Positions 1 to 43,138 of a stretch of 43,138 nucleotides of DNA are shown piece by piece (position 1 is the first letter of the stretch; each line of letters starts with the position of its first letter). The translations under genes and the position numbers were made by a program. The DNA is from Blautia sp. GTDB lineage: Bacteria > Bacillota > Clostridia > Lachnospirales > Lachnospiraceae. Under the pieces are notes generated by a model that was given only the letters and a program-made list of their open reading frames with translations, was not told the origin of the DNA and did no database searches. The DNA lies in assembly GCA_017459635.1 (NCBI GenBank), contig JAFUCO010000018.1:1-43138 (forward strand). The letters are read 5' to 3'.

Positions 1-4
1 AATG

Positions 5-138
5 GTAACTGTTCAGAACAGCCCGAAGCACTTGCTGCTGAGGGCGTACGAAAACGTAGATTTAGCAGGCAACGGGCGATTTTGCATGCGGAGCATCGCC
101 CGTTGCGTATCTGTTCAGGACGGGTTCTGAACAGATAC
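5..138 (+). mobile_element. IS66-type miniature element (MITE family 1), copy 1
   Basis: A 134-bp non-coding element with imperfect terminal inverted repeats. The left end reads GTAACTGTTCAGAAC; the complement of the right end reads GTATCTGTTCAGAAC. It is identical along its whole length to 26959-27092. The base run after its right end, GATCAATG (139-146), ends in the same AATG that precedes the left end at 1-4. This fits an 8-bp target duplication cut by the window edge. A GTAA end with an 8-bp duplication is the known signature of the IS66 family; the assignment is an inference. An internal inverted repeat around CGGGCGAT/ATCGCCCG can fold. No transposase is encoded, so it would need to be mobilised in trans. 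Confidence 0.85.
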
Positions 139-180
139 GATCAATGTATTATGAATGTTTTGGGAAAGGAGACCGGATAT

Positions 181-1065
181 ATGAAAAACAATAAGGTTAA
201 GCGCTTCATTGGTTGCTGTGCGTGTTTCGTATTTGCAATAGTTTGTTCTGCTTTTGCCGTATGCGGGGCTTCAGAGGAAGAACTTATTTATTCAGTTGAA
301 AAGCAAAGCGGAGAACCGGTCTTCAAATACTGGTGTGATGATTTCGACTATGATGGAAATATGGAGCTCTTTGCAGCTGTTGGAAAAGATGCGATGGGTA
401 CATCACTTTGGTTTTCGAGTGAAAAGGAAACTGTGAACTTTCCAATTCTCGGCTATGTGTATTGTGGTGAATGGGACAGCCCCGAAGGTATTTGCAGTAT
501 CAATTCTCAGCAGAAGCTCTTTGTAGCAGAAACAGGAGCCGGAGGCAGCGGAAGCAGCTCGGTATGTTACTATGTGAAAGATGGTATAGCAATTCCGGCT
601 CCGAAGTCCGGAGAGAATCTTCGCCAGGAAGCAGGAGCGGAGTTTACTATAAATCCATCTGCATTTGACGATTGGGGAATTGACGGATTTGGAAGCGGAC
701 ACACGTATAAAAAATATTATCTTCATTGGAATGGAACCGAATTCACAGAGTACGAAGGCAGGGAAATATCACGGGGGGATCTTGAGAAATATGCGGGAGG
801 CGCTGATGCGATAATGCAGGCGGAATCTGAGGGCTTTTCCATAGGGTCGATCTTCGAGCGTGATAACGGAATTATTAATGTGAACCTTTTCAAGGAAGGA
901 TCAGCCTCAGAGGGAGACGGCGGTCTCGACAGAGATAATGAGAACATGACTCTGGAAGTGAAGAATGGCGAGGTATTTCTGGTGGTAATTAATCATAATG
1001 CGCAGGACTGGATCGGGAAATACAGTTATGGCGGGATTTATGAAAGCGTAGGACTATTGTGGTAA
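181..1065 (+). CDS. Secreted hypothetical protein with an acidic DxDxDG-like motif
   Basis: A 294-aa protein. The start at 181 is chosen because AAAGGAG lies just upstream and the first residues form a signal peptide: a basic MKNNKVKR stretch, then a hydrophobic segment to about residue 35. A longer in-frame start at 82 would lie inside the miniature element and is rejected. After the signal peptide there is an acidic motif, DDFDYDGNMEL (from residue 53), resembling calcium-binding or FG-GAP-like loops. Later there is a Gly/Ser-rich patch and several aromatic-rich strands typical of exported beta proteins. I do not recognise the family. It lies at the edge of the AT-rich block carrying the toxin-like locus, and a link to that locus is possible but not shown. 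Confidence 0.7.
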   Translation: MKNNKVKRFIGCCACFVFAIVCSAFAVCGASEEELIYSVEKQSGEPVFKYWCDDFDYDGNMELFAAVGKDAMGTSLWFSSEKETVNFPILGYVYCGEWDSPEGICSINSQQKLFVAETGAGGSGSSSVCYYVKDGIAIPAPKSGENLRQEAGAEFTINPSAFDDWGIDGFGSGHTYKKYYLHWNGTEFTEYEGREISRGDLEKYAGGADAIMQAESEGFSIGSIFERDNGIINVNLFKEGSASEGDGGLDRDNENMTLEVKNGEVFLVVINHNAQDWIGKYSYGGIYESVGLLW

Positions 1066-1180
1066 GAAAACGGGACAAAAATGACAGATTAAAAACGTAA
1101 GTTCAGAAATCTGTTTACTGAGTCAATCTTGCAGTCATCAAGAATATGGTAATCTTTTATGTTTCAATGGAGGAATAAAG

Positions 1181-1765
1181 TTGGAGATTATTCAGATAAA
1201 ATGCCCACACTGCAATGCAGACCTGACAATAAAAGATGATAGAAAAACAATCTATTGTGAATACTGTGGGTCCCAACTTTTAATAGAGGACGAAAGCAAA
1301 GCTGCCACAGTGGTTAATATAGTTCGTGATGAGGCTAGATTACAAGAAATATTACTAAAAGAAAAGCAATGGACTAAACGAGAAGAAGATAAAAAGTTAA
1401 AGCCTATAGATATTATTAGCATTGTAGGTTCCATTTTTTGTTTTGTATTTATATTTGTTAATCTTTTTACTATCGATGATTTTGCCTCTTCTGAAAAAAG
1501 TGAATTTTTGTACTATTTTTTTATTGCTTTGGAGGTTATAGGCCTCATAGCTATGATTGTTTTTATTATTTTGGCATTCCATGGATATCATAGGCGACAC
1601 CAATACGATAATAAGAATGACAAGAATAGCCCTAAATGTCCGAGCTGTGGTTCGACATCAATTGATTATGGATCCAGAGGACTTTCAATAACTTATGGAT
1701 TTATTGGGAGAAGAGATGTGCTGTGCCGATGTAAAAGATGTGGACGTAGGTGGAATCTTCCATAA
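1181..1765 (+). CDS. Zinc-ribbon membrane protein, TTG start
   Basis: A 194-aa protein. Translation most likely starts at TTG 1181, placed 8 nt after a clear GGAGGAATAAAG ribosome site; no in-frame ATG gives the zinc ribbon. The N-terminus has a zinc ribbon (CPHC near residue 9, CEYC near residue 27), as in many small Firmicute proteins. Two hydrophobic segments follow at about residues 85-105 and 110-130. The C-terminus has a second cysteine cluster (CPSC near 158 and paired CxxC near 184). Both zinc domains are predicted to face the cytosol. The function is unknown; such proteins are often housekeeping-like or accessory. Base composition is AT-rich like its neighbours. The TTG start implies modest translation. 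Confidence 0.7.
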   Translation: MEIIQIKCPHCNADLTIKDDRKTIYCEYCGSQLLIEDESKAATVVNIVRDEARLQEILLKEKQWTKREEDKKLKPIDIISIVGSIFCFVFIFVNLFTIDDFASSEKSEFLYYFFIALEVIGLIAMIVFIILAFHGYHRRHQYDNKNDKNSPKCPSCGSTSIDYGSRGLSITYGFIGRRDVLCRCKRCGRRWNLP

Positions 1766-2062
1766 CAGGTATCAATGTCAAAAGTACGAGATGAGATGCT
1801 TGAGAAATTTATGAACAAGAAAAGGATCTGTGGTGGTTAAATCCATTCTGGTGGGGGATTCACTTTAAGAGACAAATGTCTGAGCTGTGGAAAAAAGGTG
1901 GGTTATTATTCATAAGTAATACGACTGGATACATATTCTAACGTAACGGTGCCAGAGGATGAGATTTTATCAGTATACAGGTAAATACTCGTTGCTACAA
2001 ATATGAGGTCACTTCATAATATCTAAATGATCATATAATTTCAGAAAGGTTTATATACTCTA
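1766..2062 (+). other. Intergenic stretch with a possible decayed reading frame
   Basis: About 297 bases without an intact gene. One plus-strand frame from about 1805 to 1940 stays open and has protein-like content (a Trp-rich DLWWLNPFWW run, then a basic and hydrophobic tail). It has no start codon and follows a stop, so it may be the 3' relic of a membrane protein gene. A TATAAT occurs at 2034-2039, but it is too close to the next ribosome site to be a convincing promoter. Nothing else is supported. Confidence 0.3.
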
Positions 2063-5000
2063 ATGGAAAAGAACAGCTTGAATATAAGCAACATGAGAAT
2101 AACACTCTTTTGGGCCTTTTTGTGGACTATGTCACTGCTATTTCTCTTTCCTGATGTTATACGAGCCGAAAGTGAAAGCAAAGTAATCCTGGAATCTAAC
2201 TGTTTTGCTGTTAACAAAATGGATAAGTTCAGTATTGAGGATGAATATGCAGTGGATGAATTCTCGTTTAACAGTGAACCACTGGGAGAATTTACAATAA
2301 CAGGCGTAATTGATAAAGAATCATCTATGTCTGATATGCCTGCTTTTATAACGGATGACTCTTTGGAAATTCATTATACTTATGCAGGAGAGCTGCACAC
2401 AGATAACCCGGATGAATGGCATATTTGCTCAGGTAATACCAACAAGATAGATGAACTTTCCCTGGATAATAATATCGGCGGCGGCACATTGATAATCCAG
2501 AAATCATCAGATGGAAAAACCTGGAAAAACACATCCGGGACGTCTTATGATTTTTTGAATAAGAATAAAGACAATCTTATAGTATATGAGATAAATGATA
2601 AGGAACGAATTGCAGGTACATATTTTCGTATTATGCTTGCATATGAGGTGAAAAAGAGAACACAGGAAAATTCTGATATATCATTGAACCTGTTTGGAGC
2701 GGTTGATGTGGATGTTCCAGTGGACATTCCATTTTATGACGCTGACAAATATGACTATTATGGATGCGTGCAGAAATATGAATTTTATGTGTGTTCGACT
2801 GAAAATCCTGTTGTTATAAAGGATATTATCTCCGGAGTTGATGTATCGAAAGAAAAAGCAGTAGATAAGGGCTTTCAGATAGATAAAAGAAAATCAAAAT
2901 CAAAGGTAAATGTTACTTTTGAGGGAGAATTAAAAGAAAACGTTAAGACTTATGAATCCTTTTATGAATCAGGGGAGTATAAGATAGATGTTGTTACACC
3001 TGTTGGTCAGTCATATCAGTATGTAATTACGATAGAAAACGGTCTTCAATTTGAAGAGCTGCATCCTACTGTATACGAAAACAAAAAGAAGAATGGGTAT
3101 AAGGAATCAGGAAAAGTAAATGATCGCGCGGTAACAGGAGTCGCGTCTTACTCTGTTTTGAAATTGGGATATGGTCTTGATGATACCTGTACAAAGGGGA
3201 CGTGTAATGATAAGAATAAAACCACGGCATATGGTATTACCGGGGAGAATGTATGCTTTTTCCTTAATCTGGAACAAAAGAAGAAGATGAAAGAGAATGG
3301 CTGGGTCACTAAGGCAGATTCATGGGGAAAAAACAAGAGTGAGAAGATTTACGATGTAGCAACTGGTGAGATAGAAACAGGAGCTATAATTGTACAGACA
3401 TCTGCTGATGGTAAGAATTGGACTAATCAGGAGAATCTGGGTTATGAATATGGACTATATAACACTGATTTTGAAAACTATTATGGAGCGGGCAGAGATG
3501 TATTGATTTATACACCTTCCGGTCAGGACATTATTAAAGGTGTTTACTTACGTGTGATATATGCCTATCTGGCTCATGGGACTGAAAAAGAAACAGATTA
3601 CAGATATCTTGAGAATTATACATTCTATCTCTGTAATAACGAACTTGGAGCTGTAACGATCCATAATCTGACTGCAGAAGAGCAAATGGCAGAAATACTT
3701 GAGGAAAAAAGTGATGCTTCTTCGGAAATTTATTCGGTCGCAGAAGATATGCTCTCAGGAAGCGGAACTGTAACCGGTTTCACAATTGATAACAGCCTTA
3801 ATCCGTTAGTAAATTACACAGTTGAGAAAGATGGAGAAGCTCTAAAGATCATCGGTGGGGAAAGCTTTGATAAGACTGGGCGATATGACATTAAGCTGAG
3901 TAATTTTCTTGGAAACGAAGAACAACGAACTATATATGTAGACCGTTTATCAACAGAGGAAGCCTATGATTTATATTTTGGAGATTCTTTTGTAGATGGC
4001 AAACGCATATATTCAGAAGAAAAGTATCCTGTGTATGTAGGGGGAGAGGTTTCTTATCATCTTAATCCAGTATCGGATTCATTTCTGCCATTAAATGGGA
4101 GAATTAAAAATCTGAATACCGCAGAGGAAACAGAAATAAAGACTGCAGGGGAAGAGATAAACAGAACACTGGTGACTCCGGGTTTATATGAAATAGTTCT
4201 GACTAATAATCCCTTCTCAGAGGGGGATGAACAATCAGGTGATTACAGAGTATTTACATTCCACTTTACTGTGATAGCAGAGGAAGATTGTCCCGGACCT
4301 GTTATCAATAAGAACAATCTGACAGCATTTAATATACAGAATGTATCAGGCTGCAATCCTCATGCATATGCGCTTATGTTTTCCAGCGCATCTAAAGGGA
4401 CCATAACACTTGTTTTTTCCTCTTATGAAGCAGCATATGATTATGCGGTAAAATATGAGAGCGGTACTGTTGAAAAACAGAAAGACGGCAGCTACCGTTA
4501 TACAGGCTCTTTCCTGGTAAACAAAAAAACTGAGTACAATTCGAACTGGGATGTAAATGATGCTATTGATTATTTTGCAAGATTGTCTGTGCAGGACTGG
4601 TACTTCGATATGTCCGATGAGTATACGTATTTGACAATGGAGGATTCCATTCTTAAATCACATGACAATTTGAGAAAACTGGAACTGGATAAAAGCGTGG
4701 TAATCTTCGCCTCGGAAGAGGACAGGAACACATTAGCAGATATCGAAGCACTTCCTATGATTAATTCTCTGCCATATGCATACCTTAAACCCGGGAAAGA
4801 AGGGGAGGTGGATAGAGGAAAGAACCACTTTGAGTTTATTAAAGACGAAAATGGATGGGATTCAGACAAAGTCACGATTATCGATCAGAAAGAAAATGAA
4901 TATCCCATCACCTATGATCAGGATGTTGATGAGCAGTTAAAAGCATATCAATGCATTCCCGGAATTGTTACTGTACATGAAGAAACGGTTTATGGGAATT

Positions 5001-5983
5001 CGGCGGACTACAAAGCCGTTTACATCCCGGAAGGAAAAAATCTTGCGTCTGTAGCAATTACATATATAGCAAATGGGGAAGAGAAAACAGAAATTCTGGA
5101 GCAGAAAAATGATGGATTAGAATTGACTGCAGACTCCTTCAGAATCATTTCTGTCCAGGATGAAACTGATCCATTTTCTGTAATAAAAATTACAAATGAA
5201 AAAGAAGAAATCGAATACTATACTCCGGGAACAATTACAGAGAAAGATTGGATTGATTCCGGAAGATATCAGCTGAAATTTATTAATCGTCTTGGCTATT
5301 TCTTTACTATTAAGGTTGTTATCGAGAATGGAAACGAAACCGATATTTCGTTTTCAGGAGAAGGGGCAGATTCGCTTCAGTCATTTACGGTTACTTTCGG
5401 TGAACAGAATATAAAACTTCCCGATATTGAGCGGTATGGATATGATTTCGCCGGATACAGGGATAGTTATGGGAATATGTATACCGATGAAATCGCTCAG
5501 ATATTATACAAGGGCTCGCTTGTACTGGAGACGGTTTGGGAACCGAAGATGGTAAAAATAGTTCTTGAAAGGCCGGATGGTGCAGTATATCGCACCGACG
5601 AAGCTTATTTCGGAACAGATTACCGAATAGGAGCCTACATATCCGAAAATAAAAATGAACATTTTAATGGCTGGATTTATGAAGGAGAATTGTATACAGA
5701 TACGATCCGGATCAATAAAGAAGACGATTATATCCTTCAGGTATCAATAGACGAAATCAGTTTTGATGAAGAACATGATGATCAGACAGAAGAGATTTTA
5801 AATGAGTCTGCCACAGAAAGCAGAGAGATTGAAGCTGAGAGTACAGAGGAAGATAACGAAAAAAGCATAAAGGAAACCGATAAAGGCGGTTTTGGAATTA
5901 TATTTGGTACTGCAGCAATAGTAGTTGCTTTGGCTGCCAGTGTGATCATATTTAAAAAGAAATCCATAAATAAAGAGGATTAA
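2063..5983 (+). CDS. Large cell-surface protein, membrane-anchored, repeat-containing
   Basis: A 1306-aa protein. The N-terminus is a signal peptide (hydrophobic core at about residues 12-32, possible cleavage after IRA). The C-terminus has an acidic stalk (about 1225-1270), one transmembrane helix (about 1274-1297) and a short lysine-rich tail, so it is anchored with the bulk outside. There is no LPxTG motif. Internally two copies of a domain are visible. One is centred on IIQKSSDGKTW (about 142) and the other on IIVQTSADGKNW (about 442); each is followed by a GxYxRxxxAY motif and a xYxFYxC motif. At least three segments share the pattern SGxYxIxxxNxxG, which suggests Ig-like modules. Residues about 1093-1170 resemble an InlB/Flg_new-type B repeat with GYxFAGYRD. 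It lies 14 nt upstream of the toxin-like gene, so co-transcription is expected. It could be an adhesin or a scaffold for toxin display. The function is inferred. Confidence 0.75.
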   Translation: MEKNSLNISNMRITLFWAFLWTMSLLFLFPDVIRAESESKVILESNCFAVNKMDKFSIEDEYAVDEFSFNSEPLGEFTITGVIDKESSMSDMPAFITDDSLEIHYTYAGELHTDNPDEWHICSGNTNKIDELSLDNNIGGGTLIIQKSSDGKTWKNTSGTSYDFLNKNKDNLIVYEINDKERIAGTYFRIMLAYEVKKRTQENSDISLNLFGAVDVDVPVDIPFYDADKYDYYGCVQKYEFYVCSTENPVVIKDIISGVDVSKEKAVDKGFQIDKRKSKSKVNVTFEGELKENVKTYESFYESGEYKIDVVTPVGQSYQYVITIENGLQFEELHPTVYENKKKNGYKESGKVNDRAVTGVASYSVLKLGYGLDDTCTKGTCNDKNKTTAYGITGENVCFFLNLEQKKKMKENGWVTKADSWGKNKSEKIYDVATGEIETGAIIVQTSADGKNWTNQENLGYEYGLYNTDFENYYGAGRDVLIYTPSGQDIIKGVYLRVIYAYLAHGTEKETDYRYLENYTFYLCNNELGAVTIHNLTAEEQMAEILEEKSDASSEIYSVAEDMLSGSGTVTGFTIDNSLNPLVNYTVEKDGEALKIIGGESFDKTGRYDIKLSNFLGNEEQRTIYVDRLSTEEAYDLYFGDSFVDGKRIYSEEKYPVYVGGEVSYHLNPVSDSFLPLNGRIKNLNTAEETEIKTAGEEINRTLVTPGLYEIVLTNNPFSEGDEQSGDYRVFTFHFTVIAEEDCPGPVINKNNLTAFNIQNVSGCNPHAYALMFSSASKGTITLVFSSYEAAYDYAVKYESGTVEKQKDGSYRYTGSFLVNKKTEYNSNWDVNDAIDYFARLSVQDWYFDMSDEYTYLTMEDSILKSHDNLRKLELDKSVVIFASEEDRNTLADIEALPMINSLPYAYLKPGKEGEVDRGKNHFEFIKDENGWDSDKVTIIDQKENEYPITYDQDVDEQLKAYQCIPGIVTVHEETVYGNSADYKAVYIPEGKNLASVAITYIANGEEKTEILEQKNDGLELTADSFRIISVQDETDPFSVIKITNEKEEIEYYTPGTITEKDWIDSGRYQLKFINRLGYFFTIKVVIENGNETDISFSGEGADSLQSFTVTFGEQNIKLPDIERYGYDFAGYRDSYGNMYTDEIAQILYKGSLVLETVWEPKMVKIVLERPDGAVYRTDEAYFGTDYRIGAYISENKNEHFNGWIYEGELYTDTIRINKEDDYILQVSIDEISFDEEHDDQTEEILNESATESREIEAESTEEDNEKSIKETDKGGFGIIFGTAAIVVALAASVIIFKKKSINKED

Positions 5984-5997
5984 GTCGGGAGGATAGC

Positions 5998-8217
5998 ATG
6001 AAGCGATTCATGAAAAAAACAGTTGCACTGGTGGCTTCGTGTGTGATAGTGGTAAATACGCTGGCAGGAAGTACAATGGTGTGTGCTGAAGAGATTCAGG
6101 CATGGGAATCCTATGTCGGAGACATGGATGCATTTGTATATGGGATGCTGGTTCGACAGTATGAGCTGTTTTATGATGTCTTTAGTGGCATTATGGTGCT
6201 TCCCGATGGAACGGAGATTTATGGTATTGCGTATACCGATTACGAGGGTGTATTTGAGACGGACGATAATAAAACCTGCTACTTTCCGTCAGGATTTATT
6301 CCTCTGATTGGTGAGGAAGCGATACCTTCTGACTTGCCCGATGGAGGTGTTGAAATAATCGACACTGATTATTACGATCCGAACAGTTCTTTTGTATATG
6401 CATATAAAACAGAGCCCTTCATGGAACATTGCGTCATATGGGATAAATATCTTCAGTATGGCATTGATGAAGAAGGGCTGATTACCTATGAATTCAGCCG
6501 TTACCAAAGAGGAAAATGTAACGAAGAGCTGGGTGTCTTGTATTCCTATGATGAAGGGAGAGTGCTATACAATCCGAATCTGGGAGAATATGTATCGGTT
6601 AATGGGGTTTCTTTGAATTTGGAAATAGATTATCGGGAACTTGAGGAGGCCATTGACCGTATCATACAAGAGCAGAATGCCAATTTCTGGACTGAAGAAA
6701 TAAAAACTTCAGTCTATGAATCTCAGGATGCATTAGTGTCTTTTATGCTCTCAATGCAAGAGGAACGTTTTTTCGGCTATGATGTAAAAGAGCTTGCTCA
6801 GATCATGTCGCAGATTGATCCTATGGAGTGTATCAGGATTACACCGGACGGATTGGTCATGGTAGATTTTGAGGAAGACTTCTGGAGGGATTCTAATAGT
6901 CTTGCAAAATGGCTGACCGGAGCCTGCTGCGCTATCACTATTGCCGGCTGCATAGCAGTTGACCTGTTCATTCCCGCATTAGCTCCTGTAAGTGGAGCCA
7001 TTATGGGGACAGCAACTGAAGTGTTTATGCAGGTGGTGCTGAATAATCAGGCTCTTGCAGATGTCAACTGGAAGAAAGTGGCTGTGGCTGCGGCTTCAGG
7101 TGCACTTATGTCATGGGCTTGTCCTATGGTTGCAGGAAGAGCAGCTGGTGACTCGGTAAAGATATTTGGCAAAATGATACAGAATGAGAAGCTTCTCGAA
7201 GGTATCGGAAAAGCAGCAGGTTATGCAGCTCTGTCGGCATCAAATTCTGTAGTGTCAGGTTTATCAAGCTACGGTATGACAATACTTGATGGAGGATCTC
7301 AAGAAGAGGCGATTGACGCTGCGCGTATGGGAGCTATGATGGCTGCCGTATGTACAATAGGTTCTTCAGCTTTATCAGAAGCCACGACTCCGGCTATACA
7401 AAAACTATTTGAGAATCATCCAAATAACTGGTTTGTAAAAGCCGTTAATGAAGCAGGAACTTTCATTGGAGAGCATCAAGTTCATTTGCCTGAAAAATTA
7501 GAAAAACTGGAGAGTATTCTTGTACCAAAGTCTATTCATCAGGCAACAAAAGCAGCAATAGACGAGATTGCTCAACAGAGAGGAGATATTGTAAAGAGAA
7601 TAAATGCATTGCAAAAAGATGAGTTCCCGGGATTTGAAAAAATAGATTCTAAAGGCAATGTTATATCGAAAGAAGAACTAGTAGAAAATGGAGGAAATTG
7701 TACCCTGAGAATAACAGAAGATTGTGACCCGGAAGTAAAAAAGATTTTTCAGAGACATAATGTAACGGAGATTCAAATTAAAGAAGGTGTTCCAGACTTA
7801 AAACCAATATCGGAATATTCTTTTGATGCGAATATTTCTTCTGACAGAAAAGCAAATATGAAAAAATTTCGTGAATATCTTGCAGATAGGTTTTCGAGAA
7901 AGCCAGAAGAGATGCCAGAGCGACTTAAAGCTGGAATTCTTGCCTCGAAAGGGATGGATCATCTTCCTGAAAATATAACCAAGACTGATATCCTCAAAGG
8001 TCTTTCTACTGCTTCCTTAACACTTCATGAGGGGGCAGATGGTATGGTACATATAATTGATACAACGGTTCACGAGACAATCCGTCATTCAGGAGGCGTT
8101 TCTTTAGCAAAACTAAATGATCTGCTTGCAGTGCTGAGAAAGGATTTCAAGAAAATATCAACATCAGCACCTCAGGTAATAGTAAGTACATATGTAGAAG
8201 AGGCTGTATATGAGTAA
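5998..8217 (+). CDS. Secreted polymorphic-toxin-like protein with C-terminal HNH/Endo VII (LHE) nuclease domain
   Basis: A 739-aa protein preceded by GGGAGGATAGC. Residues 1-30 form a classical Sec signal peptide ending near VCAEE. Residues about 35-300 are an unrecognised acidic, tyrosine-rich region. Residues about 300-470 are glycine/alanine-rich and hydrophobic, like the pre-toxin regions that carry or translocate toxins. The C-terminus matches the HNH/Endo VII toxin superfamily: VPDLKPISEYS, a DRKANMKKFREYLADRF helix, then LHE at 676-678 and a HETIRHSGGVS block with H692 and H697. In that family these His residues bind metal and cut DNA. The family is established knowledge; activity here is inferred. 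Related domains usually have WHH, LHH or WHE, so LHE is a variant. There is no LXG or WXG N-terminus, so a Sec rather than type VII route is suggested. The stop overlaps the next gene by 8 nt, as toxin-immunity pairs often do. Confidence 0.8.
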   Translation: MKRFMKKTVALVASCVIVVNTLAGSTMVCAEEIQAWESYVGDMDAFVYGMLVRQYELFYDVFSGIMVLPDGTEIYGIAYTDYEGVFETDDNKTCYFPSGFIPLIGEEAIPSDLPDGGVEIIDTDYYDPNSSFVYAYKTEPFMEHCVIWDKYLQYGIDEEGLITYEFSRYQRGKCNEELGVLYSYDEGRVLYNPNLGEYVSVNGVSLNLEIDYRELEEAIDRIIQEQNANFWTEEIKTSVYESQDALVSFMLSMQEERFFGYDVKELAQIMSQIDPMECIRITPDGLVMVDFEEDFWRDSNSLAKWLTGACCAITIAGCIAVDLFIPALAPVSGAIMGTATEVFMQVVLNNQALADVNWKKVAVAAASGALMSWACPMVAGRAAGDSVKIFGKMIQNEKLLEGIGKAAGYAALSASNSVVSGLSSYGMTILDGGSQEEAIDAARMGAMMAAVCTIGSSALSEATTPAIQKLFENHPNNWFVKAVNEAGTFIGEHQVHLPEKLEKLESILVPKSIHQATKAAIDEIAQQRGDIVKRINALQKDEFPGFEKIDSKGNVISKEELVENGGNCTLRITEDCDPEVKKIFQRHNVTEIQIKEGVPDLKPISEYSFDANISSDRKANMKKFREYLADRFSRKPEEMPERLKAGILASKGMDHLPENITKTDILKGLSTASLTLHEGADGMVHIIDTTVHETIRHSGGVSLAKLNDLLAVLRKDFKKISTSAPQVIVSTYVEEAVYE

Positions 8218-8695
8218 GAGCATAGAAGATATATTAAAAAAAGAAATGAAAAGTCTTCACAAAAAGCTTTCGAACACGGAGGAAGAAAGCAGTGAACTAT
8301 ATGATTTACTGGACGAGGCTCGATTTTTGGCAGAATGCAGAAAATGTGATCGAGAGAAAGAATACACAACACAGATATTTGAAAAGCGATACGGTAACTG
8401 CAAAAATGAGGAAGCTTGTATATTAGTTACTAAAACTGCAGATAAGATAAAAAAGGTAAATAATAAGGAGTATGTAATCAGGGAAGAGTATGCAAAGAAA
8501 GTGTTTGATGTTTTGAACAAGTATGAGCCTGTACTGTTGAATGTACGAGATCATTCGGAAAAGCAATGGAATGAGGTGTTTGGTTCAGAGTATTCTAATT
8601 TATCTGAAGACAGGAAAAGTGCACTAGTAGTCCTGGTGGAATGTGATGGAGGTATATATCGCTTGAAAAATATTGATCATGTTTTCGATGATTGA
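8210..8695 (+). CDS. Candidate immunity protein for the upstream toxin-like gene
   Basis: A 161-aa protein. The ATG at 8210 lies inside the last codons of the upstream gene (8-nt overlap), implying translational coupling. It has no signal peptide or membrane segment, so it is predicted to be cytosolic. It is rich in Lys and Glu and mostly helical, with a coiled-coil-like start (about residues 5-40), and ends in a more beta-like stretch (about 138-158). I do not recognise the family. The immunity role rests on position, size, cytosolic location and overlap with a nuclease-toxin gene; no sequence motif proves it. Codon use is AT-rich, as in the toxin gene. No terminator follows directly; the next 300 bases hold a dispersed repeat. 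Confidence 0.6.
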   Translation: MSKSIEDILKKEMKSLHKKLSNTEEESSELYDLLDEARFLAECRKCDREKEYTTQIFEKRYGNCKNEEACILVTKTADKIKKVNNKEYVIREEYAKKVFDVLNKYEPVLLNVRDHSEKQWNEVFGSEYSNLSEDRKSALVVLVECDGGIYRLKNIDHVFDD

Positions 8696-8730
8696 ACAGA
8701 TTTATAATCAGGCTATAAGGTAAAGAGAAA

Positions 8731-8930
8731 ATGGCATAAGAAAATGCGAGTATAGCGGCCCGTCCTTCGGCACTGTCTGTGCGGGGGCAGCGAGTTTGTC
8801 GAAGGAAGGGCTAATAGGCGACGCAGCATTTTCTCATGCCATATGCTTAAGTTCCGTACATATGGTCAGTCCTCCGCCTACGGCGTCCGCCTCGCCAAAA
8901 TCCATGCGTTGCCATATTCTTGTAGTGCAG
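8731..8930. repeat. Dispersed repeat family 3, copy 1
   Basis: Bases from about 8766 to 8930 match the window end (42995-43138) in inverted orientation. Shared blocks include GGGCTAATAGGCGACGCAGC and CGTACATATGGTCAGTCCTC. The copy also carries a near-perfect 17-bp inverted repeat, ATGGCATAAGAAAATGC (8732-8748) against 8825-8841. An inner stem pairs CCTTCG with CGAAGG. No reading frame in it looks real. It sits at the right edge of the AT-rich toxin block. Confidence 0.75.
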
Positions 8931-8988
8931 ATGTACAATCTGCAGCACATATATATTTTGAATACAAAGAATCGTCCGCTATGCCGTA

Positions 8989-9717
8989 TCAGTCATGACG
9001 TGTATCGTCGTCAAAGCATTCGCAGAATCGGGCCGCAAAGGAAGGCTCTTCATTATGTGCATTTAAATGCGGAATGGCGCCGTATGACAGCATCCGGAAT
9101 GATGCGGCGCCCTGCCGTCTTTCTTCTGTTACAAGTGTTGTTATTGATGTCGGAGCCGCACACATATTATGCCAGAGTATCATTGGTGAAACTCCCCATA
9201 AATGACTCAGCAGGACACAGCCAAGGCCGAAATGACAGAAAAAAGCGATTGTATCTTTATTAGATTTTTCCACAATGTAATAACCCCGTTCACGTCTGTA
9301 ACCGTGCTTTTTCAGCAGTTCATCGAACTGTTCTGTTACATATTTATATTCCTGCTCCGGGTGCTTTGGAGTCATATATTCGTTCTCGAACCAGTGATCC
9401 TTCTGATAGAATCTCTGATCTTCCGTCCAGTCCTGAGGCAGCCAGTCCCACAGAATGCGGTCACGGTCCGGCGAATCGGGACGCCGGATGCGCAGGTCAA
9501 ATTCCTTAAGCCAGGGAAGTTCCTCCGCAGTACGGTTCATTTTATCCAGTGTGTAAGAAGCTGTATCCTTCGCTCTTCCATAAGGTGAAACATAGAAATG
9601 ATCTATCTTCTGTCGGCAGAGCTCTTCCGAAAGGTACTCTGCCTCTTTTCTTCCTTGTTCAGTCAGCGAATCATGTTCATAGTCTGGATCGCCATGCCTT
9701 ATTATCAATAATCTCAT
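8989..9717 (-). CDS. Histidine phosphatase family protein (phosphoglycerate mutase-like)
   Basis: A 242-aa cytosolic protein. The start at 9717 gives MRLLIIRHGDPDYE with the RHG signature at residues 7-9, and GGAGG lies 7 nt upstream. A longer in-frame start is rejected because it adds about 50 residues with no match to the fold. In this superfamily the first His of RHG is phosphorylated during catalysis. The expected second catalytic His is in the FFCHFG segment near residue 165. TEQGRKEAEYLSEEL is the usual motif after RHG. The substrate cannot be told; family members act on sugar phosphates, cobalamin intermediates or phosphoproteins. It stands alone. A 19-bp direct repeat lies in its upstream region. 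Confidence 0.85.
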   Translation of the reverse strand: MRLLIIRHGDPDYEHDSLTEQGRKEAEYLSEELCRQKIDHFYVSPYGRAKDTASYTLDKMNRTAEELPWLKEFDLRIRRPDSPDRDRILWDWLPQDWTEDQRFYQKDHWFENEYMTPKHPEQEYKYVTEQFDELLKKHGYRRERGYYIVEKSNKDTIAFFCHFGLGCVLLSHLWGVSPMILWHNMCAAPTSITTLVTEERRQGAASFRMLSYGAIPHLNAHNEEPSFAARFCECFDDDTRHD

Positions 9718-9738
9718 TATAATCCTCCGTGTGCAAGC

Positions 9739-9776
9739 CCTGTAATAAGATACAAATCCTGTAACAAGATACAAAT
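9739..9776. repeat. Tandem 19-bp direct repeat upstream of the phosphatase gene
   Basis: Two adjacent copies of CCTGTAAYAAGATACAAAT (9739-9757 and 9758-9776) differ at one base. They start 22 bp upstream of the minus-strand phosphatase start at 9717. This could be a direct-repeat operator or a leader duplication; no regulator is identified. Confidence 0.6.
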
Positions 9777-9933
9777 TGTGTGAGGCAGCTTTTAAAATCT
9801 GGTGCTTCTGTGTAAGAATAATCATGGGTACCATTCCATTAATACTATGGAAGGACGCAATACGCATTTTAAAATTCTGCTCAATAACGTTTCTGACAGA
9901 TACATTATTCTCCTCATTGAGACATTACGCTTG

Positions 9934-10221
9934 CTACAGGAATTTCCGGATAGCTTCCTGAAATGCTTCCAGAGCTTCTGTATCCCCGTCTTCTATAGCG
10001 TGTGCTATGCAGTGGCTTAAATGCTCGTTGATGATCTCTTTTCCAAGATTGTGGAGCGCGGATTCTACGGCAGAAAGCTGAATAAGCACATCTGAGCAGT
10101 CATCATCATTCTCAATCATCATTTTTACATGCTGCAAATGTCCGGCTGCCTTGGAAATGCGGTTCAGCTGCTTTTTTTTAGAATCAGGTGAGTGATAATG
10201 CTTTTCTACATGCTGCTCCAT
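9934..10221 (-). CDS. CsoR/RcnR-family metal-sensing transcriptional repressor
   Basis: A 95-aa all-helical DNA-binding protein, the usual length for this family (DUF156). An AAAGGA site lies upstream of the start. The Cu(I)-binding triad of CsoR is visible: C42, H67 and C71, with the H-x3-C spacing seen in characterised CsoR proteins. This favours copper over the Ni/Co sensor RcnR or the formaldehyde sensor FrmR; a persulfide sensor (CstR) would lack the His. In the family, metal binding releases DNA and derepresses copper export. No copper exporter or chaperone gene is in the window, and the calcium-type ATPase at 29.5 kb lacks copper motifs, so the target must lie elsewhere. The N-terminus also holds several extra His residues (4, 8, 10). 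Confidence 0.85.
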   Translation of the reverse strand: MEQHVEKHYHSPDSKKKQLNRISKAAGHLQHVKMMIENDDDCSDVLIQLSAVESALHNLGKEIINEHLSHCIAHAIEDGDTEALEAFQEAIRKFL

Positions 10222-10386
10222 AAATATACTATCCTTTTCTCTCTGTTCCAGTACAACTATGTTATAGGCACGGCTATGGTCATTGCTGATTCAGCTTTAA
10301 GGCCTGTGCTTACAGGTCATAATATCATTTTTCCGGGGATGATACAAGAATTATAGTTATTCAAGGCTCAGCCGGGGTGACTGAGC

Positions 10387-10577
10387 GTTACTGTTCATGG
10401 CCCAACTGCAAGCGGTTGGGTCTGAACCCTCCATTCGGAATCTCGCCATTGCAGGCTCCATCGCCGCTTCGCGGCTGGATTCCTCTTGAAGGACTCAGAC
10501 CCTGTAAGGAAATATACTCTGCTCCGTTCATACAGGCATGGCAGGGCAGAGTATATTTCCTTACGGCTGTGAGTAAC
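10387..10577. mobile_element. MITE family 2, degenerate copy
   Basis: About 191 bp similar along its length to 29066-29259. Shared blocks include CTCCATTCGGAATCTCGCC, GGACTCAGACCCTGTAAGG and GTAAGGAAATATACTCTGC. The left end reads GTTACTGTTCATGG and the right end GGCTGTGAGTAAC, which are imperfect inverted repeats. No target duplication is visible. A nested stem (GCAGAGTATATTTCC against GGAAATATACTCTGC) lies near the right end. Reading frames across it are conceptual only. Confidence 0.75.
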
Positions 10578-10608
10578 AACAAATTAAAAATTATGCCCAT
10601 GAGTAAGC

Positions 10609-10637
10609 TTGACAAATGTTCATAAGAACAGTAAAAT
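10609..10637 (+). promoter_or_regulatory. Sigma-70-type promoter for the symporter gene
   Basis: TTGACA (10609-10614), a 17-base spacer and TAAAAT (10632-10637) form a near-consensus vegetative promoter. It faces the symporter gene starting at 10796 and would give a leader of about 150 bases. It lies just after the MITE family 2 copy. Confidence 0.7.
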
Positions 10638-10675
10638 TTTGTAACTGTTCAGAGCATTTTCTTAACAGTTACAAA
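10638..10675. promoter_or_regulatory. 12-bp perfect inverted repeat at the expected transcription start
   Basis: TTTGTAACTGTT (10638-10649) pairs perfectly with AACAGTTACAAA (10664-10675) across a 14-base loop. It starts right after the -10 box of the promoter at 10609-10637, so it is either an operator or a 5'-end hairpin of the transcript. The arm GTAACTGTTCAG also equals the end of MITE family 1, so it could instead be an internally deleted relic of that element. Confidence 0.6.
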
Positions 10676-10795
10676 TACAACTGCAAATGCGGTTAATATC
10701 AGTTAAAGAAGAAACCAAATGCCTTTACAATAGACACAAACAAAAATGGTTATTATTACAGCCATGAATAAAAAAGTATATTGGAGTGAATATTT

Positions 10796-12196
10796 ATGGA
10801 AAATGAACGCGCCCAGTGGGGAAGCAAAATCGGATTTATACTCGCGGCAGCAGGGTCGGCTGTCGGACTCGGCAATATCTGGAAATTCCCCGGTAGGGCA
10901 TATGAAGGCGGAGGAGGCTGTTTCCTGCTCATCTATCTGTTTATCGTGATCTTCCTTGGAGTACCGATGATGATCACTGAGCTTTCGATCGGCCGGGCGA
11001 GCCAGACTAATATTGTAGGAGTGTTTGACAAGCTTGGACACAGGCGCTTTTCATGGGCCGGCTGGGTCGGTGTCATCGGCGCGTTTATCATTACCTGCTA
11101 TTATGGCCATGTCGGAGGCTGGGTGCTGCGCTATGTAGTCGGTTACGCTTCTGAAGCACCGAAGATATATGATGATTCCCTTGGTTACTTCTACAATATG
11201 CTTGGCTATAATGCGGATGGAAAAACGTTCTTCCCATGGGTAGCAGTACTGTTTGCAGCCGTATTTATGCTTATAAATGCAGTGGTAATCATTCGCGGCG
11301 TTGAGGGCGGAATTGAGAAATTTAATAAGTTCGGCATGCCTGCACTGTTCTTCATGCTTCTGGTCCTTCTGGTACGTTCCGTAACTCTGGACGGTTCTGC
11401 AGCCGGAATTCACTATATGATATATCCCGACTGGAGCAAGGTTACATTCGATACATTTCTCGCAGCGCTCGGACAGGCCTTTTATTCCCTGTCCATAGGC
11501 ATGGCTATCCTGATAACTTACGGGTCGTATCTTCCAAAAACGGAGAATATTCCCAAAAACACAGCACTGATCTGCGCCATGGATACGCTGGTTGCCATGC
11601 TTGCCGGGTTCATAATCGTTCCTGCCGTATTTGCCACACTTGGAGAACAGGAGGTTGGAAAGGGCGGCGGATTTGCTTTTGTTTCCCTTGCAAAAGTGTT
11701 TGAGCAGATGCCAGGCGGAACTGTGTTTGCAGTGGTGTTTTATCTGCTGCTCCTGTTCGCTGCACTGACCTCAAGCATGTCACTTATCGAAAGCATCGTG
11801 GCCTTCCTGACAGAGCATTTTTCATGGTCACGAAAAGGCGCGACAATTGGCGTATGTGCAGTGATGTTTTTGATCGGATGTCTGTACACCTGCTCCCAGG
11901 CGGCTTTCCCTATAAAAGGTGTCTGGCTTGACGCTGCCAACGGTGTTACATTCCCGGCCTTCTGCGATTTCATGGAATTCCTGACCGACAGGATCATGAT
12001 CCCGGTTTGTGCCCTTGGATGCTGCATTTTTGCCGGATGGGTATGGAAGCCGGAAAAGATCATTGCCGAGATAGAGCAGGACGGTGTCCGGTTCAGACTT
12101 GCGAAGGTATATTCAGTACTTATTAAATACATTGCTCCACTGGCCATCCTGGCCATATTGATCATAAGCTTCGTGACCGGAATGACTCTGAGCTGA
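10796..12196 (+). CDS. Sodium-dependent amino-acid transporter, NSS (SNF) family
   Basis: A 466-aa inner membrane protein with about 11-12 hydrophobic segments, as expected for bacterial LeuT/MhsT-type symporters. TTGGAG lies upstream of the start. The first helix reads GSAVGLGNIWKFPG at residues 20-33 and aligns without gaps to LeuT numbering: A22 and N27 of the sodium site are kept, N21 is Ser, and the outer gate Arg30 is Lys. The family couples sodium influx to uptake of neutral or aromatic amino acids; the substrate cannot be read here. It stands as a single-gene unit, with a strong promoter and inverted repeat upstream and a terminator-like hairpin 175 bases downstream. Confidence 0.9.
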   Translation: MENERAQWGSKIGFILAAAGSAVGLGNIWKFPGRAYEGGGGCFLLIYLFIVIFLGVPMMITELSIGRASQTNIVGVFDKLGHRRFSWAGWVGVIGAFIITCYYGHVGGWVLRYVVGYASEAPKIYDDSLGYFYNMLGYNADGKTFFPWVAVLFAAVFMLINAVVIIRGVEGGIEKFNKFGMPALFFMLLVLLVRSVTLDGSAAGIHYMIYPDWSKVTFDTFLAALGQAFYSLSIGMAILITYGSYLPKTENIPKNTALICAMDTLVAMLAGFIIVPAVFATLGEQEVGKGGGFAFVSLAKVFEQMPGGTVFAVVFYLLLLFAALTSSMSLIESIVAFLTEHFSWSRKGATIGVCAVMFLIGCLYTCSQAAFPIKGVWLDAANGVTFPAFCDFMEFLTDRIMIPVCALGCCIFAGWVWKPEKIIAEIEQDGVRFRLAKVYSVLIKYIAPLAILAILIISFVTGMTLS

Positions 12197-12307
12197 GATG
12201 AGAGCACGGATTCAGGAAATCAGGCGCTGGCAGGACTTATAGAAGTATCTGATCCTGAATAAGCCGCCAGGCTGTCAGGCACACTATCGGAGAACTGCTG
12301 CGCATTC

Positions 12308-12365
12308 TTTTTGCAGTATAGAGTAAAAATACTATATTTTTGCAGTATAGAGTAAAAATACAATA
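12308..12365. repeat. Tandem 29-bp repeat in the 12197-12611 spacer
   Basis: Two copies of a 29-base unit (12308-12336 and 12337-12365), each starting TTTTTGCAGTATAGAG and differing only in the last bases. They lie in a 415-base gene-free stretch. That stretch also holds an 8-bp inverted repeat near its start (ATTCAGGA/TCCTGAAT), the hairpin at 12371-12430 and a 12-bp GC palindrome, CCCCCCGGGGGG, at 12478-12489. Confidence 0.6.
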
Positions 12366-12370
12366 TCGTG

Positions 12371-12430
12371 AAGAAACAGGGACGGTTTCTGATGTTGAAT
12401 TTTCAGCACAGGAATCGCCCCTGTTTTCTT
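12371..12430 (+). terminator. Terminator-like hairpin, variant of the GACAGGGGACGG repeat
   Basis: An AAGAAACAGGGACGG arm pairs with a CCCCTGTTTTCTT arm around an AT-rich loop, and T-rich sequence follows. The arm is close to the stem-loop repeats at 19107, 29421 and 42921. It would end the symporter transcript. Confidence 0.55.
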
Positions 12431-12513
12431 TGATTTATTATTAAATCTGTCTTTTGGGGTCTTGCTGCTCATTTCATCCCCCCGGGGGGCTTACACACAT
12501 ACTGAAGAAAAGT

Positions 12514-12519
12514 TATAAT
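12514..12519 (+). promoter_or_regulatory. Possible -10 box for the ABC importer operon
   Basis: A perfect TATAAT lies 92 bases upstream of the first permease gene, but no good -35 box precedes it (only TTACAC at 17 bases). A GGACA-CA-TGTCC inverted repeat lies about 30 bases downstream and could be an operator. The call is weak. Confidence 0.3.
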
Positions 12520-12611
12520 ATCGCTTGATTCCTGTGATTATTTCGAAGGATATTGGACACATGTCCTGCAGGTGGTGTGTAATTAACACTCGTGAAGAGG
12601 AATAAAGAGTT

Positions 12612-13553
12612 ATGTATAAGTATATGGTCCGGAGATTATTCCAGCTGATCCCGGTACTGCTTGGGATCACTTTTCTTTCTTTTGCCATGATGCGGGCGGC
12701 AGGAAGTGATGCTGTTACCGAGATGTATGGAGAAAAGGGAGCGGTCTCTCAGGAGATAATAGATGCAAAACGTGCTGAGCTTGGTCTTGACAGGCCGTTT
12801 GCAGAACAGTATTTTTCGTGGCTTTTTGGAATGCTGAGGGGAGATATGGGCACAAGCTATGTGTCAGGACGTGATGTTTTTGACACGTTTGCGTCGAAAC
12901 TCCCGGCAACATTGTTTCTGACAGTGCTTTCTATACTGACCACAGTCATAGTTTCGATCCCGCTGGGGATAGTGGCGGCGGTTAATCATGACCGGGTTAT
13001 AGACTATATCCTGCGATTCATAAGCTTCATCGGTAATTCTATGCCGGGCTTCTTCGCAGCGCTTCTGCTGCTGCAGCTTCTTTCGATACGACTGAAACTG
13101 CTTCCTGTAATTTCGGATGGAACCAGCCTGAAAAGCGCGGTCATGCCTGCACTTACTCTTGCAATTTCAATGTCGGCAAAATATATGCGCCAGGTCAGGG
13201 CAGCCGTTCTTGAAGAACTTAATAAAGATTATGTTACAGGTGCGCGCGCACGAGGAGTGAAGAACAGCATTATCCTGCGGAAAAGCGTCCTGAGGACTGC
13301 AATGCTTACAATAATTACCCTGCTGGCGCTGTCTGTCGGCAGCCTGCTTGGAGGGACGGCCATTATCGAGAGTATCTTCATGTGGGACGGGGTCGGAAAG
13401 CTTGCCGTCGATGCCATAACAATGAGGGATTATCCGCTCATCCAGGCTTATGTGGTCTGGATGGCGATCATCTACGTCATGGTAAATCTTATCACTGATC
13501 TTTTGTATCATGCGTTTGATCCGCGCATAAGGCAGGGGAATCTGCAGGCATGA
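12612..13553 (+). CDS. ABC transporter permease, DppB/OppB/NikB family
   Basis: A 313-aa integral membrane protein, first of a five-gene plus-strand unit. GAAGAGGAATAAAG precedes the start. The N-terminal helix (RRLFQLIPVLLGITFLSF, about residues 7-24) is the hallmark of this family, followed by about five more helices. The EAA coupling loop for the ATPase is seen as GARARGVKNSIILRKS (about residues 210-226). With the next permease it forms the channel of an importer for peptides, nickel or metallophores. The following ATPases are short like NikD/NikE, which leans toward nickel or opine-type metallophore uptake, but this is an inference. Confidence 0.9.
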   Translation: MYKYMVRRLFQLIPVLLGITFLSFAMMRAAGSDAVTEMYGEKGAVSQEIIDAKRAELGLDRPFAEQYFSWLFGMLRGDMGTSYVSGRDVFDTFASKLPATLFLTVLSILTTVIVSIPLGIVAAVNHDRVIDYILRFISFIGNSMPGFFAALLLLQLLSIRLKLLPVISDGTSLKSAVMPALTLAISMSAKYMRQVRAAVLEELNKDYVTGARARGVKNSIILRKSVLRTAMLTIITLLALSVGSLLGGTAIIESIFMWDGVGKLAVDAITMRDYPLIQAYVVWMAIIYVMVNLITDLLYHAFDPRIRQGNLQA

Positions 13554-13658
13554 TCGGAACGCTTTAACATGGAAGACGGCATATGGAAGATGCCGGCAGA
13601 AGCCGGTGCGCATCCTTTGGCAGGTTCGGCAGACGGACCTGTATTTTGAACATTTACA

Positions 13659-14507
13659 ATGAAAGAATATACGATACGTACTCAGAAAATAAAGAAGAAT
13701 ACTGTTAAGCTCCGGCTCATTATTTTTGGAAGTCTGGCGGTCATTCTGCTGCTGTGTTCCGTTTTTTCAGAGCATCTGACACCTTATGATCCATATCTTC
13801 AGGATCTTTCCTGTGCAAAAGCGCCGCCTTCTGCTGCCCATTGGTTTGGAACCGACCGGTACGGGCGGGATATGCTTTCCAGAGTCATTGCGGGAAGCCG
13901 TGCAAGTATATACTCAACACTGCTTCTGGTTCTTATCATTACGGTCATCGGCACATGCGTGGGGGTGTTCTGCGGATGGTATGGGCGTTGGATCGATACT
14001 GTGCTAATGCGAATCTCTGACATGTTTCTTGCCTTTCCGGGGCTGGTTTTTGCCCTGGCTGTTGCCGGTGTTCTGGGAGGAGGCCTTCAGAATGCGATAA
14101 TTGCGCTTACAGCGATCTCGTGGCCAAAGTACGCAAGGATAGCGAGAAGCCAGACACTGGCGCAGAAGGAAATGACATATTTTAAAGCTGCAAGGCTGTC
14201 AGGCAGCAGTACACTTAAGATCATTATCAGGCATCTGCTTCCCAACATCATTGGCCCTATACTTGTCACATCCATGCTGGATATCGGAACTATGATGATG
14301 GAACTTGCAGGGCTCTCATTCCTGGGACTTGGCGCAAAACCTCCGACGGCTGAGTGGGGGAGCATGATGAGCGACGCGCGAAGCTTGCTCACCACAGTTC
14401 CATGGGTCACCCTGTCTCCCGGAATTGCAATCTTCATATCCGTCATGATATTCAATCTGCTGGGCGATACTATCCGTGACTATGCCGATCCTAAGAGCAG
14501 ACGGTGA
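13659..14507 (+). CDS. ABC transporter permease, DppC/OppC/NikC family
   Basis: A 282-aa membrane protein, partner of the upstream permease. The N-terminal helix (about 20-40) is followed by HWFGTDRYGRDML (about residues 61-73), the diagnostic OppC-type motif, and five further helices. The EAA loop is near AARLSGSSTLKIIIRH (about 178-193). The ribosome site is weak, with no clear AGGAGG before 13659, so translation may depend on coupling. The 105-base gap upstream holds no terminator. The 3' end runs into a 33-bp tandem repeat array. Confidence 0.9.
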   Translation: MKEYTIRTQKIKKNTVKLRLIIFGSLAVILLLCSVFSEHLTPYDPYLQDLSCAKAPPSAAHWFGTDRYGRDMLSRVIAGSRASIYSTLLLVLIITVIGTCVGVFCGWYGRWIDTVLMRISDMFLAFPGLVFALAVAGVLGGGLQNAIIALTAISWPKYARIARSQTLAQKEMTYFKAARLSGSSTLKIIIRHLLPNIIGPILVTSMLDIGTMMMELAGLSFLGLGAKPPTAEWGSMMSDARSLLTTVPWVTLSPGIAIFISVMIFNLLGDTIRDYADPKSRR

Positions 14508-14508
14508 G

Positions 14509-14735
14509 CATGCGCGGATGCTCCTGATGGCAGCGGGAGGACATGTGCAGATGCACCTGATGGCAGCAGGAGGACATGTGCAGATACAACTGATGGCAGC
14601 AGGAGGACATGCGCAGATGCAACTGATGGCAATAGGAAGACATGCGTGGATGCACCTGATGGCAGCAGGAGGACATGCGCGGATACACCTGATGGCAGCA
14701 GGAGGACATGCGCGGATGCACTTGCCGGCAGACGG
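14509..14735. repeat. 33-bp tandem repeat array between permease and ATPase genes
   Basis: Six complete 33-base units start at 14509, 14542, 14575, 14608, 14641 and 14674, and a partial seventh starts at 14707. The consensus core is CTGATGGCAGCAGGAGGACA. Each unit contains AGGAGG followed by ATG. Being 11 codons long, the array keeps one frame open from 14476 to 14766. It lies within a co-directional operon and has no spacers, so it is not a CRISPR array. The real ATPase start at 14771 has its own AAGGAG site just after the array. Confidence 0.9.
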
Positions 14736-14770
14736 TGAACAGGTGCGGATACTCCGAAGGAGATGAGATA

Positions 14771-15607
14771 ATGGATGATGTACTGCGGTATGATCATGTC
14801 GATATTTCCTACAATGGCAGGAAGGTGGTAAAGGAGATCTCCTTTACGGTTTCGGAAGGCGAGATACTTGGCATTGTGGGTGAGAGCGGTTCGGGAAAAT
14901 CGACGGTCATCAAAGCCGCGATGGGACTGCTTGGGCAGAACGGACTCTGCACCCGGGGGGATATCTGGTACAGAGATAAAAATCTTACGGAGCTTTCGGC
15001 AGAAGTACTTCGAAAGCTTTGCGGCCCGGAACTGGGGATGATATTTCAGAATTCAGGGGCGTCCTTCTGCCCCGTGCGAACTGTGGAGGATCAGCTTTAT
15101 GAGAGCGTGAAAGCGCACAGGCCTGTCTCAAGAGAAGAATTCCGGAGAGAAGCGGCAGAACTGATGCGCAGGACAGGGCTTGAGGAAGGCGGGCGTGTGC
15201 TGAAAAGCTATCCGTTTGAACTGTCCGGAGGAATGCAGCAGAGGGTAGGAATTGCTGCCGCCATGCTGCTTAAGCCTGCAGTGCTTTTTGCAGATGAGCC
15301 TACATCGGCGCTGGATACAATAACACAGAAACAGGTAGTAGAAGAGATGCTGCTGATAAGAAAAACCTTTGGGACAGCTATTGTCCTTGTGACACATAAC
15401 ATCGGGGTCATAAGGGCGATGGCGGACAAGGTACTGGTAATGAAGGACGGTATCATGTGCGAGTACGGAGATGCCCGGCAGGTGCTTTCTTCCCCGCAGC
15501 ACCAGTATACTAAGGCTCTTCTTGAGGCTGTTCCAAAGCTTAAGATCAATACTAAAAGTCCGGTACATCTGGAGAGAAGTCTGGCAGGACACATCGGTTT
15601 TCTATGA
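14771..15607 (+). CDS. ABC transporter ATPase, DppD/NikD type
   Basis: A 278-aa cytosolic ATPase. The start at 14771 is chosen because AAGGAGATGAGATA precedes it and the family-typical N-terminus begins there; a longer frame back into the tandem array is rejected. Walker A is GESGSGKS (37-44), the Q loop is in FQNSGAS, the signature is LSGGMQQR (151-158) and Walker B is FADEP with D175 and E176. It lacks the C-terminal oligo_HPY extension with its CxFxPRC motif found in true oligopeptide ATPases, and so resembles NikD in length. It powers import through the two upstream permeases together with the next ATPase. Confidence 0.9.
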   Translation: MDDVLRYDHVDISYNGRKVVKEISFTVSEGEILGIVGESGSGKSTVIKAAMGLLGQNGLCTRGDIWYRDKNLTELSAEVLRKLCGPELGMIFQNSGASFCPVRTVEDQLYESVKAHRPVSREEFRREAAELMRRTGLEEGGRVLKSYPFELSGGMQQRVGIAAAMLLKPAVLFADEPTSALDTITQKQVVEEMLLIRKTFGTAIVLVTHNIGVIRAMADKVLVMKDGIMCEYGDARQVLSSPQHQYTKALLEAVPKLKINTKSPVHLERSLAGHIGFL

Positions 15608-15653
15608 GAGATCAGAATCCTGCGCAGACCGGAGAAAACTAAATATCCGGCGG

Positions 15654-15783
15654 CAGCTGGCTGAAAAGCTGATATTTCTAAGAAGAATAATCAGCGGCAG
15701 CCAGATGAAACTCTGAAATTATCAAAAAGAACAATCGATGAAAGCCAGATGAAAACTGTAATATTCCTAAAAGAGAAAGCCTG
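15654..15783. repeat. Degenerate ~45-bp tandem repeat between the two ATPase genes
   Basis: Three diverged units (about 15654-15697, 15698-15742 and 15743-15783) share CAGCCAGATGAAA and an AAGAATAATC-like core. They fill most of the 184-base spacer between the ATPase genes and would be transcribed with them. Confidence 0.55.
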
Positions 15784-15791
15784 ACATAGAA

Positions 15792-16583
15792 ATGAACGTT
15801 ATAAAAATGGAACCTGTACTCAGAGTTGAGAATCTTACCGGGATATATAAAGGAAAAAACGGGCGCGATCCTAAGACAGCATTTACTGCGGTGGATCATG
15901 TCAGTTTTGAACTCATGCCGGGAGAGTGCCTCGGCATTATTGGAGAGAGTGGAAGCGGTAAGAGCACTCTCGTTAACATGATCATCCGTCTGCTTGATGC
16001 TGCGGAAGGGTCGGTCATTCTGGATGGAGAGGATATAACAACTGCCAGGGGGAAGGAGCTCAGGAAAATATACCGGAAAATGCAGATGGTTTTTCAGTCC
16101 CCGCAGGAGTCGTTCGATCCAAGACGCACGCTTTCTGATGGCATAGGAGAGGGCCTCCGAAACAGCGGAATGTCGGGAAGAGAAGCAAAAGAGGAGTCCA
16201 TAAGGCTTATGAAGCTTTGTGGGCTGGATCCTGAACTGGCCGGCTGTTATCCGCATGAGGTAAGCGGAGGCCAGTGCCAGAGGGCTGCTATTGCCCGGGC
16301 GCTGGCGGTAAAACCAAAGCTTCTGATATGCGATGAGGCGACTTCAGCTCTGGACGTAACCATTCAGAAGGAGATAATTGAGCTTCTTGATGAACTGAGA
16401 AGCAGAGAAAAAGAAGGTTTTTCAATACTATTTATATGTCATGATATTGCGCTGGTCCAGCAGTTCTGTGATCGTGTTCTGGTACTTTATAAGGGGAGGA
16501 TAGTCGAAGAAGGCTGCCCGGACGATATTATAAATGATCCAAAGGATGAATATACTAAACGGCTGATCGCCGGCGTGCTGTGA
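15792..16583 (+). CDS. ABC transporter ATPase, DppF/NikE type
   Basis: A 263-aa ATPase, second of the pair. Walker A is GESGSGKS (51-58), the Q loop is FQSPQESFDPR, the signature is VSGGQCQRA (157-165) and Walker B reads LLICDEATSALD. FDPR after the Q loop is typical of the F/E subunit. The C-terminus ends just after the KDEYTKRLIAG motif, without the oligo_HPY zinc-like tail, as in NikE. The ribosome site before 15792 is poor (AAAAGAGAAAG), and an ATG five codons further in is an alternative start. It belongs to the same transcript as the upstream genes. Confidence 0.9.
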   Translation: MNVIKMEPVLRVENLTGIYKGKNGRDPKTAFTAVDHVSFELMPGECLGIIGESGSGKSTLVNMIIRLLDAAEGSVILDGEDITTARGKELRKIYRKMQMVFQSPQESFDPRRTLSDGIGEGLRNSGMSGREAKEESIRLMKLCGLDPELAGCYPHEVSGGQCQRAAIARALAVKPKLLICDEATSALDVTIQKEIIELLDELRSREKEGFSILFICHDIALVQQFCDRVLVLYKGRIVEEGCPDDIINDPKDEYTKRLIAGVL

Positions 16584-16699
16584 ATAGCCGCTTAGACATG
16601 AAAGTGTCTGTATGTCAGATATAACGGCATCAAAACCACCGCTATAGATGAGAGCATACAACGAATGACTTGAATTATACAGATAAGTGAGGAAAACAC

Positions 16700-17425
16700 A
16701 TGGAACGTATAAAAAACAGGGTAAGCTGCTACTGGTCAAAAAGATCCGGGGCATTTCTGGTACAGCGGCTTCATGAATTTGACAGCGAGAAGAAAGAAAG
16801 GTGGACAGCGGAAATTGAAAAGTATTTACCAGAGGGAAGACCTTTAAGGATTCTGGATATCGGAACAGGCACCGGTTTTTTTGCATGCCTTCTTACATCA
16901 AAGGGACACCAGGTTACGGGAGTGGATCTGAGCCCGGATATGATAAAAGGCGCAGACCAGATGGCTGATTCGCTTGGAATGGAAATAGACTTTCAGGTGA
17001 TGGATGCAGAAAACCTGGAGTTCGAAAATGAGAGCTTTGATGCTCTTGTGACAAGGAATGTGACCTGGACACTTCCTCATGCGGAAAAGGCATACAGGGA
17101 ATGGTACAGGGTTCTTAAAAAAGGAGGGGTGTTCATAAATTTCGATGCAGATTACTGCAGAGCGGCCGAGACGGACATGGACGAGGAACTGCCTGAGAAT
17201 CATGCCCACAAGCTGGTTCCTGAAGCCCTGAAATCTGAGAACGATCTGATCACCATGGAGCTTTCCGCCTATCAGGAACCGAGGCCGCAGTGGGATGTAC
17301 AGCTGCTTGTGGAGGCCGGCTTTGAGAAGATCAGTGTTGATATGGGGGTATACAGGCGGATATATGACAGGATTGATGAGTTTTATAATCCGGTACCCAT
17401 ATTTGCCATAGCAGCCTGTAAATAA
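16700..17425 (+). CDS. Class I SAM-dependent methyltransferase (Methyltransf_11 type)
   Basis: A 241-aa cytosolic enzyme with GTGAGGAAAACAC before the ATG. Motif I is ILDIGTGTGFFACLL (D53 to G59), the acidic motif II is VTGVDLSPDMI (about 72-82), and motif IV lies near FDALVTRNVTWTL (about 113-125). It is the fifth gene of the ABC importer unit and is followed by a terminator overlapping its last codons. Methyltransferases of this type do accompany nickel or metallophore importers in some Firmicutes, so it could act on the imported ligand; that is an inference. The substrate is not readable. Confidence 0.85.
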   Translation: MERIKNRVSCYWSKRSGAFLVQRLHEFDSEKKERWTAEIEKYLPEGRPLRILDIGTGTGFFACLLTSKGHQVTGVDLSPDMIKGADQMADSLGMEIDFQVMDAENLEFENESFDALVTRNVTWTLPHAEKAYREWYRVLKKGGVFINFDADYCRAAETDMDEELPENHAHKLVPEALKSENDLITMELSAYQEPRPQWDVQLLVEAGFEKISVDMGVYRRIYDRIDEFYNPVPIFAIAACK

Positions 17426-17452
17426 GATCTGCTGCCTTACAGGGCTTTTTTT
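17413..17452 (+). terminator. Intrinsic terminator overlapping the methyltransferase stop
   Basis: AGCCTGTAA (17413-17421) pairs with TTACAGGGCT (17437-17446) with one bulged base, followed by seven T residues. The stem begins inside the last codons of the methyltransferase gene. It should separate the permease-ATPase-methyltransferase transcript from the binding-protein gene. Confidence 0.75.
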
Positions 17453-17566
17453 CTTCATGAGAAATTCAGCCCCGAAGCAGCCCGGCAGTACTGCTTGCAG
17501 GAAGTGAATGTAGTATTCTGGACCAGGATTGTAACTATAGAAACCGCATTCATGAAAGGAGTAAAA

Positions 17567-19102
17567 ATGAAGAAAGGATTAGCAACTGCACTCACGATAT
17601 GTTTATCATTGACAGCGCTTTCTTTCCCGGTTAACGCATATGAGAAAAAGACAATGGTAATCGGAGATACTACCTTCAACGCCGAGAACTGGGAGGAAAC
17701 CATAGATCCACACCGTACATACAATGGATGGCCCTGCATCCGTTATGGCGTGGGTGAGACACTGGTGCATTATACCGACACGATGGAACTTGAACCCTGG
17801 CTTGCAGAGTCATGGGAAAATGACGGCGACCTTACCTGGACGATCACTCTTCGCAGCGATGTTAAGTTTTCATCAGGACGGGACATGGACGGCGAAGCGG
17901 TCAAAGAATGCTTCACACATCTTCTTGAAAATCATGACAGGGCTCCGTCAGATACAAAGATCGACAGTATTGAAGCGGACGGGCAGACAATTACCATCAC
18001 AACATCTGAGCCTAATCCTGCTCTTATAAATTACCTTGGAGATCCGTATGGATGCATCATAGATGTGGATGCAAGCGATTTTGAAACCGGTATCGTGGTC
18101 GGCACGGGGCCTTATAAGGCAACTGACATGGTAACAGATGATCACCTGACACTGGTCCCGAACGAGTATTATTGGAACGGCACTCCAAAGCTTGATGAGC
18201 TGACGATCCGTACAATATCTGATGGGGATACGCTTTCTTTTGCCTTGCAGTCCGGTGATATCGATGCAGCCTATGGAATGGCTTATGAATCATATCCGCT
18301 CTTCGAGAATGACGACTATCAGTTCTCTGCAATTCAGACTTCCCGTGCATTTTTTGCCTCAATGAACATGACAAGCCCGGTTATTCAGGACAGCGCTGTG
18401 CGTAAGGCAATTGCAATGGGGATAGATAAGGAGAGCTTTGTCGCTGTACTTCTGGACGGGCATGGTGTAGTCGGGCACAGTGCATTCCCTGACGGCTTCA
18501 GCACTTTCGGCGGCGAGAATGTCACTACTGAATCATATGACCCTGAAGGGGCAAAAGCAGTTCTTGAAGAGGCCGGATGGATCGACACTGACGGCGACGG
18601 GATCCGTGAAAAGGACGGAGAGAAGCTTGTTGTAAGATGGCTCACCTATCCCAGCAGGCAGGAGCTTCCGCTCCTGGCAGAATCCGCCCAGGCTTCCCTG
18701 AAGGAGATCGGCATAGACGTTGACATCAACTGTACAGCCAACCGCCGGGAGTTTCTGGCAGACATGAGCTCCTTCGATATCTACGCTTCCGCACTGGTAA
18801 CTGCACCGTCCGGAGATCCGCAGTATTTCTTCACCACCAGCTGCCTTCCGGACATGAGCTACAACTTCGGAGCCTACGAAAACGAAGAAGTCAACAGCCT
18901 GGTAGAACAGCTCTCAACAGAATTTGATACTGCAAAAAGAGCAGAACTGGCTGTAAAACTTCAGCAGGCGATACTGGATGATAATGCATACATCTTCTGC
19001 TCCTTCCTGCAGATGAACATGATCTCAAAAGCCAACGTCAGCAACTGGACAGCACACGCATGCGATTACTACGAAGTGACAGCGGAGCTGGATATAAATT
19101 AA
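17567..19102 (+). CDS. ABC transporter substrate-binding protein, family 5 (peptide/nickel)
   Basis: A 511-aa exported binding protein. The start at 17567 has GAAAGGAG upstream and opens a signal peptide (MKKGLATALTICLSLTALSF, cleavage likely after VNA). The frame upstream of it is untranslated. The mature protein has the family features: an early TFNAENWEETIDPH segment, a GVGETLVHY region, then WTITLRSDVKFSSG and GTGPYKAT motifs. It lies directly after the importer genes and is their likely binding subunit, although a terminator intervenes. There is no lipobox Cys at the cleavage site, unusual for a Gram-positive binding protein. Peptide, nickel or an opine-type metallophore are all possible ligands. 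Confidence 0.9.
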   Translation: MKKGLATALTICLSLTALSFPVNAYEKKTMVIGDTTFNAENWEETIDPHRTYNGWPCIRYGVGETLVHYTDTMELEPWLAESWENDGDLTWTITLRSDVKFSSGRDMDGEAVKECFTHLLENHDRAPSDTKIDSIEADGQTITITTSEPNPALINYLGDPYGCIIDVDASDFETGIVVGTGPYKATDMVTDDHLTLVPNEYYWNGTPKLDELTIRTISDGDTLSFALQSGDIDAAYGMAYESYPLFENDDYQFSAIQTSRAFFASMNMTSPVIQDSAVRKAIAMGIDKESFVAVLLDGHGVVGHSAFPDGFSTFGGENVTTESYDPEGAKAVLEEAGWIDTDGDGIREKDGEKLVVRWLTYPSRQELPLLAESAQASLKEIGIDVDINCTANRREFLADMSSFDIYASALVTAPSGDPQYFFTTSCLPDMSYNFGAYENEEVNSLVEQLSTEFDTAKRAELAVKLQQAILDDNAYIFCSFLQMNMISKANVSNWTAHACDYYEVTAELDIN

Positions 19103-19106
19103 GCGG

Positions 19107-19142
19107 AAAAATAAGACAGGGGACGGTTCTCTGTCTTATTTT
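19107..19142. terminator. GACAGGGGACGG stem-loop repeat, terminator-like
   Basis: AAAATAAGACA pairs with TGTCTTATTTT around GGGGACGGTTCTC. The same stem-loop occurs at 42921-42957 and, duplicated head to head, at 29421-29470. It ends the binding-protein transcript. A partial further copy (CCCCCTGTCTTA) follows at once. Confidence 0.75.
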
Positions 19143-19158
19143 GCCCCCTGTCTTACTC

Positions 19159-19188
19159 TTGACATCTCATTGTATGAAATGGTAAAAT
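19159..19188 (+). promoter_or_regulatory. Sigma-70-type promoter for the maltodextrin-type importer
   Basis: TTGACA (19159-19164), an 18-base spacer and TAAAAT (19183-19188) precede the binding-protein gene at 19243 by about 55 bases. The site lies immediately after the stem-loop terminator. Confidence 0.7.
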
Positions 19189-19242
19189 GTATGCTAAAAT
19201 TAACCGTTACATATATACACATTTACTAAAAGGAGGAGCGCT

Positions 19243-20457
19243 ATGAATAAAAAACTTGTCACTATGCTTGCGGCCGGTGCTGCTGTGTCCATGCTGTTCT
19301 CTGTGAATGCACTTGCTGATGAGATCAAGGTCTGGGTCGCGGATAATGTTGTTGACTTTACAAATGAACAGATAGATGCGTTTAAGGAAGCCAATCCGGA
19401 TTTTGCTGATTTTGACTATGTTGTTGAGGCGGTCGGTGAAGGCGATGCGGCCGGAAACATGATCACTGACGTGGAAGCCGGTGCTGATATTTACTGCTTC
19501 GCACAGGATCAGATCGCACGTCTGGTTGCTGCCGGAGCTCTGGAGGAGGTTGCTCCTGACAATGTGGAAGCTGTAGAGAACGACAATGACGCAGGCGCGG
19601 TAGGAGCTGCAACGGTTGGCGATATTCTTTACGCTTATCCCATCACATCAGACAATGGATACTTCCTTTATTATGACAAGAGCGTTGTGACAGACCCGAC
19701 TTCACTTGAGGCCATAATCGCTGACTGCGAGGCAGCAGGAAAGAACTTCTATATGGAGATCAACTCCGGATGGTACCAGACAGCGTTCTTCTTCGCTACA
19801 GGCGCAGAGCTTAGCTATGAGACAGATGATACCGGAGCATTCACTGCCTGCAATGCATCATATGCATCAGAAGAAGGACTGCTTGCCCTTAAAAAGATGA
19901 TAGAACTTAAGGCATCCTCCTCATTCCAGAACGGTTCCGCTGTAGGCGAAGCTACCAACTGCGCGGCCATAGTTGACGGAACCTGGGACGCTGAGGCAGC
20001 AAAGGATCTCATGGGCGACAACTATGCATGCGCCAAGCTCCCGACCTTCACTGCAGCTAACGGAGAAACCTATCAGATGAGCGGTTTTGGCGGATTCAAG
20101 CTTCTGGGCGTGAAACCTCAGGAGGATGAGGCAAAACTGGAAGCCTGCGATGCTCTGGCATCATTCCTGTCAAGCGGCGATGTACAGCTTGCCCGCTTTG
20201 AAGCAGTCGGCTGGGGTCCCTCAAACCTTGAAGCACAGCAGAGCGATGCGGTCAAAGCTGACGAGGCTCTTTCCGCACTTGCTGAGCAGCTGGTTTACAC
20301 CATCCCGCAGGGACAGTACCCGGGAGACTACTGGTCACTTTCAACCTCCCTTGGCGATTCCATCATAAGCAAGGAGCTCACACCGGATACCAGTGATGAT
20401 GACCTGATGGCAGCCCTTCAGAAATTCCAGGATACCTGCGAAGGCTACGTGGGATAA
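19243..20457 (+). CDS. Extracellular sugar-binding protein, family 1 (MalE-like)
   Basis: A 404-aa exported protein with AAAAGGAGGAGCGCT before the ATG. The signal peptide (about 1-26) ends in NALADE and is of signal peptidase I type without a lipobox Cys. The mature part starts with EIKVWVADN, the usual first strand of maltose/maltodextrin binding proteins, and later has DIYCFAQDQIARL, AYPITSDNGYFLYYDKS and a GGFKLLGV segment, all typical of MalE-type proteins. It is followed by MalF- and MalG-like permeases after an internal terminator. The ligand is probably a malto-oligosaccharide; the importer ATPase (MsmX-like) is not in the window, as is common in Firmicutes. Confidence 0.9.
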   Translation: MNKKLVTMLAAGAAVSMLFSVNALADEIKVWVADNVVDFTNEQIDAFKEANPDFADFDYVVEAVGEGDAAGNMITDVEAGADIYCFAQDQIARLVAAGALEEVAPDNVEAVENDNDAGAVGAATVGDILYAYPITSDNGYFLYYDKSVVTDPTSLEAIIADCEAAGKNFYMEINSGWYQTAFFFATGAELSYETDDTGAFTACNASYASEEGLLALKKMIELKASSSFQNGSAVGEATNCAAIVDGTWDAEAAKDLMGDNYACAKLPTFTAANGETYQMSGFGGFKLLGVKPQEDEAKLEACDALASFLSSGDVQLARFEAVGWGPSNLEAQQSDAVKADEALSALAEQLVYTIPQGQYPGDYWSLSTSLGDSIISKELTPDTSDDDLMAALQKFQDTCEGYVG

Positions 20458-20628
20458 ACCGGATATCCCTCAGAAGCTTTCCGTAATGGAAGGCAGGATG
20501 TAACTGATAAGCGCAGCTTATTAGACCCGTAAAGAGCGTGTCTGAAAACCGGACAGGGCGGTCACAGGCCTCCGGCGCCGGGTGAGTATGGCTTAACAGT
20601 TACAACGATATTTCAGCACAGTGTGTCA

Positions 20629-20660
20629 GGCCGGCAGAGAAGATGCTCTGCCGGCCTTTT
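20629..20660 (+). terminator. Terminator between binding-protein and permease genes
   Basis: GGCCGGCAGAG (20629-20639) pairs perfectly with CTCTGCCGGCC (20646-20656) and is followed by TTTT. It lies in the 323-base spacer between the binding protein and the first permease. Partial read-through here would give more binding protein than permease, a known pattern in mal operons. The rest of the spacer holds small hairpins (ATAAGC-GCA-GCTTAT, CCGGCGCCGG), none recognised as a riboswitch. Confidence 0.8.
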
Positions 20661-20780
20661 ATCTTGAAGGATATTAAGTCGAATGTCCCAAAAGCGGTGA
20701 ATAAAATGAAACTCACAGCTCACCCGTAAAATTTCCCTTCAGGATAAAACCGGCAGCTTTCATGGAAGGAGCATCAGAGC

Positions 20781-22142
20781 ATGAAATTTTTGAAAGGAGC
20801 TGGATCCGTTTTTGCAAATATCGGATCTACTTTCGCAAGAGGAGACTGGAAGACGAAGCTGTCATACCTCCTCTTTGGATTCGGGCCACTGCTCAGAGGG
20901 CAGACAGTGACAGGCCTTGCCTATCTGGTCTGTGAAGCACTGTTTATTGTGTATATGGTCTTTTTTGGCGCAAAATATGTAAGTAAATTTACCACTCTTG
21001 GAACGGTAGAGACCACCAAGGTGCACCGCGTTACCACGTATGGTGACAACAGTTTCCTCATACTTCTTTTCAGTCTGCTTACAATAAGCCTGATAATCGC
21101 GGTGGCGGTCATCTGGTATCTGAACATATGCGAGAATAAGAAGGAAGAAGCGCTGCTCAGAGAAGGAAAAAAACTGCCGTCAAACAGGCAGGTTCTCGGA
21201 TCTTTTCTTGACGGAAATTTTGACAAAACACTGCTTACAGTTCCGGTGATCGGTATATTTGTATTTACAGTGCTTCCGATCCTGTTTATGATCTGCGTAG
21301 CGTTCACCAACTATGACAAAACACATACGCCTCCTGGCAAACTGTTTACCTGGGTAGGCCTTTCAAACTTCAGGGAACTGTTCGGAATAGGCGGAGGGAG
21401 CGAATTTTCATCTACCTTCTTCCAGGTTCTTCTCTGGACACTCGTATGGGCTTTCTTTGCCACGTTTCTTGATTATTTCCTGGGAATGGCGGTCGCTATC
21501 CTTATAAACAGGAAGGGGATAAAGTTCAAAAAGCTCTGGAGGACAATTCTGGTCATAACCATAGCGGTTCCGCAGTTTGTTTCGCTTCTTTATGTTATGA
21601 AGATGTTCGCGAATGACGGCCTGATCAACGGGTACCTGATGAAATGGGGGTGGATAAAGAGTCCGATACCCTTCTGGACAAATCCGACTCTGGCCCAGAT
21701 AACGATCATAGTCGTCAACATATGGATTGGCATTCCTTACATGATGCTTATCGCCACAGGCCTGCTGATGAACATTCCTGAGGAGCTGTATGAGAGCGCC
21801 AGGATAGACGGGGCTTCACCTTTCCAGATGTTCAAGAGCATTACTCTCCCGTACATGCTCTTTGTGACCGGGCCGTTCCTTCTTACCCAGTTTACCGGAA
21901 ACCTTAACAACTTTAACGTTATCTATCTGCTGACGCAGGGCAAGCCGCAGTCAATGTCCCTTTCGAACAACGCCGGCCGGACGGACCTTTTGGTGACCTG
22001 GCTGTATAAAATGACTATCAATGACAGCAATTACAAGATGGCGGCTGTCATCGGCATTATGGTATTTGTAGTTACAGCCGTTATCTCGCTGGTTGTCTAC
22101 AATATGCTTCCGTCAGTAAAAGATGAAGGGGGGTTCCAATAA
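20781..22142 (+). CDS. Sugar ABC transporter permease, MalF-like
   Basis: A 453-aa membrane protein with GGAAGGAGC upstream. It is longer than minimal MalF-type permeases (about 300 aa) because an N-terminal region of about 150 residues adds at least two helices (about 35-60 and 85-112) and a charged loop, as in some Clostridial MalF proteins. The core permease has six helices. The EAA loop YESARIDGASPFQMFKSITL lies at about 336-355, and FTGNLNNFNVIYLLT near 372 is typical of MalF. It pairs with the next gene; its stop overlaps that start (TAATG). Confidence 0.9.
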   Translation: MKFLKGAGSVFANIGSTFARGDWKTKLSYLLFGFGPLLRGQTVTGLAYLVCEALFIVYMVFFGAKYVSKFTTLGTVETTKVHRVTTYGDNSFLILLFSLLTISLIIAVAVIWYLNICENKKEEALLREGKKLPSNRQVLGSFLDGNFDKTLLTVPVIGIFVFTVLPILFMICVAFTNYDKTHTPPGKLFTWVGLSNFRELFGIGGGSEFSSTFFQVLLWTLVWAFFATFLDYFLGMAVAILINRKGIKFKKLWRTILVITIAVPQFVSLLYVMKMFANDGLINGYLMKWGWIKSPIPFWTNPTLAQITIIVVNIWIGIPYMMLIATGLLMNIPEELYESARIDGASPFQMFKSITLPYMLFVTGPFLLTQFTGNLNNFNVIYLLTQGKPQSMSLSNNAGRTDLLVTWLYKMTINDSNYKMAAVIGIMVFVVTAVISLVVYNMLPSVKDEGGFQ

Positions 22143-23020
22143 TGGAAAAGAATACGGCTTCCATGAAGAAACGTCAGAAGATAGGAAATTTTTTTACATA
22201 TGTCGTATTGATAATCATCAGCATAATATGGCTGTTTCCATTTTTCGGACTGCTCATGCAGAGCTTCAGGTCGTATGACCCGGCGGTGGAGTATGGCGGA
22301 ATGGTCGACTATATAATCCCGAAAACTTTCTCGCTGGATAACTACAGATTCCTGTTTTCAGGACAGACAAATTTCTGGCGCTGGTATGGAAACACTCTGA
22401 TCATAGCGGTGAGCGTATCAATACTGCAGACGATCATTATCCTGTGCGTCAGCTATGCGCTTTCAAGGATGCGCTTCAGGGGCAGGACCTTCCTTATGAG
22501 GAGCTGGCTGATACTTGGCATGTTCCCTGGTTTCCTTACAATGATCTGCCTTTATTTCCTGCTCAGCACAATGGGCCTTACACAGAGCGGCGCAGTTCCC
22601 GGACTCATTCTGGTATCGGTGGCCAGCTCGGGCATGGGATATTATGTGTGTAAAGGATATTTTGATACTCTTCCCATAGCGCTCGACGAGGCTGCCAGGA
22701 TAGACGGGGCTTCACGCGCAAGGATATTCTTTATTATGACAATCCCGCTCAGCAAGCCGATAATCATATATACCGCACTGGTCGCGTTCATGGCGCCCTG
22801 GTGCGATTATGTGTTTGCTTCGTACGTGGCTTTTGGCGAAGACAAGAGCTACAACGTAGCCGTGGCTATGACAAGATGGGTGTGGACAAACGACTATCAG
22901 GGATACTTTACAAGGTTCTGCGCCGGAGGAATCCTGATAGCAGTACCGGTGACACTGCTGTTCATGTTCCTCCAGAAGTATTACGTGGAAGGAGTAACAG
23001 GAGGCGCGGTCAAAGGATAA
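22142..23020 (+). CDS. Sugar ABC transporter permease, MalG-like
   Basis: A 292-aa membrane protein. Its ATG shares one base with the stop of the MalF-like gene, so the two are translationally coupled. Six helices are seen. The EAA loop LDEAARIDGASRARIFFIMT lies at about 180-199. WLFPFFGLLMQSFR near residue 30 is the usual first helix. An internal piece of this gene (about 22215-22340) is duplicated at 29025-29357 in a chimeric remnant. No terminator is evident directly after it; the DHH gene starts 126 bases on with its own strong ribosome site. Confidence 0.9.
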   Translation: MEKNTASMKKRQKIGNFFTYVVLIIISIIWLFPFFGLLMQSFRSYDPAVEYGGMVDYIIPKTFSLDNYRFLFSGQTNFWRWYGNTLIIAVSVSILQTIIILCVSYALSRMRFRGRTFLMRSWLILGMFPGFLTMICLYFLLSTMGLTQSGAVPGLILVSVASSGMGYYVCKGYFDTLPIALDEAARIDGASRARIFFIMTIPLSKPIIIYTALVAFMAPWCDYVFASYVAFGEDKSYNVAVAMTRWVWTNDYQGYFTRFCAGGILIAVPVTLLFMFLQKYYVEGVTGGAVKG

Positions 23021-23146
23021 AGATGCCAGGGGCTTATGATTATACTGTTATATTGTTTCATTGACGTAACACCTGCCTTTTGATAAAATAGGAACTGACT
23101 TTTGATAAAGAAAGGCCTTAATAACTGGTAAAAGGAGGAATATCTT

Positions 23147-24073
23147 ATGTCCGGTGAACGACGCTTAGTGACTCGAAGCGATTTTGACGGTCTTGCCTGT
23201 GCTATGATGCTTAAGGAACTTGACCTGATCGATGAGATTAAATTTGTGCATCCTAAGGATGTTCAGGATGGTAAAATTGAACTTTCCGAGAATGATATAA
23301 CCACCAACCTTCCCTATGATCCCAGAGTAGGTCTTGCTTTTGACCATCATGAATCCGAGATCGACCGTCTTAAGGCGATCGAGACAGGCGGCAGGCTGAT
23401 CATTGACGAGAATGCAAAGAGCGCGGCCAGGGTCGTATATGATTATTATGGCGGCAGGGAAAAATTCCCGAACATTTCCGATGAGCTTATGGAAGCCGTC
23501 GATAAGGGCGACAGCGCAGATTTCACCATAGATGAGATCCTCAATCCCAAAGGCTGGGTGCTGCTTCATTATCTGATGGATGCCAGGACAGGCCTCGGAC
23601 GTTTCCACAATTTCAGGATCTCCAACTATGAGCTGATGATGCAGCTTATCAGCTACTGCCTCACCCACAATATAGACGAGATCCTTGAGCTTCCGGATGT
23701 AAAAGAACGCGTGGACCTTTACTTCGAGCAGGCAGAGCTATTCAAAGAGCAGCTTCAGAGAATAGCTAAGGTTTATGACAAGGTCGTAGTTCTTGACCTG
23801 CGGAATGAAGAAGTGATCTATGCCGGAAACCGTTTTATGATCTACGCCCTCTATCCCGAAGCACAGATTTCGATACACGTAGCCTGGGGCTTCAAGAAAC
23901 AGAATACGGCTGTAATGATAGGAAAATCGATAGTAAACAAGGCCTCAAATGCAGATATAGGCGAGCTGTGCCTCAAATATGGAGGAGGCGGCCACAAAAA
24001 CGCCGGAACCTGCCAGCTGGACAACGATAAAGTTGACGAACTTCTGCCGGATATAATAAAAGCACTTAGTTAG
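23147..24073 (+). CDS. DHH/DHHA1-family phosphoesterase
   Basis: A 308-aa cytosolic protein with AAAAGGAGG upstream. Metal-binding motifs include RSDFDG (10-15) and DHH at 66-68; the C-terminal DHHA1 nucleic-acid or phosphate site is GGGGHKNAG (279-287). Family members include NrnA nano-RNase, RecJ and manganese pyrophosphatases or exopolyphosphatases. The compact size fits NrnA-like or exopolyphosphatase-like enzymes, but the sequence alone does not decide. The last ~57 bases are duplicated at 29358-29416, where the copy has a different tail (ALNEA instead of ALS). A bidirectional-looking terminator follows. Confidence 0.85.
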   Translation: MSGERRLVTRSDFDGLACAMMLKELDLIDEIKFVHPKDVQDGKIELSENDITTNLPYDPRVGLAFDHHESEIDRLKAIETGGRLIIDENAKSAARVVYDYYGGREKFPNISDELMEAVDKGDSADFTIDEILNPKGWVLLHYLMDARTGLGRFHNFRISNYELMMQLISYCLTHNIDEILELPDVKERVDLYFEQAELFKEQLQRIAKVYDKVVVLDLRNEEVIYAGNRFMIYALYPEAQISIHVAWGFKKQNTAVMIGKSIVNKASNADIGELCLKYGGGGHKNAGTCQLDNDKVDELLPDIIKALS

Positions 24074-24100
24074 GTCTTTTTCTGACAATTCAATAATTCT

Positions 24101-24153
24101 AAAAGGAATCCGGAATCACTTCCGATAAACGGTCGTGATCCCGGATCCTTTTT
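24101..24153. terminator. Terminator between convergent DHH and binding-protein genes
   Basis: AAAAGGAATCCGGAATCAC (24101-24119) pairs with GTGATCCCGGATCCTTTT (24135-24152). A T run follows on the plus strand and an A run precedes it, so it can act on both strands. It lies between converging genes. Confidence 0.75.
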
Positions 24154-24201
24154 ATATGATTTCCCTGCAAGGATCGCTCATTACAGAGAAACCTGCGGAC
24201 T

Positions 24202-25776
24202 TTACCGATAGAATCCTGTACAGTCCAGGAATCCTCGTTCCATCGTGCTGTATCCCTTGATGTCCGCTGCGGTGATGGCAGCATGCATCTCCGGATAGGT
24301 GTTGGAAAAGACCATCTGCTCCTTCAAAGTCTCTTCCAAAGCCTTCGCATTTTCTTTTGCCTTCGCTTCATCCGGCTCCTGTATTACACTGTCGATCATC
24401 TCCTCGATCTCCGGTGTGGTCCACTTGCTTCCGCCAATACAGAAAGTATCGATCAGAGCCTGACGCAGGGAACTGAAGATGGTCGGATATCTTGCATCCT
24501 GCAGGTCGCCCACATGGATGATATCGTAATCACCTTCGTTGGACTGCTGTACAAACTGCGGTGTATCTACAATATTGATGGTAAGGTCGATACCGGCCTG
24601 GCGCAGACACTCCTGCATTACCGTGAACACCAGAGCCTGATCCTGCATTCCAACGATGGAAAGTGACAGTCCGTCGCCATAACCGGCTTCTTCCAGAAGA
24701 GCCTTGGCTCCTTCGATATCCTGTGCGCGTTCTTCTTTCGTGAAGATCTCATTATAAAATTTGCTTTCCGCCGGGAAGGTACCGTGCACTTCCTCGCCAA
24801 AGCCTGCGGTTCCTACCATTGCGATAGCGTCAAAGTCAAGGGCTTTATCGATTGCCTGGCGTACGCGGATGTCCGCTGTCGCACCGGCCTTCGGTCCCAT
24901 ATTGTACCATACCCTGGTATTCTGTCCGAAGGTATGGGCAATAACCTGTAAGCTGTCATCCGATACATAGGTAGCTGCCACGTTCATGGGCATATCATAT
25001 GCCACCTGCGCGTCTCCGGACTGAACTGCCAGGGCTCTTGATGCAGAGTCGCTCGTGAAGATAAACTTGATCTCCTTGAAATATCCTTTATAGTCAGGAT
25101 TCCAGTACTCATCGTTTCTTTCCAGAGTGATATACTGCCCTCTGTTCCACTCTTTAAAACGGTACTTTCCGGAGCCGAATGCCGGATTTACAGCCGCTTC
25201 TTCCAGACCGCCCACCGCGTTGATCTCATCCTCTGATACAATCCCGAAATTGGACCAGGACATCATGCTCAGAAAATCCGGAGCGATGGTATTGTATCCG
25301 ATGGTCACAGTGTGCTCATCCTCAGCGGCAGCATCCGCCAGAAAACGGCCGGTGTCGCTGTTTCCGCTGTACTCGATCCAGGTATTCACGGAATAAACAA
25401 CATCATCTGCCACGAGAGGAGTTCCGTCTGACATAACCACATCATCGCGGAGCGTAAACCTGCAGTGAGTATCATCCAGCCATTCCCATTCGGTGGCCAG
25501 GTTCGGGAGAATCTCTCCCGTATTCCGGTCAGCTTTTACCAGTGTATCCAAAAGAGCCCCATTCACGATCTGCATTTCATTTTCTACTTTTCCGGATCCG
25601 CCTCCCCAGAGTGCGGAGGGTTCTGATGAAAGATTGATCACGATTGTTTCATCGGATATTTCCGTGTTGGCAGGATCTTCGTTGGCACCTTTTGCCTCTC
25701 CTGCATATGCGCTCATGGACAGGGACAGGGTCATGGCAGCTGCAAGGCCAAGGCTGAGCATCTTCGAAAGCTTCAT
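24202..25776 (-). CDS. Orphan ABC substrate-binding protein, family 5
   Basis: A 524-aa exported binding protein; AAGGAGGAAATACAT precedes the start. The signal peptide (1-26) ends in SAYAGE, again without a lipobox Cys. The mature protein has family 5 motifs: LATEWEWLDDTHCRFTLRDD, a GSGKYRFKEW segment and ADIRVRQAIDKALD. It closes a minus-strand unit with the Gfo/Idh oxidoreductase and TIM-barrel isomerase under an RpiR regulator. No permease or ATPase accompanies it, so it must borrow a transporter, perhaps the importer at 12.6-16.6 kb. The catabolic neighbours suggest a sugar or sugar-derived ligand, unlike the peptide ligands of most family members. This is an inference. Confidence 0.85.
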   Translation of the reverse strand: MKLSKMLSLGLAAAMTLSLSMSAYAGEAKGANEDPANTEISDETIVINLSSEPSALWGGGSGKVENEMQIVNGALLDTLVKADRNTGEILPNLATEWEWLDDTHCRFTLRDDVVMSDGTPLVADDVVYSVNTWIEYSGNSDTGRFLADAAAEDEHTVTIGYNTIAPDFLSMMSWSNFGIVSEDEINAVGGLEEAAVNPAFGSGKYRFKEWNRGQYITLERNDEYWNPDYKGYFKEIKFIFTSDSASRALAVQSGDAQVAYDMPMNVAATYVSDDSLQVIAHTFGQNTRVWYNMGPKAGATADIRVRQAIDKALDFDAIAMVGTAGFGEEVHGTFPAESKFYNEIFTKEERAQDIEGAKALLEEAGYGDGLSLSIVGMQDQALVFTVMQECLRQAGIDLTINIVDTPQFVQQSNEGDYDIIHVGDLQDARYPTIFSSLRQALIDTFCIGGSKWTTPEIEEMIDSVIQEPDEAKAKENAKALEETLKEQMVFSNTYPEMHAAITAADIKGYSTMERGFLDCTGFYR

Positions 25777-25823
25777 ATGTATTTCCTCCTTAATTAAATG
25801 TTTGTGTCCGATCTGTTATGATG

Positions 25824-25855
25824 TCAGAGTCAAAAGCATTTGCCCCTGACTCTGA
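25824..25855. promoter_or_regulatory. 9-bp perfect hairpin between oxidoreductase and binding-protein genes
   Basis: TCAGAGTCA (25824-25832) pairs with TGACTCTGA (25847-25855) across a 14-base loop, just downstream of the oxidoreductase stop on the minus strand. There is no T run, so it is more likely an mRNA processing or stabilising hairpin than a full terminator. Confidence 0.5.
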
Positions 25856-25861
25856 TACGCA

Positions 25862-26929
25862 TCAGTCAAAATTCACAACTTTTCCGGTTGCTGCAGATTC
25901 ATAGATAGCTTCGATCACACGGACGACTGTCGCCTGCTGTTCCGGAAGGATGAGCGGATCGCCGTTGGTCTGAATGGCTTCGATCCAGTGAAGGATGTCA
26001 TACTCGTTCATGTTCATGGGCTCTTCGATCTTCTCGGTGGAAGTGGTCAGCTTGCCGTCCACGATCTTCGTGGTACGTACATGGTTTTCAAATCCCGGGC
26101 CGACCATATCTGCACCGGCTTTGTTTCCGCCGATCTCTGCGACTACGCCGATCGCGGACTGCTGAAGGTTGGTAGCCCATGCGGTTTCCATATAGATCAC
26201 CATGCCGTTCTTCATTGTGATCATGGCAAAGGCGGTGTCTTCAACATCAAAGTTCTCCGGATCCCACGGACCAAGGTCGTTTCCTTCCGGGAAGTTCTTC
26301 ATCTTGTCAAAAGTCACACCATAAACGCTGGCTACATCATAGTTGTCGGTCAGCCACATCGGCAGATCGATGGAGTGAGGACCTCCATCCAGAAGAACGC
26401 CGCCGCCGTTGCCGGCTTTGCTGGTATATACACCGTAAGCCGGAAGTCTTCTCGGACGCAGCTGAGAGGATTTTACATAGTAGATATCGCCGAATTCACC
26501 GTTCCTGACCATTTCTTTCATGCGCATCGGAGCCGGATTGTATCTCCACTGAGTGCCGCTGGTGAGCTTAAGGCCTTTCGCTTTTGCAGTATCCACCATC
26601 TCCCGGGCTTCCTTGTAAGTCAGAGCCATCGGTTTCTCGCAGTACACGTGCTTTCCGTTGTTCAGGGCCAGCATGGTGATCTCATAGTGAGACGGGTTGG
26701 CGGTGCAGACATGAACTACGTCGATATCCGGATTGGTGCAGACTTCTTTGTAATCTGCGCAAACGACCGCGTCAGAGAGGCCGAGCTCCTCTTTTGCTTT
26801 TTCAGCCTTTGCAGTATCCAGATCGCACAGCATGGTGATCTTTACGTCTTCTCTCTTCAGAAGGTTGGGGATGTGTTTGGTAGTTGCGATGACGCCGATT
26901 CCGATTACGCCGATGTTCAGTGTTTTCAT
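25862..26929 (-). CDS. Gfo/Idh/MocA-family NAD(P)-dependent oxidoreductase
   Basis: A 355-aa cytosolic enzyme. The start at 26929 has AAAGGAGGAAAAAAC upstream; a longer frame would run into the miniature element and is rejected. The Rossmann motif is IGVIGIGVIATTKHI (about 5-19), and the catalytic EKP of the family is in YCEKPMALT near residue 100. A DGGPHSIDLPMW segment (about 180) supplies the active-site His. Members oxidise sugars, inositols or sugar acids. The next gene upstream encodes a TIM-barrel isomerase, a pairing common in inositol or keto-sugar catabolism. A 134-bp miniature element separates the two genes, so the binding-protein and oxidoreductase part may be partly uncoupled from the isomerase. 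Confidence 0.9.
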   Translation of the reverse strand: MKTLNIGVIGIGVIATTKHIPNLLKREDVKITMLCDLDTAKAEKAKEELGLSDAVVCADYKEVCTNPDIDVVHVCTANPSHYEITMLALNNGKHVYCEKPMALTYKEAREMVDTAKAKGLKLTSGTQWRYNPAPMRMKEMVRNGEFGDIYYVKSSQLRPRRLPAYGVYTSKAGNGGGVLLDGGPHSIDLPMWLTDNYDVASVYGVTFDKMKNFPEGNDLGPWDPENFDVEDTAFAMITMKNGMVIYMETAWATNLQQSAIGVVAEIGGNKAGADMVGPGFENHVRTTKIVDGKLTTSTEKIEEPMNMNEYDILHWIEAIQTNGDPLILPEQQATVVRVIEAIYESAATGKVVNFD

Positions 26930-26958
26930 GTTTTTTCCTCCTTTATTTGTATGTATTA

Positions 26959-27092
26959 GTAACTGTTCAGAACAGCCCGAAGCACTTGCTGCTGAGGGCG
27001 TACGAAAACGTAGATTTAGCAGGCAACGGGCGATTTTGCATGCGGAGCATCGCCCGTTGCGTATCTGTTCAGGACGGGTTCTGAACAGATAC
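26959..27092 (-). mobile_element. IS66-type miniature element (MITE family 1), copy 2
   Basis: Identical over 134 bp to 5-138. It is flanked by a perfect 8-bp direct repeat, ATGTATTA (26951-26958 and 27093-27100), a clean target-site duplication. The stop codon of the isomerase gene lies within the right-hand copy of the duplication (27098-27100). This is direct evidence of insertion into an operon. Identity to copy 1 points to recent movement. Confidence 0.92.
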
Positions 27093-27097
27093 ATGTA

Positions 27098-27874
27098 TTA
27101 AAGATTCTCCATCAGGTTCATAAAGTCACGTACGCTTTCTTCTTTGTCCATCGTTGGCAGATATTCCATGCCGACATAGCCCTGATAACCGGTTTTGTCA
27201 ATCTCGCGGAAGACAAAGCGATAATCCAGTTCACCCTTCGTGATCTCATTTCTGCCCGGCACACAGGCAGCGTGGAAATGGCCGATTTTGTCGATGTTGG
27301 CTTTGATCGTCGCGACGATGTTGCCTTCCATCATCTGATAATGGAAGATGTCATACAGAAGCTTTACATTCGGGCTGCCTACTTCATCGATAATTGCAAA
27401 AGGCTCTTTGGAATCCACAAAGTATCCGCCGGAGATCGGCTCGAGGATCAGAGTGACACCTGCTTCTTCTGCCAGGGGAGCCATTTCCTTCAGCCCCTCA
27501 ACGATGCTCTTCCTGGCCGCGCAGCGGTCAACATCCTGCCTGTCTCCTGCTGTCACGATGATGTTCGGACAGTTAAACTTCTTTGCCACTTCAATTGTCT
27601 CTTTCAGTCCTGCCAGAGCGATCTCTCTTTTTTCCGGATCATCCAGATTGCCCCTGTCCTTGGAGCAGATGGCTGTGACGGTAAGACCGTACTCTTCTTT
27701 CTTTGCAAGAAGAGCTTCCCAGTCTCTTCCGAACCAGTCCCAGAACTCTACGGCCTTAAGGCCTGTCTTCTTCGCCAGATCCATTCCAGCCAGGAGCTTA
27801 TTGGTATCGGAGAATACCGGGCCTGTGGGGCCGATCTCCAGATAGAAAAGATCTGTGCATAAACCGTACTTCAT
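27098..27874 (-). CDS. Sugar-phosphate isomerase/epimerase, hydroxypyruvate isomerase-like TIM barrel
   Basis: A 258-aa cytosolic protein. The start at 27874 is set by GGAGGAACCAAAC. It has the AP endonuclease family 2 (xylose isomerase-like) TIM-barrel fold: KAVEFWDW near residue 35, then the metal ligands LEPIS (about 145), LLYDIFHYQ (about 177) and GMEYLPT near the C-terminus. The layout matches hydroxypyruvate isomerase (Hyi) and 2-keto-myo-inositol-type isomerases. With the oxidoreductase downstream it suggests catabolism of an inositol- or keto-sugar-like compound. The stop codon survives inside the target duplication of the miniature element, so the product is intact. Confidence 0.85.
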   Translation of the reverse strand: MKYGLCTDLFYLEIGPTGPVFSDTNKLLAGMDLAKKTGLKAVEFWDWFGRDWEALLAKKEEYGLTVTAICSKDRGNLDDPEKREIALAGLKETIEVAKKFNCPNIIVTAGDRQDVDRCAARKSIVEGLKEMAPLAEEAGVTLILEPISGGYFVDSKEPFAIIDEVGSPNVKLLYDIFHYQMMEGNIVATIKANIDKIGHFHAACVPGRNEITKGELDYRFVFREIDKTGYQGYVGMEYLPTMDKEESVRDFMNLMENL

Positions 27875-28015
27875 GTTTGGTTCCTCCTTTTTTCTCATTT
27901 GTTTCGTTCTGTTTTTCTTTATGATCAAAGTATAAAAAAAACCGGAAGCCTGAGCGCCTGGAAACAAACACGGAAGTTACGGTTATTCATCCATCTGTCA
28001 CATCCTTCGGATTTT

Positions 28016-28033
28016 GGTTTCAATTTTGGAACC
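28016..28033. promoter_or_regulatory. Candidate RpiR operator, site 1
   Basis: GGTTTCAATTTTGGAACC is an imperfect palindrome of form GGTT-N10-AACC. It lies about 140 bases upstream of the isomerase start. A second site of the same form lies upstream of the regulator gene (28960-28985). Confidence 0.45.
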
Positions 28034-28048
28034 AGTACATGAAGAGTG

Positions 28049-28076
28049 AAAAAAACGGCAGCCTTACGACTGCCGC
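28049..28076 (-). terminator. Intrinsic terminator of the RpiR gene
   Basis: On the minus strand GCGGCAG and CTGCCG form a stem across an eight-base loop, followed by seven T residues. It lies directly after the RpiR-family gene stop. It implies that the regulator and the catabolic genes are separate transcripts. Confidence 0.8.
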
Positions 28077-28083
28077 ATTATGA

Positions 28084-28863
28084 TCATGAGATATACAGTT
28101 TTCGAAATACCTCGCTGAGAGCAAATATATAGGCCTCAAACCGGAACACGCTTTCCATGGCGCTGCCAGGTCTGGGATCCGAACATATCAGTTCCTTCGT
28201 GTATTCATCATACTTGGTCTCTCCGCCGGTAAACAATACTGTATATGCATTGCGTTCTTCCAGACGTTCAAAGATCCCCGTCATATCCTGTGTCTCCGCA
28301 TGCTCGATTGTCATACAGAACACTATACAATTCTCCCTCATTGTCTCAGAACAGGAAAGCATATCCGGAAGCAGACACACCACATTGGTTTCTATTCCTG
28401 CTATGGCCAGATTCTGCTGAAAAGAGTCAATGGCTGCGGTACGGTACGGAAAGAAAAAGTACACTCCCTCCGATTCATTGATTCTCTTCGCCAGTTTCCG
28501 GATCTGCTCAATATCCAGATCCTGTTTGATATCCCTTGCCACCATTTCCATATGATTGTTGACTGCGGTGACAATGTCCTCCTCGGTATGCATCCGGGAT
28601 GTCTGGATCAGACGGTTATAGTAAGAATAATGCTTTACAGCCTGTTTCAGGGCATAATGAAAGTCCGTAAACCGTTCATATCCTATCATCTGCAGCATGC
28701 GCCAGATCGTGGTCCGTGAAGATTCCGTCAGTTCTGCCAGATCGTACACATTCGCTTCCGATGCATCCTTCAGATTCAGCAGGATTTTCCTTACTACCGA
28801 ACGGTAGGTGCTTTCAATGGTCAGATGATTGTATAATTCAATCAGATTCTGTAAGACATTCAT
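28084..28863 (-). CDS. RpiR/MurR-family transcriptional regulator
   Basis: A 259-aa protein with an N-terminal helix-turn-helix (about residues 39-58, NVYDLAELTESSRTTIWRML) and a C-terminal SIS sugar-phosphate-binding domain (about 105-230, VYFFFPYRTAA near the start). This is the RpiR layout; family members sense sugar phosphates. The start at 28863 has AGAGAGAAG upstream and gives the usual N-terminus; a start 22 codons earlier is possible. It lies upstream of the isomerase-oxidoreductase-binding-protein genes on the same strand and is their probable regulator. Two GGTT-N10-AACC palindromes around it are candidate binding sites. Confidence 0.85.
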   Translation of the reverse strand: MNVLQNLIELYNHLTIESTYRSVVRKILLNLKDASEANVYDLAELTESSRTTIWRMLQMIGYERFTDFHYALKQAVKHYSYYNRLIQTSRMHTEEDIVTAVNNHMEMVARDIKQDLDIEQIRKLAKRINESEGVYFFFPYRTAAIDSFQQNLAIAGIETNVVCLLPDMLSCSETMRENCIVFCMTIEHAETQDMTGIFERLEERNAYTVLFTGGETKYDEYTKELICSDPRPGSAMESVFRFEAYIFALSEVFRKLYIS

Positions 28864-28959
28864 CTGCTTCTCTCTCTCTTTAAAAAAACAGGGTCGAAAG
28901 GTACAGTATTCTCTTTTATTATATACCATTTGCGCTTAAAAACGTTTCAAAAAAACAAG

Positions 28960-28985
28960 GAAAGGTTACAAATCTGAAACCTTTC
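28960..28985. promoter_or_regulatory. Candidate RpiR operator, site 2
   Basis: GAAAGGTT (28960-28967) and AACCTTTC (28978-28985) are perfect 8-bp inverted arms around 10 bases. The core GGTT-N10-AACC has the same form as 28016-28033. It lies about 100 bases upstream of the regulator start, consistent with autoregulation. Confidence 0.5.
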
Positions 28986-29024
28986 GTTACAGGTCACACC
29001 CTAACCAGACCATATATATTATTG

Positions 29025-29416
29025 CTTAACAATCAAAAGCATAATATGGCTGTTTCCATTTTTAGGTTACTATTCACGGTCCAGCCGCAAGCGGCTGGGT
29101 CTGAGTCCTCCATTCGGAATCTCGCCCTTACGGGCTTCTTCGCCGTTTCACGGCTGGATTCCTCATGAAGGGCTCAGACCCTGTAAGGAAATATACTCTG
29201 CTCTGCTCATGCAAGCATGGCAGAGCAGAGTATATTTACTTACGGCCGTGAATAGTAACATTTTTCGGACTGCTCATGCAGAGCTTCAGGTCGTATGACC
29301 CGGCGGTGGAGTATGGCGGAATGGTCGACTATATGATCCCGAAAACTTTCTCGCTGGACAATGATAAAGTTGACGAACTTCTGCCGGATATAATAAAAGC
29401 ACTTAACGAAGCGTAA
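29025..29416 (+). pseudogene. Chimeric remnant: malG fragment joined to the DHH gene 3' end
   Basis: Bases 29025-29063 and 29260-29357 match the MalG-like gene (about 22210-22340) nearly base for base. From 29353 on, the sequence matches the end of the DHH gene (24012-24070), then diverges to code ALNEA and stop. The switch occurs at GCTGGAYAA, a motif present in both parent genes in the same codon phase, so the join is in frame (FSLDNDKVDELL). About 1.7 kb between the parents is missing. A MITE family 2 element interrupts the malG part. No start codon or ribosome site remains. This is a dead copy that also forms a direct repeat with the DHH 3' end across the minus-strand sugar island. Confidence 0.85.
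29066..29259. mobile_element. MITE family 2, intact copy inside the malG remnant
   Basis: A 194-bp element with 14-bp perfect terminal inverted repeats, GTTACTATTCACGG and CCGTGAATAGTAAC. The flanks ATTTTTAG (29058-29065) and ATTTTTCG (29260-29267) are an 8-bp target duplication with one mismatch. The intact malG gene at 22235 has the single unduplicated ATTTTTCG, so the pre-insertion site is known. An internal long stem pairs GGAAATATACTCTGCTCTGC with a matching right arm. It encodes no transposase. Confidence 0.9.
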
Positions 29417-29420
29417 ATAA

Positions 29421-29487
29421 GACAGGGGACGGTTCTCTGTCTCATATGAGACAGAGAACCGTCCCCTGTCTGTCCCCTGTCTTATTT
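29421..29487. repeat. 50-bp perfect palindrome of the GACAGGGGACGG repeat
   Basis: Bases 29421-29470 form a perfect 50-bp palindrome: two head-to-head GACAGGGGACGGTTCTCTGT units meeting at CATATG. A further half copy (TGTCCCCTGTCTTATT) follows to 29487 and abuts the stop of the P-type ATPase gene. On the minus strand it would act as that gene's terminator. Confidence 0.85.
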
Positions 29488-32113
29488 AATAATCTCTGTC
29501 CTGCCTGATATCCAGCCGCTCTTTTGCGAGGCTGATGGCAGCGTTGATCATCACACCGATAACGGCCAGAAGCACGATCACCGCGATGTCCCTGGCTGAT
29601 ACTGCGGAGAGCTTGAGCAGGGCCCGGAGCGGTGGGCAGAGCAGTACCAGAAACTGCAGCAGAAGGCTGACGGCTGTGGTAATATTCAGGATTCTGTTGT
29701 TCCAGGACTCGGCAGAAAAGAATGCCAGGTTTCCGGTAGTTTTGCAGACGTAAGCCATCAGGAGTTCATTGATTGCAAGTGTGCTGAAGCAATAAGTCCT
29801 GCAGAGTGAGAGCAGTTCATCGTTGCCCTTAAGTGCCGTAAATACATTTGCAATGCCGGCGCTGAAGATGACAGGCAGCAGGAATGCCAGAAGAGCGGCC
29901 GCCCCGCTGATGAGGCCCTGGATAACGATATTTCCGTAATCTCTTTTCCCGAGAAGTCCTGCTTTTACATCACGCGGTTTTTCATGCATGACCGCATTCG
30001 TGCTCTTGTCCATGCCGAGGGCAAGAGACGGCGCTGTGTCAGTCATCAGGTTGACCCAGAGGATCTGCACTGTGGAAAGCGGGGAAGAAAGGCCAGCAAA
30101 GACGGCCGAGGCCATAAGCACAACTTCGCCGAAATTGGAGCGGAGAAGGTAAACGACCGATTTGCGGATATTGTTGAAAAGGTTCCTTCCTTCCATCACC
30201 GCATTCTTGATGGTGATGAAGTTATCGTCCACCAGTATAACTTCGGCCGCATCCTTGGCCACTTCAGTTCCGCCCGTACCCATAGCTACACCGATGTCGG
30301 CCGCTTTCAGGGACGGGGCATCGTTCACGCCGTCGCCCGTCATCGACACTATCTTGTCGTGGCTCTGGAAAGCCTGAACTATCTGCACTTTGTTTTCTGG
30401 CGATACGCGCGCAAACACACGGTAATTAAGCACATTCTTCTTGAATTCTTCGGGGTCGGTCTCGTCGATTTCCTTGCCGGATATACACTGATCAAGGCTG
30501 TCGGCAATGTTGAGCTCTTTTGCGATGGCGAATGCTGTGATCTTGTGGTCGCCTGTGATCATGGCTACATCGATCCCGGCCTGATGGCATTCATCCACCG
30601 TTTCTCTGACGCCTTCCTTCGGAGGATCGATCTCTGCGGAAAGACCGGCGAAGATCATTCCGGTTTCCTGCGGCTTCTCGTCTCCCTCGCGGTAGGCAAG
30701 CGCAAGCACTCTGAGGGCCTGTGAACTCATATCTTCGGCACTGTGTGTTGCCTTGTATACATCTCTGTTTGTGATGGGACGGACTCCGTTCCTGTCGAGA
30801 ATTCGATCGCACCCTGCTATTACTGAGTCGATGGCACCCTTAGTATAGGAAATGGTTCCTTTATCTGTCCTGCAAAGGACCGTCATCATCTTCCTGTCGG
30901 AGTCGAAGGGCATCTCGTCAAAACGGCTGAGCCTGTTCATCATGTTTTCATAGCCGGGGAAATCCTCCTTCCCGTACTTGATGAACGCGATCTCCGTGGG
31001 ATCTCCGATGCCTTCCTCTGTCTCAGGATCATATTTGGCGTCATTGCAGGCACAGAAGCCTTCAAGGAGCTTTTTGAACAGTGGATCGTCCTTATCAGTC
31101 TCATCTACCGCAGTTTCCTGCCCGTCAATGTACCACCGCACGACCGTCATCCTGTTCTGAGTGAGGGTACCGGTCTTATCGGAACAGATGACATTCACTG
31201 CCCCAAGAGTCTCCACCGCATGGATCTGCTTGACGATGGCGTTTCGTTCGCTCATCTTTTTAATGCCGGCAGAAAGAACTATCGTCACAACTGTGGCGAG
31301 GCCCTCAGGGATGACAGCTACCGCAAAAGCAATGGAGATCATGAGCGTCTCGACAACATTTGTCCTGAAAATAGCGATCTGGCACACAAACATCAGAATA
31401 CACAGAATGACGCCCGCGATTCCGAGAACCATCGAGATCTGATTCAGGTTCTTCTGCAGCGGGGTTTCTTTCTTTTTAATAGAATGCAGCATTCCGGAGA
31501 TCTTGCCGATCTCTGTCTTGTCGCCGATGTTTTCAACAATGCCTTCGCCGCGGCCGTACTCCACGAGGGAGGACATGTAAGCCTTGTCTTTGCGGTCGGC
31601 AAGCGGTGTTTTTTCATCACTCGCAATGTTCGCGTCCTTTTCTACTGCGACAGACTCACCGGTGAGAGCTGATTCATTTATCTTGAGTGAGCTTGTTGCG
31701 GTCAGATGGATATCGGCAGGCACAACACGGCCTGCTTCCAAAATGACATAATCGCCTGCGACCAGTTCTTCTGATGAGATCTCCTGTTCGGCTCCGTCAC
31801 GGATGACAACTGCGGTTGATACGCTGAGATGCTTCAGCGCCTCTACTGATTTTTCGGCTGATACTTCCTGCACAGTTCCGATCATACAGTTGGCTATGAC
31901 CACGACCGCGATGATAACCGCGTCGATCACTTCGCCGGTCGCGAAGGATATGGCCGCGGCCACGATCAGAAGGATGATGAGCGGCGAAGCAAACTGTGAG
32001 GCGATGACTTTGGCAAGCGACTGCTTTTCACCCTGAGTAAGGACATTTTTTCCCTCTTGCTGCCTTGATGATACTTCCTCGGAGGTCAGGCCCTTTCTGC
32101 TGGTGTTTTCCAT
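29486..32113 (-). CDS. Cation-transporting P-type ATPase, calcium (P2A) type
   Basis: An 875-aa membrane pump, close to the length of bacterial calcium ATPases such as Listeria LMCA1. An AGAGGA site precedes the start. N-terminal cation ATPase motif, then helices M1-M2 (about 40-85), the actuator motif TGES (about 150), helix M4 with IPEGLATVV (about 268-276; PEGL is the calcium-site signature), the phosphorylation site DKTGT with D312, the TGDGVNDAP hinge, and M6 with NLMTDTAPSLALG. The N and D in M6 match the calcium ligands. There is no CPC motif, so copper is unlikely. It is divergent from the GH127 unit, with a repeat-derived promoter between them. Confidence 0.9.
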   Translation of the reverse strand: MENTSRKGLTSEEVSSRQQEGKNVLTQGEKQSLAKVIASQFASPLIILLIVAAAISFATGEVIDAVIIAVVVIANCMIGTVQEVSAEKSVEALKHLSVSTAVVIRDGAEQEISSEELVAGDYVILEAGRVVPADIHLTATSSLKINESALTGESVAVEKDANIASDEKTPLADRKDKAYMSSLVEYGRGEGIVENIGDKTEIGKISGMLHSIKKKETPLQKNLNQISMVLGIAGVILCILMFVCQIAIFRTNVVETLMISIAFAVAVIPEGLATVVTIVLSAGIKKMSERNAIVKQIHAVETLGAVNVICSDKTGTLTQNRMTVVRWYIDGQETAVDETDKDDPLFKKLLEGFCACNDAKYDPETEEGIGDPTEIAFIKYGKEDFPGYENMMNRLSRFDEMPFDSDRKMMTVLCRTDKGTISYTKGAIDSVIAGCDRILDRNGVRPITNRDVYKATHSAEDMSSQALRVLALAYREGDEKPQETGMIFAGLSAEIDPPKEGVRETVDECHQAGIDVAMITGDHKITAFAIAKELNIADSLDQCISGKEIDETDPEEFKKNVLNYRVFARVSPENKVQIVQAFQSHDKIVSMTGDGVNDAPSLKAADIGVAMGTGGTEVAKDAAEVILVDDNFITIKNAVMEGRNLFNNIRKSVVYLLRSNFGEVVLMASAVFAGLSSPLSTVQILWVNLMTDTAPSLALGMDKSTNAVMHEKPRDVKAGLLGKRDYGNIVIQGLISGAAALLAFLLPVIFSAGIANVFTALKGNDELLSLCRTYCFSTLAINELLMAYVCKTTGNLAFFSAESWNNRILNITTAVSLLLQFLVLLCPPLRALLKLSAVSARDIAVIVLLAVIGVMINAAISLAKERLDIRQDRDY

Positions 32114-32242
32114 TTCTCAAATCCTCTTCTTTCTTTTCCATTATCCTGACGGATATGGCGGCAAATATTTGCAATTCAGTCACACAGGCAGCTGTGAACA
32201 GGGCTCGGACGATCCCTGACAGAAACAGGCTGCTAAAATGAG

Positions 32243-32270
32243 TGTATACACAATACAGGGCTATTGTCAA
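32243..32270 (-). promoter_or_regulatory. Candidate promoter of the P-type ATPase gene
   Basis: On the minus strand TTGACA (32270-32265), a 16-base spacer and TATACA (32248-32243) face the ATPase start at 32113. The -35 box lies inside the left end of the 96-bp inverted-repeat element. Confidence 0.5.
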
Positions 32271-32347
32271 GAAAAGGTTGAGCTATTCACGGCTGCTTGC
32301 GGTCGGGCTGTGAAAAAAGTAAGACTATTTTCATAGCCCTCTGTATT
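32252..32347. mobile_element. 96-bp inverted-repeat element in the divergent promoter region
   Basis: AATACAGGGCTAT (32252-32264) is the complement of ATAGCCCTCTGTATT (32333-32347) apart from a two-base insertion. Inside is CTATTCACGGCTGC, which resembles the ends of MITE family 2 (GTTACTATTCACGG). No target duplication is visible. The 340-base spacer between the divergent genes holds little else beyond the two promoters. Confidence 0.5.
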
Positions 32348-32374
32348 AACATTTGACTGCTTCCATGATATAAT
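32346..32374 (+). promoter_or_regulatory. Sigma-70-type promoter of the GH127 operon
   Basis: TTAACA (32346-32351), a 17-base spacer and a perfect TATAAT (32369-32374) precede the GH127 start at 32454. A small CCCGG/CCGGG hairpin lies in the leader. The -35 box starts at the right edge of the 96-bp element. Confidence 0.75.
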
Positions 32375-32453
32375 CAAGAGGATATAACACGCCCGGTTTA
32401 TTCCGGGTATGAACTTTAAAAGACAGAGGAGTGACGCAGTCAGGAGGTGGGAT

Positions 32454-34418
32454 ATGAGAAGCAGACTGATCGATCTTCATAATATACAAATCGACGACCC
32501 TTTCTTTGGAAGGTACACGCATCTGGTTCCGGATGTTATTATTCCTTATCAGTGGAATGTCCTGAACGATATGGAGCCCGACGCCGCTCCCAGCCATGCC
32601 ATCCGCAATTTCCGCATCGCGGCGGGGCTTGAAGAAGGTGATTTTTACGGCTTTGTATTTCAGGATTCCGATGTTGCCAAATGGCTTGAGGCGGCGGCGT
32701 ATTCGCTTGCGTCGCATTCGGACGAGGACCTTGTTGAAAAGATGGACGAAACCATCCGCCTGCTTGCCAGTGCTCAGATGCCTGACGGCTATCTTGACAC
32801 ATATTTCCAGATACGTGAAAACGGACAGCAGTTCACAAATCTCCGGGAAGGCCATGAGCTTTACTGCGCCGGCCATCTGATCGAAGCGGGAACAGCTTAC
32901 TATAAAGTGACCGGAAAGCGGGAGCTTCTTGACCTATGCTGCCGGATGGCTGATCACATTGTTGATGTTTTCCACAAGGAGCCGCTCAGGAGAGGGATAC
33001 CTGGTCATGAAGAGATAGAACTTGCGCTTGTCAAGCTGTATGAAGTGACGGGAAAAGAGTCATATCTTGATATGGCTGCCGAATTCCTGGATCGAAGGGG
33101 AAGAAAGCCTTATTATTTTGAAGAGGAGGCAGCGCGTCCGGCCTGGAAAGGAATCTTTGACAGCAGTCCTGACGGCTATCACTATAGTTATTCGCAGTCT
33201 GATGAACCGGTACGGATCATGAAGAAGGCCAAAGGGCACGCGGTACGCGCAGTTTACCTCTACTGCGCTATGGCGGACGTGGCATGCTATAAAGGTGATC
33301 AGGAGCTGCTTGCAGCATGTGAGCGGCTTTACGAGAATATCGTGGGCAGGCAGATGTATATTACCGGAGGAATAGGAAGCTCCGGGATACTGGAAAGGTT
33401 CACCACTGATTATGATCTTCCCAACAACTCTGCCTATGCTGAAAGCTGTGCTTCTATCGGGCTTGCTCTGTTCTGCCGGAGGATGGCGCAGATTACGGGA
33501 GAGGCAAAGTACATGGATACCGCGGAAACGGCCCTGTACAATACTGTGCTCTCCGGAATAGCGATGGATGGAAAAAGCTTTTTCTATGTAAATCCGCTGT
33601 CGGTGTGGCCGGCAGCCTGCATGGAAGGCACCTCGATGGAGCATGTGAAGCCGGTGCGCCAGAAATGGTTCGGCTGCGCCTGCTGTCCTCCGAATATTGC
33701 CAGAACTCTGGCGTCACTTGGGGAATACTGCCTGTTTACCGGTGAAGGAAATCTGTGGATGAATCTGTTTGTCCAGATGGAGACCGTGCAGAATTTCAGC
33801 GGCAGGCTGCTGAAGATGAGAACCGAGACGCGATACCCGTTTGAAGGAAGGATCAGGATTAGGTTTTCTGAAACTGAGACAGGTGAGACTGCGCCTGCGA
33901 AAACTGATGAGATAAATACACTTCGTGTGCGTATTCCGGGATATGCGTCATCCTTTGCGATCACCAGAAACAGCCGTCCGGCGGAGTACGAAACAGATAA
34001 GGGCTACGCGTGCGTAAAGGCCAATTTTATCTCGGGCGATGTGCTGGAAATAACATTTGACATGCCCTCAAAATTCATGAGCGCGAATCCTGCCGTAAGA
34101 GCAGATGCGGGAAGGGCAGCCCTTGTCAAGGGACCGCTGGTTTACTGCCTTGAAGAACAGGACAATGGAAGAAACCTTGAGAAACTGGTAGTTGATACCG
34201 ATGCACCGGTGAGGGAGACCTTTGAAAAAACGATCCTTGGGGGCACCCTGATACTGCAGGCACAGGGGTGGCGTGAGAGCTATGAAGCCTTTGACAGCTC
34301 AAAGCTTTATCAGGAGGCAAGGACAGTGAGGGAGCCGGTGACACTTTCATTTATACCTTATGCTTTCTGGGACAACAGGATACCCGGTGAGATGGAAGTA
34401 TGGGTTAGAAAAAGGTGA
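32454..34418 (+). CDS. Glycoside hydrolase family 127 (beta-L-arabinofuranosidase-like)
   Basis: A 654-aa protein without a signal peptide, so cytosolic. The start at 32454 follows AGGAGGTGGGAT; an earlier in-frame ATG at 32409 lacks a ribosome site. It belongs to GH127 (DUF1680), typified by Bifidobacterium HypBA1, which uses a zinc-bound cysteine nucleophile. The four zinc/catalytic residues are visible at the same spacing: E330 and C332 in AESCASIG, C410 and C411 in CACCPPN. The body is the (alpha/alpha)6 barrel (residues 1 to about 430) followed by beta domains. The enzyme releases L-arabinose from arabinofuranosides. It heads an operon with an aldose epimerase and a PTS-like permease. 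Confidence 0.9.
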   Translation: MRSRLIDLHNIQIDDPFFGRYTHLVPDVIIPYQWNVLNDMEPDAAPSHAIRNFRIAAGLEEGDFYGFVFQDSDVAKWLEAAAYSLASHSDEDLVEKMDETIRLLASAQMPDGYLDTYFQIRENGQQFTNLREGHELYCAGHLIEAGTAYYKVTGKRELLDLCCRMADHIVDVFHKEPLRRGIPGHEEIELALVKLYEVTGKESYLDMAAEFLDRRGRKPYYFEEEAARPAWKGIFDSSPDGYHYSYSQSDEPVRIMKKAKGHAVRAVYLYCAMADVACYKGDQELLAACERLYENIVGRQMYITGGIGSSGILERFTTDYDLPNNSAYAESCASIGLALFCRRMAQITGEAKYMDTAETALYNTVLSGIAMDGKSFFYVNPLSVWPAACMEGTSMEHVKPVRQKWFGCACCPPNIARTLASLGEYCLFTGEGNLWMNLFVQMETVQNFSGRLLKMRTETRYPFEGRIRIRFSETETGETAPAKTDEINTLRVRIPGYASSFAITRNSRPAEYETDKGYACVKANFISGDVLEITFDMPSKFMSANPAVRADAGRAALVKGPLVYCLEEQDNGRNLEKLVVDTDAPVRETFEKTILGGTLILQAQGWRESYEAFDSSKLYQEARTVREPVTLSFIPYAFWDNRIPGEMEVWVRKR

Positions 34419-34423
34419 TATAA

Positions 34424-34726
34424 ATGAATGCCCTGGTGAACGGTGAGATGAGGCGCGTGTGCCGCAAATGTCTGCTCCGGGATATGCCGGAAGAGGAGTA
34501 TTTCCGGAATCTGCATGAGTATATTGAAAGACTGGATGATGATGTGAAGGTGCCTTCGGATATATATGAAGAGCGTCTCTCAAAATGCCGTGAATGCGAG
34601 AGCCTTCTTTCCGGAATGTGCCGCATCTGCGGCTGTTATGTGGAGCTTCGGGCATGCATGCGGAAAAACAGCTGCCCCGCCGTCCATCCAAAATGGGATA
34701 AAGAACCGGAAGCAGAAGAATGGTGA
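34424..34726 (+). CDS. Small cysteine-rich protein, DUF6171-like
   Basis: A 100-aa protein, start 5 nt after the GH127 stop with AAAGGTGATATAA. It has a CRKC pair (13-16), a CREC pair (about 55-58) and a dense cluster CRICGCYVELRACMRKNSCP near residues 66-85, most likely binding zinc or an iron-sulfur centre. I take it as DUF6171, common in Lachnospiraceae; the function is not known. The tight spacing indicates co-translation with the glycosidase. Confidence 0.7.
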   Translation: MNALVNGEMRRVCRKCLLRDMPEEEYFRNLHEYIERLDDDVKVPSDIYEERLSKCRECESLLSGMCRICGCYVELRACMRKNSCPAVHPKWDKEPEAEEW

Positions 34727-34785
34727 CTGCAGAAGCAGCTGAAACGGAGCTTTTTTTGAAGAAAGATAAGTAAAGGAGGATAAGC

Positions 34786-35664
34786 ATGGATTACACAATT
34801 CAGAACGAACACATGCAGGTAACTGTCGAGACATTCGGCGCACAGCTGAAGTCCGTTAAAAAGGATGGGAAAGAATATCTCTGGCAGAGAGATACGTCCT
34901 ATTGGAGGGACAGCTCACCCAATCTTTTCCCGTACATTGCAAGGCTTTACGGGGGAGAGTACACATTTGAAGAGAAAACCTATGCAATGAAGATACACGG
35001 TTTTCTTAAATACCGTGAGCTGACTCTGGCGGACAGCGCGGATGACAGCCTTACTTTTGAGCTTAAGGCTGATGATGAGACCCTGCAGCAGTATCCGTGG
35101 AAATTTACCCTGAGAGTTATCTATAAGCTTGATGGAGATAAACTGTCGGTGACCACCAGTATCGTTAATGAAGATGATAAGATTATGTGCTTTGGAGTGG
35201 GCGGGCATCCGGGATTCAATGTTCCCATGGAGGACGGACTTGCATTTGAAGACTACTATCTGGAACTGTCCGAAGCTGATGACCCGGTACACATCGGCTT
35301 TACTGAAACCTGTTTCAGAAACGGCTGCGATGTTCCTTATGAGCTGGATGAAAAGAAAAGGATCCCGCTGCATCATGACCTGTTTGACAATGACGCAATA
35401 GTCCTTAAGAATGCCGGCCATATGGTAAAGATTGGCAGCGACAAGGGCAAAAAAGCCCTGATAGTCCGCTGGGATCATGAATATGTGGGATTCTGGCACA
35501 AGCCCAAAACGGATGCTCCTTACGTATGCGTGGAGCCATGGAATTCGCTTCCGGCAAGGGATGGTATAAAAGAAGATTTTGCGAAGCAGCCTGATCTTAA
35601 ATCCCTGGAACCGGGGAAGACGTTCAATATTGGCTGGAGCGTGGAAATACTGACGGCTTGTTAA
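34786..35664 (+). CDS. Aldose 1-epimerase family protein (mutarotase, LacX-like)
   Basis: A 292-aa cytosolic protein with AAAGGAGGATAAGC before the ATG. It has the galactose mutarotase fold: NLFPYIARLYGGEY (about 45-58), KIHGFLKYREL (about 67-77) with the conserved His, VGGHPGFNVPM (about 137-148) with the catalytic His, and CVEPWNSLP (about 246-254) with the catalytic Glu. The enzyme interconverts alpha and beta anomers of an aldose. Next to GH127 it could act on the released L-arabinose or a related sugar. Confidence 0.9.
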   Translation: MDYTIQNEHMQVTVETFGAQLKSVKKDGKEYLWQRDTSYWRDSSPNLFPYIARLYGGEYTFEEKTYAMKIHGFLKYRELTLADSADDSLTFELKADDETLQQYPWKFTLRVIYKLDGDKLSVTTSIVNEDDKIMCFGVGGHPGFNVPMEDGLAFEDYYLELSEADDPVHIGFTETCFRNGCDVPYELDEKKRIPLHHDLFDNDAIVLKNAGHMVKIGSDKGKKALIVRWDHEYVGFWHKPKTDAPYVCVEPWNSLPARDGIKEDFAKQPDLKSLEPGKTFNIGWSVEILTAC

Positions 35665-35692
35665 CGCAGGCATAACCGGTACACACTCCGGG

Positions 35693-35823
35693 CATCAGGT
35701 AAGTGTTGCCAGTGAACTGCATATACAGCAGCCGGGTGACAGATGAATATGATCCGTGAATTGCAGATGCTGCAGCAGGACATCAGGTGAGTACGATCCA
35801 TGAACAGCAGATACTGCGAACGG
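35693..35823. repeat. Degenerate ~43-bp tandem repeat in the epimerase-permease spacer
   Basis: Three diverged units (about 35693-35739, 35740-35780 and 35781-35823) share CATCAGGTRAGT, GATCCRTGAA and GCAGATRCTGC blocks. They occupy nearly all of the gap between the epimerase and permease genes and are presumably transcribed. Confidence 0.55.
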
Positions 35824-35861
35824 AATGATAAAAAGAGATGCTTCGTAAGGAAAGGCATAAG

Positions 35862-36953
35862 ATGGGAAAAGCAGGAGAGTTTCTTAAACGCAAGGATATT
35901 GAGATTTCACTGAAACGGTATGGAATTGACGCGCTTGGCGCGATGGCACAGGGTCTGTTCTGCAGCCTGCTTATCGGAACTATCATCAATACGCTGGGCA
36001 CTCAGTTTCATATATCAGCGTTGACCCGGACTATCGCGACTATAGCGGGGGTTGATTACACGGTCGGGGGACTTGCGACAGCGATGAGCGGTCCCGCAAT
36101 GGCAACGGCAATCGGGTATGCCCTTCATTGTCCGCCGCTGGTACTGTTTTCACTGATCTCGGTAGGCTTTGCTTCAAATGCGCTTGGCGGAGCCGGAGGC
36201 CCTCTGGCAGTTCTGTTCGTCGCTATAATTGCAGCCGAAGCAGGCAAGGCAGTTTCAAAAGAGACAAAAGTTGATATCCTGGTTACGCCTCTTGTGACGA
36301 TAGGCATCGGAGTTCTTCTTTCGGCTTTGATAGCTCCTGCTATCGGAAGCGCAGCCATGAAGATTGGTGAACTGATAATGTGGGCTACAGAGCTTCAGCC
36401 TTTCCTTATGGGAATTTTGGTTTCGGTACTTGTCGGCATGGCGCTTACACTGCCGATTTCGTCAGCCGCGATATGCGCGTCGCTGGGACTTACGGGACTT
36501 GCAGGTGGAGCTGCAGTGGCAGGGTGCTGCGCACAGATGATTGGATTTGCGGTAACTTCCTTTAAAGAAAACAAATGGGGCGGGCTGGTTTCGCAGGGAA
36601 TAGGAACTTCCATGCTTCAGATGGGAAATATTGTCAAAAATCCGCGTATTTGGATCGGCCCGACCATTGCTTCGGCAATCACGGGCCCGATCGCAACATG
36701 TGTTTTCAAACTCCGTATGGACGGAGCGGCGGTGTCATCGGGAATGGGCACCTGCGGCCTGGTCGGCCAGATAGGAGTTTACACGGGATGGGTAAATGAT
36801 ATTACGGAAGGCACCAAACAGGCCATCACCGGAATGGACTGGCTGGGGCTTATCCTGATATCGTTTGTTCTCCCGGCAGTTCTTTCACCACTTATAAACC
36901 AGCTTTGCAGAAAAGCCGGATGGGTGAAGGACGGGGACATGAAGCTTAGTTAA
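35862..36953 (+). CDS. PTS system IIC-like membrane transporter (PTS_EIIC_2 type)
   Basis: A 363-aa integral membrane protein with about 8-10 helices. The start at 35862 is supported by AAGGAAAGG and the family-typical beginning EFLKRKDIEISLKRYGIDALGAMAQGL read in two pieces; a start eight codons earlier has a weaker site. It is glycine- and alanine-rich, with SGPAMATAIGYALH and GGAGGPLAVLF segments. No IIA or IIB domain is fused or adjacent, so phosphotransfer partners would be elsewhere, or it transports without phosphorylation. The substrate is unknown; the context suggests a sugar or nucleoside. Confidence 0.8.
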   Translation: MGKAGEFLKRKDIEISLKRYGIDALGAMAQGLFCSLLIGTIINTLGTQFHISALTRTIATIAGVDYTVGGLATAMSGPAMATAIGYALHCPPLVLFSLISVGFASNALGGAGGPLAVLFVAIIAAEAGKAVSKETKVDILVTPLVTIGIGVLLSALIAPAIGSAAMKIGELIMWATELQPFLMGILVSVLVGMALTLPISSAAICASLGLTGLAGGAAVAGCCAQMIGFAVTSFKENKWGGLVSQGIGTSMLQMGNIVKNPRIWIGPTIASAITGPIATCVFKLRMDGAAVSSGMGTCGLVGQIGVYTGWVNDITEGTKQAITGMDWLGLILISFVLPAVLSPLINQLCRKAGWVKDGDMKLS

Positions 36954-37089
36954 GCAGGGCAGAACACAGTATGAATCTGATTGAGCCGAATAAGACTGGA
37001 GCCTGAACTTCTCAGGGAACGTTCACCGCAGCATGCTGCAGTGAGTGTTTCACTGAACACAATTTAAAAGAAAAAAGGAGGGAATTATT

Positions 37090-37797
37090 ATGAGCAGCAT
37101 TCCAACCCCGCACAATACCGCAAAGTATGGTGAGATAGCAAAAAAAGTACTTATGCCCGGAGATCCGCTCCGCGCCAGGTATATAGCCGAGCATTATCTT
37201 GAAAACCCGAAATGCGTAAACCAGGTCCGCAACATGTTCGCATTTACCGGTACGTACAAAGGCAATGAAGTTACTGTTATGGGTGGCGGAATGGGTATAC
37301 CGTCCATCTCTATTTACAGCTATGAGCTGTTCCACTTCTATGATGTCGACAAGATCATCCGTATCGGAAGCGCCGGTGCACTTCAGGATGATGTAAAACT
37401 CATGGATGTAGTGCTTGCGCAGGGCGCCTGCACCGATTCAAATTATGCAAGCCAGTACGGACTTCCCGGTACCTTCGCTCCGATATCAAGCTATGAGCTT
37501 CTGAAAAAGGCTGCAGATGTGGCAGACCGGCTTGGTATACCGGTAAAGGTCGGAAACGTACTTTCATCGGATGTGTTCTACAGCGACAATAAGACCGCCA
37601 GCGACGCATGGAGGAAGATGGGCGTGCTCTGCACCGAAATGGAATGTGCAGCCCTGTTCATGAACGCCGCAAGAGCCGGAAAACAGGCTCTCGGAATCCT
37701 GACGATATCAGATCATATCTACAGGCCAGAGGCAATCCCGGCAGAAGCAAGAGAAAAGAGCTTCAACCAGATGATGGAGATCGCACTCGAGATTTAA
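37090..37797 (+). CDS. deoD: Purine-nucleoside phosphorylase DeoD
   Basis: A 235-aa hexameric-type phosphorylase; AAAAAGGAGGGAATT precedes the start. Phosphate-site motif MPGDPLRARYIA (about 22-33), GGGMGIPS and GSAGAL follow. MEC near residue 182 is the ribose-binding loop. The general acid D208 (SDHIY) and R221 are spaced 13 apart, as are D204 and R217 of E. coli DeoD. It splits purine nucleosides with phosphate, giving base and ribose 1-phosphate. It ends the operon; a strong terminator follows. Several small hairpins (GCAGCATGCTGC) lie in the leader but none matches a purine riboswitch. Confidence 0.95.
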   Translation: MSSIPTPHNTAKYGEIAKKVLMPGDPLRARYIAEHYLENPKCVNQVRNMFAFTGTYKGNEVTVMGGGMGIPSISIYSYELFHFYDVDKIIRIGSAGALQDDVKLMDVVLAQGACTDSNYASQYGLPGTFAPISSYELLKKAADVADRLGIPVKVGNVLSSDVFYSDNKTASDAWRKMGVLCTEMECAALFMNAARAGKQALGILTISDHIYRPEAIPAEAREKSFNQMMEIALEI

Positions 37798-37803
37798 AAT
37801 AAA

Positions 37804-37842
37804 GGGGCTGTGAAAAAGTTTTTCTTTTTCACGGCCCTTTTT
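37804..37842 (+). terminator. Intrinsic terminator after deoD
   Basis: GGGCTGTGAAAAAG (37805-37818) pairs with CTTTTTCACGGCCC (37824-37837), followed by five T residues. It closes the GH127-deoD unit. Confidence 0.85.
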
Positions 37843-37880
37843 GGAACACAGGAGACGGCTTTTTTGGTCCCGTCATGATT

Positions 37881-38843
37881 TCACTGCTTCGGGAAGTGTA
37901 CGGCGAGTGTGTCACCCAGCTGTATCCGGTATTCTTTGTCGGGTACGAATGATTTCCGGTGATGTGCTACCAGTACTATATCGGTTCCGGATTTTTTCTG
38001 AACCTCGTCTATCGTCTGCCCTATCCAGGAGCTGTCGAGGTTTATTACTATCGCCTGAAGCCCGAGGACGAGGTCTTTCATGCCGTCCTCCTGGGTCAGC
38101 CGGGTGTACTGCTCCACAAAGCCTGCGGAAATGATACCGGTAGGTACCGCTACAGCGGCAACTCCCAGAAAAGCAATGATAATGGCCAGGACTTTTCCGG
38201 TGAACGTGATAGGGTAAATATCGCCATATCCGACTGTCAGCAATGTGGAAACACTCCACCATATACCTGAGAAGGCATTTTCAAAAACATCCGGCTGAGC
38301 TTCATGTTCGGCACTGTACATAAAAAGTGAAGCGGCGAGCATCAGGACCAGAATGATAAAAAGTGACGATACCAGCTGGTTTCTTTTTTCGTACAGGACT
38401 GATGTGATGGCGTTGAATGAGTCATAATTTGCGTTGATCCTGAACAGATGGAAAATACGTACGACTCTCAGCATACGGAATGCGACAAAGCCTGACAGGA
38501 AGAAAAACGGAAGTATGGTGAGCAGCTCTACAATTCCGTCAAACGAAAAGATAAAGCTTAACACAGCATGTCCGCGATCTTTCTGTGGATACAGGTAATC
38601 CGCTGTCCAGATCCGCAGTATGTATTCAATGATGAATATAAATATCGTGACATTCTCAATTGTGTTAAAAAGAGGATCAAATCGCTTAAGCCCGTCGAAC
38701 GTCTGAAGAACCATCACGGTGATGTTCAGCAGTATGACAATGACCAGAAAGATGTCAAATGCACGGCTGGGGATATCACTTACATTTCCAATCTGAATTA
38801 TATCAAAAATTCTCTTCTTGCGTGAAGCAGCCGAAGCAGCCAT
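37881..38843 (-). CDS. Voltage-gated potassium channel
   Basis: A 320-aa membrane protein. The start at 38843 has GGAGGAGGGGAAAA upstream; a longer frame is rejected. Six transmembrane segments are seen: S1 near 30-50, then S2-S3. S4 is the voltage sensor FRMLRVVRIFHLFRI (about 115-130) with regularly spaced Arg. S5-pore-S6 carries the selectivity filter TVGYGD (203-208). The last 60 residues form a TrkA-C-like cytosolic domain (WIGQTIDEV, then YRIQLGDTLAV), which could gate by a ligand. It moves potassium passively. It is a single gene and no operon partner is obvious. Confidence 0.9.
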   Translation of the reverse strand: MAASAASRKKRIFDIIQIGNVSDIPSRAFDIFLVIVILLNITVMVLQTFDGLKRFDPLFNTIENVTIFIFIIEYILRIWTADYLYPQKDRGHAVLSFIFSFDGIVELLTILPFFFLSGFVAFRMLRVVRIFHLFRINANYDSFNAITSVLYEKRNQLVSSLFIILVLMLAASLFMYSAEHEAQPDVFENAFSGIWWSVSTLLTVGYGDIYPITFTGKVLAIIIAFLGVAAVAVPTGIISAGFVEQYTRLTQEDGMKDLVLGLQAIVINLDSSWIGQTIDEVQKKSGTDIVLVAHHRKSFVPDKEYRIQLGDTLAVHFPKQ

Positions 38844-39127
38844 TTTTCCCCTCCTCCCTGCAGCCGGTTTTGCTGCAGACGCCCGACTTGATGCTGTCAT
38901 ACATGGCAGCAAATGCTGTATCCTCTCCTCGTCCGGGATATGAAAATGTGCGGCAGTTCCATGATCCGAATTGGCCCGGTGACGCAGGCACCTGCCTGTT
39001 TCAGCGGATTTGAGACGCTCTCCTTAAACGTATCAAAAAGCACAGGATATGTGTTCGAATCAGCAGCTGCCGCGATTCGTATTGGAGTTGTGTTAAAGGC
39101 GTGTCCTCATTATATCGGGCACATGTC

Positions 39128-39925
39128 TTAGAACGCGGTAAGTTCTGACGGAGGAAGATAATTGCCGCCCTCAACCACACCCCGGGAAGCAGCGAGCACC
39201 TGGGATTTTCCGGTGAACGGAATGGGATCACCGTGAAAATCTGTTATTTTCCCGCCTGCCTCTTCAAGTATGCAGGCACCGGCAGCGTAATCCCACAGGC
39301 ACAGGCGCGGCTCATAAAACATTCCTGTGACGCCTGAAGCGACCAGACAGATATCAAATGCCGCGCTGCCGCTGCGCCTTATGTCGATAGAATGTGTAAG
39401 ATAATAATGCCCCAGCAGAAAGGCGGAGCGTGAGACCTCTTCCTCATAATATGGTGCGGTTCCCATGGAGACCAGACTCTCAGAAAGTGGAGAATCTGAA
39501 CTCATGATTCGTTTACCGTTCAAAAAGGCACCATGTCCTTTTTCAGCGTAAAACATGCTGTCGGAATAAGGATCATATACAACGCCGATATAAGGCATGC
39601 CATCCTTAAGAAGACCTATACTGGTAACGCTAGGCCTTAAGCCTTTCATAAAATTGGAGGTTCCGTCTATCGGGTCAATGACAAAGGTAAAACCGGTTTT
39701 GTCCTCTTCCTTAAAGACTTCCTGACCTTCCTCCTCCGCAACAAAGGTAGCTTCAGGAAGAAGCGCAGAAAGCCTTCCCTCAAGATATTCCTGAACCATG
39801 GCATCATATCTGGTAACGAAATTGGCATGTCCGGCCTTTGCTTCAGAAGGATGAATATCCGAAGCACTCTTCATGATCTCTCCAGCCCCGACGGCAATCT
39901 CTTTTATACTTTCTATCAGATTCAT
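39128..39925 (-). CDS. Inositol monophosphatase family protein
   Basis: A 265-aa cytosolic magnesium-dependent phosphatase. The start at 39925 is chosen over an earlier ATG that lacks any ribosome site; its own site is only GGGGGT. Metal ligands are E65-E66 in FVAEEEG and DPIDGT at 84-89, and the C-terminal WDYAAG motif is present. The family hydrolyses inositol phosphates, fructose 1,6-bisphosphate, NADP or PAP. The exact substrate is not decidable. It is divergent from the HAD gene. Its 3' side holds a 284-base gap before the channel gene with no convincing coding sequence. Confidence 0.85.
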   Translation of the reverse strand: MNLIESIKEIAVGAGEIMKSASDIHPSEAKAGHANFVTRYDAMVQEYLEGRLSALLPEATFVAEEEGQEVFKEEDKTGFTFVIDPIDGTSNFMKGLRPSVTSIGLLKDGMPYIGVVYDPYSDSMFYAEKGHGAFLNGKRIMSSDSPLSESLVSMGTAPYYEEEVSRSAFLLGHYYLTHSIDIRRSGSAAFDICLVASGVTGMFYEPRLCLWDYAAGACILEEAGGKITDFHGDPIPFTGKSQVLAASRGVVEGGNYLPPSELTAF

Positions 39926-40099
39926 ATCGAATACCCCCGTGTTTAAAATTATCATAATTATATATTAACAGTCCGATTCTAACAAGTTTTTTTAAGGCAG
40001 CTGTTGATTTTTCGTTCGGGATGCGTTTCAATAGGCTATAGGTTATGAAAGTGCATCAGCAGTTTCAAATTAAGACAAAAAGTATAGAAATGGAGAGAT

Positions 40100-40891
40100 A
40101 TGAGAAAAGCGGTTTTTTTTGACATCGACAGAACAATATGGAACTGGAAAAATGAAATACCGCCCAGCACTGTTGAGGCAATCCGGGGCCTTAGAAAAAA
40201 CGGTAATCTGGCATTTATGTGCACAGGAAGGACACGCGGATTTATCCGCCATCCGGCTCTTCTCGGAATTGGCTTTGACGGGATAGTATCAGGATGCGGT
40301 ACCATGATAGAATACAATGGCGAAACGGTTTTCTATCATGAACTGGAAAAAGATCTTGTTGAATGGACGGTCCGGACAGTACGGAAGTATGGCTTCAAGC
40401 CTATACTTGAAGGAAGAAAACATCTCTATCTTGAGCTGGAAGATTTTGAAAATGACATGTATGGACGAAAGGTCATTAAAGATATGGGAGACGATCTCCG
40501 TTCGATCGACTGTGAGTGGGGGAAGTGGGAGGTTTCGAAGCTTTCCTGCGCCACAGATACTCCGGACAGGGAAAAATGCCTTTCGGAGCTTTCGGAGTAT
40601 TATGACTTTCTTGTACACGACCCCACGGTAGCGGAAATAGTCCCGAAGGGTTTTGACAAAGCGACAGGCATGAAAGATGTCTGCGAAATGCTGGGCATCG
40701 ATATGGCTGATACGATAGCCTTTGGCGACAGCGAGAATGACCGTGAGATGCTGCTTACAGCGGGAATCGGCGTGGCCATGGGGGATGGAGCCCCGCAGAT
40801 ACGCGCCATTGCCGACTACGTGACAAAACCTATGGAAGAAGGCGGGATATATCATGCATGCAGGGAGCTCGGACTTCTGACGAAGCATTAA
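40100..40891 (+). CDS. HAD-family phosphatase, Cof-type (HAD-IIB)
   Basis: A 263-aa cytosolic phosphatase with GGAGAGAT before the ATG. Motif I is FFDIDRT with nucleophile D8 and acid D10; the usual Gly after the second Asp is Arg here (DxDR instead of DxDG). Motif II lies in MCTGR (about 38), motif III in the Lys-rich middle, and motif IV is GDSEND (209-214). The cap is the alpha/beta type of Cof proteins, which act on sugar phosphates, FMN or pyridoxal phosphate. It precedes the ABC-F gene by about 130 bases, with no terminator between. Confidence 0.85.
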   Translation: MRKAVFFDIDRTIWNWKNEIPPSTVEAIRGLRKNGNLAFMCTGRTRGFIRHPALLGIGFDGIVSGCGTMIEYNGETVFYHELEKDLVEWTVRTVRKYGFKPILEGRKHLYLELEDFENDMYGRKVIKDMGDDLRSIDCEWGKWEVSKLSCATDTPDREKCLSELSEYYDFLVHDPTVAEIVPKGFDKATGMKDVCEMLGIDMADTIAFGDSENDREMLLTAGIGVAMGDGAPQIRAIADYVTKPMEEGGIYHACRELGLLTKH

Positions 40892-40919
40892 GAAATGCCT
40901 ACATTAAAGACGTGAGACT

Positions 40920-40964
40920 GGTATGGCAATGAGGGTGTTATTTATGTGCCTCATAAGGCATACC
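40920..40964 (+). promoter_or_regulatory. Hairpin in the leader of the ABC-F gene
   Basis: GGTATGGCAATGAGG (40920-40934) pairs imperfectly with CCTCATAAGGCATACC (40949-40964). It lies about 55 bases before the ABC-F start. Leaders of ABC-F resistance genes often fold as attenuators; no independent upstream peptide ORF is evident here, so this is only a suggestion. Confidence 0.4.
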
Positions 40965-41018
40965 ATTTTGAGACGCTTAAGGAGAGTTCCTCTGAAGGCA
41001 TATTATTGGAGGATTAAA

Positions 41019-42926
41019 ATGCTGTACGAAATTACGGATGGAACAGTGACATCCGGGGGAGAAACTATACTGCCCCATATTCACTTCGAGATCAGAGGAA
41101 CTGAGAAGATCGGTCTTGTGGGGCCGAACGGAGCGGGGAAGACCACGCTGCTGCGCCTGATAGCGGGTGAAATATTTCCGGACCGGGATGACAGACGCCA
41201 GGGGCCGGCTGTGGTAACCTCACGCAGGGTTACGACAGGTATGCTGACCCAGACACAGGAAAAGGACAAGGATCACACTATTGATGAACTGATCATGGAA
41301 GCCTGTCCGGCTGATGATATTTTTTCAAAAGAATATTATGACTATCAGGCAGAATATGACCGGATCTTTACAGGTTTTGGTTTCAGGAAAGAGGACAAGG
41401 GCAAAAAGCTGGGCGAATTCTCAGGCGGAGAGCAGACAAAAATTGCAATGATACAGCTTTTGCTACTGAAACCGGATATTTTGCTTCTGGATGAGCCGAC
41501 TAACCATCTGGACCTGAAAGCAATTGAGTGGCTGGAGGAATACATGCGCCAGTACAGCCGGGCGGTCGTTTTTGTGTCGCACGACCGTTTTTTCCTCGAC
41601 CGTACTGTCGATGTGATCTATGACCTGCAGAATGGCCGGCTTACACGTTATGCGGGTAACTACACCAGCTTCAGGGAACAGAAAAGAAAGAAACTGGCAG
41701 CTGCAAGGAAGGCATACGAAAGCCAGCAGAAGGATATAGAAAGGCTGGACGCTCTTATCGAAAAGTTTAAGCATAAGCCCAGAAAGGCTGCGTTTGCCAG
41801 ATCGCGGAAAACTATTCTTGACAGGATGGAAAAGCTCCCGAAACCCGGGGAAGAAGATGTGCCTGTGTTTACAGAGGAGATTGATCCGCTTGTTAAGGCA
41901 AACAAATGGCCAATTGAGGCAGAAAAGCTTGAGATAGGATATGACAAAACACTGCTCAGGCTTTCCTTAAAAGTGCGCAGGGGACAGAAGATAGGCATTA
42001 TAGGAGATAATGGCTCAGGAAAGACGACATTTTTAAGGACCTTGGCAGGTTTTACTGACCCGGTCTCCGGAGAATGCCGGTTGGGAGAGCGGACGACCAT
42101 TGGCTATTTCGACCAGCAGACTGCTTCGCTCGAGTCGGAGGATCTGGTCGTAGATCATTTCCACCGCCTGTTTCCTGCTATGACTGAAAAAGAAGTACGA
42201 AAGATATTAGGCAGGTATCTGTTTACAGGAAGCAAGGCTCAGACCCGCGTTTCTGCGCTTTCAGGAGGAGAGAAGGCAAGGCTTGTGATCGCTGAGATAC
42301 TTGAGAGCCGCCCCAACCTGCTGCTTTTGGATGAACCGACAAACCACATGGATATACAGGTAAAAGAAACTCTGGAGAATGCTGTCAGGTCATATACCGG
42401 TACAGTCCTGTTTGTTTCCCACGACCGGTATTTCATCAGCCGGGTTGCGGACGCCATTCTCGTGTTCGAAGAAGGCCGAGCAATGTACTACCCGTTCGGA
42501 TACGAGCATTATCTTGAACGGGCCAAAAAGAAGAGAGGAGAAAACCTCAGCGCCCTTCTTCGTTCAGAAGATCAGGCCATGATAGAAGGTCTGAGATCAG
42601 TGCCGGAGAAAGAGAAACATCGATTAAAGGAATACAGCACCGAAGAGCTTAGCCGTGACTGGATGATCAGGCTTGCAAAGGAAGAGCTGGCAGAAGCAGA
42701 AGAGAACTACCAGGAGGCCGCTCTCAAAGAATTGGAGTTTTTTCAGCAGGAATACCTGAGATGGGTGGTAAGAAGTTTGGAAATTCAAGAGTATGAGCAG
42801 GAGGGCCCTGATGAGAAGAACATAAAAAGAGACCTATCGGTCGAAACTGCAGAAACCCTTAAGGCAAAACGGGAAGAAGCAGAGAAAAGACTTACGGAGG
42901 CATTGATATCGCTGGACATGAAATAA
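41019..42926 (+). CDS. ABC-F family ATPase (ribosome-associated)
   Basis: A 635-aa cytosolic protein with two ABC domains and no membrane part. The start at 41019 follows TTGGAGGATTAAA; a longer frame is rejected. Domain 1: Walker A GPNGAGKT (35-42), signature SGGEQ (135-139), Walker B LLLDEPTNHLD. The linker (about 230-310) is basic and helical, with a KHKPRKAAFARS stretch, and is the part that reaches into the ribosome in this family. Domain 2: Walker A GDNGSGKT (329-336), signature SGGEK (415-419), Walker B LLLDEPTNHMD. A helical C-terminal tail follows (about 540-635). It could be a housekeeping translation factor or an antibiotic target-protection protein; the sequence does not decide. 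Confidence 0.9.
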   Translation: MLYEITDGTVTSGGETILPHIHFEIRGTEKIGLVGPNGAGKTTLLRLIAGEIFPDRDDRRQGPAVVTSRRVTTGMLTQTQEKDKDHTIDELIMEACPADDIFSKEYYDYQAEYDRIFTGFGFRKEDKGKKLGEFSGGEQTKIAMIQLLLLKPDILLLDEPTNHLDLKAIEWLEEYMRQYSRAVVFVSHDRFFLDRTVDVIYDLQNGRLTRYAGNYTSFREQKRKKLAAARKAYESQQKDIERLDALIEKFKHKPRKAAFARSRKTILDRMEKLPKPGEEDVPVFTEEIDPLVKANKWPIEAEKLEIGYDKTLLRLSLKVRRGQKIGIIGDNGSGKTTFLRTLAGFTDPVSGECRLGERTTIGYFDQQTASLESEDLVVDHFHRLFPAMTEKEVRKILGRYLFTGSKAQTRVSALSGGEKARLVIAEILESRPNLLLLDEPTNHMDIQVKETLENAVRSYTGTVLFVSHDRYFISRVADAILVFEEGRAMYYPFGYEHYLERAKKKRGENLSALLRSEDQAMIEGLRSVPEKEKHRLKEYSTEELSRDWMIRLAKEELAEAEENYQEAALKELEFFQQEYLRWVVRSLEIQEYEQEGPDEKNIKRDLSVETAETLKAKREEAEKRLTEALISLDMK

Positions 42927-42957
42927 GACAGGGGACGGTTCTCTGTCTTATTTTTTT
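42921..42957 (+). terminator. GACAGGGGACGG stem-loop, terminator of the ABC-F gene
   Basis: AATAAGACA (42922-42930) pairs with TGTCTTATT (42944-42952) around GGGGACGGTTCTC and runs into a seven-T tract. It shares its sequence with 19107-19142. It starts before the ABC-F stop codon and forms a standard intrinsic terminator. Confidence 0.85.
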
Positions 42958-42994
42958 CGTCGGAATTTCAAATCAGGATTTGTCGAGCTGTTAT

Positions 42995-43138
42995 GCCGCA
43001 TAGATTTTGGCGGGTCGGACGCCGTAGGGGGAGGACTGACCATATGTACGGAACCGCGGCCTCCGGCAGAGAAAATGCTGCGTCGCCTATTAGCCCTTCC
43101 TTCGGCAAACTCGCAAAAACCGCTCAGACAGTGCCGAA
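42995..43138 (-). repeat. Dispersed repeat family 3, copy 2 (inverted, cut by the window end)
   Basis: Read on the minus strand this matches 8766-8930, including TTCGGCACTGTCTG, GGGCTAATAGGCGACGCAGC and TCCGTACATATGGTCAGTCC. It is cut at 43138, so its full length is unknown. Confidence 0.8.

What the first reader, a model, noticed from the sequence alone, without database searches (positions are those of the whole stretch)
2063..8695. Sec-routed nuclease-toxin locus with a large membrane-anchored partner and overlapping immunity candidate
Three genes sit 14 nt apart and overlapping by 8 nt. The middle protein has a plain signal peptide, a hydrophobic pre-toxin-like region and a C-terminal HNH/Endo VII-type domain. 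It has no LXG/WXG or two-partner secretion features, unlike most known Gram-positive polymorphic toxins. The first gene encodes a 1306-aa surface protein with duplicated domains that could display, store or deliver the toxin. The block is AT-rich and bounded by dispersed repeats, as expected for an acquired contact-toxin island.
Basis: partly seen in the sequence, partly recalled or inferred. Interest (0 to 1): 0.78.

Follow-up and report, generated by a model that had tools for sequence, protein, structure and literature searches.

The report
Surface-partnered bacterial nuclease toxin module
Three neighbouring genes in a gut bacterium appear to make a large cell-surface protein, an exported DNA-cutting toxin and a protective protein, and relatives of this set occur in the same order in many gut and rumen bacteria, which points to a little-known way in which such bacteria may attack their neighbours.

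Summary
In detail: three co-directional ORFs (2063-5983, 5998-8217, 8210-8695), 14-nt gap, 8-nt overlap, low GC, a duplicated domain in the large protein, and a sub-threshold HNH-type (WHH) match at the toxin's C-terminus. The repeats are general ones, not island borders. Another Lachnospiraceae genus has the three genes in order; its toxin passes Pfam's WHH cut-off and has a lipobox. The surface domain recurs in shorter proteins: in 76 of 80 public loci (best 80 of 123) such a gene lies immediately upstream of a Sec-exported, mostly lipoprotein, toxin; the other four toxins start within 875 nt of a contig end. Those toxins carry LHH nucleases (a biased sample), mostly followed by SUKH genes. 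Hosts are Bacillota, Actinomycetota and one Chloroflexota species. Best reading: a Gram-positive, T7SS-independent polymorphic-toxin module in which a surface protein displays a Sec-exported nuclease; the window is a divergent, enlarged version. Gene order resembles MafA-MafB-MafI without detected homology; nine literature searches found no description. Contact, nuclease activity and immunity are inferred. The window toxin's trunk homology is weak, it lacks a clear lipobox, and its immunity candidate is not SUKH.

The parts
2063..5983 (+). Large surface protein, 1306 aa: signal peptide (hydrophobic residues 11-33), two copies of a conserved domain (residues ~36-248 and ~329-528), further regions shared only with the G189 homologue, C-terminal membrane anchor (residues ~1273-1303) with a Lys-rich tail
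   Evidence: ORF; profile of 81 relatives hits it at E 3.1e-35; hydrophobic segments; G189 homologue 38% identity over residues 67-1173; no Pfam/NCBIfam match above cut-off
2168..2806 (+). First copy of the conserved surface domain (residues ~36-248)
   Evidence: 93.5 bits, i-Evalue 7e-28
3047..3646 (+). Second copy of the conserved surface domain (residues ~329-528)
   Evidence: 34.1 bits, i-Evalue 6.6e-10; BLASTP E 3e-8
5998..8217 (+). Exported toxin candidate, 739 aa: signal peptide (judged SPase I type, cleavage probably after VCA near residue 30), unknown N-terminal domain, trunk, hydrophobic region, C-terminal WHH-like nuclease domain
   Evidence: Pfam WHH E 2.3e-4, sub-threshold; G189 homologue 33% identity over 34-723
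6661..6882 (+). Trunk segment (residues ~222-295) that resembles the conserved trunk of the widespread lipoprotein toxins
   Evidence: hhalign probability 73.9, E 2.9e-5; control against the surface protein probability 0.1, E 0.68. Weak: the full-length HMM search misses the window protein
6898..7134 (+). Hydrophobic pre-toxin region (residues ~301-379)
   Evidence: Kyte-Doolittle scan; the short-type toxin L071 has a hydrophobic stretch at residues ~196-234, between trunk and nuclease
8023..8112 (+). HNH/WHH-like core (residues ~676-705): LHE...HIID..VHE.IRHSGG
   Evidence: H677-E678, V691-H692-E693, R696-H697 and G699-G700 are identical in G189; the family's HH is HE here
8210..8695 (+). Immunity candidate, 161 aa, no hydrophobic segment; cysteines C43, C46 and C64 conserved in the G189 homologue
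   Evidence: G189 homologue 26% identity, E 1.9e-11; no curated family; not SUKH-like

Best explanation
A three-gene antibacterial polymorphic-toxin module. Step 1 (shown by sequence): the genes are packed for co-translation. Step 2 (predicted from sequence): the first protein is exported by Sec and anchored by its C-terminal membrane helix, so its repeated domains face outwards. Step 3 (predicted): the toxin is exported by Sec too; in most relatives it is lipid-anchored to the same membrane, while in this window it has an ordinary signal peptide and is probably held by the partner. Step 4 (inferred from near-universal pairing and matching loss of anchors): the partner displays or guides the toxin on the producer's surface. 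Step 5 (inferred): at contact with another cell, most likely Gram-positive, the trunk and hydrophobic region carry the C-terminal HNH-type nuclease across the target membrane, where it cuts DNA. Step 6 (inferred from position, lack of an export signal, and the SUKH proteins in that position in relatives): the 161-aa protein neutralises the nuclease in producer and kin.
For: Same three genes in the same order in another genus. Of 13 family genomes with hits to the surface domain, 2 are cut by a contig edge and in the other 11 the next gene is an exported protein: nine with the trunk, two of the window type. With a toxin query, 76 of 80 public loci have the surface gene immediately upstream, 31 of 76 with a 4-nt overlap, none with a gap above 44 nt; of the 4 others, L081, L084 and L110 start within 121 nt of the contig end and L096 at nt 875, and L084 and L096 still show a membrane-anchor-like tail in front. 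C-termini on the trunk vary: LHH in 7 of 10 toxins scanned from whole-genome hits, an unnamed RPD...EVK domain in 2 genomes, none in 2. SUKH_5 in 64 of 73 downstream small proteins, UPF0167 in 4. After two corrections by eye, the 9 toxins without a lipobox all have a partner without a C-terminal membrane helix, while 57 of 67 partners of lipobox toxins have one. R. albus 7 plasmid: hypothetical protein, HNH/ENDO VII nuclease, SMI1/KNR4 in that order, 2-6 kb from integrase and mobility genes.
Against: No experiment. WHH in the window is below the Pfam cut-off and the HH is HE. Homology of the window toxin's trunk to the widespread trunk is weak. Window-type loci are rare: whole-length surface matches in 2 of 397 family genomes, 1 of 51 in the genus, 1 of 22 in G189's genus. 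The 161-aa protein is not SUKH. Before the corrections by eye the anchor table was 55/10/2/9 (Fisher 2.7e-5), and it is not significant on independent tree pairs; the window itself is an exception (helix, no clear lipobox). Trunk and immunity distances correlate more strongly (0.41) than nuclease domain and immunity (0.29), not what simple cassette swapping predicts. Some loci show no immunity candidate. In Neisseria MafA, the positional analogue, was not needed for secretion.
Confidence: 0.72

Rival explanations
1. An exported nuclease for feeding on or clearing extracellular DNA, with the small protein only protecting the producer from unexported enzyme.
For: Signal peptide and, in relatives, membrane attachment would suit a surface nuclease.
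Against: LHH and WHH domains are said to have arisen in and stayed largely restricted to polymorphic toxins (Zhang 2012, passages); trunk with different C-termini and a hydrophobic region; SUKH partners.
Confidence: 0.09
2. The toxin is meant for eukaryotic cells (protozoa or gut epithelium) and the small gene is incidental.
For: Many hits come from rumen and gut genomes (titles), where protozoa abound.
Against: An effector against eukaryotes needs no bacterial immunity gene, yet a SUKH or UPF0167 gene follows in most loci scanned.
Confidence: 0.05
3. The window copy is a decaying or repurposed remnant: HE instead of HH, no clear lipobox, enlarged partner, rare.
For: Sub-threshold WHH match; surface gene absent from the 50 other same-genus genomes searched.
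Against: All three frames are open; the HE and VHE..RH.GG residues are the same in G189 although the surrounding region is poorly conserved, which suggests selection.
Confidence: 0.09
4. The large surface protein is an unrelated adhesin that merely sits next to a toxin gene.
For: Its fold is unknown and no solved structure matches at a meaningful E-value.
Against: Immediate upstream pairing in 76 of 80 loci, the remaining four near contig ends, and correlated distances with the trunk (Mantel r 0.31, 0 of 2000 permutations as high).
Confidence: 0.05

Closest known systems
MafA-MafB-MafI of Neisseria (Zhang 2012 PMC3482391 and PMC4287609, passages seen)
   Same: Gene order surface protein, Sec-exported polymorphic toxin, immunity; conserved N-terminal domain with variable C-terminal toxins; partner proposed (Zhang 2012) to hold the toxin on the surface
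   Different: No MafB-N/DUF1020 or MafA match in the Pfam scans; Gram-positive hosts; here the toxin is usually the lipoprotein and the partner usually has a transmembrane anchor; Maf genes are reported as restricted to Neisseria; and deletion of mafA did not prevent MafB secretion in N. cinerea
SitA lipoprotein toxins of myxobacteria (PMC8546572, abstract and outline seen)
   Same: Lipoprotein toxins with N-terminal escort domains and C-terminal nucleases that act in the cytoplasm of kin that lack immunity
   Different: SitA travels by outer-membrane exchange, which a host with one membrane cannot do; sequence homology was not tested
LXG/T7SSb toxins of Bacillota (search listings; otherwise recalled)
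   Same: Polymorphic antibacterial toxins of Gram-positive bacteria, some with nuclease C-termini
   Different: No LXG or WXG domain in the Pfam scans of the window toxin or relatives; a Sec signal peptide instead
Tox-WHH and Tox-LHH nucleases with SUKH immunity (Zhang 2012 tables, passages seen)
   Same: Nuclease and immunity families; both nucleases are listed there also for T2SS/Sec-exported toxins
   Different: The trunk and the surface partner are not among the leader or pre-toxin domains in the passages seen (the whole paper was not read)

Membership tests
Bacterial polymorphic toxin system | N-terminal export signal on the toxin | tested here: met
   Signal peptide in the window, lipobox in G189; lipobox in 70 of 79 relatives with a visible N-terminus, 68 by script plus 2 by eye
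Bacterial polymorphic toxin system | C-terminal domain of a known toxin family | tested here: inconclusive
   Window: WHH below cut-off. G189: above cut-off. Short-type relatives: LHH in 73 of 73 scanned, of 80 loci found with an LHH-containing query
Bacterial polymorphic toxin system | Conserved trunk with exchangeable C-termini | tested here: met
   Short type only: LHH, an unnamed RPD...EVK domain and no recognisable toxin domain on one trunk. The window type has two known members, both WHH-like
Bacterial polymorphic toxin system | Immunity gene directly downstream that protects | not testable with these tools
   A small gene is in place and conserved in G189; SUKH in relatives; protection needs an experiment
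Tox-WHH | Motifs WHH, L, H, HxG (Zhang 2012 table) | tested here: not met
   H692 and H697-S-G699 present, but WHH is LHE in the window and FHE in G189. Probably works like it; strict membership not claimed
MafB toxin | MafB-N (DUF1020) domain and MafA homologue | tested here: not met
   No such match in the Pfam scans
LXG/WXG T7SS effector | N-terminal LXG or WXG domain | tested here: not met
   No such match in the scans
SUKH immunity | SMI1/KNR4 profile match by the 161-aa protein | tested here: not met
   No Pfam match; hhalign to 73 downstream proteins, probability 1.7
Surface-protein/lipoprotein-toxin module described here | Surface protein with the shared N-terminal domain upstream | tested here: met
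   Profile E 3.1e-35, two copies; hhalign probability 99.8, E 1.7e-27
Surface-protein/lipoprotein-toxin module described here | Toxin trunk homologous to the widespread trunk | tested here: inconclusive
   hhalign probability 41.5 and 73.9; the enriched HMM misses the window and gives G189 E 1e-4

The most novel reading that the evidence does not exclude
The surface protein is a dedicated, T7SS-independent delivery device of Gram-positive bacteria: a displayed partner that hands a Sec-exported or lipid-anchored toxin to a neighbouring cell, with the toxin's own trunk crossing the target membrane. It would be a separate trafficking class of polymorphic toxins, spread across Bacillota, Actinomycetota and at least one Chloroflexota species of gut, rumen and other anaerobic communities.
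Probability: 0.4. Interest if true: 0.85.

Novelty: new variant of a known kind. Interest (0 to 1): 0.66.

Why it matters
Known contact-dependent protein weapons of Gram-positive bacteria centre on the type VII system and on Rhs/WapA proteins (search listings, and recall). Lachnospiraceae, Ruminococcus and Bifidobacterium are leading members of gut and rumen communities, and how they fight neighbours is, to my knowledge, poorly known. A conserved Sec/lipoprotein module with a near-constant surface partner and a recognisable immunity gene would give a directly testable system, with named carriers to work on (Ruminococcus albus 7, Pseudobutyrivibrio sp. YE44, Bifidobacterium moukalabense).

Tried and rejected
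Relatives in viral contigs with the window-type toxin and surface alignments: none; the short-type toxin gave 4 loci, and the trunk alone the same 4 contigs. Window toxin in plasmids: none. Solved structures by sequence for toxin, surface protein, immunity candidate and the two short-type alignments: nothing at a meaningful E-value; weak hits (Rhs chain 8bd1 E 1.4, Pyocin S8 E 0.18) were not used. A defence-system reading was dropped: only a KwaB hit at E 3.4e-4 to the 161-aa protein, out of keeping with a signal-peptide toxin. A phage tape-measure hit (PHROGs, E 0.0013) was taken as a hydrophobic/low-complexity match. Homology of the 161-aa protein to SUKH was tested and not found. An empty-site comparison in the genus failed: the downstream phosphoglycerate-mutase-like gene is in 44 of 60 genomes, but neither upstream ORF of the window occurs in the 29 short loci examined. 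An order-level search with the short-type toxin matched 25 of 295 genomes, of which by the matched ranges 13 are signal-peptide-only, 7 nuclease-only and 5 trunk matches; only the 5 were counted. A trunk-only search at class level matched 1 of 391, so the module is patchy. The larger stretches fetched were not read further. The 'phages' collection was not searched.
Full report
What is there. Its family is Lachnospiraceae, inferred because a same-family contig (G153:C8, 98,783 bases) equals in length NZ_FMXT01000008.1 of Pseudobutyrivibrio sp. YE44. The three ORFs are as described. The block has 38.7% GC against 48.4% downstream.

The toxin candidate. The 739-aa protein has a signal peptide. 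A VASC string at residues 13-16 could be read as a lipobox, but the hydrophobic stretch runs on past it and ends VCA-EE, so I take it as an ordinary signal peptide (sequence, hydrophobicity; judgement). Hydrophobic stretches lie at 301-339 and 361-379. Residues 680-705 match Pfam WHH at E 2.3e-4, 21.3 bits, below the cut-off of 25.1. The homologue in G189 gives 26.1 bits full length and 28.6 for the domain alone, above the cut-off, with a second, sub-threshold match to Colicin-DNase. The two share H-E, V-H-E and R-H-x-G-G. WHH toxins are defined by WHH, L, H, HxG (Zhang 2012, passages): here the first motif is LHE or FHE, so this is a WHH-like nuclease rather than a strict member.

The same locus elsewhere. 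Among 200 family genomes G189, of another genus, carries all three genes in order: surface 38% identity over residues 67-1173, toxin 33% over 34-723, small protein 26% over 14-154. The one TAG that one search counts in the small gene fits its normal end; the ORF of 149 aa is open. The G189 toxin has the lipobox LLSGC. Within the window's genus the surface gene was found only in the window's genome (1 of 51), and in G189's genus only in G189 (1 of 22).

The wider family. A profile of the two surface proteins matched 15 of 397 family genomes. Two of them (G075, G004) match only a C-terminal stretch and were dropped. The other 13 include the window and G189; the rest have the N-terminal domain in proteins of about 570-700 aa where complete (one split in two ORFs, one cut at 198 aa). 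Of the 13, G121 and G417 are cut by a contig edge. In the other 11 the next gene encodes an exported protein: the two window-type toxins, and nine with a shared trunk, seven of which carry a Pfam LHH nuclease, one (G318) an unnamed C-terminus and one (G347) a shortened product without a recognisable toxin domain. Homology of the surface proteins is strong: hhalign probability 99.8, E 1.7e-27, and an HMM of 81 of them finds the window protein at E 3.1e-35 with the domain twice, where the best of 1000 shuffled decoys has E 0.052.

Linkage count. One pattern-based scan of 84,980 species genomes with the short-type toxin alignment gave 123 relatives, of which the best 80 were kept. All 80 hold an ORF that matches the trunk profile, and 76 have the surface gene immediately upstream; the gap is never above 44 nt and is exactly -4 in 31 of 76, while larger overlaps reflect the choice of the longest ORF. 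Of the four others, three toxin ORFs begin within 121 nt of the contig end and one at nt 875; L084 and L096 still show a hydrophobic, Lys/Arg-rich tail of an upstream frame. Because the query held an LHH domain, LHH in 73 of the 73 aligned toxins is a biased result. Different C-termini come from other searches: an RPD...EVK domain in G318 and G495, which resembles restriction-endonuclease-fold toxins by eye only (no informative Pfam match), and trunks of 283-285 aa that end where the toxin domain would begin in G598 and G482. Downstream small ORFs were picked in 73 of 80 loci; 64 match SUKH_5 and 4 match UPF0167 (recalled as the family of the colicin E2 tolerance protein CbrC). Two loci not picked or picked wrongly by that rule (L089, L122) do hold a SUKH-like frame by eye; L098, L129, L136 and L150 show no clear candidate.

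Distribution. Record titles include Bifidobacterium moukalabense (Actinomycetota), Flexilinea flocculi (Chloroflexota, the only one of its phylum in the list), Anaerococcus degeneri, Holdemanella porci, Ruminococcus albus, several coriobacterial MAGs and many Lachnospiraceae; a Candidatus Hydrogenedens MAG (L106) may be mis-binned. On the R. albus 7 plasmid pRUMAL01 the genes are annotated hypothetical protein, HNH/ENDO VII family nuclease and SMI1/KNR4, 2-6 kb from an integrase and a mobility-associated gene. At order level 5 of 295 genomes had trunk-covering matches (G153, G594, G495, G598, G482), and in the four read a surface-type frame stands upstream. A class-level sample matched 1 of 391, so carriage is patchy.

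Evidence that the two exported proteins act together. A script called lipobox and C-terminal membrane helix: of 76 loci with both partners visible, 55 had both, 10 a lipobox only, 9 neither and 2 a helix only (Fisher 2.7e-5). The two exceptions (L098 with LTGC, L119 with LDGC) are lipobox-like by eye; with these corrected the table is 57, 10, 9 and 0 (Fisher 6e-7). L102 (IMSC) is doubtful in the other direction and has no helix. The nine anchorless toxins fall in about four places on the trunk tree by eye, but independent pairs on supported branches (3-4, before the correction) are too few for significance. The window does not fit the pattern: helix present, lipobox doubtful. Distance matrices of 60 loci: trunk-surface r 0.31 (0 of 2000 permutations as high), trunk-immunity 0.41 (0), nuclease-immunity 0.29 (0), surface-immunity 0.27 (1), trunk-nuclease 0.18 (2), nuclease-surface 0.09 (92). 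Surface and trunk distances go together and the nuclease domain least with the surface; the strong trunk-immunity link is unexplained.

Does the window toxin share the trunk? Only weakly: hhalign probability 41.5 with the nine-sequence alignment, 73.9 (E 2.9e-5, 72 columns) with the trunk-only alignment, 0.1 in a control; the enriched HMM misses the window and finds G189 at E 1e-4, partly on the signal peptide. I therefore claim homology of the surface partner, and for the trunk analogy with possible distant homology.

Known or new. Passages of Zhang 2012 list Tox-WHH and Tox-LHH with SUKH, also for Sec/T2SS-exported toxins, and describe MafA-MafB. Passages of the MafB paper give the same gene order but report that MafB is still secreted without MafA, a caution for the delivery role suggested here. 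SitA (abstract) is a lipoprotein toxin family of Gram-negative hosts. No informative family match was found in what was scanned: window proteins in Pfam, NCBIfam, PHROGs and PADLOC; 73 short-type toxins in Pfam and NCBIfam, where outside LHH only TrsH (5 members) and three lipoprotein models (1-2 members each) match weakly; six surface proteins in Pfam; L071 toxin and surface protein in PHROGs and PADLOC. Short-type surface proteins were not scanned against NCBIfam. Nine literature searches found no description of the module in their listings; the library holds only open-licence papers, so this is not proof.

Shown and inferred. Shown: gene order, linkage, domain duplication, toxin and immunity families in relatives. 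Predicted from sequence: export signals and anchors. Inferred: display, contact dependence, membrane crossing, DNA cleavage, protection. On rechecking, no stated odds were changed.

Noticed in passing
window 14509-14721: About 6.5 imperfect copies of a 33-nt unit (CATGCGCGGATGCACCTGATGGCAGCAGGAGGA) lie between the end of an ABC-permease-like ORF and an ABC-ATPase-like ORF; most copies carry, by eye, a ribosome-binding-site-like GGAGGA and an ATG.
   Followed up: partly
window 5-138 and 26959-27092; 8766-8908 and 42997-43138; 10387-10581 and 29066-29260; 22239-22341 and 29259-29361: Several families of dispersed repeats within 43 kb, some at the contig ends; no Rfam family reaches its gathering score in the window.
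   Followed up: no
L016 6770-8728 (same as L108): The surface gene in this horse-gut MAG is split into two ORFs, while the toxin and SUKH-like frames are open.
   Followed up: no
L122 5836-7089: Toxin reading frame interrupted between trunk and LHH domain, with a SUKH-like frame further down.
   Followed up: no
L044, L045 (G598, G482): Surface-type and trunk proteins paired without a recognisable C-terminal toxin domain, and no small immunity-like frame in the 1.3-1.5 kb seen downstream.
   Followed up: no
L078, L085, L134, L147: A Cys-rich protein stands where SUKH usually is; these four are, by eye, probably the four UPF0167 matches counted (sequences), a possible second immunity type.
   Followed up: partly
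L067-L070: Four IMG/VR 'viral' contigs carry the surface and toxin genes; L069 and L070 also a SUKH-like frame and L069 a DNA-methyltransferase-like frame, by eye.
   Followed up: partly
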